Shown here: piece by piece, positions 1 to 64,000 of the stretch
How positions within the stretch are numbered: position 1 is the stretch's first letter
How the letters are laid out: each line of letters starts with the position of its first letter
Source of the DNA: Candidatus Pelagibacter communis
GTDB taxonomy: Bacteria > Pseudomonadota > Alphaproteobacteria > Pelagibacterales > Pelagibacteraceae
Length of the DNA: 64,000 bases
Assembly: GCF_001180185.1 (NCBI RefSeq)
Contig: NZ_CVSS01000051.1
Coordinates: forward strand, 1 to 64,000
Reading direction: 5' to 3'
The notes under the pieces: model-generated
The model's database searches: none
What the model saw: only the letters and a program-made list of their open reading frames with translations
What the model was told of the DNA's origin: nothing
Made by a program: the position numbers and the translations under genes

Positions 1-6
1 TCAATA

Positions 7-792
7 ATGTCTAATCAATATGAAGTTTTAGGAAAAGCTCCAGGTGCTGAGGATTTAAAAAAACTTTCACCGAATAATGTCCATTTAACAATAAAAAATA
101 TGAATGCAGGTTACGGAAAAATGGAAATACTCCATAATTTTGATCTTTTTGTAAGTAAGGCTCAATCACTTTGTTTAATTGGCCCTAATGGAGCTGGTAA
201 ATCTACAATACTTCATTCTATTTATGGTTTTACAAATATATTTTCTGGTCAAATAGAAATTGATGGGAAAGAAATTACTGAACTTAGTCCAGCTGAAAAA
301 TTAAAATCTGTTGGAATTGCTTATATACTTCAAGATAATTCAGTTTTTCCAGATATGACAGTTGAAGAAAATTTATTGATGGGTGGTTTTATTAAAGAAA
401 AAACAGAGGAATCTTATAAGGAAGCAGAGAGAATTTTCGAAAAATATGAAAGATTAAGAAATAGAAGAAATCAACCTGCTAAGGTTCTATCTGGGGGTGA
501 GAGAAGATTGTTAGAAATTTCACGAGCATTAGTTATGAAACCTTCAGTTTTGTTAGTTGATGAACCTTCAATTGGTTTAGAACCAAAATATATTGATATG
601 GTATTTGAAATTTTAAAAGACCTTCAACATAATGAAAAAAAAACAATTATTTTGGTAGAGCAAAATGCAAAAAAAGGTCTAGAGTTTGCGGATATAGGCT
701 ACGTTCTTGTTTCTGGTGAAACAGCAATTGCTGGAAAAGGAGATGATCTATTAAATAATCCAGATGTTGGTCGCCTATTTTTAGGTGGTTAA
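7..792 (+). CDS. Branched-chain amino acid type ABC transporter ATP-binding protein (LivF-like)
   Basis: This is an ABC ATPase of the LivF type, which would energise uptake of a branched-chain amino acid, amide or urea-like solute at the inner membrane. It carries a Walker A motif (GPNGAGKST, about residue 59), the signature LSGGERRLLEISRALV and a Walker B ending in LLVDEPSIGLEPK. About 30 extra residues precede the usual LivF start, and the gene ends with the LFLGG tail typical of LivF. It stops one base inside the start of azlC. The permeases and binding protein that belong to it are probably upstream of the window. A second LivF lies at 5220, so two such systems are encoded close together. 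Family assignment is firm; the substrate is not known. Confidence 0.88.
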   Translation: MSNQYEVLGKAPGAEDLKKLSPNNVHLTIKNMNAGYGKMEILHNFDLFVSKAQSLCLIGPNGAGKSTILHSIYGFTNIFSGQIEIDGKEITELSPAEKLKSVGIAYILQDNSVFPDMTVEENLLMGGFIKEKTEESYKEAERIFEKYERLRNRRNQPAKVLSGGERRLLEISRALVMKPSVLLVDEPSIGLEPKYIDMVFEILKDLQHNEKKTIILVEQNAKKGLEFADIGYVLVSGETAIAGKGDDLLNNPDVGRLFLGG

Positions 793-1496
793 TGATAGAC
801 ACCAAATATTTTTATAAAGGATTTAAATCTATTAAAGGTGTTGGAAGTCCTGCAATAGCATTAGGTGCAAGTTTTATAGCTATAGGCGCCTTACTTAAAA
901 ATTTAGGTTTTACAATTCAAGAAAGCATTTTTTCCACTTTTTTAACTTATGCATTACCAGGCTCACTAGTGATGGCAGAGTCAATGCTGATTGGTGCATC
1001 TTTAATAAATATTTTTATAGCAGTATGGTTGGTTAATGCCAGATTATATCCAATGACTGTAGCATTAATGCCATTATTGATGCATGAAAATCAACCAAGG
1101 TGGAAATATTATTTATCATGTCACTTTATAGCAGTTTCATCATGGCTAATTATGAAAGATAATTACGAGCAAATAGAAAAAGAAAATAGAATAGATTTTT
1201 GGATTGGAATTGGAACAGCAACTTGGACAGTTGCAATTTTTTCTACAGTTATTGGTTATATTGCATCTGACTTTTTAAATAATGATATTATGATCGGACT
1301 TGCAATTGTAAATCCAATTTACTTTATATGTATGATGATAGGCGCAATGAAGACAATGCAAATAATTCTATCTGTAATTTTTGGTGCAGTTTTAGGTCCT
1401 GCTTTTTATTTCCTGTCTCCTGAATGGTCGATTTTATTTGGTGGTTTTTTCGCTGGGACAATTGCATTTTTCATAGGAGAAAAAAATGACAAGTAA
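792..1496 (+). CDS. azlC: AzlC family branched-chain amino acid exporter, large subunit
   Basis: The 234-residue protein has the AzlC pattern: repeated hydrophobic segments and the conserved stretch TYALPGSLVMAESM followed by AVWLVNARLYPMTVALMPLL. AzlC pairs with the small protein AzlD to export branched-chain amino acids or analogues across the inner membrane. Its ATG overlaps the stop of the preceding ABC ATPase by one base. Its last 11 bases overlap azlD, which argues for co-translation. The function is by family membership; the exported substrate here is not shown. Confidence 0.87.
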   Translation: MIDTKYFYKGFKSIKGVGSPAIALGASFIAIGALLKNLGFTIQESIFSTFLTYALPGSLVMAESMLIGASLINIFIAVWLVNARLYPMTVALMPLLMHENQPRWKYYLSCHFIAVSSWLIMKDNYEQIEKENRIDFWIGIGTATWTVAIFSTVIGYIASDFLNNDIMIGLAIVNPIYFICMMIGAMKTMQIILSVIFGAVLGPAFYFLSPEWSILFGGFFAGTIAFFIGEKNDK

Positions 1497-1809
1497 TATT
1501 GTAATAATTATAATTGTTACATCATTAGCAACATACCTCTCAAGATTTTTAGGAGTTGTAAGTGCTGAAAAAATAAAAGAGACATCTAAAATGTTTAGAT
1601 GGTTTAATTGTCTTGCATATTCTACTTTAGCAGCTTTAATTTCAAGAATAGTAATTTTCCCTTCAGGATCATTACAAGAAACAGATTATTCAGTGAGATT
1701 TATTATAGTTTTTCTGTCTATTTTAGTTTTTTATTTAACAAAAAAAAATTTAGTTTACCCTACTATTTTCTCTGCTATCATGTTGTCAATTTTTAGTAGT
1801 GCTTTATGA
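1486..1809 (+). CDS. azlD: AzlD family branched-chain amino acid exporter, small subunit
   Basis: A 107-residue protein with about four hydrophobic segments and the AzlD-like start TSLATYLSRFLGV. It directly follows and overlaps azlC, and the sequence GGAG lies seven bases before its ATG, inside the azlC coding end. AzlC and AzlD form the exporter together. It overlaps the next gene (CsiD type) by four bases (ATGA), so the four genes from the window start appear to be one transcription unit. Confidence 0.82.
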   Translation: MTSNIVIIIIVTSLATYLSRFLGVVSAEKIKETSKMFRWFNCLAYSTLAALISRIVIFPSGSLQETDYSVRFIIVFLSILVFYLTKKNLVYPTIFSAIMLSIFSSAL

Positions 1810-2720
1810 AAAAAAAAATTGAAGGTTTTGATATTTATACCAATGAACACTCTTCAAGAATAGTAAATATTGACATTACCAATGAAGTCTTAAATAAATT
1901 AATTTTTCAATTCAATAAGTTTGATATTACTGCATTAGAGTATAAACCATTTACTAGATTTAGTGTTTCTAAAAGTTTGGATGATTTGAGTAAAAACGAA
2001 TTATCAAAGTTTTTAAATCAAATTTTAAATAACCGTGATTATGGATGTTTCATAATAAAACCAAAAAAAATAAGTTTAAAAATTGATAAGATTTTTTTAG
2101 TCAAATTATCAACTGCTATAGCACATCTAATTGGATTACCAAACCATGATGCGATGGCTGGAAAGTATTATGCTAGGTTTCATGTAAAACATGAGGATAA
2201 AAGTGACTCTTACCTTAGAAAAGCATATAAAAATATGGATCTTCATACTGATGGCACATATGTTAAAGAAAAAACTGATTGGCTATTAATGTCTAAGCTA
2301 GAGGAAAGAAATGCCGAAGGTGGTGAAACTGCGATGTTACATCTTGATGATTGGGAGCATTGTAGTGAACTTTTTAATGATCCTATTGCAAAAGAAAATT
2401 TTATATGGGGATCGCCAAAAAGCAAAAACATTAGTTATAAAGTTGAGCATCCAGTGTTTTCTGCAGACAAAGAAGGAAGAGCACAAATTTCTTACATTGA
2501 TCAATTTCCTGAGCCAAAAAATATGAAACAAGGTGTTTTTTTACAAAAATTATCTGATTGTTTGGAAGAGAGTGAGAAAAAAATTATTACAAAACTTCCT
2601 GTAGGCTCCTCAATTGTTGCAAACAACTATTTTTGGCTTCATGGAAGAAAACCTTTTAAGGAGAATCGCCATTTATCAAGGGAACTGTTACGAATTAGAG
2701 GCACTTTTTTTGAGGAATAA
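1806..2720 (+). CDS. csiD: CsiD/GlaH-type glutarate 2-hydroxylase (Fe(II)/2-oxoglutarate dioxygenase)
   Basis: The protein closely resembles CsiD (GlaH), which converts glutarate to L-2-hydroxyglutarate using 2-oxoglutarate, O2 and Fe(II), a late step of lysine catabolism through cadaverine and 5-aminovalerate. The iron-binding facial triad is visible: H147 and D149 in LHTDGTY and H279 in NNYFWLHGR, the same 132-residue His-His spacing as E. coli CsiD. An arginine for 2-oxoglutarate binding is expected among R292-R298. Length (304) is close to the family. It overlaps azlD by four bases. The usual partners lhgO and gabDTP are absent here, so its exact substrate in this organism is inferred. 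Confidence 0.88.
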   Translation: MKKKIEGFDIYTNEHSSRIVNIDITNEVLNKLIFQFNKFDITALEYKPFTRFSVSKSLDDLSKNELSKFLNQILNNRDYGCFIIKPKKISLKIDKIFLVKLSTAIAHLIGLPNHDAMAGKYYARFHVKHEDKSDSYLRKAYKNMDLHTDGTYVKEKTDWLLMSKLEERNAEGGETAMLHLDDWEHCSELFNDPIAKENFIWGSPKSKNISYKVEHPVFSADKEGRAQISYIDQFPEPKNMKQGVFLQKLSDCLEESEKKIITKLPVGSSIVANNYFWLHGRKPFKENRHLSRELLRIRGTFFEE

Positions 2721-2800
2721 TTTAAACTAAAAGTGGTATAAATTCGTGATTTATTGAGTATTTGTTGCAAATTTACAACATATTAAAACTATTTTTTCAA

Positions 2801-2806
2801 TATAAT
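2801..2806 (+). promoter_or_regulatory. Putative -10 element before the outer membrane protein gene
   Basis: A perfect TATAAT sits 82 bases before the ATG of the outer membrane protein gene in a 167-base spacer after csiD. No convincing -35 hexamer lies 16-18 bases upstream (TTTACA at 2772 is too far). In DNA this AT-rich the match could be chance, so the call is tentative. Confidence 0.33.
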
Positions 2807-2887
2807 AGTGTTCAGTGCTTTTTTTTTGATTTTTTCAAAGTCAAATAGTACTTTACGACAATTAACTTTTAAAAAATAGGAATAATT

Positions 2888-3568
2888 ATGAAGAAATTAA
2901 TATTAGCATTAGCTATCTCTTTATTTACCTTTGCTACGGCACAGGCCGAAAGAGGAGTTAATATGGGAATATCAGTATTAGGCGGAGTATTTGAAGCCGA
3001 TGGTGGTAGTGAGAAAATTACGGGTGCGCACTCTTCTGGTGCTAGCCCAGGAAACGTAACAAAAAATTCTGTGCAGGAAGCTGCAGCGCAGTTTGTTATC
3101 GGATCAGTTTTTGTAGAAAAAACTCTAGGTGACAGATTAGCAATAGGAGTTGATTACGTTCCAATGTCAATGGAGTCAGAGACATCTGAAAACGTTCAAA
3201 CATCGTCAGATTCTTCTGGTGCTGGAACTAACACAGTTCAAGTAGACTTCGAAGACTTAACAACTATTTATGCAACGTTAGCAATGACAGACAACTTATA
3301 CTTAAAGGTTGGATACGTTGAGGTTGACGTTATAACAAACGAATCTTTGGCAACTGGTGGTTCTTACGGGAACACTTCACTAGACGGTCACGTTGTTGGT
3401 ATAGGATATCATAGAGACTTAGACACAGGAGCTTTTGTTAGATTAGAAGCAAACTTTATGGATTTAGATGGAGCAACTCTAACCAACACAGCAGACTCTA
3501 CAAAATCTGTTACTGCAGATGGAGCTGATGGATACGGAGCTAAGCTGTCAATTGGTAAATCGTTTTAA
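2888..3568 (+). CDS. Outer membrane beta-barrel protein, secreted
   Basis: The 226-residue protein starts with a clear Sec signal peptide (MKK, hydrophobic core, cleavage expected after ATAQA near residue 20). The rest shows alternating polar/hydrophobic stretches, many Gly, Asp, Ser and Thr, and a C-terminal strand ending in phenylalanine (GAKLSIGKSF), the usual outer membrane insertion signal. It looks like a small porin-like or structural barrel protein. It stands alone with its own leader and a strong terminator, consistent with a highly expressed gene; its codons (GTT, GGA, AAC) are richer in C/G than the neighbours. The specific function is unknown. Confidence 0.8.
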   Translation: MKKLILALAISLFTFATAQAERGVNMGISVLGGVFEADGGSEKITGAHSSGASPGNVTKNSVQEAAAQFVIGSVFVEKTLGDRLAIGVDYVPMSMESETSENVQTSSDSSGAGTNTVQVDFEDLTTIYATLAMTDNLYLKVGYVEVDVITNESLATGGSYGNTSLDGHVVGIGYHRDLDTGAFVRLEANFMDLDGATLTNTADSTKSVTADGADGYGAKLSIGKSF

Positions 3569-3598
3569 GTATTAAAGAAATTTTAAAAGTTAATTTAA

Positions 3599-3635
3599 CC
3601 CCTCTGTAATTAATTTTACAGAGGGGTTTTTTTTT
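3599..3635 (+). terminator. Rho-independent terminator of the outer membrane protein gene
   Basis: An 11-base perfect stem (arms CCCCTCTGTAA at 3599-3609 and TTACAGAGGGG at 3616-3626) with a six-base loop is followed by nine T residues. It lies 30 bases after the stop codon. This is the strongest intrinsic terminator seen in the window. Confidence 0.95.
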
Positions 3636-3660
3636 AAACTAAATAAATTATTATTAAAAA

Positions 3661-4428
3661 ATGAATTTAGGTTTTATTGGAACTGGAAAAATAACTTCAT
3701 CAGTAATAGCTGGAATATGTAAATCATCAATTAAGTATAAAAAGATTTTGATATCTTCAAGAAATAAAATTATTGCAAATAAATTAAAAAAAAAATTTAA
3801 GAGAATTGTAATTGAAAAAGAAAATCAAAAAATAGTTGATTCCAGTAATTGGGTTTTTTTAGCAGTTACCCCATCAGTTGGTGAAAAAATACTTAAAAAC
3901 TTACAATTTAAATCAAGTCAAACGATTGTGAGTTTTATCTCAACAATTACGATTCCTGAATTAAAAAAAATAATTAAAGTAAAAGCTGATATTGTAAGAG
4001 CCATACCATTACCACCAATTTCTTTAAAAAAAGGGCCAGTGCCAATTTGCCCCCCAAATAGAAAAGTAAAAATTTTTTTTGATAAAATTGGATCAACAAT
4101 TGAAATAAAAAATGAAAAGCTATCAATTAATTTTTGGTCAACATCAGGAATGATGGCTTCTTATTATGAGATATTAAAAATTATGAGTGATTGGTTGGTT
4201 AGGAAAGGTATCAAAAGATTAGATGCTCAAAAATATATTACTACATTATTTTTAGCTTTATCTGAAGATGCAGTGGCAAATTCTAAAAAAGAATTAAAAT
4301 ATTTAGTAAAAGAATCTCAAACTCCTAAAGGATTGAATGAACAAGGTTTGAAAGAAATGAATAAAAAAGGTGTTTATAAATCTGTAATTAGTACTTTAAA
4401 TAGTATTCATAAAAGATTAAACAAGTAA
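3661..4428 (+). CDS. Pyrroline-5-carboxylate reductase-like oxidoreductase
   Basis: The 255-residue protein has an N-terminal Rossmann nucleotide site (GFIGTGKITSSVIAG, residues 4-18) and the overall ProC plan, with a helical dimerisation half at the C terminus. ProC reduces pyrroline-5-carboxylate to proline with NAD(P)H. The C-terminal motif, usually SPGGTT followed by a helix, is replaced by SQTPKGLNEQGL, so this is a divergent member and may reduce a different cyclic imine. It starts right after the terminator at 3599-3635 and ends three bases before a LivG-type ATPase gene. It is therefore probably the first gene of the transporter operon, which suggests that it acts on an imported substrate or its product. 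Confidence 0.72.
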   Translation: MNLGFIGTGKITSSVIAGICKSSIKYKKILISSRNKIIANKLKKKFKRIVIEKENQKIVDSSNWVFLAVTPSVGEKILKNLQFKSSQTIVSFISTITIPELKKIIKVKADIVRAIPLPPISLKKGPVPICPPNRKVKIFFDKIGSTIEIKNEKLSINFWSTSGMMASYYEILKIMSDWLVRKGIKRLDAQKYITTLFLALSEDAVANSKKELKYLVKESQTPKGLNEQGLKEMNKKGVYKSVISTLNSIHKRLNK

Positions 4429-4431
4429 TTA

Positions 4432-5217
4432 ATGTCTGAAAACATCTTAGAAATTAGTAATTTATCAAAATTTTTTGGAGGGCTCGCAGCAGTTTCTGAT
4501 TGTTCACTTAAAGTTAAAAGAGGAACGATTACTGGTATTATTGGTCCTAATGGATCAGGCAAAACAACTTTGTTTAATTTGGTTGCTGGTAATTTAAAAT
4601 CATCAGCAGGTAGTGTTATGTTTAATAATGAAAATATAACCGATGTTCCTTCATATGAACTGTTTTCAAAAGGATTACTTAGAACTTTCCAGATAGCACA
4701 TGAGTTTACAAATTTATCTGTTTTAGAAAATTTAATGATGGTTCCGGGTAATCAATCAGGAGAAAAACTAATGAATGCTTTATTAAAACCTTCATTGGTT
4801 GCAAAAGAAGAAAGTCAAATTAAAGAAAAAGCTATGGAAGTTGTAGATTTTCTTAATTTAAGCCATTTAAAAAATGAGCTTGCAGGAAATTTATCAGGAG
4901 GCCAGAAAAAATTATTGGAACTTGGTAGAACGATGATGGTAGATGCTAAATTAGTTTTATTGGATGAAGTAGGTGCTGGTGTAAATAGAACCTTACTAAA
5001 AGATCTAGGAACAGCTATTGAAAAACTCAATAAAGAAAAAGGTTATACTTTTTGCATGATCGAACATGATATGGATTTTATTGGAAGACTATGTGATCCA
5101 GTAATTGTTATGGCTGAGGGATCAGTTCTTTTTGAAGGTTCTGTCGAAGATGCAAAGAAAGATGAAAAAGTAATTGAAAGTTATTTGGGTAGAGGCTCAA
5201 AATTAAAAGATAATTAA
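4432..5217 (+). CDS. livG: Branched-chain amino acid type ABC transporter ATP-binding protein LivG
   Basis: A LivG-type ATPase with Walker A GPNGSGKTT (about residue 38), signature LSGGQKKLLELGR and Walker B LVLLDEVGAG, followed by the H-loop EHDMDF. The insertion between Walker A and the signature that marks LivG is present. The usual Pro after LLDE is Val here (LLDEVGAGV). It is followed two bases later by livF, livH and livM. Together they would form one high-affinity importer for amino acids or related solutes. Confidence 0.9.
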   Translation: MSENILEISNLSKFFGGLAAVSDCSLKVKRGTITGIIGPNGSGKTTLFNLVAGNLKSSAGSVMFNNENITDVPSYELFSKGLLRTFQIAHEFTNLSVLENLMMVPGNQSGEKLMNALLKPSLVAKEESQIKEKAMEVVDFLNLSHLKNELAGNLSGGQKKLLELGRTMMVDAKLVLLDEVGAGVNRTLLKDLGTAIEKLNKEKGYTFCMIEHDMDFIGRLCDPVIVMAEGSVLFEGSVEDAKKDEKVIESYLGRGSKLKDN

Positions 5218-5219
5218 TT

Positions 5220-5927
5220 ATGGCATTTTTTGAAGGTAACAACATGACAGGTGGATATGGAAATGGTCCAGATATAATTAATTCATGTTCTGTCAATGTA
5301 GAAAAGGGAGAAATAGTCTCAATCCTTGGACCTAATGGAGCTGGAAAGTCTACAGCAATGAAGGCAATGCTAGGTTTACTAAATTTGAAATCAGGATCTG
5401 TAATTATTAATGGAAAAGATATTTCAGATCTTTCTCCTCAAGACAGAGTAAAAGAGGGAATTTCGTTTGTGCCTCAAACCAAAAATGTTTTTGCAGGCAT
5501 GACTGTTGAAGAAAATTTGGAAATGGGAGCTTTTTTAATTAACAGTGACTACAAAACAGTCATAGATGAAATTTATGATTTATTTCCAATTCTTAATGAA
5601 AAAAGAAATCAGTTAGTTGGAGAGTTATCTGGAGGGCAAAGACAACAAGTTGCACTTGGTAGAGCTTTAATGATTAAACCATCAGTCTTAATGTTGGATG
5701 AACCAACAGCAGGTGTTTCACCGATAGTAATGGACGAATTGTTTGATCATATAGTTAAAGTAAAGAGAACTAATGTTGCAATATTAATGGTTGAGCAAAA
5801 TGCAAAACAAGCATTAAATATTTCTGATAGGGGCTATGTTTTGGTGACAGGTGAGAACCGGCACTCAGGTACTGGTAAAGAATTACTAGAAGATCCAAGT
5901 GTAAGAAGTTCTTTTTTAGGTGGTTAA
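5220..5927 (+). CDS. livF: Branched-chain amino acid type ABC transporter ATP-binding protein LivF
   Basis: This 235-residue LivF ATPase has Walker A GPNGAGKST, signature LSGGQRQQVALGRALM, Walker B LMLDEPTAG and the LFLGG-like C-terminal tail (SSFLGG). It forms the ATPase pair with the preceding LivG. Its stop codon lies one base before the ATG chosen for livH. Unlike the copy at position 7, it has no N-terminal extension. Confidence 0.9.
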   Translation: MAFFEGNNMTGGYGNGPDIINSCSVNVEKGEIVSILGPNGAGKSTAMKAMLGLLNLKSGSVIINGKDISDLSPQDRVKEGISFVPQTKNVFAGMTVEENLEMGAFLINSDYKTVIDEIYDLFPILNEKRNQLVGELSGGQRQQVALGRALMIKPSVLMLDEPTAGVSPIVMDELFDHIVKVKRTNVAILMVEQNAKQALNISDRGYVLVTGENRHSGTGKELLEDPSVRSSFLGG

Positions 5928-5928
5928 A

Positions 5929-6939
5929 ATGGATTTGATCAACGCGATTATTCTGTTGTTAAATTATATTTTTGTTCCGGCTTTAGCATATGGATCTCAG
6001 TTAGCACTTGGTGCGATTTTTGTTACTTTAATTTATGGAATTTTACGATTTGCAAATTTTGCAACTGGAGACATGATGTCTTTTGGAACAATGTTTGTAA
6101 TTCTATTCACTTTGTATTTTAAGTCTGTCGGAATTAGTCTTGGAGTTTTACCTACAGCTCTTTTAGCAATTCCTTTTGCAATTATTTTAATGGTTGGTTA
6201 CATGTTAGTAATTGATAAATTTGTCTTTAAGTATTACCGAACAAAAAAAAGCCCTCCTGTGCAATTAGCCATGGTAAGCATTGGAGTAATGTTTGTTACT
6301 CAAGCAGTGGTTCGTATAATCATTGGTCCCTCTGATAGAAGATTTTTTGATGGAGAAAAATTTTTAATTAAAGCAGGAGAATTTAAAGAAATGACAGGAT
6401 TAAATGAGGGTCTTGCGATTAAATCTACTCAAGTTATTACAATTATTGTTACATTAATTTTAGTTTCAACTCTTTTTTGGTTTTTAAATAAAACTAAGAC
6501 TGGAAAAAGTATGAGAGCATACTCTGATAATGAAGATTTAGCATTGTTATCAGGTATTGATCCTAAAAAAATTGTTATGATAACATGGGTAATAGCAGGT
6601 ATCCTTGCTACAATTGGTGGTGCTTTGTACGGTTTAGATAAAAGTTTCAAACCATTTACCTATTTTAATAATATGCTGCCTATATTTGCAGCAGCAATAG
6701 TTGGTGGTATTGGCAACCCGTTTGGAGCCTTTCTTGGAGGATATGTAATTGCTTTTTCTGAAATATTATTAACATATGCTTATAGAAAATTTTTCATGTA
6801 TGTTTTACCTGAAAGTATGGAACCAGATGGGTTAGTTCAATTACTCTCTACGGATTACAAATTTGCAGTATCTTTTTCAATACTGGTCATTGTATTACTT
6901 TATCGTCCATCAGGTATATTTAAAGGGAAGGTATTGTGA
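5929..6939 (+). CDS. livH: Branched-chain amino acid type ABC transporter permease LivH
   Basis: A polytopic LivH-family permease (336 residues from this start) with the typical ALAYGSQLALGAIFVTLIYGILRFANFATGDMM start and the central motif SGIDPKKIVMITWVIAGILATIGGAL. A GTG at 5920 inside livF would add three residues (MVK). The ATG at 5929 was chosen because it is the usual start codon and lies just after the livF stop. It overlaps livM by four bases. The IVGGIGNPFGAFLGG loop is the conserved cytoplasmic coupling region of this family. Confidence 0.88.
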   Translation: MDLINAIILLLNYIFVPALAYGSQLALGAIFVTLIYGILRFANFATGDMMSFGTMFVILFTLYFKSVGISLGVLPTALLAIPFAIILMVGYMLVIDKFVFKYYRTKKSPPVQLAMVSIGVMFVTQAVVRIIIGPSDRRFFDGEKFLIKAGEFKEMTGLNEGLAIKSTQVITIIVTLILVSTLFWFLNKTKTGKSMRAYSDNEDLALLSGIDPKKIVMITWVIAGILATIGGALYGLDKSFKPFTYFNNMLPIFAAAIVGGIGNPFGAFLGGYVIAFSEILLTYAYRKFFMYVLPESMEPDGLVQLLSTDYKFAVSFSILVIVLLYRPSGIFKGKVL

Positions 6940-8306
6940 GAAAAAATTTAAATGTAATTGCTGCATACAGTATAATGATGGGTTTAATTATCCTTGTGGG
7001 TACATTCCAGTCTTGGAACATTGCTCTTTCAATATTTAACCTTTGTCTTATTTCAGCAGTGATGACAATGGGTGCTAATATTCAATGGGGTTATGCTGGT
7101 TTAATTAATTTTGGAATAATGGGCTTTACTGCATTAGGTGGTCTAGCTGCGGTCTTAATTTCTGTTAACCCAGTTCAAGAGGCATGGAGTGCAGGGGGCG
7201 CCAACATTCTATTTAGTTTATTTCTTATTATTGGAATTGTTTTAGCTGTTAGACTTGTTCTCAAAAAATATCAAAAATCTAAAATCAGAAGTTACGTAAT
7301 CGCTGCAATTATTATTACAGGAATAATTATTATAAGATTTGTCTCTGAGCCTGGTATTGAGGCAATTGAGGAAGTAAATCCAGCAAGAACTGGATTTTTA
7401 GGTGGTTTAGGGCTTCCAATAATTTTTTCTTGGATTGTGGGCGCTTTCTTTGCAGGAGGATTAGCTTTTATAATTGGAAAAGTAGCATTGGGCTTAAGAG
7501 CTGATTATTTGGCAATTGCCACATTATTGATATCAGAAATAGTAATCGCAATTATCAAACATGAAGACTGGTTAACAAGAGGCGTTAAAAACGTAATTGG
7601 TTTAAAACGTCCTGCGCCTTATGAAGTAAATCTACAACAAACAGATTGGTTTATAAATTTAGTTGAAAAATTTAACTCTGGTAAATTGAACTTAATTTCT
7701 GATTTAACTGAGAGACAAACAGCTTTAAATCAACTTGTAATAGAAGGATCATCAGTTTTTGTGAAACTTTGTTACTCAGGATTATTTTTAGTGGTAGTAA
7801 TTATTTTATTAATCTTAACTCAAAAAGCTCTTTATTCTCCTTGGGGAAGAATGATGAGAGCTATTAGAGATAACGAAGAAGCAGCAAACGCTATGGGTAA
7901 AAATGTAGTTAAACAACACTTGTTAATTTTTGTTTTAGGCTCAGCTATTGTTGGTATTGCAGGTGCAATGTTAGTTACACAAGATGGATTGTTTACTCCA
8001 GGAAGTTATAGACCTTTGAGATATACTTTTTTGATTTGGGTAATGGTTATTATTGGTGGAAGTGGAAATAACTTTGGTGCAATTCTTGGAGGTTTTGTTG
8101 TTTGGTTCTTATGGATTGAGGCAGCACCAATTGGTCTTTACCTGGTCAATTTAACTACTGCTGGGCTAGATGATACACACTTTCTAAAAGTGCACTTAAT
8201 TGAAAGCGTTCCGTATTTTAGATTTTTAATGATGGGAGTAGGTCTTTTGGTAATAATGAGATATAGACCAAAAGGTATACTTCCTGAAAAAATAGAAATA
8301 AAATAA
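6936..8306 (+). CDS. livM: Branched-chain amino acid type ABC transporter permease LivM
   Basis: The LivM-type permease partner (456 residues) starts with GTG overlapping the livH TGA. It has the conserved NIQWGYAGLINFGIMGFTALGG segment and the coupling loop with GRMMRAIRDNEEAANAMGKNV. It is longer than many LivM proteins because of extra sequence around residues 95-140 and 220-260. It completes the inner membrane channel; the binding protein lies just downstream on the opposite strand. Confidence 0.88.
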   Translation: MRKNLNVIAAYSIMMGLIILVGTFQSWNIALSIFNLCLISAVMTMGANIQWGYAGLINFGIMGFTALGGLAAVLISVNPVQEAWSAGGANILFSLFLIIGIVLAVRLVLKKYQKSKIRSYVIAAIIITGIIIIRFVSEPGIEAIEEVNPARTGFLGGLGLPIIFSWIVGAFFAGGLAFIIGKVALGLRADYLAIATLLISEIVIAIIKHEDWLTRGVKNVIGLKRPAPYEVNLQQTDWFINLVEKFNSGKLNLISDLTERQTALNQLVIEGSSVFVKLCYSGLFLVVVIILLILTQKALYSPWGRMMRAIRDNEEAANAMGKNVVKQHLLIFVLGSAIVGIAGAMLVTQDGLFTPGSYRPLRYTFLIWVMVIIGGSGNNFGAILGGFVVWFLWIEAAPIGLYLVNLTTAGLDDTHFLKVHLIESVPYFRFLMMGVGLLVIMRYRPKGILPEKIEIK

Positions 8307-8310
8307 CCTT

Positions 8311-8379
8311 ATGAAATATATTATTTTAGGTGCTGCGATAGCTTGGTTTATGTATATGGCAGATAAATATATGTTTTAA
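8311..8379 (+). CDS. Possible 22-residue single-pass membrane peptide
   Basis: A short open frame begins four bases after the livM stop, encodes a 22-residue peptide (start MKYIILGAAIAWFMYMADKY) and ends just before the terminator at 8385. One hydrophobic segment of about 14 residues is followed by charged residues, as in small membrane peptides that bind transporters. It would be the last cistron of the liv operon. No homologue is recognised and a random frame of this size is possible, so confidence is modest. Confidence 0.38.
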   Translation: MKYIILGAAIAWFMYMADKYMF

Positions 8380-8384
8380 TAAAA

Positions 8385-8420
8385 AAACCCCAGCGAATTT
8401 CTTCGCTAGGGTTTAAAATA
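8385..8420. terminator. Bidirectional terminator between livM and the binding protein gene
   Basis: The arms AAACCC+AGCGAA (8385-8397) and TTCGCT+GGGTTT (8402-8414) pair with a single C/A mismatch and a four-base loop. A run of A on the left and T/A-rich sequence on the right let it serve both the liv operon and the converging binding protein gene. Confidence 0.85.
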
Positions 8421-8427
8421 TAAAATA

Positions 8428-9618
8428 TTATCTTTGTTTTTTAGTTTTGAATTTTCCGCCTTTAACTTCTTGTTCTAAGAAAGAACCTTCAGCTTCACCG
8501 ACGCTAGTAAAAGTAACTCCAGTTGCACCTTCGTAGTCAACTTTCTTACCTTTAGCTAATAAATCTAAACCTTTTTTAAGCTCACCCGGATAAATCTTTG
8601 TTCCAGGACCGTTAGCAACATCCATTACATTTTTTGCAATTGATGCTCTATCAGCTGAATTACCTGCTTGAATTGCTAAAACAATTAAAGCAGCTGCATC
8701 GTACGACTCTCCAGTATAAGGACCAGAGCTATCAATACCAGCTGCACTCGCAACTTTAGCAAATACTCCTGAACCTTTACCAGTTGATCCTGGCATAGAA
8801 CCAAAAGATTTCTTTAAGTCTTTTCCAAATGCGTCAACTAGTGATTGACCAATCATACCATCTGATAAAACAAATTTATCAAATGCACCTGAGTCCAAAG
8901 AAGCTTGTATAATTCCTTTACCACCTTGGTCTAGGTAACCGATAACAGCAACTGCATCACCACCTGCTGAAGCAAGTGTTGCTACTTCAGATGAGTAGTC
9001 TGCTTTTCCATCTTCGTGAGCATTAACAGTTGTTACTTTAATACCATGAGCTTCAACAGCCGCTTTGTAAACATCTGCTAAACCTTTTCCATAGTCATTG
9101 TTTGTATAAGTAATTGCAACACTTTTAACTTTTCTATCTTTAGTAATATCAGCTAAAATCTGACCACCTCTTGCATCTGATGGGGCAGTTCTAAAGAAAT
9201 AACCTTTGTCATCAAGAGTTGTTAATCCTGGTGATGTTGCTGATGGTGATATCATAACTACACCATTTGGTACTGCAACATTTGAGGCAATTGCTCCGGT
9301 TACACCTGAACAGTCAGCACCCATAATAGCTGCAACTCCCTGTGCGATCACTCCTTCTGCAGCCGCAGTTGCTGCTGCTGAGTCAACGCATGTTGAGTCT
9401 GCTCTAATTACTTCAATACTTTTTCCACCTAATAGTGAGCCAGAGTCTGATGCTTCTTTAAAAGCAAGCTCAGCTGAAGCTGCCATAGCTGGTGTTAGAG
9501 ATTCAATAGGACCAGTAAATCCTAAAATAATTCCCATTTTTAGTCCATGTCCATCTGCAGATGCGTTTGATGTGAAAGAAAACACAAACATAAATGCAGC
9601 GATAAATAGTTTTTTCAT
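8428..9618 (-). CDS. livK: Periplasmic substrate-binding protein of the Liv-type ABC transporter
   Basis: A type I periplasmic binding protein (family of LivK/UrtA/amide binders) of 396 residues. It has a signal peptide (MKKLFIAAFMFVFSFTSNASA) followed by GLKMGIILGFTGPIESLTPAMAASAELAFKEA, the classical start of the mature domain. An upstream in-frame ATG at 9642 exists, but the ATG at 9618 is preceded by AAGAGGAAG at ideal distance and begins the signal peptide, so it was chosen. It is convergent with livGFHM and probably supplies that transporter. The ligand cannot be read from sequence; the gene symbol names the family, not the specificity. Confidence 0.9.
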   Translation of the reverse strand: MKKLFIAAFMFVFSFTSNASADGHGLKMGIILGFTGPIESLTPAMAASAELAFKEASDSGSLLGGKSIEVIRADSTCVDSAAATAAAEGVIAQGVAAIMGADCSGVTGAIASNVAVPNGVVMISPSATSPGLTTLDDKGYFFRTAPSDARGGQILADITKDRKVKSVAITYTNNDYGKGLADVYKAAVEAHGIKVTTVNAHEDGKADYSSEVATLASAGGDAVAVIGYLDQGGKGIIQASLDSGAFDKFVLSDGMIGQSLVDAFGKDLKKSFGSMPGSTGKGSGVFAKVASAAGIDSSGPYTGESYDAAALIVLAIQAGNSADRASIAKNVMDVANGPGTKIYPGELKKGLDLLAKGKKVDYEGATGVTFTSVGEAEGSFLEQEVKGGKFKTKKQR

Positions 9619-9739
9619 TATCTTCCTCTTTATTGTTAACAATTTATAAAAGATAAATTAAAACCTATTTAAATAATATTTCAATAAACAATTTATTTAA
9701 TTTTAAAGAAAAACTGTGTAGAAATTCACATTTTACAAG

Positions 9740-10351
9740 TTAAAAGTACCGTTTAAATGTTTCATTGATGGACAAAACGCCATAGTCATTTAATCCACCA
9801 ATAATTAATTGTAATGCAACTAATAAAATAAATCCTAACCCAACGTAAACTATCCACAAATGTTTTTGGATATAATGAGCCAAATATGTTGCTAAAGCTC
9901 CAGTCAATACAACTGATAACATCAAACCAAAAATCATAAATCCAAAATATCCTTTTGCAGCAGCTACAACACCAATGACATTATCAAAACTGATCATGAT
10001 ATCTGCAAATAAAACTTTACCAATACTATTGATATATGAAGGCTCTTTAGTCTTATTTGTTTGAGATCTTACTTTTTTTATATCAACTAAATCTTTTCTA
10101 AGGTCATTAACTATCCAAATTAATAAAATGCCACCTAAAATTTTAACGAAATAAAATTCAAATAAATATGTAGCAAATATTGCAAAAAAAATTTTGAAAG
10201 CAAATGCTCCTATAACTCCCCACAGAATAATTTGTTTTCTGTTTTTTGGCACAAAATTCGCAGCTATCGAGCCAACTATAACAGCGTTATCTGCTGTAAG
10301 TATTAACGTGATAAAAATAATTTTCGTTAAAATTATAAGTTCTTCAATCAA
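9740..10351 (-). CDS. TerC/YjbE family integral membrane protein
   Basis: A 203-residue membrane protein of the TerC family with the paired acidic membrane motifs typical of it: TADNAVIVGSIAA near residue 19 and MISFDNVIGVVAAA near residue 119. Around seven membrane segments are expected. Relatives such as YjbE export manganese or handle other metals; that role is inferred. It is monocistronic in appearance, with 85 bases to the TPR gene upstream. Confidence 0.82.
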   Translation of the reverse strand: MIEELIILTKIIFITLILTADNAVIVGSIAANFVPKNRKQIILWGVIGAFAFKIFFAIFATYLFEFYFVKILGGILLIWIVNDLRKDLVDIKKVRSQTNKTKEPSYINSIGKVLFADIMISFDNVIGVVAAAKGYFGFMIFGLMLSVVLTGALATYLAHYIQKHLWIVYVGLGFILLVALQLIIGGLNDYGVLSINETFKRYF

Positions 10352-10436
10352 AGTAATAACTTATAATAAATAAATTAAATAAATTCAATTTATTCAATCT
10401 TATATTTCAAATTTAAGTGTAATTTCCTTAAAACAA

Positions 10437-10928
10437 TTAGTATTTTGAAACTTTTTTTCCAGCAATTATATCTTTTAGCTCCTGATATTCTTGACAATTG
10501 CAACTACTCAGAACTTCTAGTCTTTCAACTGCAAGATTATGTCTGTTAGTTGCAACATAAAGTTCACCAAGATATTCATTTATACCTACATGACTAGGAT
10601 CAATAGCCAGACCTTGTAAATAATATTTTTCGCCATTTTCATAGTCGCCAAGCTTACGAGTAGTGAAACCCAAATAATTTAAAGTATTTGGTTTATTTGG
10701 AAATTTTTTGTTAGATTGAAGTAATAATTTTTGAGCCTTTTCATATCTTTTTTTTGCTTTATCCAAATTATTTTTTTCTTCGAATTTTTTTGCTGCTTTT
10801 ATATGTGTAACAGCCATATCATATTGTGTTTTGGTCTTAGAGGAACCAGTATCACTTGATCCTGCAGAAAAAGAATTTGCAGTCAAAAGTAATGAGACAA
10901 ATAAAGAAATTATTAAATTTTTTTTCAT
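10437..10928 (-). CDS. Secreted tetratricopeptide repeat protein
   Basis: A 163-residue protein with an N-terminal signal peptide (ending near NSFSA) and at least two TPR units: PNTLNYLGFTTRKLGDYENGEKYYLQGLAIDPSH is split between them around residues 83-115. A CNC pair occurs near residue 143. TPR proteins mediate protein contacts in the periplasm or envelope; partner unknown. Its start overlaps the pxpA stop by four bases, so it is likely co-transcribed with pxpA. Confidence 0.75.
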   Translation of the reverse strand: MKKNLIISLFVSLLLTANSFSAGSSDTGSSKTKTQYDMAVTHIKAAKKFEEKNNLDKAKKRYEKAQKLLLQSNKKFPNKPNTLNYLGFTTRKLGDYENGEKYYLQGLAIDPSHVGINEYLGELYVATNRHNLAVERLEVLSSCNCQEYQELKDIIAGKKVSKY

Positions 10929-11701
10929 TTTGTAAATTTTTCCATTTTGTTAAGTTTTGTTAATTTAAGTCCATTATTTAACAAATTATCTCTGATAGAC
11001 TTTGCTGTTGCTAATGAACTCATATTATCGCCATGTATACATACAGAGTCGATTTCACAAGGTATTTGCTTTCCACTGTGACAATTAAGCGACTGATTTT
11101 TTACCATACTTAATACATGTTTTTTTGCAATTTCTGGATCAGTAATTAATGCGTGGGGTTTTTTTCTAGATACTAAATTTCCATCATCCTCGTAATTTCT
11201 ATCTGCAAATATTTCACAAGCAATTTTCATGTCTAATTTTTTTGCCGCCTCTTGCATTTTAGATCCAGTAGGGACCAGATAAATTAAATCTTTGCTAATT
11301 CCTTTAATTGTTTTTGCTAAGGTTGTAGCTAATTCAATATCTTCACACGCCATGTTATTTAGTGCACCATGAGGTTTTATATGAGATACATTTTCACCGT
11401 GTTTTGCAGCTATTCTTTGTAATACTTCAAACTGATCTATAATTAATTTTTTTATTTCAGAAGATGATAAATTCATTCTTTCTCTTCCAAAATTTTCTGG
11501 ATCGTTAAATGATGGATGCGCACCAATACTCACATTATTCTTTTTTGAAATTTCGATTACTTGATTCATGGTTTGTTCATCACCTGCATGATACCCACAT
11601 GCGACATTAGCTGAATTTACTATTTTTAATAAATCAGGATCATTTATATTCGAGTGATGTTTTGATTTTTCACCTAAATCACAATTTATATTAATTTCCA
11701 T
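10925..11701 (-). CDS. pxpA: 5-oxoprolinase subunit PxpA (LamB/YcsF family)
   Basis: This is the YcsF/LamB protein that with PxpB and PxpC hydrolyses 5-oxoproline (pyroglutamate) to glutamate with ATP. The N terminus MEININCDLGE is the family hallmark. Further motifs are SANVACGYHAGD, SIGAHPSFNDPENFGRE and HIKPHGALNNMA. An ATG 24 bases further upstream (11725) is open but would add eight residues not seen in the family, so the start at 11701 was chosen. It is divergent from pxpB and pxpC, with only 27 bases between starts. Confidence 0.9.
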   Translation of the reverse strand: MEININCDLGEKSKHHSNINDPDLLKIVNSANVACGYHAGDEQTMNQVIEISKKNNVSIGAHPSFNDPENFGRERMNLSSSEIKKLIIDQFEVLQRIAAKHGENVSHIKPHGALNNMACEDIELATTLAKTIKGISKDLIYLVPTGSKMQEAAKKLDMKIACEIFADRNYEDDGNLVSRKKPHALITDPEIAKKHVLSMVKNQSLNCHSGKQIPCEIDSVCIHGDNMSSLATAKSIRDNLLNNGLKLTKLNKMEKFTK

Positions 11702-11728
11702 AGTTATAATAGTTAAGTATAACATGAC

Positions 11729-12403
11729 ATGATAAAAAATATATCAAATCTTGGTGACTCAGCTGTGTATTGTGATTTTGGCAAAGATGTAAACAGAGAA
11801 ATAAATACTCAAGTAATTAAATATTTTAAAACTATTCAAAATAAAAATATTGAAGGAATAAATAATCTAACTCCTTCTTACAATAAATTGATTATATCGT
11901 TTGATCTTAAAAAAATTAATTTTAATAAACTTAAAAAGGTAATTGATAATATAGAAATTATTAAAGGCGATAGCATGCAAAACAAAAAATTTGAAATTCC
12001 TGTTTGTTGCGAAAAAGAATTTTCTTTGGATATAAAAAGATTAGAAGAAAAACTTAAGATGAAAGAAGAAAAAATATACGAGAGTTTTTTTGAAAAAGAA
12101 TTTTTTTGTTATATGACAGGTTTTATCGCAGGAATGCCATTTCTTGGAGATTTGGATGAAAACCTCAGAGCAAAACGTCTTGATACTCCTAGGGTTAAGG
12201 TTCCAAAAGGTTCAATTGGTTTGACTGAGCAATTTGCCAATATCTATACTTTTGAAAGCCCTGGAGGATGGAATATTATTGGAAATACTCCATTAAATAT
12301 TTTTGATAGCACTAAAGAAAAAGAACCCAATTTAATTAATCCGGGCGATTTAGTTACATTCAAAAGAATTAGTAAAGAAAAATATCAAAATTATCATGAA
12401 TAA
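11729..12403 (+). CDS. pxpB: 5-oxoprolinase subunit PxpB (KipI family)
   Basis: A KipI-family protein of 224 residues with the conserved FYMTGFIAGMPFLGDLDENL-like segment (here FFCYMTGFIAGMPFLGDL), RLDTPRVKVPKGSIGLTEQFANIYTFESPGGWNIIGNTPL and the end LINPGDLVTFKRIS. It works with PxpA and PxpC in 5-oxoproline hydrolysis. It overlaps pxpC by eight bases. Confidence 0.9.
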   Translation: MIKNISNLGDSAVYCDFGKDVNREINTQVIKYFKTIQNKNIEGINNLTPSYNKLIISFDLKKINFNKLKKVIDNIEIIKGDSMQNKKFEIPVCCEKEFSLDIKRLEEKLKMKEEKIYESFFEKEFFCYMTGFIAGMPFLGDLDENLRAKRLDTPRVKVPKGSIGLTEQFANIYTFESPGGWNIIGNTPLNIFDSTKEKEPNLINPGDLVTFKRISKEKYQNYHE

Positions 12404-13340
12404 AAATTATATTGAAATTATAAGGGCAGGTATTAATTCAACTTTCCAAGATCTTGGAAGAAACAATCTCTATCATATAGGTGTCCCATTCAGTGGAGCT
12501 ATGGATAACAGAAATTATTTATTGGCTAATAAACTTGTTGGAAATGATCATAATGATCCAGTGATAGAATTTGCTTATCAGGGACCTCATTTGAAATATT
12601 ACGGAGACAAATTAAATATCGCTATAACTGGTGATGTAACTTTTAAAATTAAAAAAGGTGATAATTTTGTTGATGGAGAATGTTATCAATCTTTTATTTT
12701 AGAAAATAATGATGAGCTAGATATTATATCAACTAATAAATCCGTTTATGGATATCTAGCAATCAGTGGTAAATTTGATTTAAAATTTCAATGGTCTAGT
12801 TGTTCAACTAATACTAAAGCAAAGATAGGATCTAACAATGGAGAAAAGTTGTCTGATAATCAAAAAATTACAATCAAAGAAATTAATAATAACTTTGTTA
12901 ATAAGAAATTAAATTATGTTAATACAAAAATAGAAAATATTAGAGTAATTAAAGGAACAAATTTTAATTATTTTTCTGAAGAGGGTAAGAAAATTTTTTT
13001 TAAAAATGAATTTAAAGTCTCTAAATTATCTGACCGTATGGGCATGAGATTAGAGGGGAAAAAAATAGAAAATATAGTTGATACTAATATTAGATCTGAG
13101 GGCTTAATTAAGGGCGTGATACAAGTGCCGGCTGATGGCAATCCAATAATAATGCTCTCAGATCATGGTACTATAGGGGGGTATCCTAAAATCGGCGTCG
13201 TTGTGAGTGCTGATTATGATAAGTTAGTTCAATTAACTCCTGGCTCAACTATCAAATTTCAAGAGATCGATTTAATTAGTGCAGAAACTCTTTTTAAACT
13301 GTATGACTTAGAGACTCAAAATTTAATTTCACAAATTTAA
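12396..13340 (+). CDS. pxpC: 5-oxoprolinase subunit PxpC (KipA family)
   Basis: This 314-residue KipA-type protein has the start IEIIRAGINSTFQDLGRNNLYHIGVPFSGAMD (residues 5 onward), a family signature, then NIAITGDVTFKI, and the late motif SDRMGMRLEG and PADGNPIIMLSDHGTIGGYPKIGVV. It is part of the PxpABC 5-oxoprolinase. It starts inside pxpB and ends one base into the next gene, so pxpB, pxpC and the transporter gene form one unit. Confidence 0.9.
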   Translation: MNKNYIEIIRAGINSTFQDLGRNNLYHIGVPFSGAMDNRNYLLANKLVGNDHNDPVIEFAYQGPHLKYYGDKLNIAITGDVTFKIKKGDNFVDGECYQSFILENNDELDIISTNKSVYGYLAISGKFDLKFQWSSCSTNTKAKIGSNNGEKLSDNQKITIKEINNNFVNKKLNYVNTKIENIRVIKGTNFNYFSEEGKKIFFKNEFKVSKLSDRMGMRLEGKKIENIVDTNIRSEGLIKGVIQVPADGNPIIMLSDHGTIGGYPKIGVVVSADYDKLVQLTPGSTIKFQEIDLISAETLFKLYDLETQNLISQI

Positions 13341-14218
13341 TGAATATTTTAAAAAGTTTACCTGGCCCATTACTGATATTTTTTGGTGCACTTAGTTTAA
13401 GCTTTGGTGGACTAATAGTAAAATCTTTTGAGGGAGCAACATTATGGCAGATATTATTTTGGAGATCCTTATTTTTCTCTCTTACCGTTTTAACTTTTTT
13501 GATAATCACTTATAAAAGCAAAGTTTTAAAATCGTTTCATGACTCTGGATTACCAGGTTTTATTGGTGGATTAATATTATCTATTGGTTTTTGTGGTTAT
13601 GTTTTTGCTATGTATAATACTACTGTTGCCAATACTAATTTCATCATATCACTTCAAATCTTATTTTTGGCTATATTTGGTTTCTTTTTCTTAAAAGAAA
13701 AAATTAATTTAATTACGTTAATCTCAATTATTTTAGCAATGTCTGGAGTGCTGTTAATGGTTGGAAATTCATTATCTCCAGGAGAATTATCTGGAAATTT
13801 AGCAGCTTTCACAATGCCAATTACTTTTGCAGTTTTGATAATGATCGTTAGAAAATTTCCATCAGTTGATATGGTCCCAGCACAGTTTGTTGCAGGGATA
13901 AGTTCATGTCTTATTGGTTTATCCCTTTCACCTACTATAATGATTTCACCTCATGATATTTTTTTAGGTTTTCTAGCTGGATTTTTTCAAATAGGTTTTG
14001 GTTTTATATTTATAACAATTGGTGCTAGAACAACCCCGTCTGCAGTGGTTGGAGTTATCATGTTATCCGAATCTGTCCTTGGTCCTATCTGGGCTTTTCT
14101 TTTTGTGAGCGAAATACCATCATTTTATGGGTTGATAGGAGGAGCAATAATATTTTTTGCTGTATTATTACAGTTTTACACACTTTTAAAAAAGCCAAAG
14201 ACAATTGTTTCCAATTGA
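13340..14218 (+). CDS. EamA/DMT family transporter
   Basis: A 292-residue protein with about ten hydrophobic segments in two halves, and the EamA-type features of LWQILFWRSLFFSLTVL in helix 2 and FFLKEKINLITLISIILAMSGVLLM at the end of the first half. Such proteins move small metabolites across the inner membrane, often outward. Its ATG overlaps the pxpC stop (TAATG), which links it to 5-oxoproline metabolism by position only. The substrate is unknown. Confidence 0.85.
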   Translation: MNILKSLPGPLLIFFGALSLSFGGLIVKSFEGATLWQILFWRSLFFSLTVLTFLIITYKSKVLKSFHDSGLPGFIGGLILSIGFCGYVFAMYNTTVANTNFIISLQILFLAIFGFFFLKEKINLITLISIILAMSGVLLMVGNSLSPGELSGNLAAFTMPITFAVLIMIVRKFPSVDMVPAQFVAGISSCLIGLSLSPTIMISPHDIFLGFLAGFFQIGFGFIFITIGARTTPSAVVGVIMLSESVLGPIWAFLFVSEIPSFYGLIGGAIIFFAVLLQFYTLLKKPKTIVSN

Positions 14219-14239
14219 CATTTTAAGTCACATATAGGA

Positions 14240-14407
14240 CTATTGGTCTACGGGAGAGACTACAGATTATTGTAGCGCCGAAGGAGCAACCACCCAGGAA
14301 TCTCTCAGGCAAAAAGGACCGTAGCATATTAACTCTGGAAAGAGATTTAATTCTCGCCGAAGGAGCAAAACTCTCAGGCAAATATACAGATGGGTACAAA
14401 GAGTTAA
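14240..14407 (+). promoter_or_regulatory. Tandem glycine riboswitch upstream of gcvT
   Basis: Two glycine aptamers lie head to tail. Each has the core GCCGAAGGAGCAA (14277-14289 and 14356-14368) followed by CTCTCAGGC (14302-14310 and 14371-14379). Aptamer I is closed by CTACGG/CCGTAG (14248-14253 with 14319-14324). Aptamer II is closed by TTAACTCT/AGAGTTAA (14329-14336 with 14400-14407). The second closing helix runs up to one base before the gcvT ATG at 14409 and includes its only purine-rich ribosome-binding stretch. Glycine riboswitches before gcvT are well known, including in SAR11. Confidence 0.96.
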
Positions 14408-14408
14408 T

Positions 14409-15512
14409 ATGGAAACAAAAAAAACATCGCTGTACCAGTTACATCAAGATTGTAATGCAAAATTTGTTGAATTTGCAGGTTATCAAATGCCGATACAATA
14501 TTCGGAAGGTATTGTTGAAGAACATAAATTCACTAGAAATCACTCTGGTATTTTTGATGTTTCACATATGGGTCAATTATTTATCTATGGTGGTGATGAA
14601 TTAATTAGAGATTTAGAAAAAATTTTTCCATTAGATTTGAAAAATTTGAAATTAAATCATTCTAAATACAGTTTCTTAATGGATAAAGATGCCGGGATAC
14701 ATGATGATTTAATTATCACAAAAACAAGTGAGGGTTTTTTGATAATTCTTAATGCAGCATGCAAAGATAATGACTTCAAAATTTTAAAAGAACTCCTTAA
14801 AGATAAGTACAAAATGATTATGGATGAAAATAGATCTTTAATTGCCATTCAAGGTCCTAAATCATCAGAAATTCTCAACGATGTTATTAATGGTGTAAAA
14901 GATCTTAATTTTATGTCTGGAAACTGGTTTACATTTGAAAATCAGAGAGTTTATATTACGCGATCTGGTTATACAGGTGAAGATGGTTTTGAGATATCAA
15001 TTGTAAATGATTTTGTAGATAAATTAACCAGGGAATTAATCAACAAAGGATCTAAATTAATAGGCCTAGGAGCAAGAGATACACTAAGATTGGAAGCTGG
15101 TTTATGTTTATATGGTCATGATCTAGATAAAGATAAAACTCCAGTGGAAGCAAATTTAAAGTGGGCTATTTCAAAAGAAAGAATATCTAAGGGAGATTTT
15201 ATAGGCTCTGACATAATTATTAAACAATTAAATGATGGTGTCAGTAAAATTAGAGTTGGAATTAAACCTGAGGGAAGAATTATTGCTAGAGAAAAAACAA
15301 AAATATTTAATCAATCAGATGTTCATATTGGAGAAATCACTAGTGGTACATTTGGACCAAGTGTTAATGGTCCTGTAGCAATGGGATATGTGGAAAATGA
15401 ATTTTCAAAAAAAAATACCAAAGTATTTTTAGAGGTAAGAGGAAAAAAACATCCTGCAAGTATTTGCAGTTTACCATTTTATAAAAAAAGTTATGTCAAA
15501 GGAGTAAATTAA
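14409..15512 (+). CDS. gcvT: Aminomethyltransferase, glycine cleavage system T protein
   Basis: GcvT transfers the methylene group from the aminomethyl-lipoyl H protein to tetrahydrofolate and releases ammonia. The 367-residue protein has the start [34 protein letters not shown], the folate-site region [13 protein letters not shown] (here [13 protein letters not shown]) and [22 protein letters not shown], all standard. It is the first gene of gcvT-gcvH-gcvP and lies directly behind the glycine riboswitch. Its stop overlaps the gcvH start (TAATG). Confidence 0.96.
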
Positions 15513-15892
15513 TGAGTGAAGTAAAATATTCAAAAGAGCACGAGTGGATTAAATTAGATGGAGATGTAGCAACAATTGGTATTACAAAACATGCCACAGA
15601 AATGTTAGGTGATATAGTTTTTGCAGAACTTCCAGAAAAAGGTTCTAATGTAGAGAAAGACGGGACAGCAGGTGTTGTGGAATCAACCAAAGCAGCTAGC
15701 GATGTATATACTCCTGTGAGTGGTGAAGTAGTTGATACAAATCAAGCTATAGTAGATGATCCATCAAAGATTAATCAAGATCCAGAAGATTCAGCTTGGT
15801 TCTTTAAACTTAAAATAAAAGATCCATCAGAAATGGATGCATTAATGAATAAAGATGATTACGATAAATTTGCAAAGGAGACTTCAGCATAA
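15512..15892 (+). CDS. gcvH: Glycine cleavage system H protein
   Basis: The lipoyl carrier of the glycine cleavage complex. At 126 residues it is of normal length. The lipoylated lysine is K60 in [18 protein letters not shown], and the start [20 protein letters not shown] is canonical. It shuttles the aminomethyl group from GcvP to GcvT. Its stop overlaps the gcvP ATG by one base. The fourth component, dihydrolipoamide dehydrogenase, is not in the window. Confidence 0.96.
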
Positions 15893-18762
15893 TGTTACCA
15901 AATTCAGAAAAAGATTTTTTAAAAAGACACATTGGACCTTCTAAAGAAGACCAATCAAAAATGTTAAAAGAATTAAATTATAAATCACTAGATGATCTGA
16001 TTGACAACACTGTGCCAGAAAAAATAAAGTTTAAGGGTGAACTTAATATTGGCGATTCAAATTCAGAGTACGAAGCATTAAGAAAATTAAGAGCAATTTC
16101 TAAAAAAAATCAAGTTTACTCAAATTTCATTGGTATGGGTTATTATGGAACTTACACACCCTATGTAATTTTGAGAAATATACTGGAAAATCCTGGTTGG
16201 TATACTTCATATACGCCTTATCAGCCTGAGGTAGCTCAAGGAAGACTTGAGATGTTATTGAACTTTCAACAAATGATTGTTGACTTTACAGGAATGGATA
16301 TTGCCAATGCCTCTTTATTAGATGAAGGTACAGCAGCAGCAGAGGCTATGGGTCTAAGTCACAGATTAAATAAAAAAGATAGTAATTTAGTTTTTGTTTC
16401 TGAAGATTGTCATCCTCAAACAATAGATGTAATTCAAACAAGAGCTGAGCCAATGGGTTTAAAGGTTTTAGTTGGTAAAGAAGATGAAGTTTTAGACCAG
16501 CTAAAAGAGGATTTAGTTTGTGGAATTTTACAATATCCAGGAACTTTAGGGGATATTAAAGACCCAAGTGAAGCAATTAGCAAAATTCACAAAAAAAATG
16601 GGAAGGCTATATTAGCTTGTGATCTGTTAGCTCTAGCAAAATTAAAAACACCTAGAGAACTTGGTGCCGACATTGCGGTTGGAAGCTCCCAAAGATTTGG
16701 TATTCCAATGGGATATGGAGGTCCGCATGCAGCTTTTTTTGCAACCAAAGATGAATATAAGAGATCAATGCCAGGAAGGATTGTTGGTGTATCAGTCGAT
16801 AGACATGGTAATAAGGCATATAGATTATCTTTACAAACAAGAGAGCAACACATCAGAAGAGATAAAGCGACTAGTAATATTTGTACTGCACAAGCTTTAT
16901 TAGCGATTGTGTCAGCAGCATACGCTATTTATCATGGTCCGGATGGAATTAAAAATATTTCTGAAAGAGTGTCTCAATTAGCAAAAAGTTTTGCTGATAA
17001 AATAAAACAGTCTGGATATGAACTTTATTCTAATCGTTTTTTTGATACGGTTACAATTATTACAAAAGAAAAAACTGATCAAATTTACAAGAACGCTCTT
17101 AACCAAAAAGTTAATATACGAAAAGTAAATTCTGAAATGCTAGCTGTTTCTTTTGATGAAAGAAAAAATGTTTATAGAGTAAATCAATTATTAAAAATTT
17201 TTAATGCAGCAGAGTCAATTAAAAAAGAGGATCCTTCAGTAAGTTTACCTAATTTGCCAAAAAATTTATTAAGAACTTCAAAATATTTAGAACATCCAGT
17301 TTTCAACTTATATCATTCAGAAACTGAAATGCTTAGATATTTAAAAAGATTAGAAGATAAAGATATAGCATTGAATAGAACTATGATTGCACTTGGCTCA
17401 TGCACAATGAAGTTAAACGCTGCTGCCGAAATGATACCAATATCATGGAAAGAATTTGCAGAACCTCATCCGTTTGTTCCAATTGAACAAATGGAAGGAT
17501 TTAGAGATTTATTTACTGATTTAAAAAATTGGTTACGGTCTATAACTGGTTTTTCAGGTGTTTCTTTACAACCTAATGCAGGTGCTCAAGGTGAGTATGC
17601 AGGCTTAATGGTTATTAGAAAATATCATCTAGATAGAGGTGAGCCTAATCGTAATATATGTTTAATTCCAAGTTCGGCACATGGTACTAACCCAGCAAGT
17701 GCACAAATGGTTGGCATGAAAGTGGTTGTTGTTAATTGTGATAAAGATGGAAATGTTGATTTTGACGATTTAAAGAAAAAAGCAGAGCAACATTCTGAAA
17801 ACCTTGGAGCATTAATGGTAACTTATCCATCTACCCATGGAGTATTTGAGGAAAAAATAACTGATATTTGTGAATTAGTTCATAAACATGGTGGTCAGGT
17901 ATATATGGATGGAGCAAATTTAAATGCTTTAGTTGGAATTGCAAAGCCTGGGAATTTTGGACCTGATGTTTGTCATATTAATTTACATAAAACATTTTGT
18001 ATTCCTCATGGTGGAGGAGGACCTGGAATGGGGCCCATTGCCTGTAAAAAACATTTACAAGTTTATCTACCTAACCATCCAGTAATAAAAGATTGTGGAC
18101 CAACAACTGGAATTGGTGCAGTGTCGGCAGCTCCTTGGGGTAGCTCAAGTATTTTGTCAATTTCTTGGATGTACATTAAAATGATGGGGTCTGCAGGATT
18201 AAAGCTTGCTTCTCAAGTTGCGATATTAAACGCAAATTATATTGCTCATAGATTAAAAGATCACTTTCCGATTTTATATAAAGGATCTAATGGGAATGTT
18301 GCACACGAGTGTATTATAGATATTAGAACGATAAAATCTGAAACAGGCATAACAGAAGAAGATATAGCTAAAAGATTAATAGATTTTGGTTTTCATGCAC
18401 CAACTATGTCTTGGCCTGTAGCTGGAACTATGATGATAGAGCCAACTGAAAGTGAAGGCTTGTCGGAGCTCGATAGATTCTGCGACACTTTAATAAAGAT
18501 AAAACAAGAAATAGACCAGATTAAATCAGGTAAGTTTGATAAAATTGACAATCCAATTAAGAATGCTCCTCACACTGATAGTGAACTAGCATCTGATAAC
18601 TGGACACATAAATACACTAGAGAAGAGGCAGCTTATCCAGCTAAATTTTTAAAAGCAAATAAGTTTTGGCCTCCAGTAGCAAGAGTAGATAATGTATATG
18701 GAGATAAAAACATTTTTTGTACATGTCCAAGTATGGATGAGTTTAAAGAAGATGCAGCATAG
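15892..18762 (+). CDS. gcvP: Glycine dehydrogenase (decarboxylating), fused P protein
   Basis: A full-length 956-residue P protein in which the two homologous halves (P1 and P2) are fused. It decarboxylates glycine with pyridoxal phosphate and loads the aminomethyl group on GcvH. Visible features are FIGMGYYGTYTPYVILRN and YTPYQPEVAQGRLEMLLNFQ in the first half, and in the second half GSCTMKLNAAAEM, SSAHGTNPASAQM and the PLP lysine in HINLHKTFCIPHGGGGPGMGP. It ends the gcv operon; a lipid-related operon starts seven bases later without an obvious terminator. Confidence 0.96.
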   Translation: MLPNSEKDFLKRHIGPSKEDQSKMLKELNYKSLDDLIDNTVPEKIKFKGELNIGDSNSEYEALRKLRAISKKNQVYSNFIGMGYYGTYTPYVILRNILENPGWYTSYTPYQPEVAQGRLEMLLNFQQMIVDFTGMDIANASLLDEGTAAAEAMGLSHRLNKKDSNLVFVSEDCHPQTIDVIQTRAEPMGLKVLVGKEDEVLDQLKEDLVCGILQYPGTLGDIKDPSEAISKIHKKNGKAILACDLLALAKLKTPRELGADIAVGSSQRFGIPMGYGGPHAAFFATKDEYKRSMPGRIVGVSVDRHGNKAYRLSLQTREQHIRRDKATSNICTAQALLAIVSAAYAIYHGPDGIKNISERVSQLAKSFADKIKQSGYELYSNRFFDTVTIITKEKTDQIYKNALNQKVNIRKVNSEMLAVSFDERKNVYRVNQLLKIFNAAESIKKEDPSVSLPNLPKNLLRTSKYLEHPVFNLYHSETEMLRYLKRLEDKDIALNRTMIALGSCTMKLNAAAEMIPISWKEFAEPHPFVPIEQMEGFRDLFTDLKNWLRSITGFSGVSLQPNAGAQGEYAGLMVIRKYHLDRGEPNRNICLIPSSAHGTNPASAQMVGMKVVVVNCDKDGNVDFDDLKKKAEQHSENLGALMVTYPSTHGVFEEKITDICELVHKHGGQVYMDGANLNALVGIAKPGNFGPDVCHINLHKTFCIPHGGGGPGMGPIACKKHLQVYLPNHPVIKDCGPTTGIGAVSAAPWGSSSILSISWMYIKMMGSAGLKLASQVAILNANYIAHRLKDHFPILYKGSNGNVAHECIIDIRTIKSETGITEEDIAKRLIDFGFHAPTMSWPVAGTMMIEPTESEGLSELDRFCDTLIKIKQEIDQIKSGKFDKIDNPIKNAPHTDSELASDNWTHKYTREEAAYPAKFLKANKFWPPVARVDNVYGDKNIFCTCPSMDEFKEDAA

Positions 18763-18768
18763 TTGTTA

Positions 18769-20007
18769 ATGAAAATTGCTGTTATTGGTTCAGGAATTTC
18801 AGGGTTAAGCGCAGCATATTATTTATCAAAAAAACACAATGTAGATCTTTTTGAGAGAGAAGACCATTTTGGAGGACATTCTCATACAATTGATTTAGTT
18901 TTTGATAAAAAAAAAGTTTCTGTAGATATTGGCTTTATTGTGTTTAATTTCAAAACTTATCCAAATCTAATAAATTTTTTTAGAGAAAATGATATTCAAA
19001 TTGAAAAAAGCGACATGTCTTTCTCCGTTTCAGTAGATAATACAAAATTTGAATATTGCGGAAAAGGTTTAAATGGAATTTTTTCAAATAAATCGAATTT
19101 ATTTAATATTGAATTTTTAAAAATGTTTTTTGATATTTTAAAATTTTATAAAAAAAGCGATCAAGAAACTATTTCGGATGAAAAAATTACTTTAGGAGAA
19201 TATTTAAAAAGAAACAAATTATCTAAAACATTCGTAGATTATCATATCATACCTATGGTATCTGCAATCTGGTCTATGCCTCCTTATGAGGCAAGTAAAA
19301 TGCCAATAAGCTTTTTTCTAAAATTTTTTCAAAATCATGGTTTGTTTAAATTAAAAAATAGACCTAAGTGGTATACAGTATCTAACAGAAGTAGAACTTA
19401 TGTGAGTAAAATAATTTCCCAAATAAGTGGAGAACATTATAAAAATTATAATGTTACAAAAATAAAAAGAAAATCAGTAGGTTTAGATTTGTACTATGGT
19501 GGAGAAAACGAATTCTTTGGTTATGATAAAGCAATATTAGCCACTCATGCAGATGAGGCCTTAAAATTAATTGAAAATCCTACTGAAGATGAAAAAAATA
19601 TTCTTTCAAATTTCAGTTATAAGGAAAATACAGCTTATATACATACAGATCATCGAGCAATGCCAAAAAATAAAAAAGCTTGGTCTTCATGGAACTCCTC
19701 AATAGATGATAAAGATTTAAGTAAAAATTCAATAACATATTGGTTGAATTTATTACAAAACTTAAAATGTAATCAAAATATTTTTTTGACTTTAAATCCC
19801 TATTTTGAGATTGATGAGTCAAAAGTATTAAAAAAAGTCAGATTTACTCATCCTTATTATGATCAGACAGCTTTAGATGCGCAATCAGGGCTTGTTAATT
19901 TACAAAATCGTAAAGATTTACTTTTTTGTGGAAGTTATTTTGGTTACGGATTTCATGAAGATGGCTTAAAATCATCTATTGAAATGTTGAAATACCTTAA
20001 TGATTAA
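18769..20007 (+). CDS. FAD-dependent amine-oxidase-like oxidoreductase (lipid module)
   Basis: A flavoprotein of 412 residues with the dinucleotide site IAVIGSGISGLSAAYYLSKK at the N terminus and FEREDHFGGHSHTID, a pattern shared with UfaD-type fatty acyl dehydrogenases and phytoene-desaturase-like enzymes. The C terminus has FCGSYFGYGFHEDGLKSS, the closing FAD motif. A TTG at 18763 would add two residues; the ATG was preferred. In many proteobacteria this gene is followed by DUF1365 and a cyclopropane-fatty-acid-synthase-like gene, exactly as here. An acyl-chain desaturation or oxidation role is inferred from that context. Confidence 0.8.
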   Translation: MKIAVIGSGISGLSAAYYLSKKHNVDLFEREDHFGGHSHTIDLVFDKKKVSVDIGFIVFNFKTYPNLINFFRENDIQIEKSDMSFSVSVDNTKFEYCGKGLNGIFSNKSNLFNIEFLKMFFDILKFYKKSDQETISDEKITLGEYLKRNKLSKTFVDYHIIPMVSAIWSMPPYEASKMPISFFLKFFQNHGLFKLKNRPKWYTVSNRSRTYVSKIISQISGEHYKNYNVTKIKRKSVGLDLYYGGENEFFGYDKAILATHADEALKLIENPTEDEKNILSNFSYKENTAYIHTDHRAMPKNKKAWSSWNSSIDDKDLSKNSITYWLNLLQNLKCNQNIFLTLNPYFEIDESKVLKKVRFTHPYYDQTALDAQSGLVNLQNRKDLLFCGSYFGYGFHEDGLKSSIEMLKYLND

Positions 20008-20764
20008 TTCTTGTATATATAATGGAACTGTAATTCACAAAAGATTTAAACCAAAAGAACATTTCTTCAAATATAAAGTTTTTTCACTTTTAATTGACCT
20101 ATCAGAAATACAAAAATTATGTGAACAAATAAAATTTTTCTCTCTAAATAAATTTAATTTGATAAGTTTTTATGAAAGAGATCATGGAGCTAGAGATGGC
20201 ACGTCATTAGAAAAGTGGGTAAAAAATAATCTTGAAAATACTGATATAGATATAGAAGGAATTAAAATAAAACTTTTGTGCTATCCTCGTATACTCGGCT
20301 ATGTTTTTAATCCACTAAGTATTTTTTTTATTTATAATAAAAATGATAAACTTGTTTCAATTTTATATGAAGTAAAAAACACATTTGGGGAACAACATAC
20401 ATATATTTTTAAAGTTGAAAATCAAAATAATTTAATTCAAAATAATTGCTCTAAGAAATTTCATGTTTCACCGTTTATTGACATGGACTGTAATTATTTT
20501 TTTAGGATTTTGAATCCAACCAAAAAATTATCAGTTGTAATTGATCAATATGATAAAGAAGGTAAAATACTTTTTGCGTCTCAAGAGGGAAAACGATCTG
20601 ATTTAACTGGTAAAAATTTAATGAATTCCTACTTAAAACACCCTTTTATGACATTTAAAATTATCTCAGCGATACATTTTGAAGCGTTCAAATTATGGAT
20701 CAAAGGAATTAAGTTTGTAAAAAAAAAACTTAAAATAAGAAATAATGTAACTACAGAAAACTAA
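20000..20764 (+). CDS. DUF1365 family protein
   Basis: A 254-residue DUF1365 protein with the start SCIYNGTVIHKRFKPKEHFFKYKVFSLLIDL, the segment RILGYVFNPLSIFF and HVSPFIDMDCNYFFRI. The biochemical function is not established; it regularly accompanies FAD oxidoreductases and cyclopropane-fatty-acid synthases. It overlaps the preceding gene by eight bases and the next by one, so the three are translationally linked. Confidence 0.82.
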   Translation: MINSCIYNGTVIHKRFKPKEHFFKYKVFSLLIDLSEIQKLCEQIKFFSLNKFNLISFYERDHGARDGTSLEKWVKNNLENTDIDIEGIKIKLLCYPRILGYVFNPLSIFFIYNKNDKLVSILYEVKNTFGEQHTYIFKVENQNNLIQNNCSKKFHVSPFIDMDCNYFFRILNPTKKLSVVIDQYDKEGKILFASQEGKRSDLTGKNLMNSYLKHPFMTFKIISAIHFEAFKLWIKGIKFVKKKLKIRNNVTTEN

Positions 20765-21942
20765 TGTTTTTATATAGAGCATCAGATAAATTGGTTTTTA
20801 AATTTTTAGAAAAAATTAATTATGGTTATTTAGAATTAACAACGTTTGAAGGCGATCTTTTGAAATTTGGAAATCCTGATCAAAAATTAAAAGCAAATAT
20901 TTTCATCAAAAAAAATAATTTTAATTACAATTTAATAAGAGGAGGTAGTATTGGATTTGCCGAAAGTTATATGAGGGGTGAGTTTCAAACTGATAATTTA
21001 TCGAACTTAATTGAGTTGACAGCAAGAAATATCAATATCATATATAAATTTTCAGGCCTTCTTGATATGCCTGTGATAAATTATGTTAAAAATAAAATAA
21101 TTAAAAATACAAAAAAAAGAAGTAAAGCAAATATTGCTAAACATTATGATTTGGGAAATGACTTTTTTTCACTTTGGTTAGATGAAACCTTAACTTACTC
21201 AGGTGCTATTTTTGATGATAATTCCAAAAATCTTTCTGAGGCTCAAAATAACAAATATCAAAAATTAATAGATTTAATTAAACCTGGTAATGGTGACAAA
21301 ATTTTAGAAATTGGTTGTGGCTGGGGCGGATTTGCAGAGTATTTAGGTAAAAAATATGATGTCAAACTTGACTGTATTACAATATCACAAAAACAGTTTG
21401 AGTTTGCAAAAGAAAGAATTTTTAAATGTGGATTAAACGAAAAAGTCAATATTGAAATAAAAGATTATCGAGATCTCCAAGGAAAATACAATTCAATAGC
21501 TTCAATTGAGATGATAGAAGCAGTTGGTCAAAATTATCTAAAGGGTTATTTCAACACTATTAAAAAAAATTTGTCTGAAGGTGGAAAGGTAGCTATTCAA
21601 GCTATCACGATAGATGATAGGTTGTTTAATAGATATAAAAACAAACAAGATTTTATACAAAAGTATATTTTTCCAGGAGGTTTTTTACCAAATAAGAACA
21701 CTATAAATCGTTATGTTTCAGAAAATGATCTGACCATAAATTCATATATTTCTTATGCTGATCATTATGCCAACACCTTAGCTTTGTGGAGAAATGAATT
21801 CATTAAGAAATGGGAAATAATCAGGAAACAAGGCTTTGACATAACATTTAAAAGAATGTGGGAATTTTATCTTTCGTATTGCGAGGCTGGTTTTAAGTCG
21901 AAAAATATCGATTTGATACAATTTTCAATGCAAAACAAATAG
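20764..21942 (+). CDS. Cyclopropane-fatty-acid synthase-like SAM methyltransferase
   Basis: This 392-residue methyltransferase matches the CFA synthase family, which adds a methylene or methyl group from S-adenosylmethionine to the double bond of membrane phospholipid acyl chains. Visible are IAKHYDLGNDFFSLWLDETLTYSGAIF, the SAM site ILEIGCGWGGFAEYL, SIEMIEAVGQNY and the end region YLSYCEAGFKSKNIDLIQF. UfaM-like enzymes that start furan fatty acid synthesis belong to the same family, so cyclopropane versus methyl product cannot be decided from sequence. Confidence 0.87.
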   Translation: MFLYRASDKLVFKFLEKINYGYLELTTFEGDLLKFGNPDQKLKANIFIKKNNFNYNLIRGGSIGFAESYMRGEFQTDNLSNLIELTARNINIIYKFSGLLDMPVINYVKNKIIKNTKKRSKANIAKHYDLGNDFFSLWLDETLTYSGAIFDDNSKNLSEAQNNKYQKLIDLIKPGNGDKILEIGCGWGGFAEYLGKKYDVKLDCITISQKQFEFAKERIFKCGLNEKVNIEIKDYRDLQGKYNSIASIEMIEAVGQNYLKGYFNTIKKNLSEGGKVAIQAITIDDRLFNRYKNKQDFIQKYIFPGGFLPNKNTINRYVSENDLTINSYISYADHYANTLALWRNEFIKKWEIIRKQGFDITFKRMWEFYLSYCEAGFKSKNIDLIQFSMQNK

Positions 21943-21960
21943 AAAATTAATGGAGTATTT

Positions 21961-22509
21961 ATGCGACATTTAAAAATATATAAATCAATTTTATTGATAA
22001 TTTCATTATTCTTAATTACAAGTTGCGCAAAAAATAGCGCTATGAAACCAGAAGATTTTATAAATAAAGAGCCAAAATTAATTATTGAAGAGTATTTAAC
22101 TGGTAATGTTAAGGCTTGGGGAATTTTACAAAATAGATCTGGAAAAGTTACGAGGCAATTTTCTGCTGATTTAGATGGTACTTGGGATGGCAAACAGTTA
22201 ATCCTTAAAGAGAAATTTAATTGGGATGATGGAGAAGTTCAGTATAGAGAATGGACTATATTAAAGATAGATGAAAATTATTATGAGGGTACAGCTGGAG
22301 ATGTCGTAGGTAAAGCAAAAGGATATCAATACGGATCAGCATTTAAATTTGAGTATGATTTAATTGTTCCTTTTAAGGGTAAAGAAATTAAAGTTACCTT
22401 TGATGATTGGATTTTTAAACAGGATGATCAAGTGGCAATAAACAGGGCAACTTTATCAAAATTTGGATTTAAGGTAGGAGAACTCACTGTTTTTTTCTTT
22501 AAGTCTTAA
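21961..22509 (+). CDS. DUF3833 lipoprotein
   Basis: A 182-residue protein with a lipoprotein signal (hydrophobic stretch then LITSC, cysteine at about residue 22) and the DUF3833 pattern: PKLIIEEYLTGNVKAWGILQNRSGKVTRQFSADLDGTW and FNWDDGEVQYREWTI. It follows the CFA-like gene by 18 bases and is a common fourth member of this lipid module. It probably acts at the envelope; its activity is unknown. Its 3' end overlaps the convergent gene by 11 bases. Confidence 0.8.
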   Translation: MRHLKIYKSILLIISLFLITSCAKNSAMKPEDFINKEPKLIIEEYLTGNVKAWGILQNRSGKVTRQFSADLDGTWDGKQLILKEKFNWDDGEVQYREWTILKIDENYYEGTAGDVVGKAKGYQYGSAFKFEYDLIVPFKGKEIKVTFDDWIFKQDDQVAINRATLSKFGFKVGELTVFFFKS

Positions 22510-23803
22510 TTTTTAAACTATTATTAAAATATTCTAAATATAACATTATTATTAGTGGTGTAATATTGAAAATTAGTCTATTTATTCCATGTTTAATATT
22601 AAATTCTTGATTATCCACTAGCAAATATACACCTAAGAGAAAAAGTAAATTTAATAAAATACAAATTTCTAAATACTGAATTTTAATTTTTACTAATTTT
22701 ATCAAAGTATAAATTAATAGCCCAGAAAGTAATAACAAACTTTGAAAATGTGCATATACTAAATATTCAACAATTATAAATATTCTTTCAATTGTTATTT
22801 TTGATAATAAACTTGTTAAAGATAAATCTGTTATTACAGATTTATTTAAGGAAATTTCTAAATTGTAAATATAGAATACTAAAATTTTAACTCCAATTAA
22901 ACTCATTGTAATTAAAAGATATAAAGTGTTTAATTTAGTATTTTTTCTATCTAAAAAAAATAATGTTACAATTAAAAAAATTACATAAAACATACCCTCT
23001 TGTTTTGTCCAAATAATTAAATTACAGCACAAAATTATTGAAAATATATTTAAAAAATAATTACTATTTATTTTTTTTATAAATTTTATTTTGTAATAAT
23101 TATTCATTATAATCGCAATAAATGAAAAAATTAATATTTCTTGATTCCCTGAGAATAATAAATCGTAGTCATATATAATTATTAAAAAAAGTAAGAAAAA
23201 TAAAACTTTTTTATTATCATTGATCTTAAAATTATCTATTAAAGTAATTAAAGAATAGCAAAATATAAAAACAAGTATTAATCTACTAGCATATTCGTAA
23301 TCAATAAAACTTATTTTCCAATTTATAGATGTAATAAGTGCACCCAAATATGGATAATGAGGATTTCCTGCATCACTAAGATTTTCAATTTTGTAGCCAT
23401 TATAGAAATTTAATACTTTACTAGTCCAAAATTTTTCTGAGTCCCATGATATAAATATTTTATTAGCAACATCAATCGATAATACAAATGATATAAATAA
23501 TACAAATAATATTAATACTTTGTGATTTAAAATAATTTTCTGATATTTAACTATTTCTTTTTTAATATTTATTAAAAGAACAATTAAAAATATTAAAAAT
23601 ATAATTTTTAAGATTTGTGATAGATTTAAATTTAAGAAAGAGAGAAACAAAATGATATTAAAATATATTAAAAAATTAGTTGTTGTGTTTTCAAAAAAAT
23701 TTAAATTTAAAAGATTATATTTTTTAAAAAAAACTAATGGGCTTATTGAAAAAAAAACAGTCAATAAAATTAAATTTAAAAATATAAAAAATAATTCAGT
23801 CAT
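22499..23803 (-). CDS. Polytopic membrane protein, possible GT-C-like glycosyltransferase
   Basis: The 434-residue protein has roughly ten to twelve hydrophobic segments. A periplasmic loop after the third or fourth holds ISWDSEKFWTSKVLNFYNG and GNPHYPYLGALITSINWK, reminiscent of the acidic first loop of GT-C glycosyltransferases that use polyprenyl-linked sugars, with TKQEG further on. The sequence is extremely rich in Ile, Leu, Phe and Asn. It overlaps the next upstream gene by eight bases and sits at the end of a cluster with a family 2 glycosyltransferase. The glycosyltransferase idea is a weak inference. Confidence 0.6.
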   Translation of the reverse strand: MTELFFIFLNLILLTVFFSISPLVFFKKYNLLNLNFFENTTTNFLIYFNIILFLSFLNLNLSQILKIIFLIFLIVLLINIKKEIVKYQKIILNHKVLILFVLFISFVLSIDVANKIFISWDSEKFWTSKVLNFYNGYKIENLSDAGNPHYPYLGALITSINWKISFIDYEYASRLILVFIFCYSLITLIDNFKINDNKKVLFFLLFLIIIYDYDLLFSGNQEILIFSFIAIIMNNYYKIKFIKKINSNYFLNIFSIILCCNLIIWTKQEGMFYVIFLIVTLFFLDRKNTKLNTLYLLITMSLIGVKILVFYIYNLEISLNKSVITDLSLTSLLSKITIERIFIIVEYLVYAHFQSLLLLSGLLIYTLIKLVKIKIQYLEICILLNLLFLLGVYLLVDNQEFNIKHGINRLIFNITPLIIMLYLEYFNNSLKIKT

Positions 23804-24242
23804 TTTTCCTTAAAAACAAACATTTATTTTGATGATTATCTAAAATTTCATATTTTTTTAAATCAAAGTTTGAAAGGGACTGATCGTAATTTAATAAAAT
23901 TATTTCATCCTGATTTATTTTTGGGTCATGAAATAAAAATATCCAATAAGGTTTTTTTCTTTTAATAGGATCTAAATTAATTATTTTGGGTACAGAATTC
24001 TGATTCATTGTTTTACTAAATTTTTTATAAATATGATAAATGTAACCATGAGAAGATTTATTACAAAAACCAGAATAAAAAACATTATTATATGATGATA
24101 TAAACCTTTCTTCATAATTATCTTTAAGCAAATCATAAACATTTTTTGGAAAATTTGTTAATTTCAAAAAGAAAAAAATTAATAAAACTAAGAAAATAAT
24201 ACTAGTCTTTTTGTTTTTAATAAATTTACGATTCAAAATCAT
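23796..24242 (-). CDS. Hypothetical single-pass membrane-anchored protein
   Basis: A 148-residue protein not recognised as any family. One hydrophobic segment near residues 15-32 follows a positively charged start (MILNRKFIKNKKTS), so a periplasmic domain on an anchor is expected. Three cysteines occur, at the FYSGFCNKS region and near the end. It lies between the polytopic gene and the glycosyltransferase gene with overlap or close spacing, which suggests a shared envelope-glycan role. Confidence 0.55.
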   Translation of the reverse strand: MILNRKFIKNKKTSIIFLVLLIFFFLKLTNFPKNVYDLLKDNYEERFISSYNNVFYSGFCNKSSHGYIYHIYKKFSKTMNQNSVPKIINLDPIKRKKPYWIFLFHDPKINQDEIILLNYDQSLSNFDLKKYEILDNHQNKCLFLRKND

Positions 24243-24256
24243 TTGATTTAATATAA

Positions 24257-24943
24257 TTAGTCAAAAAATGAATAATAGATAATACAGTAAATAGCTCGAA
24301 AACCATCTTTCCATGTAATTTTTTTTCCTTCAGAATATTTTCTACCAAAATATTTAATTCCTACTTCATAAACTCTTATATCCTTTTTTGCAATTTTTGC
24401 AGTTATTTCAGGCTCAAATCCAAAACGATTTTCTTTTAAATCTACACCTTTAATGATTTCTGCTTTAAATGCCTTATAACAACATTCCATATCTGTTAAA
24501 CTTAAATTAGTAAACATATTAGATAGAATTGTAAGAAATTTATTTCCTAAAGAGTGCCAAAAAAATAATACTCTTTTTTGGTCTGAGCCAATAAATCTAG
24601 AGCCATAAACAACATCTGCATAATTTTCTTTAATTGGGTTTATCAACTTTTCATAATCATAGGGGTCATATTCTAAATCAGCATCTTGAATCAATATTAT
24701 ATCCCCAGACGCTATTTGAATCCCTTTTTTTATACAATAACCTTTACCATAATTTTTATCATTTAAACTAATTGAACTAACTTGGTCTTTAATATTTTCT
24801 AATTTTTTTCTTGTTCCATCTGTTGAGTAATCGTCAACTACAATTATTTCTTTATCAAAATTTTTTTGTTTATTTACTTTTTCTATTATCTTTTCAATTG
24901 TTCTATGTTCATTATAACATGGTACAATTATACTTATTTTCAT
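24257..24943 (-). CDS. Family 2 glycosyltransferase (dolichol-phosphate mannosyltransferase-like)
   Basis: A GT-A fold glycosyltransferase of 228 residues with the start MKISIIVPCYNEHRTIEKII, the metal- and sugar-nucleotide-binding IVVDDYSTDGT and ILIQDADLEYDP, and MECCYKAFKAEII near the acceptor site. These enzymes move a sugar from a nucleotide donor to a polyprenyl phosphate or lipid. Translation from an upstream codon at 24982 is open, but the ATG overlapping the stop of the radical SAM gene (TAATG) gives the family N terminus and was chosen. Confidence 0.85.
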   Translation of the reverse strand: MKISIIVPCYNEHRTIEKIIEKVNKQKNFDKEIIVVDDYSTDGTRKKLENIKDQVSSISLNDKNYGKGYCIKKGIQIASGDIILIQDADLEYDPYDYEKLINPIKENYADVVYGSRFIGSDQKRVLFFWHSLGNKFLTILSNMFTNLSLTDMECCYKAFKAEIIKGVDLKENRFGFEPEITAKIAKKDIRVYEVGIKYFGRKYSEGKKITWKDGFRAIYCIIYYSFFD

Positions 24944-26262
24944 TAGACTGTTATAAATGACTTTATATATTTTATTAACCAATTAATTCTCAAATAATAA
25001 GCTGTATAAGCTTTTGATAGGTAATTTCTTATTTCATATTTATTAAATAAATTGTGATTATAGACTAATTGGTATTGATCAAAATTTTCATATTTTTCAG
25101 CATTAATCTTGTCTTTAAATTCAGAATATACAGGGGTTCCTGGATAAGGAGTCCAAACACTAAACTGAGCGTAAGTAGTATTTAATTTTTTAGAATAATT
25201 AATTGTCTTATTAATTGTTTCATCAGTGTCTGTTGGAAAACCAAGAATATACATTGCAGAAACTTGTATCTTTTTTTTCTCTAATTCTCTTATTTTTTCT
25301 AGTTGTTGATCTTTTGAGACAGAAAATCTTCCAGATTCTTTAAGGACTTTTTCATCAAAACTTTCAACTCCAACTTTTACAGCTTTAAGCCCTGCTTTTT
25401 TAAGCAAATCTATTAAATCAGTATCTAAAATTCTGAGATGTGTCTCTATTACAAATTTTAAATTTAATTTTCTATTAATCAAAAAATTACAAAATTCTAT
25501 GGTATGCTTTTTATTTATCGAAAAAACAGGATCTCTAAAAATAAACATCTTTACTTTAAATTTTAAGTTCCAGTATTCTAATTCATCGACGATTGATTTT
25601 GGGTCTCTTTGACGTGGTTTTCTGCCTTGTTGTAAAGGGTATACACAATATTTGAAACAAGAATAAGGACATCCTCTAGTTGCAAGAATTGGCAAAGATT
25701 TATCAGTTCCGAATAATAAACTTGTTTTATTACTTTTTACTACATTATTCCAATCCGGATATGGTAAGTCATCAAGTGCATAATCGTGATTAAAAGATAT
25801 TGATTTTCCATTTTCTAATTTATTGAGATCTTGATCTTTTAAAAAAAAGAATTCTGGCTCTCCCATGATAACAGTTCCACCTGCATTAATATATTTTTGA
25901 GGCATATTGGTAGCGTATGGTCCAATAACAAATATCTTTTTTTTGGATTTAGATAATTCTTTTATATATTCACATTCAGTCTCACAACAGACAATAGATG
26001 AAACAACAATAAAAAAATCATATTGATTAAAATTTTCTGGCAGATTTTTCTGATAATCTACTTTATGTCCATTTTTTTTTAAAGCTGACATTGTATATAC
26101 TGCAAACATTGGTGGCCAATCATGAACTTTTTTTAGTGTCTTTTTCAAAAACATGGGCACAATTGTATCACCAAAATTATTCCCTGTTCCATATCCACCA
26201 CTTGTATCTTTAGAAATTCTGTATGAAACTTTTTTTTCAGGATCTAAAATTAATATATTCAT
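24943..26262 (-). CDS. B12-binding domain radical SAM protein
   Basis: A 439-residue protein with an N-terminal cobalamin-binding-like domain (about residues 30-140) and a radical SAM core starting at TRGCPYSCFKYC. The cysteines there are spaced CX3CX3C rather than the standard CX3CX2C. Later motifs (KVGVESFDEKVLKESGR, SAMYILGFPTDTDETINKTI and FSVWTPYPGTPVYSEF) are typical of this superfamily, which methylates or rearranges unreactive carbons. Its substrate is unknown; the neighbours suggest a lipid or glycan. It overlaps the glycosyltransferase by one base. Confidence 0.83.
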   Translation of the reverse strand: MNILILDPEKKVSYRISKDTSGGYGTGNNFGDTIVPMFLKKTLKKVHDWPPMFAVYTMSALKKNGHKVDYQKNLPENFNQYDFFIVVSSIVCCETECEYIKELSKSKKKIFVIGPYATNMPQKYINAGGTVIMGEPEFFFLKDQDLNKLENGKSISFNHDYALDDLPYPDWNNVVKSNKTSLLFGTDKSLPILATRGCPYSCFKYCVYPLQQGRKPRQRDPKSIVDELEYWNLKFKVKMFIFRDPVFSINKKHTIEFCNFLINRKLNLKFVIETHLRILDTDLIDLLKKAGLKAVKVGVESFDEKVLKESGRFSVSKDQQLEKIRELEKKKIQVSAMYILGFPTDTDETINKTINYSKKLNTTYAQFSVWTPYPGTPVYSEFKDKINAEKYENFDQYQLVYNHNLFNKYEIRNYLSKAYTAYYLRINWLIKYIKSFITV

Positions 26263-26277
26263 TAATTATAAGTATTA

Positions 26278-27042
26278 TTAATTTCTTTTCATATATTTAT
26301 TGCTAAATTTTATAAAACCAAAGTATATCCAATTTGGTAAAAGTTGTATAATTTTCATTAAAAATGTAAAAGCTTTAGGAAAATGTATTTCAAAATTATT
26401 TTTTTTTACTAAACCATTATAGATTTCATTTGCTGCAAATTCAGGGGATTTTATCATAGGCATTGGAAAATCATTTTTATCAGTCATTGGAGTTTTGATA
26501 AATCCTGGACTAATTAAATTTACATGGACATTTTTTTTCATCATATCAAAATTTAGGCTTTCAGTAAAACTTGTGAGTGCTGCCTTTGATGCACAATATG
26601 CACCTGCAGCTGGTAGTCCTCTGTAACCTGCAACAGATGATATAATAGAAATTTTACCCTCTTTTTTTTCAGAGAAATATTCGTAAATTGAATTTATAGA
26701 ATTCATAGTTCCAAAATAATTAACTTCCATTATTTCTCTAATCTTATTAAGGTTGAATTGTTTTTCAGATTTGGGGTCATGAATACCAGTTCCAAAAACA
26801 CAAATGTCAATCTTACCTAATTTATTAATGATTGAATTAGCAATTAATTTACACTGACCCATATCAGTTACGTCCAATACAAAAGGATGTATATTTTCAT
26901 TTGAATTTTGAAGTTCCTTTAATAAGTTTTCACGTCTTGCTGATACCGCAACTATCCAACCATTTTCAGCAAATTTTAAGGCTAAAGCTTTTCCGATACC
27001 GCTGCTAGCTCCAGTAATCCAAATTACTTTTTTATCTTGCAT
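26278..27042 (-). CDS. Short-chain dehydrogenase/reductase
   Basis: A classical SDR of 254 residues: the NAD(P) site ITGASSGIGKAL near residue 10, the active-site serine in ISIISSVAGYRG, and YCASKAALTSF with the catalytic Tyr-X3-Lys. The C terminus has a hydrophobic segment (FTFLMKIIQLLPNWIYFGFIKF) that may attach it to the membrane, as in lipid-handling SDRs. It is 16 bases upstream of the radical SAM gene and probably heads that operon. Confidence 0.85.
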   Translation of the reverse strand: MQDKKVIWITGASSGIGKALALKFAENGWIVAVSARRENLLKELQNSNENIHPFVLDVTDMGQCKLIANSIINKLGKIDICVFGTGIHDPKSEKQFNLNKIREIMEVNYFGTMNSINSIYEYFSEKKEGKISIISSVAGYRGLPAAGAYCASKAALTSFTESLNFDMMKKNVHVNLISPGFIKTPMTDKNDFPMPMIKSPEFAANEIYNGLVKKNNFEIHFPKAFTFLMKIIQLLPNWIYFGFIKFSNKYMKRN

Positions 27043-27057
27043 AACCTGATGTATATT

Positions 27058-27531
27058 ATGTTTATGTTAAAAAACAAAATTTTATCTTTTTTCATCTTTT
27101 TTATTATCACTTTTTCTGCATCATTTACTGGGGGTTTGGTCTCAATCAGCTTCAAGGAGCCGTGGTACTCAAGCCTGGTGAAATCAAGTATTAATCCACC
27201 AGATTGGATTTTTGCCCCTGTTTGGTCGGCTCTTTATATTATGATGGTATTAGCTATTTGGTTTTTTTGGCATAGTAAAAAAAAAGATTTAAACACAGTT
27301 TACATCTATTTTATTCATATATTTTTTAATACAACTTGGAGTATTGTTTTTTTTGGGCTACACCAAATATTTTTTGCTCTAATTATTTTAATCATTTTAA
27401 TTATTTTAATAATCATCTTAATTATTAGGTTTAAACGTGTCAATTTTGTAAGTTATTTCCTTATGATTCCATATTTACTTTGGTGTTTCTATGCATTATT
27501 TCTTAACTATAACTTATTGGTTTTAAATTAA
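27058..27531 (+). CDS. tspO: TspO/MBR family membrane protein
   Basis: The protein has the TspO features: SFKEPWYSSLVKSSINPPDWIFAPVWSALYIMMVLAIWFFW in its first third and five membrane segments. TspO proteins bind tetrapyrroles and sterol-like ligands and take part in porphyrin or stress regulation. Several starts are open (TTG 27037, ATG 27049, 27058, 27064); 27058 gives about the usual length of 157. The divergent SDR gene starts at 27042, leaving nearly no room for a leader. It overlaps the following oxidoreductase gene by one base. Confidence 0.83.
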   Translation: MFMLKNKILSFFIFFIITFSASFTGGLVSISFKEPWYSSLVKSSINPPDWIFAPVWSALYIMMVLAIWFFWHSKKKDLNTVYIYFIHIFFNTTWSIVFFGLHQIFFALIILIILIILIIILIIRFKRVNFVSYFLMIPYLLWCFYALFLNYNLLVLN

Positions 27532-28634
27532 TGGACGATGTTGTAATAGTTGGCGGTGGAATAATAGGCGCATCAACTGCATATTTTTTATCTAAAGAGG
27601 GAAGAAAAGTTAAAGTAATAGAGCGAGATCCAACATATAAAACAGCTTCTTTTCCGCTGTCACTTGGAGGCTTTAGAAGACAATTTTTTCAGAAAGAAAA
27701 TATATTGTTAGGAAAATTCGCCAGAGAATTTATTTTTCAAATTCCAAATTTACTAAAAACTAATAAAAATCCCCATCCTACAGCGAGTATGGTGCCAAAC
27801 GGATATTTGTTGATGTTCGGTCCTGAGCATGCTGAGGAGCAATATAAAGCTCTAGAAAATCATAAAGCATGCGATGCAGGAACTAAAAACATAAAAGGAT
27901 TCGATTTAAATAAATTTTTTCCATATATAAATAAAGAAGGAATTGAAACTGCTACTTTCACAGACAACAAAAGTGAGGGTTGGATAGATCCTTTTTTATT
28001 TCATTCAGCTTTAAAAAGTAAGGCAGTTGAACAAGGAGCAGAATTTGTTAAAGGTGAAGTAAAATCATTATCAGAGATAAAAGCCAAAACAATAGTTTCT
28101 GCTGCAGGATGTTGGACAAAAGAATTATTAGAAGATATTCCAGTTGAACCTCAGAAACATACTGTTTTTAGAGTAAAGTGTCCAAAGCATATACCTGAAA
28201 TGCCATTAACAGGAGATTTAACTACAGGAGTATATTGGAGGCCAGAGGGTAAAGAATATTTGGCTGGATCTCCAAAGTCCGTTTTCGACACTAAAGATCT
28301 TGAACCAGCATGGGATGATTTTGAGGAATTAGTTTGGCCTGCTTTAGCCAAAAGAATTCCAGCATTTGAGGAATTAAAATTAACAGGAGGATGGGCAGGA
28401 TTTTATGATTGCAATAGATTAGATAATAATGCGGTCGTTGGAAAACATCCAAAATTTGAAAATGTTTATTTAGCTACAGGATTTACAGGCAGAGGTTTGA
28501 TGCAAGCTCCAGGGATAGGACGTGCTCTTACAGAGTTAATTACTACTGGCTCTTATCAGTCAATTGATATTTCAAATATGGCAGTTGAAAGAGTTCTTGG
28601 AAAAAAAGCTAGACCTGAACCTTATGTGCTTTAG
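27531..28634 (+). CDS. DAO-family FAD-dependent oxidoreductase
   Basis: A 367-residue flavoprotein of the D-amino-acid-oxidase / sarcosine-oxidase-beta / dimethylglycine-dehydrogenase group. The FAD site VVIVGGGIIGASTAYFLSKEGRKVKVIERDP opens the protein, and the closing motif LATGFTGRGLMQAPGIGRALTELI is near the C terminus. A sarcosine or related N-methyl or imino acid substrate is possible, but residues deciding this cannot be judged without alignment. Its end overlaps the convergent FkbM gene by four bases. Confidence 0.83.
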   Translation: MDDVVIVGGGIIGASTAYFLSKEGRKVKVIERDPTYKTASFPLSLGGFRRQFFQKENILLGKFAREFIFQIPNLLKTNKNPHPTASMVPNGYLLMFGPEHAEEQYKALENHKACDAGTKNIKGFDLNKFFPYINKEGIETATFTDNKSEGWIDPFLFHSALKSKAVEQGAEFVKGEVKSLSEIKAKTIVSAAGCWTKELLEDIPVEPQKHTVFRVKCPKHIPEMPLTGDLTTGVYWRPEGKEYLAGSPKSVFDTKDLEPAWDDFEELVWPALAKRIPAFEELKLTGGWAGFYDCNRLDNNAVVGKHPKFENVYLATGFTGRGLMQAPGIGRALTELITTGSYQSIDISNMAVERVLGKKARPEPYVL

Positions 28635-29437
28635 TATAGAAAATAATTTTTACTTGATCCAAATTTAATATTCTTTATCTCTAATTCTGTATCTTTTATT
28701 TTTTTTAAATTGTCATCGTGAAAATCGTATCCAATATTTTTGATATAACCAATTAATTCACTGACATTATATCCAAATTCAGGATATAAATAAGGTGCAA
28801 TTTCTATAAAAATAATAGGCTTATTTTCTTTTAAATATTCAAACCCACTTTTAAGCACATCTAGTTCGTATCCATCAACATCGATTTTTATAAAGTCTAC
28901 TTTTTCAATTCCTTTCATATTTATAAAATCATTAAGGGCAATATATGAATTCTCTCTCACTTCCATCAATTTTCCTTTATGTGTTTTGTGAACATCATCT
29001 TTGTCGTTCAGATTCCAACTTGACCAAACTTTTTTTGGTTTTTTTTGATTAGAAATAAACACTTGATTTAAATCAACTCTAGCTTTTATGTCAGAATTTA
29101 AAGATAAATTTTTCTCTAATTTTCTAAACGCATAATCTGTTGGTTCAATTGCGAAAATCTTACAATTTTTAAATGATTTTGCTAAGGGTAGGCTAACTGA
29201 TCCTATGTTTGCTCCAATATCTAAAAAACAGAAATTAGATTGTTTTTTTAATATTTTTTCTAATTTGAGAATTTTTTTTTCAAATGTTCCAAATAGGAAT
29301 ATTGATAAATCTATTCCCTCATTTAGATCCAATAACCAAAAAATTTTATTACGTTTTACTTCTTGTATATTTGAAATAAAAAATCTTAAAAAAGAGGATA
29401 AAATTTTAGCAACAAATATCTTATATTTTGTCTTCAT
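28631..29437 (-). CDS. FkbM family methyltransferase
   Basis: A 268-residue SAM-dependent methyltransferase with the FkbM signature FLDIGANIGSVSLPLA, an acidic residue in IFAIEPTDYAFRKLEKNL, and VDFIKIDVDGYELDVLKSG followed by KPIIFIEIAPYL. FkbM enzymes commonly O-methylate sugars or other hydroxyl groups, often in surface polysaccharide loci. It follows selO by nine bases on the same strand. The substrate is not known. Confidence 0.82.
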   Translation of the reverse strand: MKTKYKIFVAKILSSFLRFFISNIQEVKRNKIFWLLDLNEGIDLSIFLFGTFEKKILKLEKILKKQSNFCFLDIGANIGSVSLPLAKSFKNCKIFAIEPTDYAFRKLEKNLSLNSDIKARVDLNQVFISNQKKPKKVWSSWNLNDKDDVHKTHKGKLMEVRENSYIALNDFINMKGIEKVDFIKIDVDGYELDVLKSGFEYLKENKPIIFIEIAPYLYPEFGYNVSELIGYIKNIGYDFHDDNLKKIKDTELEIKNIKFGSSKNYFLY

Positions 29438-29446
29438 ATCTAATTA

Positions 29447-30895
29447 TCATGTGCCACAAAAAGTTTTATAGTTTTTATTTGATAGAGATGCAGCTTGATA
29501 ATTGATAATATCCTTTTGTTCAAGATAAGGATTACTGAGAATTCCGATAATTTTTTTAGTTGAATCAAAATTACCTTTGTCAGCATCTTTTAAAGCATTT
29601 TCGACCATAATATTTCTAGGAATAACTAAAGGATTTACACTTCTCATTAGTTTTACACATTTTTCATAATTTTTGTTATTTAAAGAGTGTCTTTTCTGCC
29701 ATCTTTCTTTCCAACTTTGAAAATCATCATCTTGAAATTTATCATTTTGATCAATTTCAAGACCCATTAAATGACAAAAAGTATTTGTATAATCTGTTTT
29801 TTTTTGATGCATCCAAGTAAGTAAATCTAGGATTAAAATTTTGTCATTATCCTCAGAACCAAATAAACCTAATTTATCTCTCATCATATTGAGCCATTTT
29901 TCCTCATATTTTTTTTCAAAAGAATTTAAAGTTTCAGTTGCTATTTCGATAGATTTATTTTGATCATTGTGTATTAACGGAATTAAACATTCTGCAAATC
30001 TTGTTAAATTCCATTTTGTAATTAAAGGTTGGTTACAGTAAGCATATCTTCCTAAATGATCAATTGAACTAAATACCGTTTTTGGATCATATGTATCCAT
30101 AAAAGCACACGGACCATAATCAATAGTTTCACCTGATATACTCATATTATCAGTATTCATAACTCCATGAATAAAACCAACTCTCATCCAATTAACCACA
30201 AGATTGATTTGTTTTTCCATTACCACTTTTAAAAGATCTATAGCTTTGTTTTTGGAATTTTGAATATTAGGATAATGTCTTTGAATTACATAATTAAGTA
30301 AAATTTCTAATTCATTTTTTTTATCTCTTGCAGCAATATATTGAAAAGTTCCAACTCTTATATGACTTAAGGCTACTCTTGTAAGTATTGCTCCTTGCAA
30401 AGGTTTTTCTCTAACCACATCTTCACCTGTTTTGACAACAGCCAAACTTCTTGTTGTTGGAATATTTAGATTATGCATTGCTTCACTGATAATATATTCT
30501 CTTAACATTGGACCTAGTGCAGCTCTTCCATCACCATTTCTTGAGAATGTAGTTTTTCCTGAACCCTTAAATTGAATATCGTATCTATCCTTTTTTTTGG
30601 ATAAATGTTCTCCAATTAAAACTGCTCTTCCATCCCCAAGCATAGTAAAGTGACCAAATTGATGACCCGCATAAGCTTGAGCAATACTATTACTTCCAGG
30701 TGGAAGAGAATTACCTGAAAACAATTCAGCGATTTTATTATTATCTATATTTGAAAAATCAAGATTCAATTCTTTAGAGAGATTTTTATTCAAAATAACT
30801 AATTCAGGATTTTTTACTGGGACAGGATCTATTTTTTCCCTAAATGGATCTGGTAATTTAGAATAAGTATTGTCAAAGCACCATCCAATGGTCAT
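29447..30895 (-). CDS. selO: Protein adenylyltransferase SelO (YdiU/UPF0061)
   Basis: SelO is a pseudokinase that transfers AMP from ATP to Ser, Thr or Tyr of proteins and is linked to redox stress. The 482-residue length is normal. Conserved motifs are YAGHQFGHFTMLGDGRAVLIGE, FKGSGKTTFSRNGDGRAALGPMLREY, GFIHGVMNTDNMSISGETIDYGPCAFMD and the C-terminal FCGT with its redox cysteine. It lies five bases from the end of the formate dehydrogenase alpha gene on the same strand. Confidence 0.93.
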   Translation of the reverse strand: MTIGWCFDNTYSKLPDPFREKIDPVPVKNPELVILNKNLSKELNLDFSNIDNNKIAELFSGNSLPPGSNSIAQAYAGHQFGHFTMLGDGRAVLIGEHLSKKKDRYDIQFKGSGKTTFSRNGDGRAALGPMLREYIISEAMHNLNIPTTRSLAVVKTGEDVVREKPLQGAILTRVALSHIRVGTFQYIAARDKKNELEILLNYVIQRHYPNIQNSKNKAIDLLKVVMEKQINLVVNWMRVGFIHGVMNTDNMSISGETIDYGPCAFMDTYDPKTVFSSIDHLGRYAYCNQPLITKWNLTRFAECLIPLIHNDQNKSIEIATETLNSFEKKYEEKWLNMMRDKLGLFGSEDNDKILILDLLTWMHQKKTDYTNTFCHLMGLEIDQNDKFQDDDFQSWKERWQKRHSLNNKNYEKCVKLMRSVNPLVIPRNIMVENALKDADKGNFDSTKKIIGILSNPYLEQKDIINYQAASLSNKNYKTFCGT

Positions 30896-30900
30896 TAGAT

Positions 30901-33669
30901 TTAACTTACTTCAGCTTGGTGTTCTTTTGGTTTTACTTTAGTTTTAAATTGATTTGAAATTTTTTGAACTTGGACTGATGAAACTTTATATTCTGCACAC
31001 ATAGTTTCCTCATCTTTTCCATGTCCTGTTACCATATTCACCATATGTTCTGGAAAATGGAATGTTGTAAAGACTATTCCCTCTTTTACTTTATCTGTAA
31101 CTTCTACCTTAAGAGCAACTTCACCTCTACCTGAATATAATCTTCCAATATCTCCTGTATTTAAATCTCTGTCAGCTGCATCTTTAGGGTGGACTAACAA
31201 AATATCTTCATCAACAATATTAATGTTATTGGTTCTTCTTGTCATTGTTGCTGCATTATAATGTTGTAAAACACGGCTAGTTGTTAATATCAGTGGATAA
31301 TCTTTTTGGTTATTGGTTATTTCAGTTGATTCTTTCCAATCAAAGCTCTTTAGACGACCTTTTCCTAATTTAAATTCATCCTTATGTAAAATTTGGGTAT
31401 CTGTCCCATCTTCTTTGACTGGCCATTGTAATCCAAATTTCCCTAACCTTTCTCTTGTTATACCCTTGAAAAAAGGAACTATATCAGCAATTTCTGCAAG
31501 CATTTGATCAGCATCATAATCTGGTTGACTAAATCCAAGTTTTTGCATCATATCAGTTACAATTACACCATCAGGTTTTGTTCCTGGCAGTGGAGGAACA
31601 GCTCTATTAACTCTTTGTACTCTTCTTTCAGTGTTGGTAAAGGTTCCATCTTTTTCTAAAAATGTTGTTCCTGGTAAAACAACAGTTGCAAGTTTTGCTG
31701 TTTCACTCATAAATATTTCTTGTACCACTAATAATTCTAATGAATTCATTGCATCCACAACATGAGCGCTATTAGGATCAGTTTGAACAATATCCTCACC
31801 AATAATCCAAATTCCTTTAATTTCTTTTCTGATTGCTGCATCAAACATTTGAGGAATTTTTAATCCTGCTTTTGTTGGATGAGTAACACCATATTTTTCT
31901 GAATAAAATTTTTGATTTTTTTTATCTGATACTTCAAAATAACCAGCACCTTGATGTGGTTGACAACCCATATCAGCAGCTCCTTGAACATTGTTTTGAC
32001 CTCTTAAAGGATTTACGCCAACACCTTTTCTTCCTATATTGCCAGTAATCATTGCGAGGTCAGCAATTAACATTACAGTTTTAGACCCTTGTTCATGCTC
32101 TGTTACTCCTAGACCATGAAACTCCATTGAATTTTTAGCAGTTGCATAAGCAATAGCTGCTTCTTTAACTAATTGTTTATCTACACCCGCAACTTTTGCT
32201 AAATGATCAACATCTTGTTTTTCAATTTCTTTCAAAAAATTATCAAAGCCTTCTGTTCTATCTCTTACAAAATCAGCGTTATATAATTTTGTTTTAATAA
32301 TAAAGTGTAACATCATATTGAGCACTGCAACATTTGTTCCGGGTCTTAATTTAATATGATAGTCAGCTAATTTTGCTAATTCAGTTGTAATAGGATCTAA
32401 AACAATAAGCTTTTTACCTTTCATAACTTGCTGTTTAATCTTTGCTCCTGTAACAGGGTGTGCATTAGTTGGATTTGCTCCAATAACCAAAAATAAATCT
32501 GCATGGTAAATATCTTCAGTAGAATTAGTTGCAGCACCAGTCCCAAAAGTTTGCTGCATTCCCCACGCAGTGGGTGAATGACAAATTCTTGCGCAACAAT
32601 CTACACTATTTGTTCCTACAGCTGCTCTTATCATTTTTTGAAAAACGTAATTTTCTTCGTTTGTGCATCTAGCTGATGAAATTCCAGCAAATGCATCTGG
32701 CCCATGATCTTTAATAATTCTTTGCATTTCTTTCTTAATAAAATCATAAGCTTCATCCCAGCTTGCTTCCTCAAATTTTCCATTTCTTTTTATTAGTGGC
32801 GTTTTTAACCTGTCAGGATGATCATAAAAACCAAAAGCATATCTTCCTTTAATACAAGTATGTCCGGCATTCACTTCCGTTTGTTTCGGAGTATCTATAG
32901 CTACAACTTTGTCGTTTTTAATTGATGCTTCTAAGTTGCAACCTACACCGCAATAAGAACAAGTAGTTCTTACTTTTTTATCTACAGCCGCAGATTTTGA
33001 TTGAAACACATCAGATATTGCATCAGTTGGACATGTATGTGCACAAGCTCCACACGATACACATGATGAGTCTCCAAACATCATGTCATTATCAGTTGTT
33101 ATTCTAGACTCAAACCCTCTTCCAGACATTGTAAGTACAAATGAACCTTGTATTTCATCACAAGCTCTTACACATCTTCCACAATTGATACAATTATCTA
33201 AATTCATTCTCATATAATCATGAGAAGTATCTCTTGGAATTCCTTTATGTTGTTTAGGATTATTATATCTGTGATCAGAAATACCTAAATCATTAGCCAC
33301 AGTTTGAAGTTCACAGTTATTGTTAACTTCACAAGTACTACACTCCATCGGATGGTCAGTCAGAACTAATTCTACAATGTTTTTTCTCAAATTTTGGAGG
33401 TTTTCATTAGATGTAAAAATGTGTTGATTTTCAGCTACTGGAGTATGACAAGATGCAACTACTTTAGTTGGACCATCTTTTTCTAATGCCACCTCTACAG
33501 AGCAAACTCTACATGCACCATAGGGTGCAAGATTTGGATCATCACATAATGTTGGTACTTTTTTTTCCCCAACATAACTCTTTACAAATTTTAAAATAGA
33601 TGAGTGGTTGGCACCAATTTCATATGGTTTGCCATCTATGTAGGCAATTTTTCTTTTTTCTGAACTCAT
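30901..33669 (-). CDS. fdsA: NAD-dependent formate dehydrogenase alpha subunit (molybdenum/tungsten)
   Basis: The catalytic subunit (922 residues) oxidises formate to CO2 at a bis-MGD metal site. From the N terminus it has a [2Fe-2S] domain (C42, C53, C56, C74), a NuoG-like segment with HPMEC and CEVNNNC (110-119), two [4Fe-4S] ferredoxin motifs (160-170 and 203-213), an [4Fe-4S] motif CSYCGVGC (237-244) and the active-site cysteine C363 in ARICHSPTAWGM. Cysteine, not selenocysteine, is encoded. This architecture is that of soluble NAD-linked enzymes such as FdsA. The C-terminal dinucleotide-binding domain is complete. Confidence 0.93.
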   Translation of the reverse strand: MSSEKRKIAYIDGKPYEIGANHSSILKFVKSYVGEKKVPTLCDDPNLAPYGACRVCSVEVALEKDGPTKVVASCHTPVAENQHIFTSNENLQNLRKNIVELVLTDHPMECSTCEVNNNCELQTVANDLGISDHRYNNPKQHKGIPRDTSHDYMRMNLDNCINCGRCVRACDEIQGSFVLTMSGRGFESRITTDNDMMFGDSSCVSCGACAHTCPTDAISDVFQSKSAAVDKKVRTTCSYCGVGCNLEASIKNDKVVAIDTPKQTEVNAGHTCIKGRYAFGFYDHPDRLKTPLIKRNGKFEEASWDEAYDFIKKEMQRIIKDHGPDAFAGISSARCTNEENYVFQKMIRAAVGTNSVDCCARICHSPTAWGMQQTFGTGAATNSTEDIYHADLFLVIGANPTNAHPVTGAKIKQQVMKGKKLIVLDPITTELAKLADYHIKLRPGTNVAVLNMMLHFIIKTKLYNADFVRDRTEGFDNFLKEIEKQDVDHLAKVAGVDKQLVKEAAIAYATAKNSMEFHGLGVTEHEQGSKTVMLIADLAMITGNIGRKGVGVNPLRGQNNVQGAADMGCQPHQGAGYFEVSDKKNQKFYSEKYGVTHPTKAGLKIPQMFDAAIRKEIKGIWIIGEDIVQTDPNSAHVVDAMNSLELLVVQEIFMSETAKLATVVLPGTTFLEKDGTFTNTERRVQRVNRAVPPLPGTKPDGVIVTDMMQKLGFSQPDYDADQMLAEIADIVPFFKGITRERLGKFGLQWPVKEDGTDTQILHKDEFKLGKGRLKSFDWKESTEITNNQKDYPLILTTSRVLQHYNAATMTRRTNNINIVDEDILLVHPKDAADRDLNTGDIGRLYSGRGEVALKVEVTDKVKEGIVFTTFHFPEHMVNMVTGHGKDEETMCAEYKVSSVQVQKISNQFKTKVKPKEHQAEVS

Positions 33670-35324
33670 TAATTATCTTTCACCATATCACTTTTCATTT
33701 CATCACCAAAATACTTTAAGATGTTCATAATGGGAGTTGGTATAGCTCCACAAAGGGCACATAAACAGCCTTTTTGCATGGTAATCAATAATTCATTGAG
33801 TAATTTAAGTGGAATTTTTGATGTTTTTTTCTTAGCTTGATCAAACATTTCCTTACCCCTATAAGAACCAAGCCTACCAGGAAAACATTTACCACATGAT
33901 TCTTCCGCAGAAAATTCAAATAAATGATGAATATATTCTGTCATTGGAAAATCTTTAGGAATACTTACAACACTAGCGTGTCCTAACATAAATCCTTTTG
34001 AAGTGAATTCTTGAAAGTCTAAGTTTAAGCTTTCGATTTCAGTTATAGGCACCACACCTCCCAAAGGACCACCAATTTGAAATGCTTTTATTTCTTCTTT
34101 ATAGCCACCACCAATTTCATTAAATATTTTTTTCATTGGCGTTCCCATGTCTATTTCATAAACCCCAGGTTTTTTAAAAAAACTATCCAAACAAACTAAT
34201 TTTGTACCTGCAGATTTTTTATTCCCAATTGAAGAGAATTTTTCTGAGCCATTAATTAAAATACCAGTTGCGGCTGCTAAAGTTTCTACATTGTTTACTA
34301 CTGTTGGTTTCTTATAAAGTCCTTCTGTAACAGGGAACGGTGGTCGAACATCTACTTCAGCTCTTCTTCCTTCGATTGATGCAATTAGAGCTGTTTCTTC
34401 TCCACAAATATATGCGCCCTGTCCAATACAAATTCCTAAATCAAATGAAAAATTTGTTCCTAAAATATTTTCACCTAACAAACCTAATTTTTTAAGTTCA
34501 TTAATACTTCCATTTATAGCTTCAATAGATTTAGGATATTCACCTCTGATATATAAAACACCCTCATTACTTCCTATTACGTGCCCACATATGACCATTC
34601 CAAAAATTACTTTAAGAGGCTGATCCTCTAGTAAATATCTATCTGAGAAAGCTCCAGAATCTCCTTCATCAGCATTACAAATAACATATTTTTTATCTCC
34701 TTTTGCTTTGCTGCAAAAGTCCCATTTCATTCCTGTAGGAAAACCAGCACCACCTCGACCAGTTAAATTTGAATCTAGTAATGATTTGATAATTTCTTTT
34801 TTATCTACCTTAAGAAATTTACTTAATTGATCTTTAAATTGATTTGTAGTTGATAGTTTATCATCCATTAAGAAACTAGTTGTTGCGTAACTTTTTGAAA
34901 AAAATTTTTCTTGTTTAATATTTTCACCTTTTAAAATTTGATCTATTTTTTCTATATCTTTTCCCGCATAGTTTTCTCCGTCATAGTGAAATGCATGATT
35001 TTCATAACAGTGACCTAAACAGAACATTTCTCCAACTTTATCATCTCCTAATTTTTCTTTTAATTTATCTTTCAGCTTTTCTTGTGTTCCTGCACACATA
35101 CACGCACTTCCGTTACAGACAAATGCTTTTTTTTCTCTATGAGAAGGTCTTAGAAATTCATAAAAACTCTCAGCACCATGTATAGTTGAAACACCTAAAT
35201 TGTATTCTTTTGCTATATCTTTAATATTCTTAGGTGAGTCATTAAGAACATTTTCGGACATTTTTTTAAATAAATTGTCCTTTAATCCAATTCTTCCTGA
35301 TAAGTTACTTATATTTTTTGACAC
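33669..35324 (-). CDS. fdsB: NAD-dependent formate dehydrogenase beta subunit with fused gamma domain
   Basis: This 551-residue protein fuses a NuoE-like thioredoxin-fold [2Fe-2S] domain (C70, C75, C102, C106) to a NuoF-like flavoprotein. The latter has the NADH/FMN motif GRGGAGFPTGMKWDFC and GEETALIASIEGRRAEVDVRPPFP, and ends with the [4Fe-4S] ligands ESCGKCFPGRLG and CLCAL. It passes electrons from the alpha subunit to NAD. In many bacteria the two parts are separate genes (fdsG and fdsB). Its stop overlaps the alpha start by one base. Confidence 0.92.
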   Translation of the reverse strand: MSKNISNLSGRIGLKDNLFKKMSENVLNDSPKNIKDIAKEYNLGVSTIHGAESFYEFLRPSHREKKAFVCNGSACMCAGTQEKLKDKLKEKLGDDKVGEMFCLGHCYENHAFHYDGENYAGKDIEKIDQILKGENIKQEKFFSKSYATTSFLMDDKLSTTNQFKDQLSKFLKVDKKEIIKSLLDSNLTGRGGAGFPTGMKWDFCSKAKGDKKYVICNADEGDSGAFSDRYLLEDQPLKVIFGMVICGHVIGSNEGVLYIRGEYPKSIEAINGSINELKKLGLLGENILGTNFSFDLGICIGQGAYICGEETALIASIEGRRAEVDVRPPFPVTEGLYKKPTVVNNVETLAAATGILINGSEKFSSIGNKKSAGTKLVCLDSFFKKPGVYEIDMGTPMKKIFNEIGGGYKEEIKAFQIGGPLGGVVPITEIESLNLDFQEFTSKGFMLGHASVVSIPKDFPMTEYIHHLFEFSAEESCGKCFPGRLGSYRGKEMFDQAKKKTSKIPLKLLNELLITMQKGCLCALCGAIPTPIMNILKYFGDEMKSDMVKDN

Positions 35325-35339
35325 CGCAAAATCCTTTAT

Positions 35340-36179
35340 TTAATTTACAATAACTTTTTTGTTGTTTGTGTAAATATTAAAACTGTCTCTCTTTACGAAA
35401 CCTATGAGGGTAATGTCAAATTTATTCGCTAAATCAACAGCTAGACTTGTTGGCGCACCAACCCCGATCATAATTCCAATATCTGTCATCAAAACCTTTT
35501 GAACTAACTCAAAATTTAATCTTCCTGAACAGGTAATAAATTGATTTTTAGGGTCGAATTGCTGATTAGTTAGCGCACAACCAACAAGTTTATCTAAAGC
35601 ATTATGCCTACCAACATCCTCTCGAAGTGCCACCAATTCTCCGTTACTTTTAAAAAGCCCACTTGCATGAATTCCGCCAGTTTTACTAAACTCTGATTGG
35701 TTTTGTCTTAAGATATTCGGAGATTGAACAATAACCTCCTTGCTTATTTTTGGTTCTGAGGGATGAATTTTATTTTTTTTAATTATTTCTAATGCATCAA
35801 GGGAGGATTTTCCACAAACACCACAAGAGGAGTTGGTTAAAAAATCTCTCTTTATTTTTGAGATATTAACATTTTCTGCATTATCTAAAGTTGCTAATAT
35901 TTTGTTTTGAATATTATATTGCCCAACTTTTTCTCCAAAACTTTTAATAGAATTTATTTCATTTAAATTTTGTATAATTTGCTCATTAAACAAAAAACCT
36001 TTGACAAGATCTTGATCATCTCCTGGGGTTCTCATTGTTATAGAGAGATTTTGATTTACCCATTTGTTATTTTCTTTAAATTTAAGAGAAATTTCTAATG
36101 GTTCCTCAACTGAAATTAAATCTTCAATATCTTCAAATTTGTTTGAGTTAAATTTTATAACTTTATATTTAGAATTCAT
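35340..36179 (-). CDS. fdhD: Formate dehydrogenase accessory sulfurtransferase FdhD
   Basis: FdhD carries sulfur from the cysteine desulfurase to the molybdenum cofactor and is needed for active formate dehydrogenase. The 279-residue protein has the redox pair in SSCGVCGKSSL (near residues 118-121) and the conserved GGIHASGLF and REDVGRHNALDKLVG segments. It is 15 bases upstream of the beta subunit gene and in the same direction, consistent with one formate dehydrogenase operon. Confidence 0.93.
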   Translation of the reverse strand: MNSKYKVIKFNSNKFEDIEDLISVEEPLEISLKFKENNKWVNQNLSITMRTPGDDQDLVKGFLFNEQIIQNLNEINSIKSFGEKVGQYNIQNKILATLDNAENVNISKIKRDFLTNSSCGVCGKSSLDALEIIKKNKIHPSEPKISKEVIVQSPNILRQNQSEFSKTGGIHASGLFKSNGELVALREDVGRHNALDKLVGCALTNQQFDPKNQFITCSGRLNFELVQKVLMTDIGIMIGVGAPTSLAVDLANKFDITLIGFVKRDSFNIYTNNKKVIVN

Positions 36180-36182
36180 AAT

Positions 36183-36659
36183 TTATTTTAAAGGATAATT
36201 TTTTTTTAAAATATATTTGTTAATAATTATTGCTAAAAGCAAAATTATAATACACCCAAAAATAATGGGATTAATTAAATAATCATAAGATGCACTCCCA
36301 ATGATAACTAATATAGGATTTCCACCTGCAGGTGGGTGAACAACATTAAAAAGTATCATTACAAAAACTCCTACACCAACAGCGATAGCAATATTTATAT
36401 AAATTGGGAGTGGAATTAAATGCACAAAAATTACTCCTACTAGAGCCGTTGATAAATGTCCAAAGAAAACATTTTTGGGTTGAGCAAATGGACTTTCTGG
36501 AAAACCAAATAATAAGACCATTGATGATCCAAAAGATCCCGCTATAAAATATCCAAGTGTACTTTTATAAGTTAGTATTGTTAGGACACCTATAGTTAAC
36601 GCAGAAAAAAAACCTGCTATTATAGCTTTTTGTAAAATTGATTTAGTAATTTTTATCAT
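36183..36659 (-). CDS. HPP family membrane protein
   Basis: A 158-residue protein with four to five hydrophobic segments and the family name motif HPP in VVHPPAGGNPILVI (near residue 108), preceded by FGSSMVLLFGFPESPFAQPKNVFFGH. HPP proteins of cyanobacteria and plastids are implicated in nitrite transport; the role in this formate dehydrogenase operon is unknown. A small-anion transport role, for example formate or nitrite, is a guess from context. Confidence 0.8.
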   Translation of the reverse strand: MIKITKSILQKAIIAGFFSALTIGVLTILTYKSTLGYFIAGSFGSSMVLLFGFPESPFAQPKNVFFGHLSTALVGVIFVHLIPLPIYINIAIAVGVGVFVMILFNVVHPPAGGNPILVIIGSASYDYLINPIIFGCIIILLLAIIINKYILKKNYPLK

Positions 36660-37058
36660 TTAAATATTTAACGCTTTCGCAATTGTTTTAAGAGGTAATA
36701 ATAAACACTCTTTTCTAGATAAATTTTTTTTATTAAGAATTTCTTTAAAATCTTGCCATTGTTTTTCTAAACTTATTGCAACACCATCGAACAGGTATTC
36801 CCCAACAGAAATAAACTTTTTTATTTCGTCAATTTTTTTTTCTTTAATTTTTCTTGAAAGTAAACTTACTGAAGCTTGGCAATAAATACACGATTTACAT
36901 TGATAGCCCATGTCTTTCACAATTTGATCTTTAACTACTAGGCTGATTTCCATTTCATCACCACATAATGGATTTTTATGTTTAGACTTATGTGTATAAT
37001 TGTTAAGAACTTTACTATTTTCAGTATGTGATGCAATTTCTAAAATTTTTAAATCCAT
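36660..37058 (-). CDS. SufU/IscU-like iron-sulfur scaffold protein
   Basis: A 132-residue NifU N-terminal-type protein. It shows C32 with D34 in NPLCGDEMEI, then C54, C57 and C60 in GYQCKSCIYCQASVSLLS, and C119 in SRKECLLLPLKTIAKAL, the order of the three cluster ligands of IscU/SufU plus extra cysteines. Such proteins assemble and hand over Fe-S clusters. Lying one base from the HPP gene in the formate dehydrogenase operon, it may serve the many clusters of FdsA and FdsB. This dedicated role is inference. Confidence 0.75.
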   Translation of the reverse strand: MDLKILEIASHTENSKVLNNYTHKSKHKNPLCGDEMEISLVVKDQIVKDMGYQCKSCIYCQASVSLLSRKIKEKKIDEIKKFISVGEYLFDGVAISLEKQWQDFKEILNKKNLSRKECLLLPLKTIAKALNI

Positions 37059-37100
37059 TTAATTTCTTTATTTCATTAATTAATGTTTTATATTTTAATA

Positions 37101-37712
37101 ATGAATTTTAACAAAATTTTATCTGTAGTTCTAGCAGGAGGTAAGTCTAAACGCTTTGGTGAGGACAAATCACAAGCAAAATTAGCTGGAAAACTACTTA
37201 TTGATTATATTTTATCTGAGTTAATTGATGAATTTAATGAAGTTTTGATTGTGACAAATAATTCAATCAAACATATGTACTCTGACAAAATAACTAAGAT
37301 CACTGATGTAAAACAAAATCACGGACCTTTAGGTGGTATTTTTAGCGCAATGAAATGGGTAAAAGATAATAAAAAATCTTATAAATGGATTGCATCTTTT
37401 CCAGCAGATACACCTTTATTTAAAATAGATATTTTTAAAAATTTTTTAAATAAAATTAATGAGAAAGAAAGCGAGTTATTTTTTATGAAAACAGATAAAA
37501 AAAGACATAATATTTTTGGTTTATGGTCAATTGATTTGATTGATCAGTTAGAGAAGGACTTAGAAAATGGATCAAGAAAGGTTGAAAAATGGGCAAATAA
37601 TATTGGAGTTAAAACAATAAATATGTCTTTTGAAAAAGATGACTCATTTTTTAATATAAATACAAAGGAAGAATTAGAGAAAGCAAAAAAAATTTTAGAT
37701 GATCAGTTATAA
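37101..37712 (+). CDS. mobA: Molybdenum cofactor guanylyltransferase MobA
   Basis: MobA adds GMP to molybdopterin to make the guanine dinucleotide form used by formate dehydrogenase. The N-terminal nucleotide site SVVLAGGKSKRFGEDKSQAKLAGK and the later FPADTPLF motif are visible. An ATG at 37083 would add six residues; the ATG at 37101 fits the family start better. It is divergent from the formate dehydrogenase operon and overlaps moeA by 14 bases. Confidence 0.9.
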   Translation: MNFNKILSVVLAGGKSKRFGEDKSQAKLAGKLLIDYILSELIDEFNEVLIVTNNSIKHMYSDKITKITDVKQNHGPLGGIFSAMKWVKDNKKSYKWIASFPADTPLFKIDIFKNFLNKINEKESELFFMKTDKKRHNIFGLWSIDLIDQLEKDLENGSRKVEKWANNIGVKTINMSFEKDDSFFNINTKEELEKAKKILDDQL

Positions 37713-38946
37713 ATCTGCAAAAAAAATTTTAAAAAATACAAAGATTAGTATTAAAGATGAAGTCATTTCATTATCAAAATCACTAAATAGAGTTACATCA
37801 AAAGATATCTATTCCCAATCTGACCATCCCTCTGCTAATAATGCAGCCTTTGATGGTTTTGCTATAAATTCAAAAGATACAATCAGTTTAAAAAAAAAAA
37901 TTCAAAAAAAATTTAAAATTATAGGATTAATTTCAGCTGGAAAAAAACCACTCAAAAGAAAAATCAAAAAGTTTCAAACAGTCGAAATAATGACTGGAGG
38001 AATTATTCCCAAACCTTTTAATACTATAATTCCAATTGAACAAATTAAATTTTATCCTAATAGAACAAATCCAAAATCGATTATTATTGATAAAAGAATT
38101 AACAAATATGATTATGTTCGTTTTCAAGGTTCTGATTACAAAAAAAAACAATTAGTTATAAAAAAAGGAACGATTATTCAATCCAACCATATTCTAGCTT
38201 TAAAAACATTAGGTATCGCAAATATAAAAGTAAAAAAAAAATTAAATATCGTTTTTTTTGCTACTGGCAATGAAATTTCGAATCTTAGCAAGATTCCAAA
38301 ATGGAAGGTCAGAAATTCAAATACTTATTTTATTGAAAGTTTAAAAAAAAACTTTTTATTTGATTTTAAAAAAGGTCAGATTTTAAGAGACCACCATCAA
38401 AATAAATTTAAATCTAAACTTTACAAAATATTAAAATCAAAATTTGATATTATTATTACATCAGGTGCTGTTTCTGCAGGAAAATTTGATTACATTCCAG
38501 AGGTGGTTAAACTTTTTAAAACTTCTAGTTATTTTAAAGGTGTTAAGATAAGGCCAGGGAAACCAATTCTGTTTGCCAAGATAAATAATAAAGCAATATT
38601 TGGTTTACCAGGAAACCCAATATCATCAGCAGCTTGTTTTAGATTTTTTGTTTATCCTTACATAGAAAATTTATTAAATTTATCTAGGGAAAAACCAGTA
38701 AAAGCTGTTTTGAGTAATAACTTCAAAAAAAAGAAAAATTTTACACGTTTTATAAAAAGCAAGCTTAGTACAACTAATAATGGTAAAATCAATGTCAAGT
38801 TATTACCTGGCCAAGAGTCCTTCAGAGTAAGATCTTTTGTTGAGTCTAATGCTTGGGCAATTCTCCCAAGTGGGAAATCAAAATTTAAAAAAGGTCAAAT
38901 TATTGATTGTTTTTTCCCCAATCATTCAAATAAATTTTTAGATTAA
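37699..38946 (+). CDS. moeA: Molybdopterin molybdenumtransferase MoeA
   Basis: MoeA inserts molybdate into adenylated molybdopterin. The 415-residue protein has the conserved ANNAAFDGFAINSKD start, VEIMTGGIIPKPFNTIIPIEQ, and the later ITSGAVSAGKFDYIPEV and KPILFAKINNKAIFGLPGNPISS. It is unusually rich in lysine and isoleucine, as expected for AT-rich DNA. Together with mobA, divergent to the formate dehydrogenase operon, it supports a Mo-dependent enzyme. Confidence 0.92.
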   Translation: MISYKSAKKILKNTKISIKDEVISLSKSLNRVTSKDIYSQSDHPSANNAAFDGFAINSKDTISLKKKIQKKFKIIGLISAGKKPLKRKIKKFQTVEIMTGGIIPKPFNTIIPIEQIKFYPNRTNPKSIIIDKRINKYDYVRFQGSDYKKKQLVIKKGTIIQSNHILALKTLGIANIKVKKKLNIVFFATGNEISNLSKIPKWKVRNSNTYFIESLKKNFLFDFKKGQILRDHHQNKFKSKLYKILKSKFDIIITSGAVSAGKFDYIPEVVKLFKTSSYFKGVKIRPGKPILFAKINNKAIFGLPGNPISSAACFRFFVYPYIENLLNLSREKPVKAVLSNNFKKKKNFTRFIKSKLSTTNNGKINVKLLPGQESFRVRSFVESNAWAILPSGKSKFKKGQIIDCFFPNHSNKFLD

Positions 38947-38996
38947 AGAGCTCTAATTTTGTTGTAGTTATAATTTTTTGAATTAATCTTCTTAAG

Positions 38997-39902
38997 ATGA
39001 TTGAATTAAAAAATCCAAAAATTGCAATTCCTGTTGTTATGTTCGCGGGTATTTTATGGTCATTTGGACCTTTAGTTGTGAGGTACATGGATAACCCAAA
39101 TTTAGTTCCATGGCAGTATATTTTTGGAAGAGGACTAACAATATTTATTATTCTAAATCTTTATTTGTATTTTGAAGAAGGTCTAAAATTTTGGAAAAAC
39201 TATCTTAAGATAGGTAAATCAGGAATTTTAGGCGGTTGTGGTTTAGGTATTGCTATGATTTCTTTTATCTATTCAATAACAAACACCACTGCGGCAGTAA
39301 CTTTGTTATGTCTAGCCGCTATGCCTTTTTTTACAGCACTTTTAGCATTTATTTTTCTAAAAGAACAAATATCTTTAAATGTTTGGATTTCTATTATCGT
39401 CGCTACTATAGGAATTGTGATAATGGCTTTTGGAAACAAAGAAGAAAATTCACTTGTTGGATTAATTTTTGGAATTACATCTTCAATAGGATTTTCTATT
39501 TTTTCCGTAACTTTGAGATGGAAAAAAGATACTCCTAAATTCACAACTGTTGCTTTTGCAGGATTATTTTGTCTTGTAACTGCTACAATTATAATTTTTT
39601 TGAAAGGACAAGTTTTTTTTTCATCCAGTTATAACGGAACTCTATTTTCTATACATGGAACTTTAGTTTGTCTTGGATTAATTTTGTATTCTATAGGTTC
39701 AAAAGCAATACCAGCTGCAGAACTTACTTTGCTTTCACTGACTGAGGTAATTGGGGGGATTTTTTGGGTATGGTTACCTTTATTCGGAATAAATGAAATA
39801 CCAGATACTAATACAATAATTGGGGGCTTCTTTTTGTTTATATCATTATTTTATTATAGCTTGATAATGAAATGGAATAAAAGATATATCGGTTTAAATT
39901 AA
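38997..39902 (+). CDS. EamA/DMT family transporter
   Basis: A ten-segment EamA transporter of 301 residues with WQYIFGRGLTIFIILNLYLYF early, FIFLKEQISLNVWISIIVATIGIVIMAFG at the middle, and a GGFFLFISLFYYSLIM end. It is followed 15 bases later by the creatinase gene, with an amidinotransferase and a MOSC gene beyond. By position it may export or import a guanidino compound or its product, but the sequence itself does not show the substrate. Confidence 0.84.
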   Translation: MIELKNPKIAIPVVMFAGILWSFGPLVVRYMDNPNLVPWQYIFGRGLTIFIILNLYLYFEEGLKFWKNYLKIGKSGILGGCGLGIAMISFIYSITNTTAAVTLLCLAAMPFFTALLAFIFLKEQISLNVWISIIVATIGIVIMAFGNKEENSLVGLIFGITSSIGFSIFSVTLRWKKDTPKFTTVAFAGLFCLVTATIIIFLKGQVFFSSSYNGTLFSIHGTLVCLGLILYSIGSKAIPAAELTLLSLTEVIGGIFWVWLPLFGINEIPDTNTIIGGFFLFISLFYYSLIMKWNKRYIGLN

Positions 39903-39917
39903 TTATTGGAGAAGTAA

Positions 39918-41135
39918 ATGGAAAGACCAGATTTTTTTACATTAAAAAATGGTGAAAAAGTAAAACTTCCTTTCTCAGATGCGGAATATAAAAATAGGGT
40001 TTTTAAATTAAGAAAAGTTATGTCTGATAATGATATAGATATGATAATTCTAACTTCCATTCATAATATTGCTTATTATACAGGATTTATTTATTGTTCA
40101 TTTGGTAGACCCTATGGTTGTTTAATAACTCAAACTAAGATGGTTACAATATCTGCAAATATTGATGCAAGCCAACCATGGAGAAGATCACATTGTGAAA
40201 ATATTATATATACAGATTGGAAAAGAGATAACTTTTTAAGAGCAATAGTGTCAATAATTGGAAGAAACGATCCACCAAAATCTATTGGTATAGAAAATGA
40301 TCATGTGACTTTGGATGCAAAAGATAAACTAAATACTATTTTTGGTGAGTCAATTTTTAAAGATATCTCAAAACATTTAATGAAACAAAGAATGATAAAA
40401 TCTGATGAGGAAATAAAGATAATTAAAAATGGTGCAAGAATTGCAGATTTAGGAGCAGAGGAAATCATAAAACATATTCAACCTGGTGAAACAGAGTTAG
40501 AAATTGCGATTGCAGGAAGAGATCGAATGGAGAGGGAGATTGCTAAAGTATATCCAGAGGCAGAATATATGGATACTTGGGTTTGGTTTCAGTCAGGGAT
40601 AAATACTGACGGAGCTCATAATCCAAAAACCAATAGAGTTTTACAAAATGGAGATATTTTATCTTTAAATACATTTCCAATGATTTCAGGATATTATACA
40701 GCTCTTGAAAGAACATTATTTGTTAATGAGGTAGATGAAGCTTCTCTGAAAGCCTGGGAAGCTAATGTTAAAGTTCATAAACGTGGTCTAGAATTGATAA
40801 AACCAGGTATAAAATGTTCTCAGATATGTGAAGAGTTGAACAATCTTTTTGCTGAGCTTGGATATTTACAGTATAGAACTTTTGGGTACGGACATTCTTT
40901 TGGGATGTTATCTCACTTTTATGGAAGAGAAGCAGGATTAGAATTAAGAGAGGACATTGACACTACATTAGAGAAAAACATGGTAGTATCAATGGAACCA
41001 ATGATAATGATTCCTGAGGGAAAACCGGGCGCAGGAGGATATCGGGAACATGATATTTTGGTTATAAAAGAAAATACTTCCGAAAATATAACTAAATTTC
41101 CATTTGGACCTGAAAATAATATTGTAAAGAATTAA
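39918..41135 (+). CDS. Creatinase (creatine amidinohydrolase)
   Basis: This M24-fold (pita-bread) enzyme hydrolyses creatine to sarcosine and urea. It resembles Pseudomonas creatinase along the whole length (405 residues). The catalytic base equivalent to H232 is H234 in GINTDGAHNP; E264 in YYTALERTLF, R337 in SHFYGREAG and E360 in VVSMEPMIM match the known substrate-binding residues at a constant offset of two; R64 in YCSFGRPY is also kept. The metal ligands of M24 peptidases are not conserved, as in true creatinases. A GGAG lies nine bases before the ATG. Confidence 0.9.
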   Translation: MERPDFFTLKNGEKVKLPFSDAEYKNRVFKLRKVMSDNDIDMIILTSIHNIAYYTGFIYCSFGRPYGCLITQTKMVTISANIDASQPWRRSHCENIIYTDWKRDNFLRAIVSIIGRNDPPKSIGIENDHVTLDAKDKLNTIFGESIFKDISKHLMKQRMIKSDEEIKIIKNGARIADLGAEEIIKHIQPGETELEIAIAGRDRMEREIAKVYPEAEYMDTWVWFQSGINTDGAHNPKTNRVLQNGDILSLNTFPMISGYYTALERTLFVNEVDEASLKAWEANVKVHKRGLELIKPGIKCSQICEELNNLFAELGYLQYRTFGYGHSFGMLSHFYGREAGLELREDIDTTLEKNMVVSMEPMIMIPEGKPGAGGYREHDILVIKENTSENITKFPFGPENNIVKN

Positions 41136-42248
41136 ATGAAAAATAAAACAATCGTAAATAGCTGGAACGAGTGGGATCCATTAAAACATGTAATAGTTGG
41201 TCGTGCGGATGGTACCTGTATACCTGCACCTGAACCAGCGTTAGACGCAAAAGTTCCTGAAGATAGTGATATGAGGGGTCAATTTGGACCAAGAACAAAA
41301 GATACAGTGGATAAAGCTAATGAGCTTTTGGATAATTTTTCATTGATGTTGGAAAAACGAGGAATTAAGGTTGATAGACCAACTCCTTTAGATTTCAATC
41401 AACCAACTTCGACACCAGACTGGAAGACTGAAACTATGTTTGGTTGCATGCCTCCAAGAGATGTTTTGCTTACAGTTGGAAATGAAATACTAGAGGCAAC
41501 AATGAGTTATAGATGTAGGTGGTTTGAGTATCTTAGTTATAGACCCCTTTTAAAACAATACTATAACGAAGATCCAAACATGAGACATGAGTCAGCACCA
41601 AAACCTAGATTAACTGATGTTGATTACAGAAAAGATTATTTATCTGAAAAAATTGGTATTCAAAAAAGACTTGAATGGACTGAAAAAAAATATTTTGTAA
41701 CTACTGAAGAAGAGCCATTATTTGATGCTGCAGATGTTTTAAGATTTGGAAAGGATTTAGTCGTTCAACATGGATTTACTACTAATCTGAAAGGAATTGA
41801 TTGGTTGAGAAGACACTATAGAAATCACAGAGTTCATGCTGTGAATTTTCCAGGTGATCCTTATCCAATTCATATTGATGCAACATTTACTCCAATCAAA
41901 GAGGGCCTTATCATTAACAATCCACAAAGAAGATTACCAAAAGAACAGAGAAAATTATTTGAGAATAATGGTTGGCAGATTCTTGATAGTGCTCAACCTG
42001 CACATAATGAACCTCCTGCACTTTGCTATTCGTCTGTCTGGCTATCAATGAATGTTCTCGTGCTTGATCCTAAAACTGTTTGTGTAGAAAAAAGTGAGGT
42101 TTTTCAAGCTGATCAATTAGATAGAATAGGGATGGAAGTTATTCCAGTTGAATTAAGAGATGCGTACGCTTTTGGTGGAGGTTTACACTGTTGTACCGCT
42201 GATGTTTATAGAGAGGGTGAATTAAAAGATTATTTTCCAAATCAATGA
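41136..42248 (+). CDS. Glycine amidinotransferase-like enzyme
   Basis: The 370-residue protein belongs to the AGAT group of guanidino-group-modifying enzymes: SWNEWDPLKHVIVGRADGTCIPAPEPA at the start, then EEPLFDAADVLRFGKDLV. The catalytic triad is complete (D197, H246 in PIHIDATF, C352 in GGGLHCCTADVYREG), comparable to D254, H303 and C407 of the human enzyme. AGAT moves an amidino group between arginine and glycine via a covalent cysteine. It follows the creatinase without any gap. Whether it makes or consumes guanidinoacetate, or uses another acceptor, is open. Confidence 0.86.
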   Translation: MKNKTIVNSWNEWDPLKHVIVGRADGTCIPAPEPALDAKVPEDSDMRGQFGPRTKDTVDKANELLDNFSLMLEKRGIKVDRPTPLDFNQPTSTPDWKTETMFGCMPPRDVLLTVGNEILEATMSYRCRWFEYLSYRPLLKQYYNEDPNMRHESAPKPRLTDVDYRKDYLSEKIGIQKRLEWTEKKYFVTTEEEPLFDAADVLRFGKDLVVQHGFTTNLKGIDWLRRHYRNHRVHAVNFPGDPYPIHIDATFTPIKEGLIINNPQRRLPKEQRKLFENNGWQILDSAQPAHNEPPALCYSSVWLSMNVLVLDPKTVCVEKSEVFQADQLDRIGMEVIPVELRDAYAFGGGLHCCTADVYREGELKDYFPNQ

Positions 42249-42251
42249 TTT

Positions 42252-42692
42252 ATGTCAAAGGTTTTTAAATTAGGAATATCTAGTGAAAATAATAAAAAAA
42301 TTACTGAGGTAGACCATATAGAGGTATTAGCAAATAAAGGTATTATTGGGGACAGACATTTTAGTGATTATAATGATCCATATTGTCAATTATCGCTAAT
42401 CGAATCAGAAAATATTGATTTTTATAACTTAAAATATAGTTTGGATATCCCTTATGTAAATTTTAGAAGAAATATAGTTACAAAAGGTATTAGGCTCAAT
42501 CAATTAGTTGGAAAAAAATTTAAAATTGGAAGTGTTGAATTAGAGGGAATTGATCTATGTCGACCATGCAGGCACTTAACTGAGATTCTAGGTCAAGATA
42601 ATATTTTAAAAGAATTTTTAAGAAAAGGTGGTTTAAGATGTCAAATTTTATCATCATCTAGAATAAGAGTAGGTGATAAAATTATTTGTTAA
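42252..42692 (+). CDS. MOSC domain protein
   Basis: A 146-residue MOSC protein with the conserved cysteine region LEGIDLCRPCRHLTEIL (near residues 97-113) and a GIIGDRHF motif. MOSC domains carry sulfur or bind the molybdenum cofactor. It is the last gene of the run beginning at 38997. Its stop overlaps that of the convergent small gene by four bases. Its link with creatine metabolism is unclear. Confidence 0.8.
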   Translation: MSKVFKLGISSENNKKITEVDHIEVLANKGIIGDRHFSDYNDPYCQLSLIESENIDFYNLKYSLDIPYVNFRRNIVTKGIRLNQLVGKKFKIGSVELEGIDLCRPCRHLTEILGQDNILKEFLRKGGLRCQILSSSRIRVGDKIIC

Positions 42693-42916
42693 TCAGGATT
42701 TTTTTTTAAATAATCTAAATATTGAACAATTTCATTATATTTTTCATCAGGAATATCTTTGTAACTCATTTTAAATTTGTTTTTAATACATATTGCTACA
42801 TGAGCATACGGATTTCTTCCTTTTGGATGGTTCGGACTTTCGGGAAGTTTTCCAACCAAATAATCGCCAGCTTCCTGAATAATTTTCCACAGTTTACTTG
42901 CGTTTTCTTTGTTCAC
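42689..42916 (-). CDS. Small conserved hypothetical protein (75 residues)
   Basis: No function is recognised. The protein is hydrophilic, starts at GTG, and has a WKIIQEAGDYLVGKLPESPNHPKGRNPYAHVAICIK pattern divided by a Pro/His/Arg-rich turn, with an ending rich in Lys and Tyr. It is translated convergently with the MOSC gene. A truncated paralogue of its first 20 residues lies at 45206-45274, and a 26-base direct repeat begins 18 bases upstream of its start. The family seems to be repeated in this genome. Confidence 0.62.
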   Translation of the reverse strand: MNKENASKLWKIIQEAGDYLVGKLPESPNHPKGRNPYAHVAICIKNKFKMSYKDIPDEKYNEIVQYLDYLKKNPD

Positions 42917-42933
42917 ACACTCACTTTTCTTAT

Positions 42934-42959
42934 TTTATCTCTTTTGTATCTAGTTTGTA
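42934..42959 (+). repeat. Left copy of 26-base direct repeat flanking the GC-richer cassette
   Basis: This copy differs from 45065-45090 at one base only (C at 42941 against T). Its right half is a short tandem: GTATCTAGTTT occurs twice in a row from 42946. It lies between the small conserved gene and the TetR gene. No inverted terminal repeats or transposase are seen, so an attachment-site or recombination origin is more likely than an insertion sequence. Confidence 0.8.
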
Positions 42960-43016
42960 TCTAGTTATCCTATAAAATCCTATAAATTGTAACCAGTATC
43001 AATAGAGATTTTTTAA

Positions 43017-43580
43017 TTATTTAAATGTAGTCATCTTCAAATATTCTTCTAAGTTATTCTTAATCCATTTGAGACGCTTATCTTTATTTGCCTGCAAATC
43101 CGAACGTCTCAATATTCCAACTAATCCATGAACAGATGCCCAAATATTGACTGCTTTTATCATAACATCTTTATCAGATGCATTGGGCATAAAATTTTTA
43201 ACTCCTTGAATTACTCCATCAAAAGCTTCATCAAATAGAGCTTCTATATCGGGATAAAGAGATATATCTAAATCCGTATTCCCAAACATTAAATCGTAAA
43301 TATATGGATACTTTAATCCAAATCTTATGTAATGAGCTCCGTAACCAGAAAAATTATTGGTTAAATTTTTCTTGCCCTTATTTATTATTTCAAAACCTCT
43401 TCGAACCAACTCTGCTTTAAGATCATTTTTGTTTTTTAAATGTCTATAAAAAGCAGTATTTGAAACTCTAGCTTTCTTAGCAACTTCTCGCATATTAACT
43501 TTTTCCCAAGACTCAGCGACACAAATATTCCATGCAACCTCAACGAGTTTTTCTTTTAGATTTTTTTTGTGATAGCTCAT
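43017..43580 (-). CDS. TetR/AcrR family transcriptional regulator
   Basis: A 187-residue TetR protein: the N-terminal DNA-binding domain includes NMREVAKKARVSNTAFYRHLKNKNDLKAELV (residues 24-54), with the family recognition-helix pattern. The C-terminal half resembles the TetR_C regulatory domain. It is divergent from the two membrane-protein genes, and two palindromic operator-like sites lie in the 101 bases between. It therefore probably represses itself and those genes until a hydrophobic ligand binds. Its base composition is closer to the host than that of its targets. Confidence 0.87.
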   Translation of the reverse strand: MSYHKKNLKEKLVEVAWNICVAESWEKVNMREVAKKARVSNTAFYRHLKNKNDLKAELVRRGFEIINKGKKNLTNNFSGYGAHYIRFGLKYPYIYDLMFGNTDLDISLYPDIEALFDEAFDGVIQGVKNFMPNASDKDVMIKAVNIWASVHGLVGILRRSDLQANKDKRLKWIKNNLEEYLKMTTFK

Positions 43581-43588
43581 ATCAAATT

Positions 43589-43609
43589 AATGTTTACAAA
43601 GTAAACATT
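43589..43609. promoter_or_regulatory. Palindromic TetR operator, site 1
   Basis: A perfect inverted repeat of two nine-base arms (AATGTTTAC and GTAAACATT) around AAA lies nine bases from the tetR start codon. The 19-base core (43590-43608) recurs in degenerate form at 43624-43642. Size, symmetry and position are typical of TetR self-operators. Confidence 0.8.
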
Positions 43610-43623
43610 TTCCTATAGTAATC

Positions 43624-43642
43624 ATGTTATCTTAGTAAACAT
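43624..43642. promoter_or_regulatory. Palindromic TetR operator, site 2
   Basis: ATGTTATCTTAGTAAACAT has the same length and right half-site as site 1 and a weaker left half. Its start lies 34 bases from that of site 1. It is 39 bases before the chosen start of the ABA4-like gene, so a bound repressor would cover that promoter. Confidence 0.7.
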
Positions 43643-43681
43643 AATAACAGGATTTTAAATATAATGAAAGAAGGTTGGATC

Positions 43682-44230
43682 ATGAAGAAAAATTTGTATC
43701 TTAGCGCCGTTTGGTTGATCATAACACTTTTGGCAACTGGCTTAGTCCTGTATTTCTTGCGAAATTTCCTACCCAATGATCTTGAATCTTGGTTCTCCTA
43801 TAGTGGACTGATTGCGATGATTGGCTGGGTGATCTTGATTTTTGGGCCACGACGTTGGCCGTTATTATCGATCTTGCCGGCGTATGTTTTCCCAGCAGTT
43901 CTATCGTTGGGTTACGTGATTTTGATACTGCGCCACTTCGGTCCCGCTGAAGGTGGTTACAATACACTAGCGGATGTAGCGAAATTATTATCCAACGATC
44001 ATATTTTGCTAGCAGGTTGGGTGCACTATTTGGCGTTCGACCTTTTCATTGGTGCATGGATTTCACGGCAATCAGATGATGCTGGTATTTCACGAGTAGT
44101 TCAGGCTCCGATCCTAGCCTCAACTTTCATGTTTGGCCCACTTGGGTTGCTCCTGTTCCTGATGTTATGGAAGGCCCGTAAACTGATACTAGATATCCCT
44201 CAATCGATAACAAAAGGAGCTGGACAATGA
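43682..44230 (+). CDS. ABA4-like (DUF4281) membrane protein
   Basis: A protein of 182 residues with four to five membrane segments and the DUF4281/ABA4 signature around LLAGWVHYLAFDLFIGAWISRQ, then VQAPILASTFMFGPLGLLLFL. Plant ABA4 is needed for neoxanthin synthesis; bacterial relatives are uncharacterised or carotenoid linked. An ATG at 43664 is open, but AGAAGG sits seven bases before the ATG at 43682, which was chosen. Codons such as CTG, GGC, CGT and GTG mark it as foreign to the AT-rich surroundings. It overlaps the next gene by four bases. Confidence 0.82.
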   Translation: MKKNLYLSAVWLIITLLATGLVLYFLRNFLPNDLESWFSYSGLIAMIGWVILIFGPRRWPLLSILPAYVFPAVLSLGYVILILRHFGPAEGGYNTLADVAKLLSNDHILLAGWVHYLAFDLFIGAWISRQSDDAGISRVVQAPILASTFMFGPLGLLLFLMLWKARKLILDIPQSITKGAGQ

Positions 44231-45033
44231 CGACACTGACACTATCACCAAAGGTTTCTGTGACTTCCCGTGTGGAGGATTTGCTCTGGCAGGGTGGTTT
44301 AATTATCATCGCGTTCTTGCCAGTCACGTTCCTGGTTTCACTTTATGATCCACGTCAGCTGAACGAAATAAATATTTGGTCGAAACCAATGAAGTTCTAT
44401 GCGTCGGTTGGACTGCACATGATAACCATCGCCTTCATTGCACGTTTTATTGATTACGATGTTCGGAGAAAATTTTCGGTTTATGTCCTGGGCTGGGTAC
44501 TGACATTCACTGCGATTTTTGAGTTGGCCTACCTTACTATGCAGGCTGCACGCGGACGTCACTCGCACTGGAACTTCGAGACCACGTTCGAATCCTTGAT
44601 GTACGCTACAATGGGCATTGGAGCTGTCATATTGATTCTGATTCCTGTAGTAATCGGTCTGCTGGTTTACCGCTACCCTGTTCGTGAGATGCGTCAGGGT
44701 CTACGACTTGGTATTTTGTTAGGCATGATCCTCGGATTTTTCACAACTTTAATTGTCGCCGGTTATATGTCGCAAACATACGGCCACTGGGTCGGTGGAG
44801 TCAAAAGTGATGCCGATGGCCTGCCAATCGTCGGTTGGGTGCGTAGTGGTGGTGACCTACGTGTGCCTCACTTCTTCGCGACGCACTTGATGCAGATCAT
44901 CCCTGTGATTGGATTTATCGCTGATCGTTTCTTCCAAAGACCAAGACTTATTGTTGTCATCGCATCTACTATAGGTGTAGGTATGGTCGCTTTCACATTC
45001 TTGCAGGCTTTAAGAGGTCAACCATTCATCTGA
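44227..45033 (+). CDS. Hypothetical seven-segment membrane protein of the foreign cassette
   Basis: The 268-residue protein has about seven hydrophobic segments. It shows WSKPMKFYASVGLHMITIAFIARF, TMQAARGRHSHWNFETTFESLMYATMG and VGWVRSGGDLRVPHFFATHLMQIIPVIGF, a pattern of histidines and polar residues inside membrane segments. I do not know a characterised relative. GC is much higher than around it: 44521-44580 has 35 G/C in 60 bases, against 8 in 60 at 45421-45480. Its start overlaps the ABA4-like stop (ATGA), so the two are co-translated and likely act together. Confidence 0.75.
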   Translation: MTTLTLSPKVSVTSRVEDLLWQGGLIIIAFLPVTFLVSLYDPRQLNEINIWSKPMKFYASVGLHMITIAFIARFIDYDVRRKFSVYVLGWVLTFTAIFELAYLTMQAARGRHSHWNFETTFESLMYATMGIGAVILILIPVVIGLLVYRYPVREMRQGLRLGILLGMILGFFTTLIVAGYMSQTYGHWVGGVKSDADGLPIVGWVRSGGDLRVPHFFATHLMQIIPVIGFIADRFFQRPRLIVVIASTIGVGMVAFTFLQALRGQPFI

Positions 45034-45064
45034 TCAGCAATTTGCTTTAAAAATAGTTATTTGA

Positions 45065-45090
45065 TTTATCTTTTTTGTATCTAGTTTGTA
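45065..45090 (+). repeat. Right copy of 26-base direct repeat flanking the GC-richer cassette
   Basis: Same orientation as 42934-42959 and identical at 25 of 26 positions. It begins 32 bases after the last cassette gene. A third partial match (TTTTGTATCTA) occurs at 45276-45286 just upstream of the gene stub, which indicates that the motif travels with the 5' end of the small gene family. Confidence 0.8.
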
Positions 45091-45205
45091 ATGTAGTTTT
45101 TTTATTAAATAGATGAGTCTTTAAGCGATTTACTTAATATAAATTTTTGATTATCCGCATAAGTACTGTAGTTTGATGTAGCTTAATGTGGAATAATGTG
45201 TCCCT

Positions 45206-45274
45206 CTATTCCCTTAAATAATCTCCAGCTTCTTGAATTAATTTCCATAATCTACTTGTGTTTTCTTTATTCAA
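45206..45274 (-). pseudogene. Truncated paralogue of the 75-residue gene at 42689-42916
   Basis: Reading leftward from a TTG at 45274, the frame encodes NKENTSRLWKLIQEAGDYL and then RE and stop. This matches residues 2-20 of the intact gene at 16 of 19 positions. The remaining 55 codons are missing. It is a remnant of a second gene copy, cut at the right edge of the inserted region. The other 200 bases of the spacer 45034-45294 hold the direct repeat and nothing else recognised. Confidence 0.8.
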
Positions 45275-45294
45275 ATTTTGTATCTAAAGATAAT

Positions 45295-46779
45295 TTAAAA
45301 AGAGTGTTCACCTGATGCATTTCCGCTTGCCATATGGTAATGAAATGACATTGCTTGCAAGTCAAATCTCTTAGATTTTGCGATATACCAAATAAATTCG
45401 TTTGAAGTTCCAAGCTCATCAAAAAATTTATTATCAAATATTAATGCTTTATTAGGACTTAAATTTTGTTTTATAGATTTTAATAATCCTGATTTTCCAT
45501 AAAAATCAATAGAAACTTGATCTTCAGAACCTGAATTATTACTAAAACAAATGCCAAGTTTATTTTTATAGGATCTATTAATTAAAACCTGTCCCCAAGA
45601 TACACCCGTTTTTGATGACGGATTATAAATACTTTCATTAATTAAAGCTGTGCCAATAGAACTATTTAATTCCGATGATGATTTTTTATCTCCATATATT
45701 AATTGATGAGCTATCCTAGTAGGAATTTTATCTGAAGAAGATTTGGCTACGACTTTAAATAAACTTACATCAATAAAACCTGAATCTTTCACTAATTTAT
45801 CAATATCAAAAGAAATTGAATTTTTTGAGGGTGATTTTATTAACTTAACATCACTTTTAAATATCTTATCTCCATTATAAATTTCTATAAAAATCTCAAG
45901 TTCTGACGGACTCATTATTGGATACATTATCACTTTATTTAGGCAGTCTTTGAAGTAGGGGTATGTTCTCCTACTAGTTTGATTATTGAAATATTCCTTT
46001 ACTGTGGAATTATCGTAATAAGAATGATTAGCAGAAAATGCGTTGGTTCTTTTATTAATCTTTCCTGCAAGCAATCGTCCATAGAACAGTTTTTGTTTAG
46101 GTTGTAAAATTTTTAATATAGATTTATTTTCATCTTTATTTTTGTAATAATCTGATAAAAAAATATTTTTGTTATTGAGTCTTTCCATTTCAATTGGAAT
46201 TTTCTTTTTTATTTTACTGTCCTCTTCAAAAAATATTTCTATATTTTCTTTTAGTTTAAATGGACCTGTAGCAAAATTAAAAAAAGTATCATATTCTTTA
46301 TTTATTAGCACATCCACTGATGACTCATATACATGCACTTGATTAACTTTATCATCCTCAAAAATGTCATTTAATACTCTGTTAAATGAATGAACACTAT
46401 TAACAAAATCACTTCCAATATGGTTTACCATTACAGCGGGAAATGGAATAAAAAGATTTTTGTCAGAAAAAAATTCAATTATATATTCATTGATCTTTGA
46501 TGTCTCACTGAATAGATTATCTAAATTAAAGGAGTAAACTCTAGGTTCATTAATTTCAAAAGATAAAGAGTCAATTATAATACCGGCATCATTTATCGCA
46601 GTAATTTTAAGAGTTACATCTTTATTATTTCTTTTTAAAAGAAAGTGATTAAGGAAAGATATGTTCGAGGATGCTTGATCAAATCTTGGAACAATTAATG
46701 AGCTTCTGTGAACAGTATTTTTATTTTTAAACTTATGATAGTTTTTCCTATCAGCTTCAACATGTAAAAATGGCTTCAT
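45295..46779 (-). CDS. Unrecognised 494-residue protein
   Basis: No family is recognised. There is no signal peptide or long membrane segment. The sequence is rich in Ser, Asn, Lys and Phe and appears as alternating beta-type stretches, with repeated polar-hydrophobic segments such as DVTLKITAINDAGIIIDSL and QVSIDFYGKSGLLKSIKQNL that suggest immunoglobulin-like or beta-sandwich domains. The C terminus is distinctive: YIAKSKRFDLQAMSFHYHMASGNASGEHSF. It stands alone beside the acquired cassette, with AT-rich host-like composition. Confidence 0.6.
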   Translation of the reverse strand: MKPFLHVEADRKNYHKFKNKNTVHRSSLIVPRFDQASSNISFLNHFLLKRNNKDVTLKITAINDAGIIIDSLSFEINEPRVYSFNLDNLFSETSKINEYIIEFFSDKNLFIPFPAVMVNHIGSDFVNSVHSFNRVLNDIFEDDKVNQVHVYESSVDVLINKEYDTFFNFATGPFKLKENIEIFFEEDSKIKKKIPIEMERLNNKNIFLSDYYKNKDENKSILKILQPKQKLFYGRLLAGKINKRTNAFSANHSYYDNSTVKEYFNNQTSRRTYPYFKDCLNKVIMYPIMSPSELEIFIEIYNGDKIFKSDVKLIKSPSKNSISFDIDKLVKDSGFIDVSLFKVVAKSSSDKIPTRIAHQLIYGDKKSSSELNSSIGTALINESIYNPSSKTGVSWGQVLINRSYKNKLGICFSNNSGSEDQVSIDFYGKSGLLKSIKQNLSPNKALIFDNKFFDELGTSNEFIWYIAKSKRFDLQAMSFHYHMASGNASGEHSF

Positions 46780-46875
46780 ATAATATCTAATAATTGATTA
46801 TGTATATTTATCAAGCATGAAATTAAATATACACTAAGTAAAAATCAAAATTAATAATTTTTAATTTCAGGAAAA

Positions 46876-47712
46876 TTAATTTTTCTGAGTTTTATCAATA
46901 TCAAAATTCTCCAAACCTGAAGACACTGGAGACTCTAAACTTTCATTTTCCTCATGAAGTTTTAATTTTTCTAATTCTTTTTCTTTAATTCTTTGTTCAC
47001 GCATTAGTTCTTTTTGCTCTTTAATTTTTTGTTCTCTATCAAATTTCTCTTCCCACTCTTTAATCTTAATATATTCAAGATTTTTTTGACGCTCTTCTTC
47101 TTCTTTCATTAATTTTAAAGCTTTATCTTTTCGTCTTTTTTCTTTAATCTCTTTTGCAAGCTGTTCTTCTTCTCGAGCCTTAAGATCAATATCTTTTCTA
47201 TTTTGCTCTTCCTCTCTTAATTTAAGCTCTTTTTCTTTTGTTCTTAAATCTTTGTCGATAATACCTAAATCTTCGTCTTTTTTAATTAATCTTTTGCTCT
47301 CAATTTTTTGAGCCTCTTCTTTAGTTTTGATTTCTTTTTCTTTTATTTTAAGCTCATCTTCTTTTTGTTTAAGTTTATTATTTTCTTTTTGTAATTTTTC
47401 CTCCCAAATTTTTAATTCTTTTCTTTCTTTTATAATTTCATTATTTTCTTGAAGTTTTTTAAGTTTGATTTCTTTTATTTTTTTTATTTCTTGGTTCTTT
47501 TTGTATTTTGAATATGCTTTACTGATTGATCCAGTTGTTAATGTTGCAAATTTTGAAAAACCTGTAGAGGAATTTCTTTTAAAATTTTGTCTAACTTTTT
47601 TTTTCTTTTTTTTAATTGTCATTTTTTTTAAAAACAAAATTTGATCAGACAATTTGTTTTTTTTCAAGAATATGTTTGATTTTTTTTTAGAAAATGTGGC
47701 TATATTGGGCAC
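46876..47712 (-). CDS. Charged coiled-coil protein
   Basis: A 278-residue protein whose residues 70-260 are almost entirely Glu, Lys, Arg, Leu and Ile in heptad-like order (for example LKQKEDELKIKEKEIKTKEE), a long continuous coiled coil. The N terminus is basic, with a six-lysine run. A second ATG at 47622 (MTIKKKKKKVRQ) could be the true start; neither has a Shine-Dalgarno. No domain gives a function; it might be structural or linked to nucleoid or cell shape, but this is unsupported. Confidence 0.62.
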   Translation of the reverse strand: MPNIATFSKKKSNIFLKKNKLSDQILFLKKMTIKKKKKKVRQNFKRNSSTGFSKFATLTTGSISKAYSKYKKNQEIKKIKEIKLKKLQENNEIIKERKELKIWEEKLQKENNKLKQKEDELKIKEKEIKTKEEAQKIESKRLIKKDEDLGIIDKDLRTKEKELKLREEEQNRKDIDLKAREEEQLAKEIKEKRRKDKALKLMKEEEERQKNLEYIKIKEWEEKFDREQKIKEQKELMREQRIKEKELEKLKLHEENESLESPVSSGLENFDIDKTQKN

Positions 47713-47767
47713 AACTAAAAATTGTTTTTTATTATTTAATATCTATTAAAATAGTCTATTAAACATT

Positions 47768-48409
47768 ATGGTAAAAATAAAAAAGCTGATAATCGCGTGT
47801 GACGGAGAGTCTGCAAGTGGCAAAAGTACTGCGGCAAAACTTGTTTCAAATAAATATAAACTTTTACTAATAAATTCTGGTTTATTATATCGATACTGCA
47901 GTAAGCTTGTTTTAACAAATAAACCAAAAAACTTATTAGCTTTTCTAAAAAAAAGATTTAGCAATATAACCTACAAATCTATCTCAAATAAAAATCTCCA
48001 TTCAGAGGAAATTTCAAATCATGTAGCGGTCCTTGCAAAAAATAAGAAAGTTAGAGAAATTGTAAATAAATTTCAATTAAAAATTATAAAAGAAAATAAT
48101 AAAATTTGTGTAGAGGGAAGGGATATTGCAAGTAAGATTTTATCAAAAAAGCCAAAATATGATGTGGCTTTTTATTTCAAGTGTAATTTAAAAGTTGCAT
48201 CTTATAGACGTTGGTTAGATTTAAAAAAAACTATTTCATTAGATGATGTTAAAAAATCTCTTCGAAGAAGAACAAATTTAGATAAAAAAAGAAAAAATAG
48301 TCCATTAATTAAAGTAAGAGACGCTATACTGATAAGAACTGATAAATTAAATAAACAAGAAGTTCTCTCAAAAATGTCTAAGGCAATTGATAAAGTTATC
48401 AGAAGCTAG
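47768..48409 (+). CDS. cmk: Cytidylate kinase
   Basis: Cmk phosphorylates CMP and dCMP with ATP. The P-loop IACDGESASGKSTAAKL (residue 8 onward; standard DGPAGSGKS is here DGESASGKS), the LLINSGLLYRYCSK and CVEGRDIASKIL segments and the RRTNLDKKRKNSPLIKVRDAILIRTD end fit the family. At 213 residues it is normal in length. The P-loop change is mild. Its stop overlaps the end of the convergent MFS gene by four bases. Confidence 0.87.
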   Translation: MVKIKKLIIACDGESASGKSTAAKLVSNKYKLLLINSGLLYRYCSKLVLTNKPKNLLAFLKKRFSNITYKSISNKNLHSEEISNHVAVLAKNKKVREIVNKFQLKIIKENNKICVEGRDIASKILSKKPKYDVAFYFKCNLKVASYRRWLDLKKTISLDDVKKSLRRRTNLDKKRKNSPLIKVRDAILIRTDKLNKQEVLSKMSKAIDKVIRS

Positions 48410-49731
48410 TTATCTTTCTTATCACTTGTTTCATTAATTAAAACTTTTCCATTTTCAGTTTTTACCTCAGGTTCATCAATTGGTTCAGTTATAGGGTTAA
48501 GTTCTATACCTGCTGGCGTAATGGTTTGAGGCATAGCTACAAATTGAGAGTCAGGATTATCAATAGTTTGTCTGACTTTCATTCTATAAATACCAAAAAC
48601 TCCAATTATAGAGTGAAAGAAAAATAAAAATATAAAAAAACCATTAGGTCCAACGATATCCATAAACAGCGAACATAAAAAAGGTCCACTAATGGCTCCA
48701 AGACCAAATGCAAATTGAAGTCCAGCTCCAGCAGCTACAAATTTATCTTTTGAAATATAATCATTTGTATGTGCCAGAATTAATGAAAACATTGGTAAAC
48801 TAAAAAAAGAAAAAAGAATAAAAAAAATATAAAACCAAGTTTTGCTTGTAGCAAGACCCTCAGGTAAATACATTTGTCTCGAAACTAATATAGCTAATAA
48901 TGAAAATACAGCAGCACTAAAAGTACTTAATACAATTACTTTTCTTCTATCGTAAATATCCGAAATTTTTCCGATTGGAAATTGTGCAACCGCACCAGAA
49001 ACTGCCAATAAAAAAGTCACAATTGATATTTCTAGTATCGAAAAATTCATTGATGTTGCATAAACTGCTAATAACGTAAATAGAGCTGATTGTATTGTCC
49101 CATAAAAAAGAGAGCTAACCATCCCAAATGGTGATGCCTCATATAAATTTTTTAATGACATAGCTTTTATTTTTTTAAATTTTGGTGGTTTTTTTTTTGT
49201 CAATAAAATAGGAATTAGAGCTGCAGATGTAATTACTGAAATTAAAATAAAGGGTTGAAAATTTTGAGGTTTACTAAAATTTAGTAAAAACATTCCTATA
49301 CCCATACTGCCATAAAGTATAACCATATAAACTGATAGGATACTTCCTCTATTTTTGTTGCTTGATCTATCATTTAACCAACTCTCAGCAACCGTATAAA
49401 TGCAGACCATACTTATTCCAGTTAACACCCTCAAAACAAACCAAACAAATGGATTGATTAAAACAGAATGTATTAAAATTACTAACGATGCTAAAGATGC
49501 GAAAGCTGCAAAAACTCTTATATGACCAACTCTAGAAATAATCTGAGGAATTGTTGCAGCACCAATAAAATATCCAACAAAATACCCTGACATCATAAAG
49601 CCTGTAGAAGTTAAACTGAAATCTTCTCTAACAGCTCTCACGCCGAGGAGAGATCCTTGAAAGCCATAGGCCATCATTATAAATCCCATCCCTAAAAAAA
49701 GTGCCCAAGAATTTTTTAAAACTTTATCCAT
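48406..49731 (-). CDS. MFS transporter (YcaD-like)
   Basis: A 441-residue major facilitator protein with twelve hydrophobic segments. Between helices 2 and 3 lies IPQIISRVGHIRVFAAFASL, the usual basic loop, and between helices 8 and 9 FPIGKISDIYDRRKVIVL, a second copy of the G-X3-D-R-X-G/R-R-type loop. The C-terminal 60 residues are hydrophilic and acidic. The substrate is not evident. It is convergent with cmk and on the same strand as the broken EamA gene behind it. Confidence 0.84.
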   Translation of the reverse strand: MDKVLKNSWALFLGMGFIMMAYGFQGSLLGVRAVREDFSLTSTGFMMSGYFVGYFIGAATIPQIISRVGHIRVFAAFASLASLVILIHSVLINPFVWFVLRVLTGISMVCIYTVAESWLNDRSSNKNRGSILSVYMVILYGSMGIGMFLLNFSKPQNFQPFILISVITSAALIPILLTKKKPPKFKKIKAMSLKNLYEASPFGMVSSLFYGTIQSALFTLLAVYATSMNFSILEISIVTFLLAVSGAVAQFPIGKISDIYDRRKVIVLSTFSAAVFSLLAILVSRQMYLPEGLATSKTWFYIFFILFSFFSLPMFSLILAHTNDYISKDKFVAAGAGLQFAFGLGAISGPFLCSLFMDIVGPNGFFIFLFFFHSIIGVFGIYRMKVRQTIDNPDSQFVAMPQTITPAGIELNPITEPIDEPEVKTENGKVLINETSDKKDN

Positions 49732-49768
49732 AGAAAACTGCCGTAAATATTCGCGATGTATAAATAAA

Positions 49769-50649
49769 TCAAGTCTTAATTGTGACAGTTTTTGTTTTTC
49801 TCAGCTTTAAAAATGAGTGGATTGCAATTGTAATTACTATTATAGCTCCACCTTGAAGAGTTTCTATAGTTGGTTGCTCTTTTATGATAAACCATACCCA
49901 AATAGGACCAATAATTGTTTCTAATAGAAAAAAGAGGTTAACTTCAGCAGCTTGTATATATCTTGGGGCTATTGTGACTAATACAAAAGGTATAGCAACA
50001 CACAGAATACACATTAAAGGCACTATTAGCAGATCTTTGCCGATTAAATTAAAAGTTTCTATAAAAAATAAAGCAAAAGTAGCAACAAATAACTTACCAA
50101 CAACTGCAGCTGGAACTAAATTTTTTGATTTTCCTGATCTGATAGTAACAGCTCCTACAGCTAAGCCTAAAGCCGTTATAAATCCTAGAATATCTCCATA
50201 AAAATTTCCTACTTTAAGAGAGTCGAAGAAAATGTAGATTATGCATATAAAAGTCACGATTATTGAAATCCATGTTTTTTGTCAGGAGGCTCTTTTAAAA
50301 AAATTGCGCTTAATATAGCTGATAACATTGGTGCGGTTGCAATCATGACAAGTGTATTAGCTACATTAGTATTTTGAATAGATACAACAAATGTGATGTT
50401 AGTTATGCTAAAGGTAATAATGTAAATTAGACCATGATACCCACTGCTTGCAAGTATTTTAAAAAAACTTAATCTGTAAATAATAAGCATTCCTAAAAAT
50501 ACTGTTAAGAATGGAATTATTCCTCTATAAAAAACCAATCCCCAAGTATCAACATTTGAAAGTCTTATAAATAATGAGTCGGGAGTTATGAACAATACTG
50601 CCAAAAAAGCCATTAAAGAGCCTTTTTGTTGGTCAGTAAGATTTTTCAT
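49769..50649 (-). pseudogene. EamA/DMT transporter with frameshift
   Basis: Two adjacent frames (50260-50649 and 49769-50257) encode the N- and C-terminal halves of a single EamA transporter of about 293 residues. The first ends FLKEPPDKK then reads out of frame to a stop. The continuation TWISIIVTFICIIYIF is in the -1 frame. The switch point is a run of six A on the coding strand (50275-50280). One more A would restore a full-length protein. It may be a recent pseudogene, a sequence error, or a slippage-expressed gene. The start overlaps the gshB stop by four bases. Confidence 0.85.
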
Positions 50650-51572
50650 GCTTTAAGTTCTTTCCAAAATGTTTTTGCAAGGTTTATTTTCGAAATATCA
50701 AATAATGTTTTTAATCCTGTTGGAGAAGTTACATTGATATCACCATTGAGTTTTTGATCAATAAAATCAATACCAGCCAAAAATATCTTATCTTTTTTTA
50801 AGTCTTTACCTACTAATTTTGATATTTTTTTCTCTTTTTGAGTTAAACTTGTTATTTTAGGTTTAGCACCTTTACTCATATTACTCAAAAAAGAGCCTTT
50901 TTTTGGAATTCTTGTAATAGCTCCACAAACTTTACCATTAATTAAAAAAACCCTCTTATCCCCAAAACTTATCTTTGGTAAATAAGTTTGGCATACAATA
51001 TGATTATGTTTTTTTATAAATTTGTTTATAAATTTAAGTTTGAACTTAGTCATTAAGCAAATATCATTACCTCCATGTCCATGTATAGGTTTTAAAATTA
51101 TCTTTTTATTTTTTTTTAAAAATCTTTTAACTTCGTAAGTATCTTGAGTAAATATAGTTTTAGGCATAAATTTAAGATATTTAGCAGAGTAAAGTTTTTC
51201 AGAAACATTTCTAATTGAGGTTGGATCATTTATTATTTTTACTTTATCTTTTATGGTATCTAAAATAAAAGTTGTGGAAATATACTCTGAATTGAAAGGA
51301 GGGTCTTGTCTAATGATAATGAAATTACATTTAGATAATTCTAAATTTTGTTTAGTCAATATTTCATAGAATTTTTTTTTGTTATAATCAATTTTGATAA
51401 AATAACCTTTGGCAATTACTTTGGAATTTATAATTGATAGATCTTTAGGATTATAATAAAATATTCTATATTTTTTTTTTTGAATTTCATTAGCTAAAAA
51501 AATAGTTGTATCAGTTAAAGGGTTAAGAGAGGAAAGATAATCACCTTGAATTGCTACAATTTTACTTATCAT
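50646..51572 (-). CDS. gshB: Glutathione synthetase
   Basis: GshB joins gamma-glutamylcysteine and glycine with ATP. The 308-residue ATP-grasp protein has FIIIRQDPPFNSEYISTTFILD, KIINDPTSIRNVSEKLYSAKY, IILKPIHGHGGNDI (ATP loop) and GDKRVFLINGKVCGAITRIPK, then the end DINVTSPTGLKTLFDIS, all as in the family. Its start overlaps the gshA stop by 11 bases, a two-gene glutathione operon. Confidence 0.92.
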   Translation of the reverse strand: MISKIVAIQGDYLSSLNPLTDTTIFLANEIQKKKYRIFYYNPKDLSIINSKVIAKGYFIKIDYNKKKFYEILTKQNLELSKCNFIIIRQDPPFNSEYISTTFILDTIKDKVKIINDPTSIRNVSEKLYSAKYLKFMPKTIFTQDTYEVKRFLKKNKKIILKPIHGHGGNDICLMTKFKLKFINKFIKKHNHIVCQTYLPKISFGDKRVFLINGKVCGAITRIPKKGSFLSNMSKGAKPKITSLTQKEKKISKLVGKDLKKDKIFLAGIDFIDQKLNGDINVTSPTGLKTLFDISKINLAKTFWKELKA

Positions 51573-52857
51573 AAAGTTCGTTTAAATCTCTATTTTTATA
51601 GAATTTATTAATCATATGATCAGCATTTGTTTTTTTATTATTAACTAATTTTTTTAAATGATTAAGAAATATAGTTTCATTTTTTTTATTTTTATTGAGC
51701 ACATCTCTTTTTTCTAATCCTTTTTGAGATATATCTAAAAAAGTTGAGGCCCAATAAAGCAGGTCTTTTCCCATTAATTGAGTATTAAATCCTTTTTGTG
51801 GTGATTCGATATAAGCATTAATTATTTTATTTTTATCCCATTTTGAAACTATATCATAAATTTCGTCTAGATTTCCGTAAAGCATTCCAATATAAAAAGC
51901 TGGTCCTGCACATAAACAATCCCAACCACAGGTATCCATAGATCTTAATTCAATATATTTCTTTAATCTATTTTCTGTAAAGATTGTACCAAGATGATTT
52001 GATAAGTCATACTCTGTTGGTAAACGATTTGAAATTTCACTGATTTTTCCATTCATAAAATCACTAAAACTATATTTCTTTCCCGATATATATTTTTCTT
52101 TTTCTTGTATAAATAAAATTGGAAAATTCATTACAAAATCTGCGTATTTTTCAAAATCAATTTCTTCAAAGAATAATTTCGGTAATCCACCCCGAGAAGT
52201 ATTTTGCCATACCTTTGATCTGTATGATAAATATTTACTTTTCTTTTTCTCAACAATTGATGAATTTGCAAATAGAGCAATAGAAATTGGAACAATTGAA
52301 TTCACAACTTTAAATTTTTTTATAAAATCTTTTTCAGAGCTATAATCTAAATTTAATTGGGTTCCACAAGTTCGATACATCATATCGAGACTTAATTTTC
52401 CTCCTAAAGGCATATCCTTACTCATTAATTTGTATCTTTCTTTAGGATTGTTAGGGATTTCATTGAGTTTGGAAATTGGATCAAAACCAGCACTAACAAT
52501 ACTTAAATTTAGCTTTTTTGTAACTTGTTTAAGCTCAAATAAATAATCATGAGACTCAGCACAAGCTTCATGAATATTATTAAGTTTTTCTCCTGATAAT
52601 TCTAATTGGTTTCCTGGTTCAAGAGTAATGTTTTTGTCACCTTTATTTAATCCAATTACATCTTTTTTTTCAAAAATCGGATTCCAACCAAATTCAAACA
52701 AGGCTGAAAACATTTCTTTAATCTTTAAGTAATCAATTCTTTTATTGTCTGCATTATTAAACAGAAATTTTTCATGCTCTATTCCAATTTTAAAGTTTTT
52801 TTCATTCTTAATACCAGAATTAAAATATTTGATAATTTGCTCTTTAGAATTAATCAT
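51562..52857 (-). CDS. gshA: Glutamate-cysteine ligase (plant/alphaproteobacterial type)
   Basis: This 431-residue enzyme of the GCS2 / plant-type class makes gamma-glutamylcysteine, the first step of glutathione synthesis. Motifs: FKIGIEHEKFLF (metal-binding Glu), ITLEPGNQLELSGE, MYRTCGTQLNLDYSSE, and RLKKYIELRSMDTCGWDCLCAGPAFYIG. The class is usual in alphaproteobacteria and plants and unlike E. coli GshA. It is the first gene of the gshA-gshB pair. Confidence 0.92.
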   Translation of the reverse strand: MINSKEQIIKYFNSGIKNEKNFKIGIEHEKFLFNNADNKRIDYLKIKEMFSALFEFGWNPIFEKKDVIGLNKGDKNITLEPGNQLELSGEKLNNIHEACAESHDYLFELKQVTKKLNLSIVSAGFDPISKLNEIPNNPKERYKLMSKDMPLGGKLSLDMMYRTCGTQLNLDYSSEKDFIKKFKVVNSIVPISIALFANSSIVEKKKSKYLSYRSKVWQNTSRGGLPKLFFEEIDFEKYADFVMNFPILFIQEKEKYISGKKYSFSDFMNGKISEISNRLPTEYDLSNHLGTIFTENRLKKYIELRSMDTCGWDCLCAGPAFYIGMLYGNLDEIYDIVSKWDKNKIINAYIESPQKGFNTQLMGKDLLYWASTFLDISQKGLEKRDVLNKNKKNETIFLNHLKKLVNNKKTNADHMINKFYKNRDLNELYDK

Positions 52858-52887
52858 AAATTCTTAAATAGTATTTAATTTATTATT

Positions 52888-53448
52888 TTAAAGAAAAGAA
52901 TAAGGCTTTCTTGAAAATATTCTTTTTACCATAGGTGAAAAATCTTCTAGTGTCATGCTTTTAAAATTAGGATCAAAAGAGGCTTGGTCCCATTTTTCAC
53001 AAAAATTTAATGCATCATTATAAAATTCGTGATCTTTATATTTATCTCTTAGATTTTTATTTTTTCCTAAATGATGAGCATAGTAATACATTTGAAATTC
53101 ACCATGTTTTTCAATTATCCAATGTGTTTTTTTTGTCACATAAGGTTTAAGAATAGCAGCAGCATATTCCGAGTGGTTTAATGGAGCTAATTCATCACCT
53201 ATGTCATGAAGTAAAGCTGCAACAACCATTTCTTCTTCCGCTTTATCATTAAAAGCACGTGTTGCTGTTTGAAGTGAATGTTCTAGTCTTGAAATTTTGT
53301 AACCTTCCAAAGTTTTTGTTAATCCTTTTAAATAGACCAATATTCTTTCAGCAGTTTTATTGATGTATTCTTTTTCATATCTGTCTAATAAAAGATATTC
53401 ATCTTTATTTCCATCCTTCATCTGAGTAAAGTTAACTGTTTTCATCAA
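52888..53448 (-). CDS. HD-domain phosphohydrolase-like protein
   Basis: A 186-residue HD-superfamily protein: His in SRLEHSLQTATRAF, the HD pair in VVAALLHDIGDELAPLNHSEYAAAIL, and HWIIEKHGEFQMYYYAHHLG. Metal-dependent phosphohydrolases of this kind cleave nucleotides or phosphonates; some relatives (PhnZ-like) oxidise phosphonates. Its start overlaps the purF stop by four bases. Substrate unknown. Confidence 0.8.
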   Translation of the reverse strand: MMKTVNFTQMKDGNKDEYLLLDRYEKEYINKTAERILVYLKGLTKTLEGYKISRLEHSLQTATRAFNDKAEEEMVVAALLHDIGDELAPLNHSEYAAAILKPYVTKKTHWIIEKHGEFQMYYYAHHLGKNKNLRDKYKDHEFYNDALNFCEKWDQASFDPNFKSMTLEDFSPMVKRIFSRKPYSFL

Positions 53449-54926
53449 TTATTAGAGTTTGTATTTAATAAAGAAAGTTGAGTAATTTTGCTGTCACCTA
53501 ATTCATCAATTGGTTTAACAGGATATTCTCCAGTAAAATAGTGATCTGTTAACTGAGGATAACCTCTATCTCTTTTCTCAAAACCAATTGCCCTGTACAT
53601 TCCTTCAATAGATAAAAATTTTAAAGATCTTGCCCCAATATACTTACAAATTTCATCATTAGTTTTGTTTGCAGCTAGAAGTTCTTTTCTTGTAGGAGTA
53701 TCAACACCGTAAAAATCAGGATATCGAATCTCAGGACAAGCAATTTTAACATGCACTGCTTTAGCTCCAGCATCGTAAAGCATTTTTACAATTTTAAGAG
53801 ACGTCGTACCCCTGACTAAAGAGTCATCAATTAAAATTATATTTTTATTTTTTATAGTTGTTTCATTTGCATTCAATTTAAGCTTTACTCCTAAACTTCT
53901 TATTTGCTGACTTGGTTCAATAAAAGTTCTTCCAACATAATGATTTCTAATTAAACCGTGCTCAAAATTTTTCCCTAAATGTTGAGCAAATCCTAACGCG
54001 GCAGCGTTTCCACTATCTGGTACTGGAACAATAATGTCTGCATCAATATCATTTTCTTTAGCAAGCTCTTTTCCTAAATTTTTTCTGTGTTCGTAAGCTG
54101 TTCTACCATTTAAAATACTGTCAGGTCTTGCAAAATATATATATTCAAAAACGCAAGGTCTAACTTTTTTTGGAGAAAAAGGCTTAATGCTTTTTAGTTT
54201 GTTATCTTCAATAATTACTATCTCTCCATTTTCAACTTCTCTTAAAAATTTCGCACCAATAATATCTAATGCACATGTTTCAGATGCAAGCACATAACTA
54301 TTTTTTAGTTTTCCAATTACTAATGGTCTAATACCATAGGGATCTCTTACGCCAATTAGAGATTTTTGAGTAAGCATCACTAAAGCATAACCACCTTGAA
54401 TTTGAAATATTGCATCTACAACTTTATCTATTGTTTTAACTCTTTTAGATTTGGCGATTAATTGTACAATCGTTTCAGTGTCTGATGTTGTATAAAAAAT
54501 AGCACCTTCCTCTACAAGCTTATTTCTTAAGTATATTGAATTTGTTAAATTCCCATTGTGTGCAACTCCGATACCACCCGCATTGGTATCTGCAAAAAAG
54601 GGCTGAATATTCCTTAAAGTATTACTTCCTGTAGTGCTATATCTATTATGACCTATTGCATAATTTCCTTTTAGTCTTTTAAGAATTTTTTCTTTATTAA
54701 AATTATCTCCAACTAACCCGAATCTTTTTTCTGAGTAATATTGTTCGCCATCAAATGTCACAATACCACAACCCTCTTGACCTCTGTGTTGTAAGGCATG
54801 TAAGCCTAACGCAGTCATCGCTGACGCATCCTCTATATTGCTGATACCAAATACACCACACTCCTCATTAAATTTTGGATTATAGATCTTCAATTTTTTC
54901 TTTGGAATCTTGATAAGTTTTTTCAT
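53445..54926 (-). CDS. purF: Amidophosphoribosyltransferase
   Basis: PurF catalyses the first step of purine synthesis (PRPP + glutamine). The glutaminase nucleophile is C23 in NEECGVFGISN, so a 22-residue leader would be removed. Other motifs are LQHRGQEGCGIVTF, HNGNLTNS, the PRPP loop IILIDDSLVRGTTS and KIACPEIRYPDFYGVDTP. The 493-residue length is normal. Its 5' end overlaps the cvpA 3' end by 47 bases, and the only ATG in the leader is the first, so this long overlap seems real or translation begins at a non-ATG codon inside. Confidence 0.93.
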   Translation of the reverse strand: MKKLIKIPKKKLKIYNPKFNEECGVFGISNIEDASAMTALGLHALQHRGQEGCGIVTFDGEQYYSEKRFGLVGDNFNKEKILKRLKGNYAIGHNRYSTTGSNTLRNIQPFFADTNAGGIGVAHNGNLTNSIYLRNKLVEEGAIFYTTSDTETIVQLIAKSKRVKTIDKVVDAIFQIQGGYALVMLTQKSLIGVRDPYGIRPLVIGKLKNSYVLASETCALDIIGAKFLREVENGEIVIIEDNKLKSIKPFSPKKVRPCVFEYIYFARPDSILNGRTAYEHRKNLGKELAKENDIDADIIVPVPDSGNAAALGFAQHLGKNFEHGLIRNHYVGRTFIEPSQQIRSLGVKLKLNANETTIKNKNIILIDDSLVRGTTSLKIVKMLYDAGAKAVHVKIACPEIRYPDFYGVDTPTRKELLAANKTNDEICKYIGARSLKFLSIEGMYRAIGFEKRDRGYPQLTDHYFTGEYPVKPIDELGDSKITQLSLLNTNSNN

Positions 54927-55425
54927 CTGGAAATTCTTTCAGTAAATAATTACTACCTTTCACTAAATATGAAAAGACATAAGATTTATCTGAATTTATC
55001 GGCCATTTTTCATGATTATAAACAACATGTGCGCCTGAAAATATACATACTGAAATTATATATGCTCTTAAAAATCCAAAAAAGAATCCAAAAATAGTGT
55101 CTAAACTTCCAATACCAGTATAACTAATAACTTTACTAATTCCTTTATTAACCATTAAAACAAAAAAAATAACAATAATAAATATACTAATACCTAGAAC
55201 TACGTCTAAAACATATTCGTTATCTAATATATCTGAAAAGTAAGGTTTTATTTTTGGAAATATGATTAATGTTATTATATAAGCCAACAACCATTTAGCC
55301 ATAGAAAGAACACTTAGAACAAAACCTTTTTTATAGCAACTGATTAAAGATAAGATTGTAATAACTAAATAAATTAGATCAATCAAAGAAATTACCTTAT
55401 AAATTTTAACAAAAAAATCTAACAT
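54880..55425 (-). CDS. cvpA: CvpA family membrane protein
   Basis: A 181-residue CvpA protein with four membrane segments. The pattern DLIYLVITILSLISCYKKGFVLSVLSMAKWLLAYI and GSLDTIFGFFFGFLRAYIISV is typical. The gene is regularly found next to purF, and its role in colicin V production, envelope or virulence is poorly defined. Its ATG overlaps the stop of the MMPL gene by one base. Confidence 0.87.
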   Translation of the reverse strand: MLDFFVKIYKVISLIDLIYLVITILSLISCYKKGFVLSVLSMAKWLLAYIITLIIFPKIKPYFSDILDNEYVLDVVLGISIFIIVIFFVLMVNKGISKVISYTGIGSLDTIFGFFFGFLRAYIISVCIFSGAHVVYNHEKWPINSDKSYVFSYLVKGSNYLLKEFPDEKTYQDSKEKIEDL

Positions 55426-57812
55426 TATTTTTTAAAAGGTTTCAAAACTAAAATTAAAGAAGGTAATAAAGTTAAAACTGAAACCATAGCCAACAACATT
55501 GCTAAACCTGTGAATATCCCAAAATAAATTGTGGGAATAAACTTTGAAAGTATCAAAATAGAAAACCCAAAAACAATTGTTATTGATGTATTTAAAATTG
55601 CTACACCAACAGTAGAGTGACAAGTTTGTAATGTAGTTTTGTAATCTCCTATCTTGTTAAATTCCTCCTTAAATCTATAAATGTAATGAATACTGTTATC
55701 TACTGCAATACCTATAGTAATTGCAGCAATTGTAATAGTCATCATGTCTAGAGGAATGCCTAGAATTCCAATTATGCCAAGAATAAAAAAAGCAGCGATG
55801 AAATTTGGCACTATACCAATCAAAGATAATTTGATATTTTTAAATAATACCAGAAACATTGTGAAAATTCCAATCATGACTAATCCCAAAGTTAAAATTT
55901 GAGATTTGAATAAACTTTGTAAGAGATTGTTAAATAAAATTAATACACCAGCTAATTTAAATCTGTTTTTATCTAAATTAAGTTTACTCTGAAGATCATC
56001 TTCTATTCTGTTGATTAAATCATTTCTTCTTAAATCCTCTTGTGAGTCGATTATTCTTAAACTTATTCGAGCCTCGTTATCTTTTATTGAAATATAAGGG
56101 TCTACTATTTCTGTTTTTATACTTTGGGGAATTTTAGTATATAAAACCCCCATTTCTAAAGTACCTAGAGGCTTATCATTGTTTAGTTGCGTAGCAACAT
56201 CAATAATAGAGGAAAATGATAAGACTTTACCAGTCTCTGGTAGACTATCTAGATAATTATGAACATTAGCAATTGTGTCAATTTTATCTTTCGTGAACCA
56301 ATATTTTTCATTATCGTTTTCATCTTCATTTTCCCAATCTTCGAATTCATCATCATCTTTTAATTGCTCGTTATTTAAATTAGGAAATTTTAAAATAACC
56401 TCTAATGGGGTTGTTCCTCCTAATTTATCATCAATTAATTTCATTCCTTTATATATTTCAGTTTTTTTACTGAAGTAATTTATAAAACTATTTTCCACCT
56501 CTAATTTGCTAACACCAAAAATACTTATAAGTAAGATAACGCTAGTTATCATAAAAATTGGAATTTTAAATTTTAGAGATATCTCTCCAAGAAGCTTTGT
56601 TATTTTTGAACCGTTATCTTTTTTAATAGATATATTTTTGGTAGAAGTGAAACTTAATAAAGTCGGAAGTAAAGTAAAAGTAATTATAAATGATGTGATT
56701 AATCCAAAGGTCATCATCCAGCCAAAATCAATAATTGGTTTTATTTCACTAAAAATTAAGGACAAAAAAGCTATAATAGTTGTCAAAACTGTATACAGAA
56801 TTGGCCAAAACATTTTACTAGTCGTCAAAATTAATATTTCCAAATTAGATTTAGCTGAATTTGATTTTCGAAATTGTAAAAATCTTGTGCTCATATGAAT
56901 ATTCATTGCCATTGTTAAAATTAACATTAATGCAATAAAATTAGAGGAGATTACTGTTACTTTCCAACCAAGTAAGCCAAGTAACCCCATCATTATAATT
57001 ACAGAAAAAAAACAACTACTTATAGGAACTATTATCCAAATTAACTTTTTAAAGACAAACCAGAGAGTTGCTATTATAAATATTAAAACCCCAAGACCAA
57101 AAACAATAATATCACTTTTGATAAATGTCATCATATCATCAGCAATCATTGGAATACCACCTAAATAAATTTTTCCAATATCTTCATAACTTTTTATTAC
57201 ATCTCTAATTTCTGAAATATTGTTATGATTTTGTTTTTTTATTAAATCTTTATATTCTTCAATTTCTCTTCGTGATAAATTTTCAATATTTTCTAAAACT
57301 GGCCTTTGCTTGATATTAACTATTATTCCACTTGTCTTTCCATCCTCACTTATAACAAAGTTTCTAAATACTGGACTATTTAGAATTTCTTTAAAGCCTC
57401 TCTCTCTATCAATATCTTCATCCTTAAGTGTTTTAAAGGACACTAATCTTTCCTGAAGAGGTGCATCTGAATTATTTAACAAGGGTATATCTAATAATGT
57501 GATTACACTGTGAACCCAATCCAAACTTTGAATTTTATATTTTAAGCTTAATAAATTATTTATGGAAGCATTTGTAACCATACCCTCATTTGGAGTATAT
57601 GTTAGTATCAAAAATTCTTTTGATCCGTATCGATTAGTTATTTCTCTCAAATACTCTAGGTCAGGATCTCCTTCTATTAACAAAGTTTCAGAGGAAGCGT
57701 CTAACCTAAAATCCTTAGAGAAATAACCAAAACTAAAAAGTATTATCAATAAAATTGCAAAAACAGACTTTGGATTTTTTAATATTGTACTTTCATACAA
57801 ATTTACAAACAT
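55425..57812 (-). CDS. RND/MMPL family exporter
   Basis: A 795-residue protein with the RND plan: first membrane helix, a large periplasmic domain (residues 35-215), a block of five to six helices, a second periplasmic domain (about 430-620), and a closing block ending in VLTLLPSLILVLKPFKK. The key segment TIAAITIGIAVDNSIHYIYRFKEEF carries the acidic residue of the family. Related proteins move hydrophobic molecules such as lipids or hopanoids. It lies 20 bases behind dnaB, upstream of cvpA-purF. Confidence 0.87.
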   Translation of the reverse strand: MFVNLYESTILKNPKSVFAILLIILFSFGYFSKDFRLDASSETLLIEGDPDLEYLREITNRYGSKEFLILTYTPNEGMVTNASINNLLSLKYKIQSLDWVHSVITLLDIPLLNNSDAPLQERLVSFKTLKDEDIDRERGFKEILNSPVFRNFVISEDGKTSGIIVNIKQRPVLENIENLSRREIEEYKDLIKKQNHNNISEIRDVIKSYEDIGKIYLGGIPMIADDMMTFIKSDIIVFGLGVLIFIIATLWFVFKKLIWIIVPISSCFFSVIIMMGLLGLLGWKVTVISSNFIALMLILTMAMNIHMSTRFLQFRKSNSAKSNLEILILTTSKMFWPILYTVLTTIIAFLSLIFSEIKPIIDFGWMMTFGLITSFIITFTLLPTLLSFTSTKNISIKKDNGSKITKLLGEISLKFKIPIFMITSVILLISIFGVSKLEVENSFINYFSKKTEIYKGMKLIDDKLGGTTPLEVILKFPNLNNEQLKDDDEFEDWENEDENDNEKYWFTKDKIDTIANVHNYLDSLPETGKVLSFSSIIDVATQLNNDKPLGTLEMGVLYTKIPQSIKTEIVDPYISIKDNEARISLRIIDSQEDLRRNDLINRIEDDLQSKLNLDKNRFKLAGVLILFNNLLQSLFKSQILTLGLVMIGIFTMFLVLFKNIKLSLIGIVPNFIAAFFILGIIGILGIPLDMMTITIAAITIGIAVDNSIHYIYRFKEEFNKIGDYKTTLQTCHSTVGVAILNTSITIVFGFSILILSKFIPTIYFGIFTGLAMLLAMVSVLTLLPSLILVLKPFKK

Positions 57813-57832
57813 AAGTTCTTTTATATTGGAAA

Positions 57833-59251
57833 TTAATTAATTTGAGTATCTTTAAATTTGGTAAATCTTTCCTCAAATTCAAGAGTTACTTTACCAATCG
57901 GACCGTGTCGTTGTTTCCCAATTATAATTTCTGCTAAATGAGCAACCTCATTCATCTTGGCTTGCCATTCAGCATGTTCTACTGTTGCTTCTCGTGGTTC
58001 TTTTCTTTGAAGATAATAACCTTCTCTATAAACAAACATAACAACATCAGCATCTTGTTCTATTGATCCAGATTCTCTCAGATCTGCTAGTTGTGGTTTG
58101 TGATCATCACGTTGCTCAACTTGACGTGATAATTGAGATAATGCGACTACGGGAACACTAAGTTCTTTAGCTATAGCTTTGAGACCTTGAGTAATTTGAG
58201 AAATTTCTTGAACTCTGCCATCTTTATTAGCTGTTGTTCCTCTCATAAGCTGTATATAATCAACAACGATCATTTCCAATCCATGTAATCTTTTAATCCT
58301 TCTTGCGCGATTACTCATAGCCGCAATACTAATTGCAGGTGTTTCATCTATGAATAGTGGGAGTTCAGCTATATTTTTTGATGTTTCTAAAAATTGATCA
58401 AACTGTTCATCTGAAATTCTTCCACGTCTAATATCATTTGACCCTATTCTTGCTTGTTCTGACAGTATTCTAGTTGATAGCTGCTCAGATGACATTTCTA
58501 ATGAAAAAAAAGCTATTGAAGATTTTTTTCCATTGTCTTGAACATATTTTGCAGCATTGAATGCGATATTGGTTGCTAAAGATGTTTTTCCCATAGAGGG
58601 TCGACCTGCGATGATAATTAAATCTGAATTATGAAAACCACCAAGTTTGTCATCTAAATCTCTTAGCCCGGTTGGAACTCCAACTATTCCTCCTTCATTT
58701 TTATAAGCAGCTGATGCCATTTCAATAGTTTGTTTCATTGCATCATCAAATTTAATTAAAGATGAATTAAAAGATCCTTTTTCAGCTAAATCAAATAATA
58801 ACCTCTCAGAGTTTTCTATAATATTTTGACCACTTGAGTCCAAATCATTCATTTTTGCATTATCTATAGTTTGCTCAGATATTTTAATTAGTTCGCGCCT
58901 CACATACATGTCGTAAATTATTTTGGAATATTCAATCGCTTGTCTTAAAGAAGTAGAGAACTTGGTAATTTTTACTAAGTATTCAGGTACGTTTAAGTCA
59001 TCTTTTTCATTTTCAAAATAATTCTTTAGAGTAATTGGATTTGCAAGCATCCCCTTATAAATTAAATTTTCAATAGCATTATAAATTTTTTGATGCATTG
59101 GGTCATAAAAATTTATATTAGATATCATTGCACTTATTTCATCAAAAATTTCGTTGGTGACTAGTATTGAGCCTATCACTGATTGCTCAGCCTCAATATT
59201 GTTAGGAAGTTCTTTAAATTTATCCTGAATAACACTAAGACTTTTTTCCAT
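57833..59251 (-). CDS. dnaB: Replicative DNA helicase DnaB
   Basis: The hexameric helicase that unwinds the replication fork. An N-terminal domain (LPNNIEAEQSVIGSIL) is followed by the RecA-like motor: Walker A IIAGRPSMGKTSLA, Walker B EMIVVDYIQLM, AIAKELSVPVVALSQLSRQVEQRDD, and PQLADLRESGSIEQDADVVMF. Length 472 is normal and no intein is present. The gene order dnaB-rplI-rpsR-rpsF is common to many bacteria. Confidence 0.95.
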   Translation of the reverse strand: MEKSLSVIQDKFKELPNNIEAEQSVIGSILVTNEIFDEISAMISNINFYDPMHQKIYNAIENLIYKGMLANPITLKNYFENEKDDLNVPEYLVKITKFSTSLRQAIEYSKIIYDMYVRRELIKISEQTIDNAKMNDLDSSGQNIIENSERLLFDLAEKGSFNSSLIKFDDAMKQTIEMASAAYKNEGGIVGVPTGLRDLDDKLGGFHNSDLIIIAGRPSMGKTSLATNIAFNAAKYVQDNGKKSSIAFFSLEMSSEQLSTRILSEQARIGSNDIRRGRISDEQFDQFLETSKNIAELPLFIDETPAISIAAMSNRARRIKRLHGLEMIVVDYIQLMRGTTANKDGRVQEISQITQGLKAIAKELSVPVVALSQLSRQVEQRDDHKPQLADLRESGSIEQDADVVMFVYREGYYLQRKEPREATVEHAEWQAKMNEVAHLAEIIIGKQRHGPIGKVTLEFEERFTKFKDTQIN

Positions 59252-59319
59252 TATTAGAAAATATATGAAAATGCTTTATTTAAGAATTTAAAAAAAGTGT
59301 TGTGGATGAAATTGTATAA

Positions 59320-59778
59320 TTATTGAATAGATTCAGCAGATTTTACATTAATTATTATTTCTGCATCAACTGCAGAGTGCAATGAAATTTTAACTTTATG
59401 CTTACCAAGAGTTTTTATTTCTTGGACCGGTTGTATCATTGAAGGTTTAATATCAACCTTGTCTTTTTCTTGAATTAATTTTGCTATTTCAGTTGGTTTA
59501 ACTGAACCATATAATTCATTATTTTCTGTACTCAATTTCTTTACTTGATACTCTTTTTTATTTACTTGGTCAGAAATCTTTTGAGCTTCAGCTTTTTTAC
59601 TGTTATCTTTTTTGGCAAGATCAGACTTAATTTTCTCCACTTCTTTTATATTTTCTTTTGATGCGTATAATGCTTTTTTGTTCGCTATTAAAAAGTTTCT
59701 AGCAAATCCTCTTCTGACATCTATAATTTGTCCTATCGATCCAATTCTTTTTATATTTTCTAATAAAATAACTTTCAT
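59320..59778 (-). CDS. rplI: 50S ribosomal protein bL9
   Basis: bL9 binds 23S rRNA. The start MKVILLENIKRIGSIGQIIDVRRGFARNFLIANKKALYAS is the classic N-terminal domain, followed by the long connecting helix and the C-terminal domain (LGKHKVKISLHSAVDAEI). It is two bases after rpsR. Length 152 is normal. Confidence 0.95.
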   Translation of the reverse strand: MKVILLENIKRIGSIGQIIDVRRGFARNFLIANKKALYASKENIKEVEKIKSDLAKKDNSKKAEAQKISDQVNKKEYQVKKLSTENNELYGSVKPTEIAKLIQEKDKVDIKPSMIQPVQEIKTLGKHKVKISLHSAVDAEIIINVKSAESIQ

Positions 59779-59779
59779 T

Positions 59780-60052
59780 TTATAATAGTGCTAAATTTCT
59801 AGCTCTTTTTATTGAAATAGATAACTCTCTTTGTTTTTTTTGGCTCACATTAGTAATTCTTGAGGGTAATATTTTTCCATTTTCAGAAATGTACTTTTTA
59901 AGCAATTTTATGTTTTTATAATCTATTTTTGGTGCACCCTTAACAGACAATGGACAACTTTTTTTGAATTTATATTTATTTGGTTGAAAAATACTTAGTT
60001 TAGCAAAATTACTTTGTTTTCCTTTCTTATTTCCACTTTGTCTTTTAGGCAT
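59780..60052 (-). CDS. rpsR: 30S ribosomal protein bS18
   Basis: A 90-residue bS18 with the conserved [54 protein letters not shown] two codons earlier (60058) is open, but the ATG at 60052 that overlaps the rpsF stop region (TGATCATG) gives [10 protein letters not shown] and was chosen. The N-terminal half is basic. Confidence 0.94.
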
Positions 60053-60054
60053 GA

Positions 60055-60417
60055 TCAATTAGTATTTTTCTCTTTTTTTTCAAATTTTTCATTATCATCT
60101 TTTTTAGAAAAGTAATTTGTATCTAGATCAAAGTTTTTAACTTTAACAGTTAAATATCTTAATAATTTTTTATCAATAGACTCATTTTTTTCTAATTCTT
60201 CAACTACTTTACTTTTACCTTTAATTTTAAAATGAATGTAACTACCTTTCTTATTTTTTTTTATTAAGAAAGCCAAGTTTAATAAACCCCAGTTTTCTGT
60301 TTTAACAACCTCTCCCTCATTTTTTTCTACTATTTTTGAGTATTTTTCAGTTAGCTGCCTAAGCTCACTTGGTGAAGTATCTTGTCTAGCTATAATAGTG
60401 TGTTCGTATAAATTCAT
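60055..60417 (-). CDS. rpsF: 30S ribosomal protein bS6
   Basis: bS6 of 120 residues, paired with bS18 in the 30S platform. It starts [22 protein letters not shown] and has [31 protein letters not shown], the standard core. It is the first gene of rpsF-rpsR-rplI-dnaB, with an 87-base divergent spacer to fabD. Confidence 0.94.
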
Positions 60418-60504
60418 TTAAATTCTTTAATAAAACGAGAGGATATACTATTATAAGTCTTTAATTACAACACAAAAAAAAGACTAAAATTAAAAAAATT
60501 TTAT

Positions 60505-61431
60505 ATGTTTTCTGTAATTTTTCCTGGTCAAGGATCTCAAGTTGTAGGTATGGGAAAAGAGTTTTATGAGAAGTTCGAACTTGTAAAAAAATTATTTAAA
60601 GAAGCAGACAGCGCACTTGATGTCCCCTTATCTAAGATTATTTTAGAAGGACCAAAAGATGAATTAGATCTAACAGTAAATACACAACCTGCAATTTTTC
60701 TTATTAGTTATTCAATATTTCAAATAATAAGAAAGGAGTTCGATATTGATTTAAGTAAAGCAAAATTTTATGCAGGTCATTCCTTAGGAGAATATTCTGC
60801 AATTGCATGTGCTGGGTATTTAGATTTTCAAGAGACTATTAAAATTTTACAGGTAAGAGGAAATGCCATGCAAAACTCAGTTCCAAATGGCGAAGGAGGA
60901 ATGTTGGCTGTGTTAGGAACAACTGTAAAAAATATAGAAAATATTTTAGAAGAAAACAAAGATAACTTTTATGCTGAAATTGCAAATGACAATTCTGAAG
61001 GACAGATTGTATTAAGTGGTAAAAATAAAGATTTAGTAAAAATGGGTCTTTTTTTAAAAGAAAATAAAATAAAAAATATAAAATTACCAGTTAGTGCTCC
61101 ATTCCATTGCAGTATGATGAAAAATGCTACAAATATAATGAGAGAAGAACTGGGTCGATTAAAATTTAAAAAAGGTAGCAATCCCTTAATTTCTAATATA
61201 ACAGCAAATGAAATATTTAATGCAGATGAATTAAAAGATTTATTGATTAAACAAATAGAAAACAGAGTTCGCTGGAGAGAGAGTGTTATAAATATGATTA
61301 ATAAGGGAGTAAAACAATTTATCGAAATTGGTCCTGGAAAAGTTCTATCCGGTCTAATAAAAAGAATTAATAAAGAGGTAAATGTATGTTCAATTAATAA
61401 TGAGGAGGAAATAAAAAATATTAAGATATGA
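60505..61431 (+). CDS. fabD: Malonyl-CoA-acyl carrier protein transacylase
   Basis: FabD loads malonate on acyl carrier protein for fatty acid synthesis. The motifs IFPGQGSQVVGMGKEF, the nucleophile in AGHSLGEYSAIACAGYL (Ser near residue 94), and VSAPFHCSMMKNA (catalytic His) are present. 308 residues. Its stop overlaps the fabG start by four bases. Confidence 0.95.
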   Translation: MFSVIFPGQGSQVVGMGKEFYEKFELVKKLFKEADSALDVPLSKIILEGPKDELDLTVNTQPAIFLISYSIFQIIRKEFDIDLSKAKFYAGHSLGEYSAIACAGYLDFQETIKILQVRGNAMQNSVPNGEGGMLAVLGTTVKNIENILEENKDNFYAEIANDNSEGQIVLSGKNKDLVKMGLFLKENKIKNIKLPVSAPFHCSMMKNATNIMREELGRLKFKKGSNPLISNITANEIFNADELKDLLIKQIENRVRWRESVINMINKGVKQFIEIGPGKVLSGLIKRINKEVNVCSINNEEEIKNIKI

Positions 61432-62162
61432 ATGATTTAAAAAATAAAAAGATTATAGTGACGGGTGCTTCAGGAGGGATAGGTAATTCAATTGTAGAGA
61501 AATTACATCAAGCGGGTGCGAATGTATTAGCATCAGGCACAAAAATTCAAAAACTTGAAGAATTAAAAAGTAAATATAAAAATTTGAAAATACTTAAATT
61601 TGATATTTCACAAAGTGAAAAGATTGAGGAATTTATCGAAAACTCTTTTACAGAATTAGATGGCCTAGATTGCTTAATAAATAACGCAGGTATTACTCAA
61701 GACAACTTAGCAATAAGAATGAATTTAGAAGAGTGGAAAAAAGTAATTGATATAAATTTAACATCAACTTTTTTAATGAGTAAATTTGCGATTAAGAAAA
61801 TGATAAAAAATAAAAAAGGTAAAATTATAAATATTACATCAATTGTTGGTCACACAGGTAATTTAGGACAAGTCAATTACACTGCCTCAAAAGCAGGCAT
61901 AGTTGCGATGTCAAAAAGTTTAGCGATAGAATACGCTAAAAAAAATATAAATATTAATTGTATTTCTCCAGGGTTCATTAAAACTGCCATGACAGACAAA
62001 ATAGATGAAAAATTTAAAGATATTATAATTTCAAAAATACCCTCTGCTAGACTAGGTGAACCAGAGGATATTGCAAATGCAGTTCTTTTTTTGGCCTCTA
62101 ATCAGTCAGATTATATTAATGGCGAAACATTACATGTTAATGGAGGCATGTATATGGCTTGA
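61428..62162 (+). CDS. fabG: 3-oxoacyl-[acyl carrier protein] reductase
   Basis: FabG reduces beta-ketoacyl-ACP. The 244-residue SDR has IIVTGASGGIGNSIV, LINNAGITQDNLAIRM, ITSIVGHTGNLGQVNYTASKAGI (Tyr-X3-Lys), and the FabG-specific end NQSDYINGETLHVNGGMYM. It is between fabD and acpP, the usual place. Confidence 0.95.
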   Translation: MNDLKNKKIIVTGASGGIGNSIVEKLHQAGANVLASGTKIQKLEELKSKYKNLKILKFDISQSEKIEEFIENSFTELDGLDCLINNAGITQDNLAIRMNLEEWKKVIDINLTSTFLMSKFAIKKMIKNKKGKIINITSIVGHTGNLGQVNYTASKAGIVAMSKSLAIEYAKKNININCISPGFIKTAMTDKIDEKFKDIIISKIPSARLGEPEDIANAVLFLASNQSDYINGETLHVNGGMYMA

Positions 62163-62212
62163 CAATCTAAGTAATTAAACTAATAACGATTTTAAAACAA
62201 TAAAGGATCAAT

Positions 62213-62452
62213 ATGTCAGAAGATGTTTCAAGCAAAGTTAAAAAAATAGTTGCAGACCATTTAGGAATTGATGAAGCAAAAGTCACAGAGGAATCAAGTT
62301 TTATAGATGATTTAGGTGCAGACAGTCTAGACACTGTAGAATTAGTAATGGCTTTTGAGGAGGAATTCGGTTCAGAAATTTCTGATAGTGAAGCAGAAAA
62401 AATTTTAACAGTAGGTGATGCTGTAAAATTTATTGAAAGTAAAGCCAATTAA
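62213..62452 (+). CDS. acpP: Acyl carrier protein
   Basis: A 79-residue ACP with the phosphopantetheine serine in [15 protein letters not shown] (near residue 40), and [22 protein letters not shown]. It is preceded by AAAGGA nine bases upstream of the ATG. The next gene is gmk, with no fabF between. Confidence 0.96.
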
Positions 62453-62463
62453 AAGATTTCTCA

Positions 62464-63097
62464 ATGCCCAATCAAAATGATGGGGTAATGGTTATTTTAT
62501 CATCTCCTTCCGGAGCTGGTAAAACAACTTTAGTAAAACTCCTATCAAAACAGAATAATTTTGAGATCTCAATTTCTCATACCACTAGAAAACCCAGACC
62601 AGACGAAATTGAAAACAAAGATTATTATTTTGTTAATGATGATAAGTTTAAGAAACTTATTAATGAAAAAAGAATTTTTGGAATATGCAAAAGTTTTTAA
62701 AAATTTTTATGGAACAACAAAAACACCAGTTATAGAAAATTTAAGTAAAGGTAAAAATGTTTTGTTTGATATTGATTGGCAAGGAGCTAATCAAATTAGA
62801 AATCAGAAACTTAATTATAAATTAATAACATTTTTTATACTTCCACCTAGTAAAGAAATCCTATTCGAGAGATTATCTAACAGAGACATGAAAGACAAAT
62901 TAATAGTAGAGGAAAGAATGAATCAATTTGAAAAAGATGTCTTGCATTGGGTCGATTACGATTATGTTGTAGTAAATGATAATTTAGAAAAATGCCATGC
63001 CAAAATTTTAAGTCTTATAGAGGCAGAAATTAATAAAGGAATAAAAAATTATGATATTGAATATATCAAAAATCACATAAAAAAACTAACCTCTTAA
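62464..63097 (+). CDS. gmk: Guanylate kinase, interrupted by a homopolymer frameshift
   Basis: Gmk phosphorylates GMP. The first 69 codons encode the P-loop [17 protein letters not shown] and [19 protein letters not shown]. The frame is then lost at a run of six A (62666-62671). In the next frame the protein continues as [20 protein letters not shown] and [15 protein letters not shown] to the normal end. One A less would give an unbroken protein of about 210 residues. The gene is essential in most bacteria, so sequence error or slippage is favoured over real loss. The end overlaps ksgA by 12 bases. Confidence 0.85.
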
Positions 63098-63875
63098 ATT
63101 TTCATATTCTGAAGTAAGATTATAATAGGTGTCAAAATCTAAGTTTTGTGGTCTTAAATTTAGGTTGATATTAAGTTTTTTTGCCGTCTCTAAATTTTTG
63201 TTAAACAATTGATTATAAGTATTTTTAATCATTTTTCTTCTATGCATAAAAAAATTTCTAGTAATTTTTTCAAGATTTTTGGAATTTTTTTATTTTTATA
63301 AAGTTTTTTTTGGTTCAAAAAAGTAAAAGACTGCTATCAATTTTAGGTTTAGGAAAAAAACTTGAGGGTTTTATGTCACATATTTTTTTAACCTTTAATT
63401 TCCAATTAGATATTATTGATAAACGTCCATAATTTTTTGTGTTAAAATCAGAAATAATTCTATCAGCAACTTCTTTTTGAAACATTAGAATAAGATTATC
63501 AAACCAAAATTTATTACTATCTAAATTTAAAATCCATTTACATAAAATTTCAGTTGAAATGTTATATGGTAAGTTTCCATAAACAGTAAGTATTTTTTTA
63601 CTAAGTAAATTTTCATTTAAATTTAAAATATCTTGATTTATGACTTCAATTGAGTCTTTAAATTTTTCTCTTAACATGGAAGCTAATTGATTATCTTTTT
63701 CAATTACTAATAATTTGTTTGGATTTTCCTTAAGCAATGCTGATGTTAAATTTCCTGTTCCTGGACCGATCTCTAAAAGGTTTCTATCTTTTATCTCAAT
63801 GATATTAATAATTTTATTAATTATATTTGGATCAATTAAAAAATTTTGACCTAGACTTTTTTTTGCTTTTATCAC
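63086..63875 (-). CDS. ksgA: 16S rRNA adenine dimethyltransferase KsgA, frameshifted near the 3' end
   Basis: KsgA dimethylates two adenines in helix 45 of 16S rRNA. From a GTG start overlapping the pdxA stop, the first 186 codons give [46 protein letters not shown] and [13 protein letters not shown], then a stop at 63315. The missing C terminus is present further on in another frame ([19 protein letters not shown], then [16 protein letters not shown]) up to a stop at 63086. At least two frame changes are needed, at homopolymers around 63317-63322 and 63285-63291. The reconstructed length of about 263 fits the family. Confidence 0.85.
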
Positions 63876-64000
63876 TTTTTATCTAAAAATTCTAAAGCTT
63901 TAATAAGACTAAGAGGATTTGATTTATTTTTTCCAATCATCTTAATATTAGGACCATGATCAGGAGAAACTCTCAAAAAGGGTAAGCCCATAGTTATATT
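63872..64000 (-). CDS. pdxA: 4-hydroxythreonine-4-phosphate dehydrogenase, C-terminal part (runs off the window)
   Basis: The last 42 codons of PdxA, a step of pyridoxal phosphate synthesis, are seen: NITMGLPFLRVSPDHGPNIK with the conserved Asp-His-Gly metal-binding region, followed by the LSLIKAL helix. The TGA overlaps the GTG start of ksgA (GTGA). The pair pdxA-ksgA is widely conserved. The rest lies beyond position 64000. Confidence 0.85.
   Translation of the reverse strand, partial: NITMGLPFLRVSPDHGPNIKMIGKNKSNPLSLIKALEFLDKK

Follow-up and report, generated by a model that had tools for sequence, protein, structure and literature searches.

The window analysed here is a 64,000-nucleotide stretch of Candidatus Pelagibacter communis (NCBI RefSeq assembly GCF_001180185.1, contig NZ_CVSS01000051.1, positions 1 to 64,000, forward strand), within which a TetR-family regulator is encoded divergently to a two-gene operon comprising an ABA4-like membrane protein and a 268-aa protein without a Pfam family. 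These three genes lie between direct repeats and next to a conserved gene of 75 codons, and the features of the locus are as follows.

42689..42916, minus strand: conserved 75-codon gene (target gene), restored by the element; nt 1-61 are element-supplied (attR), the rest is host
42856..42916, minus strand: attR, the element-supplied copy of gene nt 1-61
42929..42984, minus strand: right-end signature (TATAGGATTTTATAGGATA, paired repeat, GAGATAAAATAAG), with the same layout in relatives
42941..42966, minus strand: B', a paired ~10-bp repeat (proposed integrase arm-type site), overlapping a 26-mer at 42934-42959
43017..43580, minus strand: TetR-family regulator, 187 aa (TetR_N and TetR_C_33), divergent to the operon
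43664..44230, plus strand: ABA4-like membrane protein, 188 aa (PF14108)
44227..45033, plus strand: 268-aa protein without a Pfam family, with seven long helices plus one short in a low-confidence model
45072..45099, minus strand: B, the paired repeat of the left end, overlapping a 26-mer at 45065-45090
45112..45162, minus strand: conserved cassette left-end segment (TTATGCGG..CGCTTAAAGAC..), function unknown
45166..45202, minus strand: A, ~10-bp direct repeats near attL
45214..45274, minus strand: attL, the host copy of gene nt 1-61, a displaced fragment of the 75-codon gene
42856..45213: whole element, 2358 bp, as delimited by three genomes

A first-pass annotation had described this locus (as 42917-45294) as a GC-rich two-gene cassette with its own TetR regulator between two same-orientation 26-base repeats, and this observation holds. 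The GC counts are exact, with 35 of 60 at 44521-44580 and 8 of 60 at 45421-45480. By gene, ABA4 has a GC of 0.444, GC3 of 0.450 and CAI of 0.355, and the 268-aa gene 0.470, 0.494 and 0.334 respectively, as compared with a mean GC3 of 0.177 (sd 0.032, maximum 0.303) and a mean CAI of 0.700 (minimum 0.574) for 56 reference ORFs (mechanical ORFs of at least 150 aa in the window, cassette excluded), whereas TetR is near-native (GC3 0.229, CAI 0.628). The 26-base repeats are present at 42934-42959 and 45065-45090 with 25 of 26 identical positions. Dispersal of the repeat through the genome, or presence of the genes in all relatives, had been named in advance as grounds for rejecting the acquisition, and neither was found: the 18-base core of the repeat, allowing up to 2 mismatches, occurs only at these two places in the 1.0-Mb assembly (the backwards control pattern gave one match), and of 197 family genomes only the source genome itself (G000, 77% complete) has the 268-aa gene, with two further genomes found to carry it. 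A 58-nt repeat (84%) that had not been noticed lies further out at 42858-42915 and 45216-45273 and belongs to the duplication of the attachment site.

The ABA4-like protein scores 101.3 bits against PF14108 (gathering cut-off 27) and the regulator 29.2 bits against TetR_N (cut-off 24). The 268-aa protein returned nothing in a PDB sequence search, and its single-sequence fold (pLDDT 52.9) was used only to count helices. A TetR match is found next to the relatives of the 268-aa gene in 11 of 19 alphaproteobacterial-class loci, and the TetR-linked ABA4/seven-helix membrane operon is known from other Alphaproteobacteria, for example Microvirga, although not every relative keeps the trio: the relative of the 268-aa gene on a Roseicitreum plasmid has no ABA4-like neighbour that we could recognise, and the Phaeobacter ABA4-like gene has no 268-aa partner annotated beside it. 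The function of the cargo was not tested, and a literature search on ABA4 listed mostly plant and algal papers. The product of the 75-codon gene gave a predicted fold with a pLDDT of 80 but no PDB match at E <= 0.001, and a profile search with it returned four matches, the best at E 0.29.

The 26-base repeats are not the ends of the insert, but internal paired sites near each end. The element is 99.6-99.8% identical in two other Pelagibacter genomes, with 10 variable positions of 2358 among the three, and divergence starts at 42855 and 45214, whereas the amidinotransferase gene next door is only 82-83% identical and the attL-side neighbours differ (a 494-aa gene, a MOSC gene and a second element). 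The real boundaries are two copies of the first 61 nt of the 75-codon gene. That gene has a match in 79 of 197 family genomes, which in two (G029 and G126) is only a short fragment. In 20 of the 197 genomes there is a match limited to the start of the gene (first ~20-23 codons, or longer but broken by stops), and in 15 of these it lies on the same contig and strand, upstream of the full gene.

Related inserts with other cargo, including restriction systems and metabolic and secreted-looking proteins, use the same site in relatives, and the left-end pattern is present in 27 of 397 family genomes. Of 30 left ends read by eye, 28 abut the core. The 32 cargo-bearing intervals measure 1.06-5.22 kb, and tandem arrays of different cassettes each bounded by the core occur at four of the loci retrieved for comparison (numbered L; here L043, L112, L123 and L124). 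An empty site had been proposed as a check on insertion, and two sister elements have closely matching ones: L034 (3237-bp insert) versus L072, with flanks identical at 290/300 and 293/300, and L035 (2677 bp) versus L073, at 281/300 and 285/300. These are the only 2 of 12 filled/empty comparisons that match well on both sides; L037 matches neither L051 nor L052 upstream. We did not find an empty site with the window's own flanks, and the 494-aa neighbour is rare (G000 and 4 others of 300 genus genomes, these at 28-31%). A DapA-type cassette shared by three genomes (L124, L125 and L128) is only modestly closer than its downstream flank (99.1-99.6% versus 91-92%).

Nearly all of these elements carry a paired repeat at both ends (B and B', the 26-mer of the window) that varies between elements but agrees within one. 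B/B' identity is 0.833 within an element versus 0.563 between elements, a difference reached in 0 of 100,000 permutations. The agreement is imperfect, with the own partner best in 18 of 25 pairs and only 0.43 in L046, which was retained. Of 36 core-to-core intervals, seven were left out of this test: L036 (a single B), two intervals of L132 (same genome as L112), L041 (automated anchor misplaced; its arms agree by eye), L039 (a gene fragment without element ends, not counted as an element), the first L045 interval (which truly has neither B nor B') and L130 (anchor missed; its arms agree by eye). The 29 remaining collapsed to 25 distinct pairs.

No integrase was found in the cassettes. No PF00589 match lies in a cassette in the 28 element-bearing genomes searched (15 and 13 in two profile searches), there is none in G000, and a tblastn search with the integrase of L106 over 62 retrieved loci hits only L136-L139. 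However, three ~9-kb virus-collection contigs with terminal repeats of 29, 81 and 98 bp (L104, L106 and L143) and one 8.9-kb SAR11 contig (L136) carry the same layout plus a tyrosine integrase, in the order B'-core-A-integrase with B in the first codons of the integrase gene. The residues taken to be catalytic (R, K, R, H, Y) are invariant in four aligned integrases (L104, L106, L136 and L137). Two of these contigs match particular cassettes: L106 matches L035 and L112:4722 at A 0.98 / B' 0.96, and L136 matches L126 at 0.98/0.89 and L129 at 0.98/0.79. L104 and L143 match no cassette closely, and no helper was found with arms matching the window's own cassette, for which L104 is among the best at A 0.66 and B' 0.68. 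The cassettes of L133 and L135 keep an integrase-like start at B (ATG followed by codons like the helper's). Helper integrases are rare, being found in 4 of 397 family genomes at any similarity, only one of them close (67%), and none in G000; searches of annotated phages and of plasmids returned none, and two exact patterns of the cassette left end gave 0 stretches in virus contigs. The four helpers lack the conserved left-end segment, so the cassettes do not derive from these exact helpers, and three of the four helper cores (L106, L136 and L143) differ from the host-type pattern at 4 specified positions.

We interpret the locus as a 2358-bp non-autonomous integrative cassette inserted in trans by satellite-like helpers, a reading to which we give a probability of roughly 0.8. 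In this view, a circular copy holding B', the 61-nt core, the A repeats, the conserved segment, B and the cargo recombined with the 5' end of the 75-codon SAR11 gene, restoring the gene with the cassette's own copy of its first 61 nt and upstream region and leaving the host's original 61 nt displaced at the far end. The enzyme is proposed to be the ~570-aa tyrosine integrase of the ~9-kb helpers, which use a closely similar core and the same kind of paired B sites. The sequences themselves establish the boundaries, the interspecies identity, insertion at the same site, the empty sites of two sister elements, the B/B' agreement, the lack of any integrase found in the cassettes and the existence of helper contigs with the layout, whereas the circular intermediate, the role of B/B' as integrase arm sites, the action of the helper integrase in trans, the way the DNA moves between cells and the role of the cargo are inferences, mobility itself having been neither tested nor seen in real time. 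The interpretation given in the first-pass annotation is supported only in part: recent acquisition of a compact, TetR-linked membrane operon is supported and the absence of an integrase is real, being best explained by a helper that supplies it in trans, but the 26-base repeats do not flank the insertion, and "ligand-controlled" is an inference from the TetR family only.

Spread of the cassette by ordinary homologous recombination or natural transformation between SAR11 cells, using the shared flanking genes and the 61-nt repeats with the ends as fossils of an old integration, is an unlikely alternative. SAR11 has high recombination, the conserved ends would give homology, and the DapA-type cassette does sit in similar downstream DNA, but identity in three genomes stops at the same positions on both sides although the attL-side neighbours are unrelated, tandem arrays of core-bounded cassettes are natural for site-specific integration, and helper contigs with matching attP exist for two cassette types. 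Mobilization in cis, whereby cassettes move only when a helper has integrated beside them and excise together with it (accretion, as described for CIMEs), is also considered unlikely. The tandem arrays and the closely similar core of the helpers are compatible with it, but nearly all cassettes keep a set of sites on both sides, which a purely passive fragment need not keep, and no helper-cassette tandem was recognised in the loci read, the structure of the rearranged record L105 not having been worked out. A composite or IS-type transposon that lost its transposase, with the 26-base repeats as its ends, would fit the foreign GC and the direct repeats but is very improbable and is already ruled out as to the ends, as the insert extends past the 26-mers to the 61-nt duplications, which are same-strand copies of the 5' end of a gene at a site used in many genomes; no transposase family was found for the cassette's proteins.

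The element has the direct-repeat att sites, restored target gene and displaced far-end fragment of tyrosine-integrase-type integrative elements, but does not encode its own integrase. The helpers resemble PICMI-type marine phage satellites (PMC10803314) in carrying an integrase plus a DUF5906 primase, in being small (about 9 kb; PICMI prototype 6.1 kb) and in targeting one gene, and PICMIs too can carry restriction and other defence genes. They fit a PICMI/PICI-like phage satellite as to integrase and primase, lack of capsid genes, small size and circular form. Integrase and primase families were identified for L104 and L136, and terminal repeats are present in L104, L106 and L143 but not in L136. 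No capsid family was found among 6 L104 proteins against Pfam, or among 8 L136 proteins against Pfam and 9 against PHROGs; the other L106 and L143 proteins were read but not scanned. Among the helper proteins scanned there was no PF05930 match, and PF12728 appeared only at E 0.15, below cut-off, which leaves the presence of an AlpA-type regulator undecided. Only a weak terminase-small-subunit match was found in L136 (E 1.5e-4), packaging into phage particles not having been assayed. The cassettes differ from PICMIs in carrying none of int, alpA and prim, and the target is the 5' end of a 75-codon SAR11 gene rather than the region next to fis. Tycheposons and VEIMEs (PMC11389934; PMC10803314) are likewise marine integrative elements carrying cargo, but tycheposons are described as having a tRNA gene at the border and a tyrosine recombinase (PMC10872708), whereas here the site is a protein gene and the cassette has no recombinase. 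CALINs and integron cassettes (PMC11389934) are also interchangeable gene packets without an integrase, in tandem arrays, that can be mobilised in trans; the sites here are a 61-nt gene end plus arm-like repeats (attC structures were not searched for), and a packet may hold several genes, on either strand. As in a lambda-type attP, the core lies between two sets of short direct repeats and the integrase gene is next to attP in the helpers, but the paired arm-like sites differ from element to element and agree within one, and in helpers one pair lies inside the integrase reading frame. CIMEs and integrase-less genomic islands are also attL/attR-bounded without a recombinase, whereas here a family shares conserved ends and one target with very small size.

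Literature searches on the mobile system showed no paper describing these cassettes (PMC12416821, PMC11389934, PMC10872708 and PMC10803314 were consulted), which, being limited to openly licensed papers, is not proof of absence. A broader possibility, which we regard as somewhat more likely than not, is that SAR11 maintains an open-ended library of such cassettes, second-order satellites sharing the 5' end of the 75-codon gene as one chromosomal port, each bearing a paired-repeat "address" on both ends that matches it to one lineage of ~9-kb satellite-like helpers, so that cassettes with restriction systems, secreted proteins or metabolic operons are exchanged between species in a lock-and-key manner. 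SAR11 bacteria have small genomes with few recognisable mobile elements, and how they exchange flexible genes is a long-standing question; the present locus suggests how a very streamlined microbe can still swap genes, giving a concrete port, exact boundaries, candidate helpers with an integrase and a typing rule (B/B' agreement) that predicts which helper moves which cassette. It also marks a readable signal by which defence and metabolic cassettes can be mined from SAR11 genomes.

One further virus record, L105 (21.8 kb), is rearranged; its structure was not worked out and nothing here rests on it. It has the 75-codon gene near one end and a 31% integrase near the other, and holds a B'-like pair and a piece of the 75-codon gene reading the other way near the integrase.

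The analysed region belongs to a SAR11 (Pelagibacter-type) assembly of 1,009,143 bases in 62 contigs that is 76.7% complete, and the two closest carriers of the cargo are named Candidatus Pelagibacter ubique. The observation made in the first-pass annotation, of GC-rich cargo genes lying between two near-identical 26-base direct repeats, is correct and its base counts and repeat identity are exact. Gene-by-gene composition, which had been proposed as a check, places the ABA4-like gene and the gene for the 268-aa protein far outside the composition of the window (GC3 0.450 and 0.494; mean 0.177 and maximum 0.303 for 56 reference ORFs), while the TetR gene is near-native. Dispersal of the repeat through the genome had been named as evidence that would count against an acquisition, but the 18-base core of the 26-mer is found only at these two places in the assembly. 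The accompanying interpretation, in which the repeats flank the insertion, is only partly supported, as a longer and less perfect repeat lies outside the 26-mers. The relevant features are as follows:

42689-42916, minus strand: 75-codon gene
42858-42915: first copy of the longer repeat, the 5' end of the 75-codon gene
45216-45273: second copy of the longer repeat, an isolated fragment of this gene
42856-45213: the element
45112-45162: conserved cassette segment of about 50 nt
45295-46779: 494-aa ORF next to attL

A three-way alignment with the corresponding loci of two other genomes (L111 and L112) shows 10 variable positions in 42856-45213 and abrupt divergence at 42855 and 45214, which correspond to gene nt 62 and 61 in the two copies. 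The adjacent amidinotransferase gene is 913/1116 to 925/1116 identical among the three genomes, and the neighbours beyond the fragment differ, being the 494-aa gene in the window, a MOSC gene in L111 and a second cassette in L112; that is, one unit in three contexts at one target. The 494-aa ORF has no Pfam match and has relatives in only 4 other of 300 genus genomes (28-31%).

The 75-codon gene gives a match in 79 of 197 family genomes. Twenty of the 197 have a match limited to the start of the gene, and in 15 of these it is on the same contig and strand, upstream of the full gene, although one of the 15 (genome G009) proved not to be an element. Two genomes (G137, contig C15, and G108, contig C19) have two equally scoring copies of the gene in inverted orientation on short contigs, probably an assembly artefact. 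A pattern for the cassette left end is found in 27 of 397 family genomes, with no hit of the reversed control pattern in the rows listed. The pattern misses some elements, as genomes G026 and G035 also carry them, and one of the 27, G030, has only a decayed, cargo-less remnant directly downstream of glmS (locus L082:1370-1595), without the left core fragment. Of 30 left ends examined by eye, 28 abut the core, the exceptions being L082 and a second locus, L086, with only a trace of the core. Tandem arrays of different cassettes occur in the loci L043, L112, L123 and L124, and L036 is a cassette without cargo (227 bp). A comparison with unoccupied sites in relatives had also been suggested beforehand. 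Of 12 filled/empty comparisons, L034 versus L072 and L035 versus L073 have flanks at least 281/300 identical on both sides, whereas the others match on one side or less well, and L037 has no match upstream to L051 or L052.

Reading along the gene, the elements consist of attL (61 nt); A, about four ~10-bp direct repeats; a conserved segment of about 50 nt; B, a pair of ~10-bp repeats followed by GAGATAAAnCAA; the cargo; TATAGGATTnTRTRGGATA; B', a pair like B; and attR with the full gene. The 26-mers of the first-pass annotation are the B/B' sites of the window with their common tails. B and B' agree within an element and vary between elements (25 distinct elements, mean identity 0.833 against 0.563, 0 of 100,000 permutations), with the own partner being best in 18 of 25. 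The two pairs disagree in L046 (0.43), and the first L045 cassette has no arms. The conserved segment (45112-45162 in the window, and in the aligned left ends) contains an imperfect inverted repeat TTATGCGG..CCGCATAA, and the segment was not seen at the attP sites of the four helper elements described below; whether it is a promoter, excision or packaging signal is not known. In some genera (loci L043, L046, L049, L050 and L163) the cassette right end is preceded by a repeat like ATGAAAAAACTTTTAGGGATC.TGGTTCTGGGTT, the start of a stock signal peptide (MKKLLGILVLGLL) that also begins many cargo genes, several just inside the left end, as if cargo were inserted behind a standard leader.

A scan of virus contigs for the core identified two contigs, L104 and L105; the L104 integrase led to a third contig, L106, and an alignment of three to a fourth, L143. 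L104, L106 and L143 are 8,983-9,070 bp with terminal repeats of 29, 81 and 98 bp, respectively, as expected of circles. L136 (8,864 bp) is a contig of a SAR11-family assembly and has no terminal repeats. All four of these putative helpers (L104, L106, L143 and L136) show the order B' - core - A - integrase, with the left B in the first codons of the integrase, and three of the four cores have 4 substitutions against the host-type pattern, mostly in its left half. In L105 (positions 300-560 of its record, L163), a B'-like pair is followed by a piece of the 75-codon gene reading the other way, next to a divergent integrase, an unresolved rearranged insertion. The helper integrases are 570-581 aa and score weakly for PF00589 (26.1 bits for L104 and 23.3 for L136; cut-off 27.1), but that of L136 matches the phage integrase family phrog_1 at E 7.6e-28, and residues that we take to be catalytic (R387, K414, R510, H534 and Y544 in L106) are invariant in the four aligned, L104, L106, L136 and a more distant relative, L137. 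L136 also encodes a DUF5906 primase/helicase, a RusA-like resolvase and a protein with a weak terminase-small-subunit match. L106 matches the cassettes L035 and L112:4722 (A 0.98, B' 0.96) and L136 matches L126 and L129 (A 0.98, B' 0.89 and 0.79), while L104, L143 and the type of the window have no close partner. Loci L137 (4657-11175) and L138 (around 8316-9887) hold relatives of the helper integrase (29% and 24%). L137 has an element-like gene set between tRNA-Leu(taa) at 3454-3539 and the integrase, and L138 has a tRNA-Leu(taa) about 8.5 kb from its integrase, suggesting that a sister helper type may use tRNA-Leu.

No integrase was found in the cassettes of the 28 element-bearing genomes searched. 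PF00589 matches in 39 and 13 genomes, 28 of them bearing elements, lie on other contigs or far from the cassettes; most genomes have a single ~325-aa match that we take to be Xer-like, and the genome of the window (G000), G012 and G038 have none. A tblastn search with the L106 integrase over 62 retrieved loci hits only L136-L139. The best supported mechanism is integrase-mediated insertion of a circular cassette at gene nt 61/62 with the enzyme supplied by a helper in trans, the B pairs acting as arm sites that set helper specificity. The circle, the action in trans and the role of the arms are inferred in this model rather than seen in the sequences. Cassettes L133 and L135 retain an ATG and codons like the helper integrase start at B, so the left end probably descends from an integrase gene of an unseen helper lineage. 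Integrase-dependent satellites, integrase-less cassettes and islands in protein genes have been described (PMC11389934; PMC10803314; PMC10872708), and islands in the dusA gene are also known. A SAR11 family of minimal cassettes with agreeing paired end-sites and a single port was not found in our literature searches on the mobile system.

Ten proteins resembling defence genes, from 8 cassettes, were scanned against PADLOC. Cassettes L034, L037, L043 (second), L122, L126 and L131 (6 of 8) gave E below 1e-20 for restriction or defence families, L130 gave a weak hit and L038 none; as the proteins were selected by eye this is not a frequency. Other cassettes carry HMGL plus cytidylyltransferase genes (L045), a DHDPS-family gene (L124 scanned; L125 and L128 hold the same cassette) with a regulator that we read as Lrp-type, an FtsX-type permease (L049) and helicases (L042 and L044). 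Secreted proteins were judged from their leader-like starts only. The cargo of the window is a module found elsewhere, although its biochemical function is not known, and a role in membrane-lipid or carotenoid-type chemistry is a guess from the plant ABA4 name. Relatives of the 268-aa protein occur in 23 of the other 384 genomes of the class sample at 27-48%, and an ABA4 match is adjacent in 15 and a TetR match in 11 of 19 loci read. The trio is annotated on plasmids of Microvirga ossetica and a Comamonadaceae strain, but not beside the Roseicitreum or Phaeobacter relatives.
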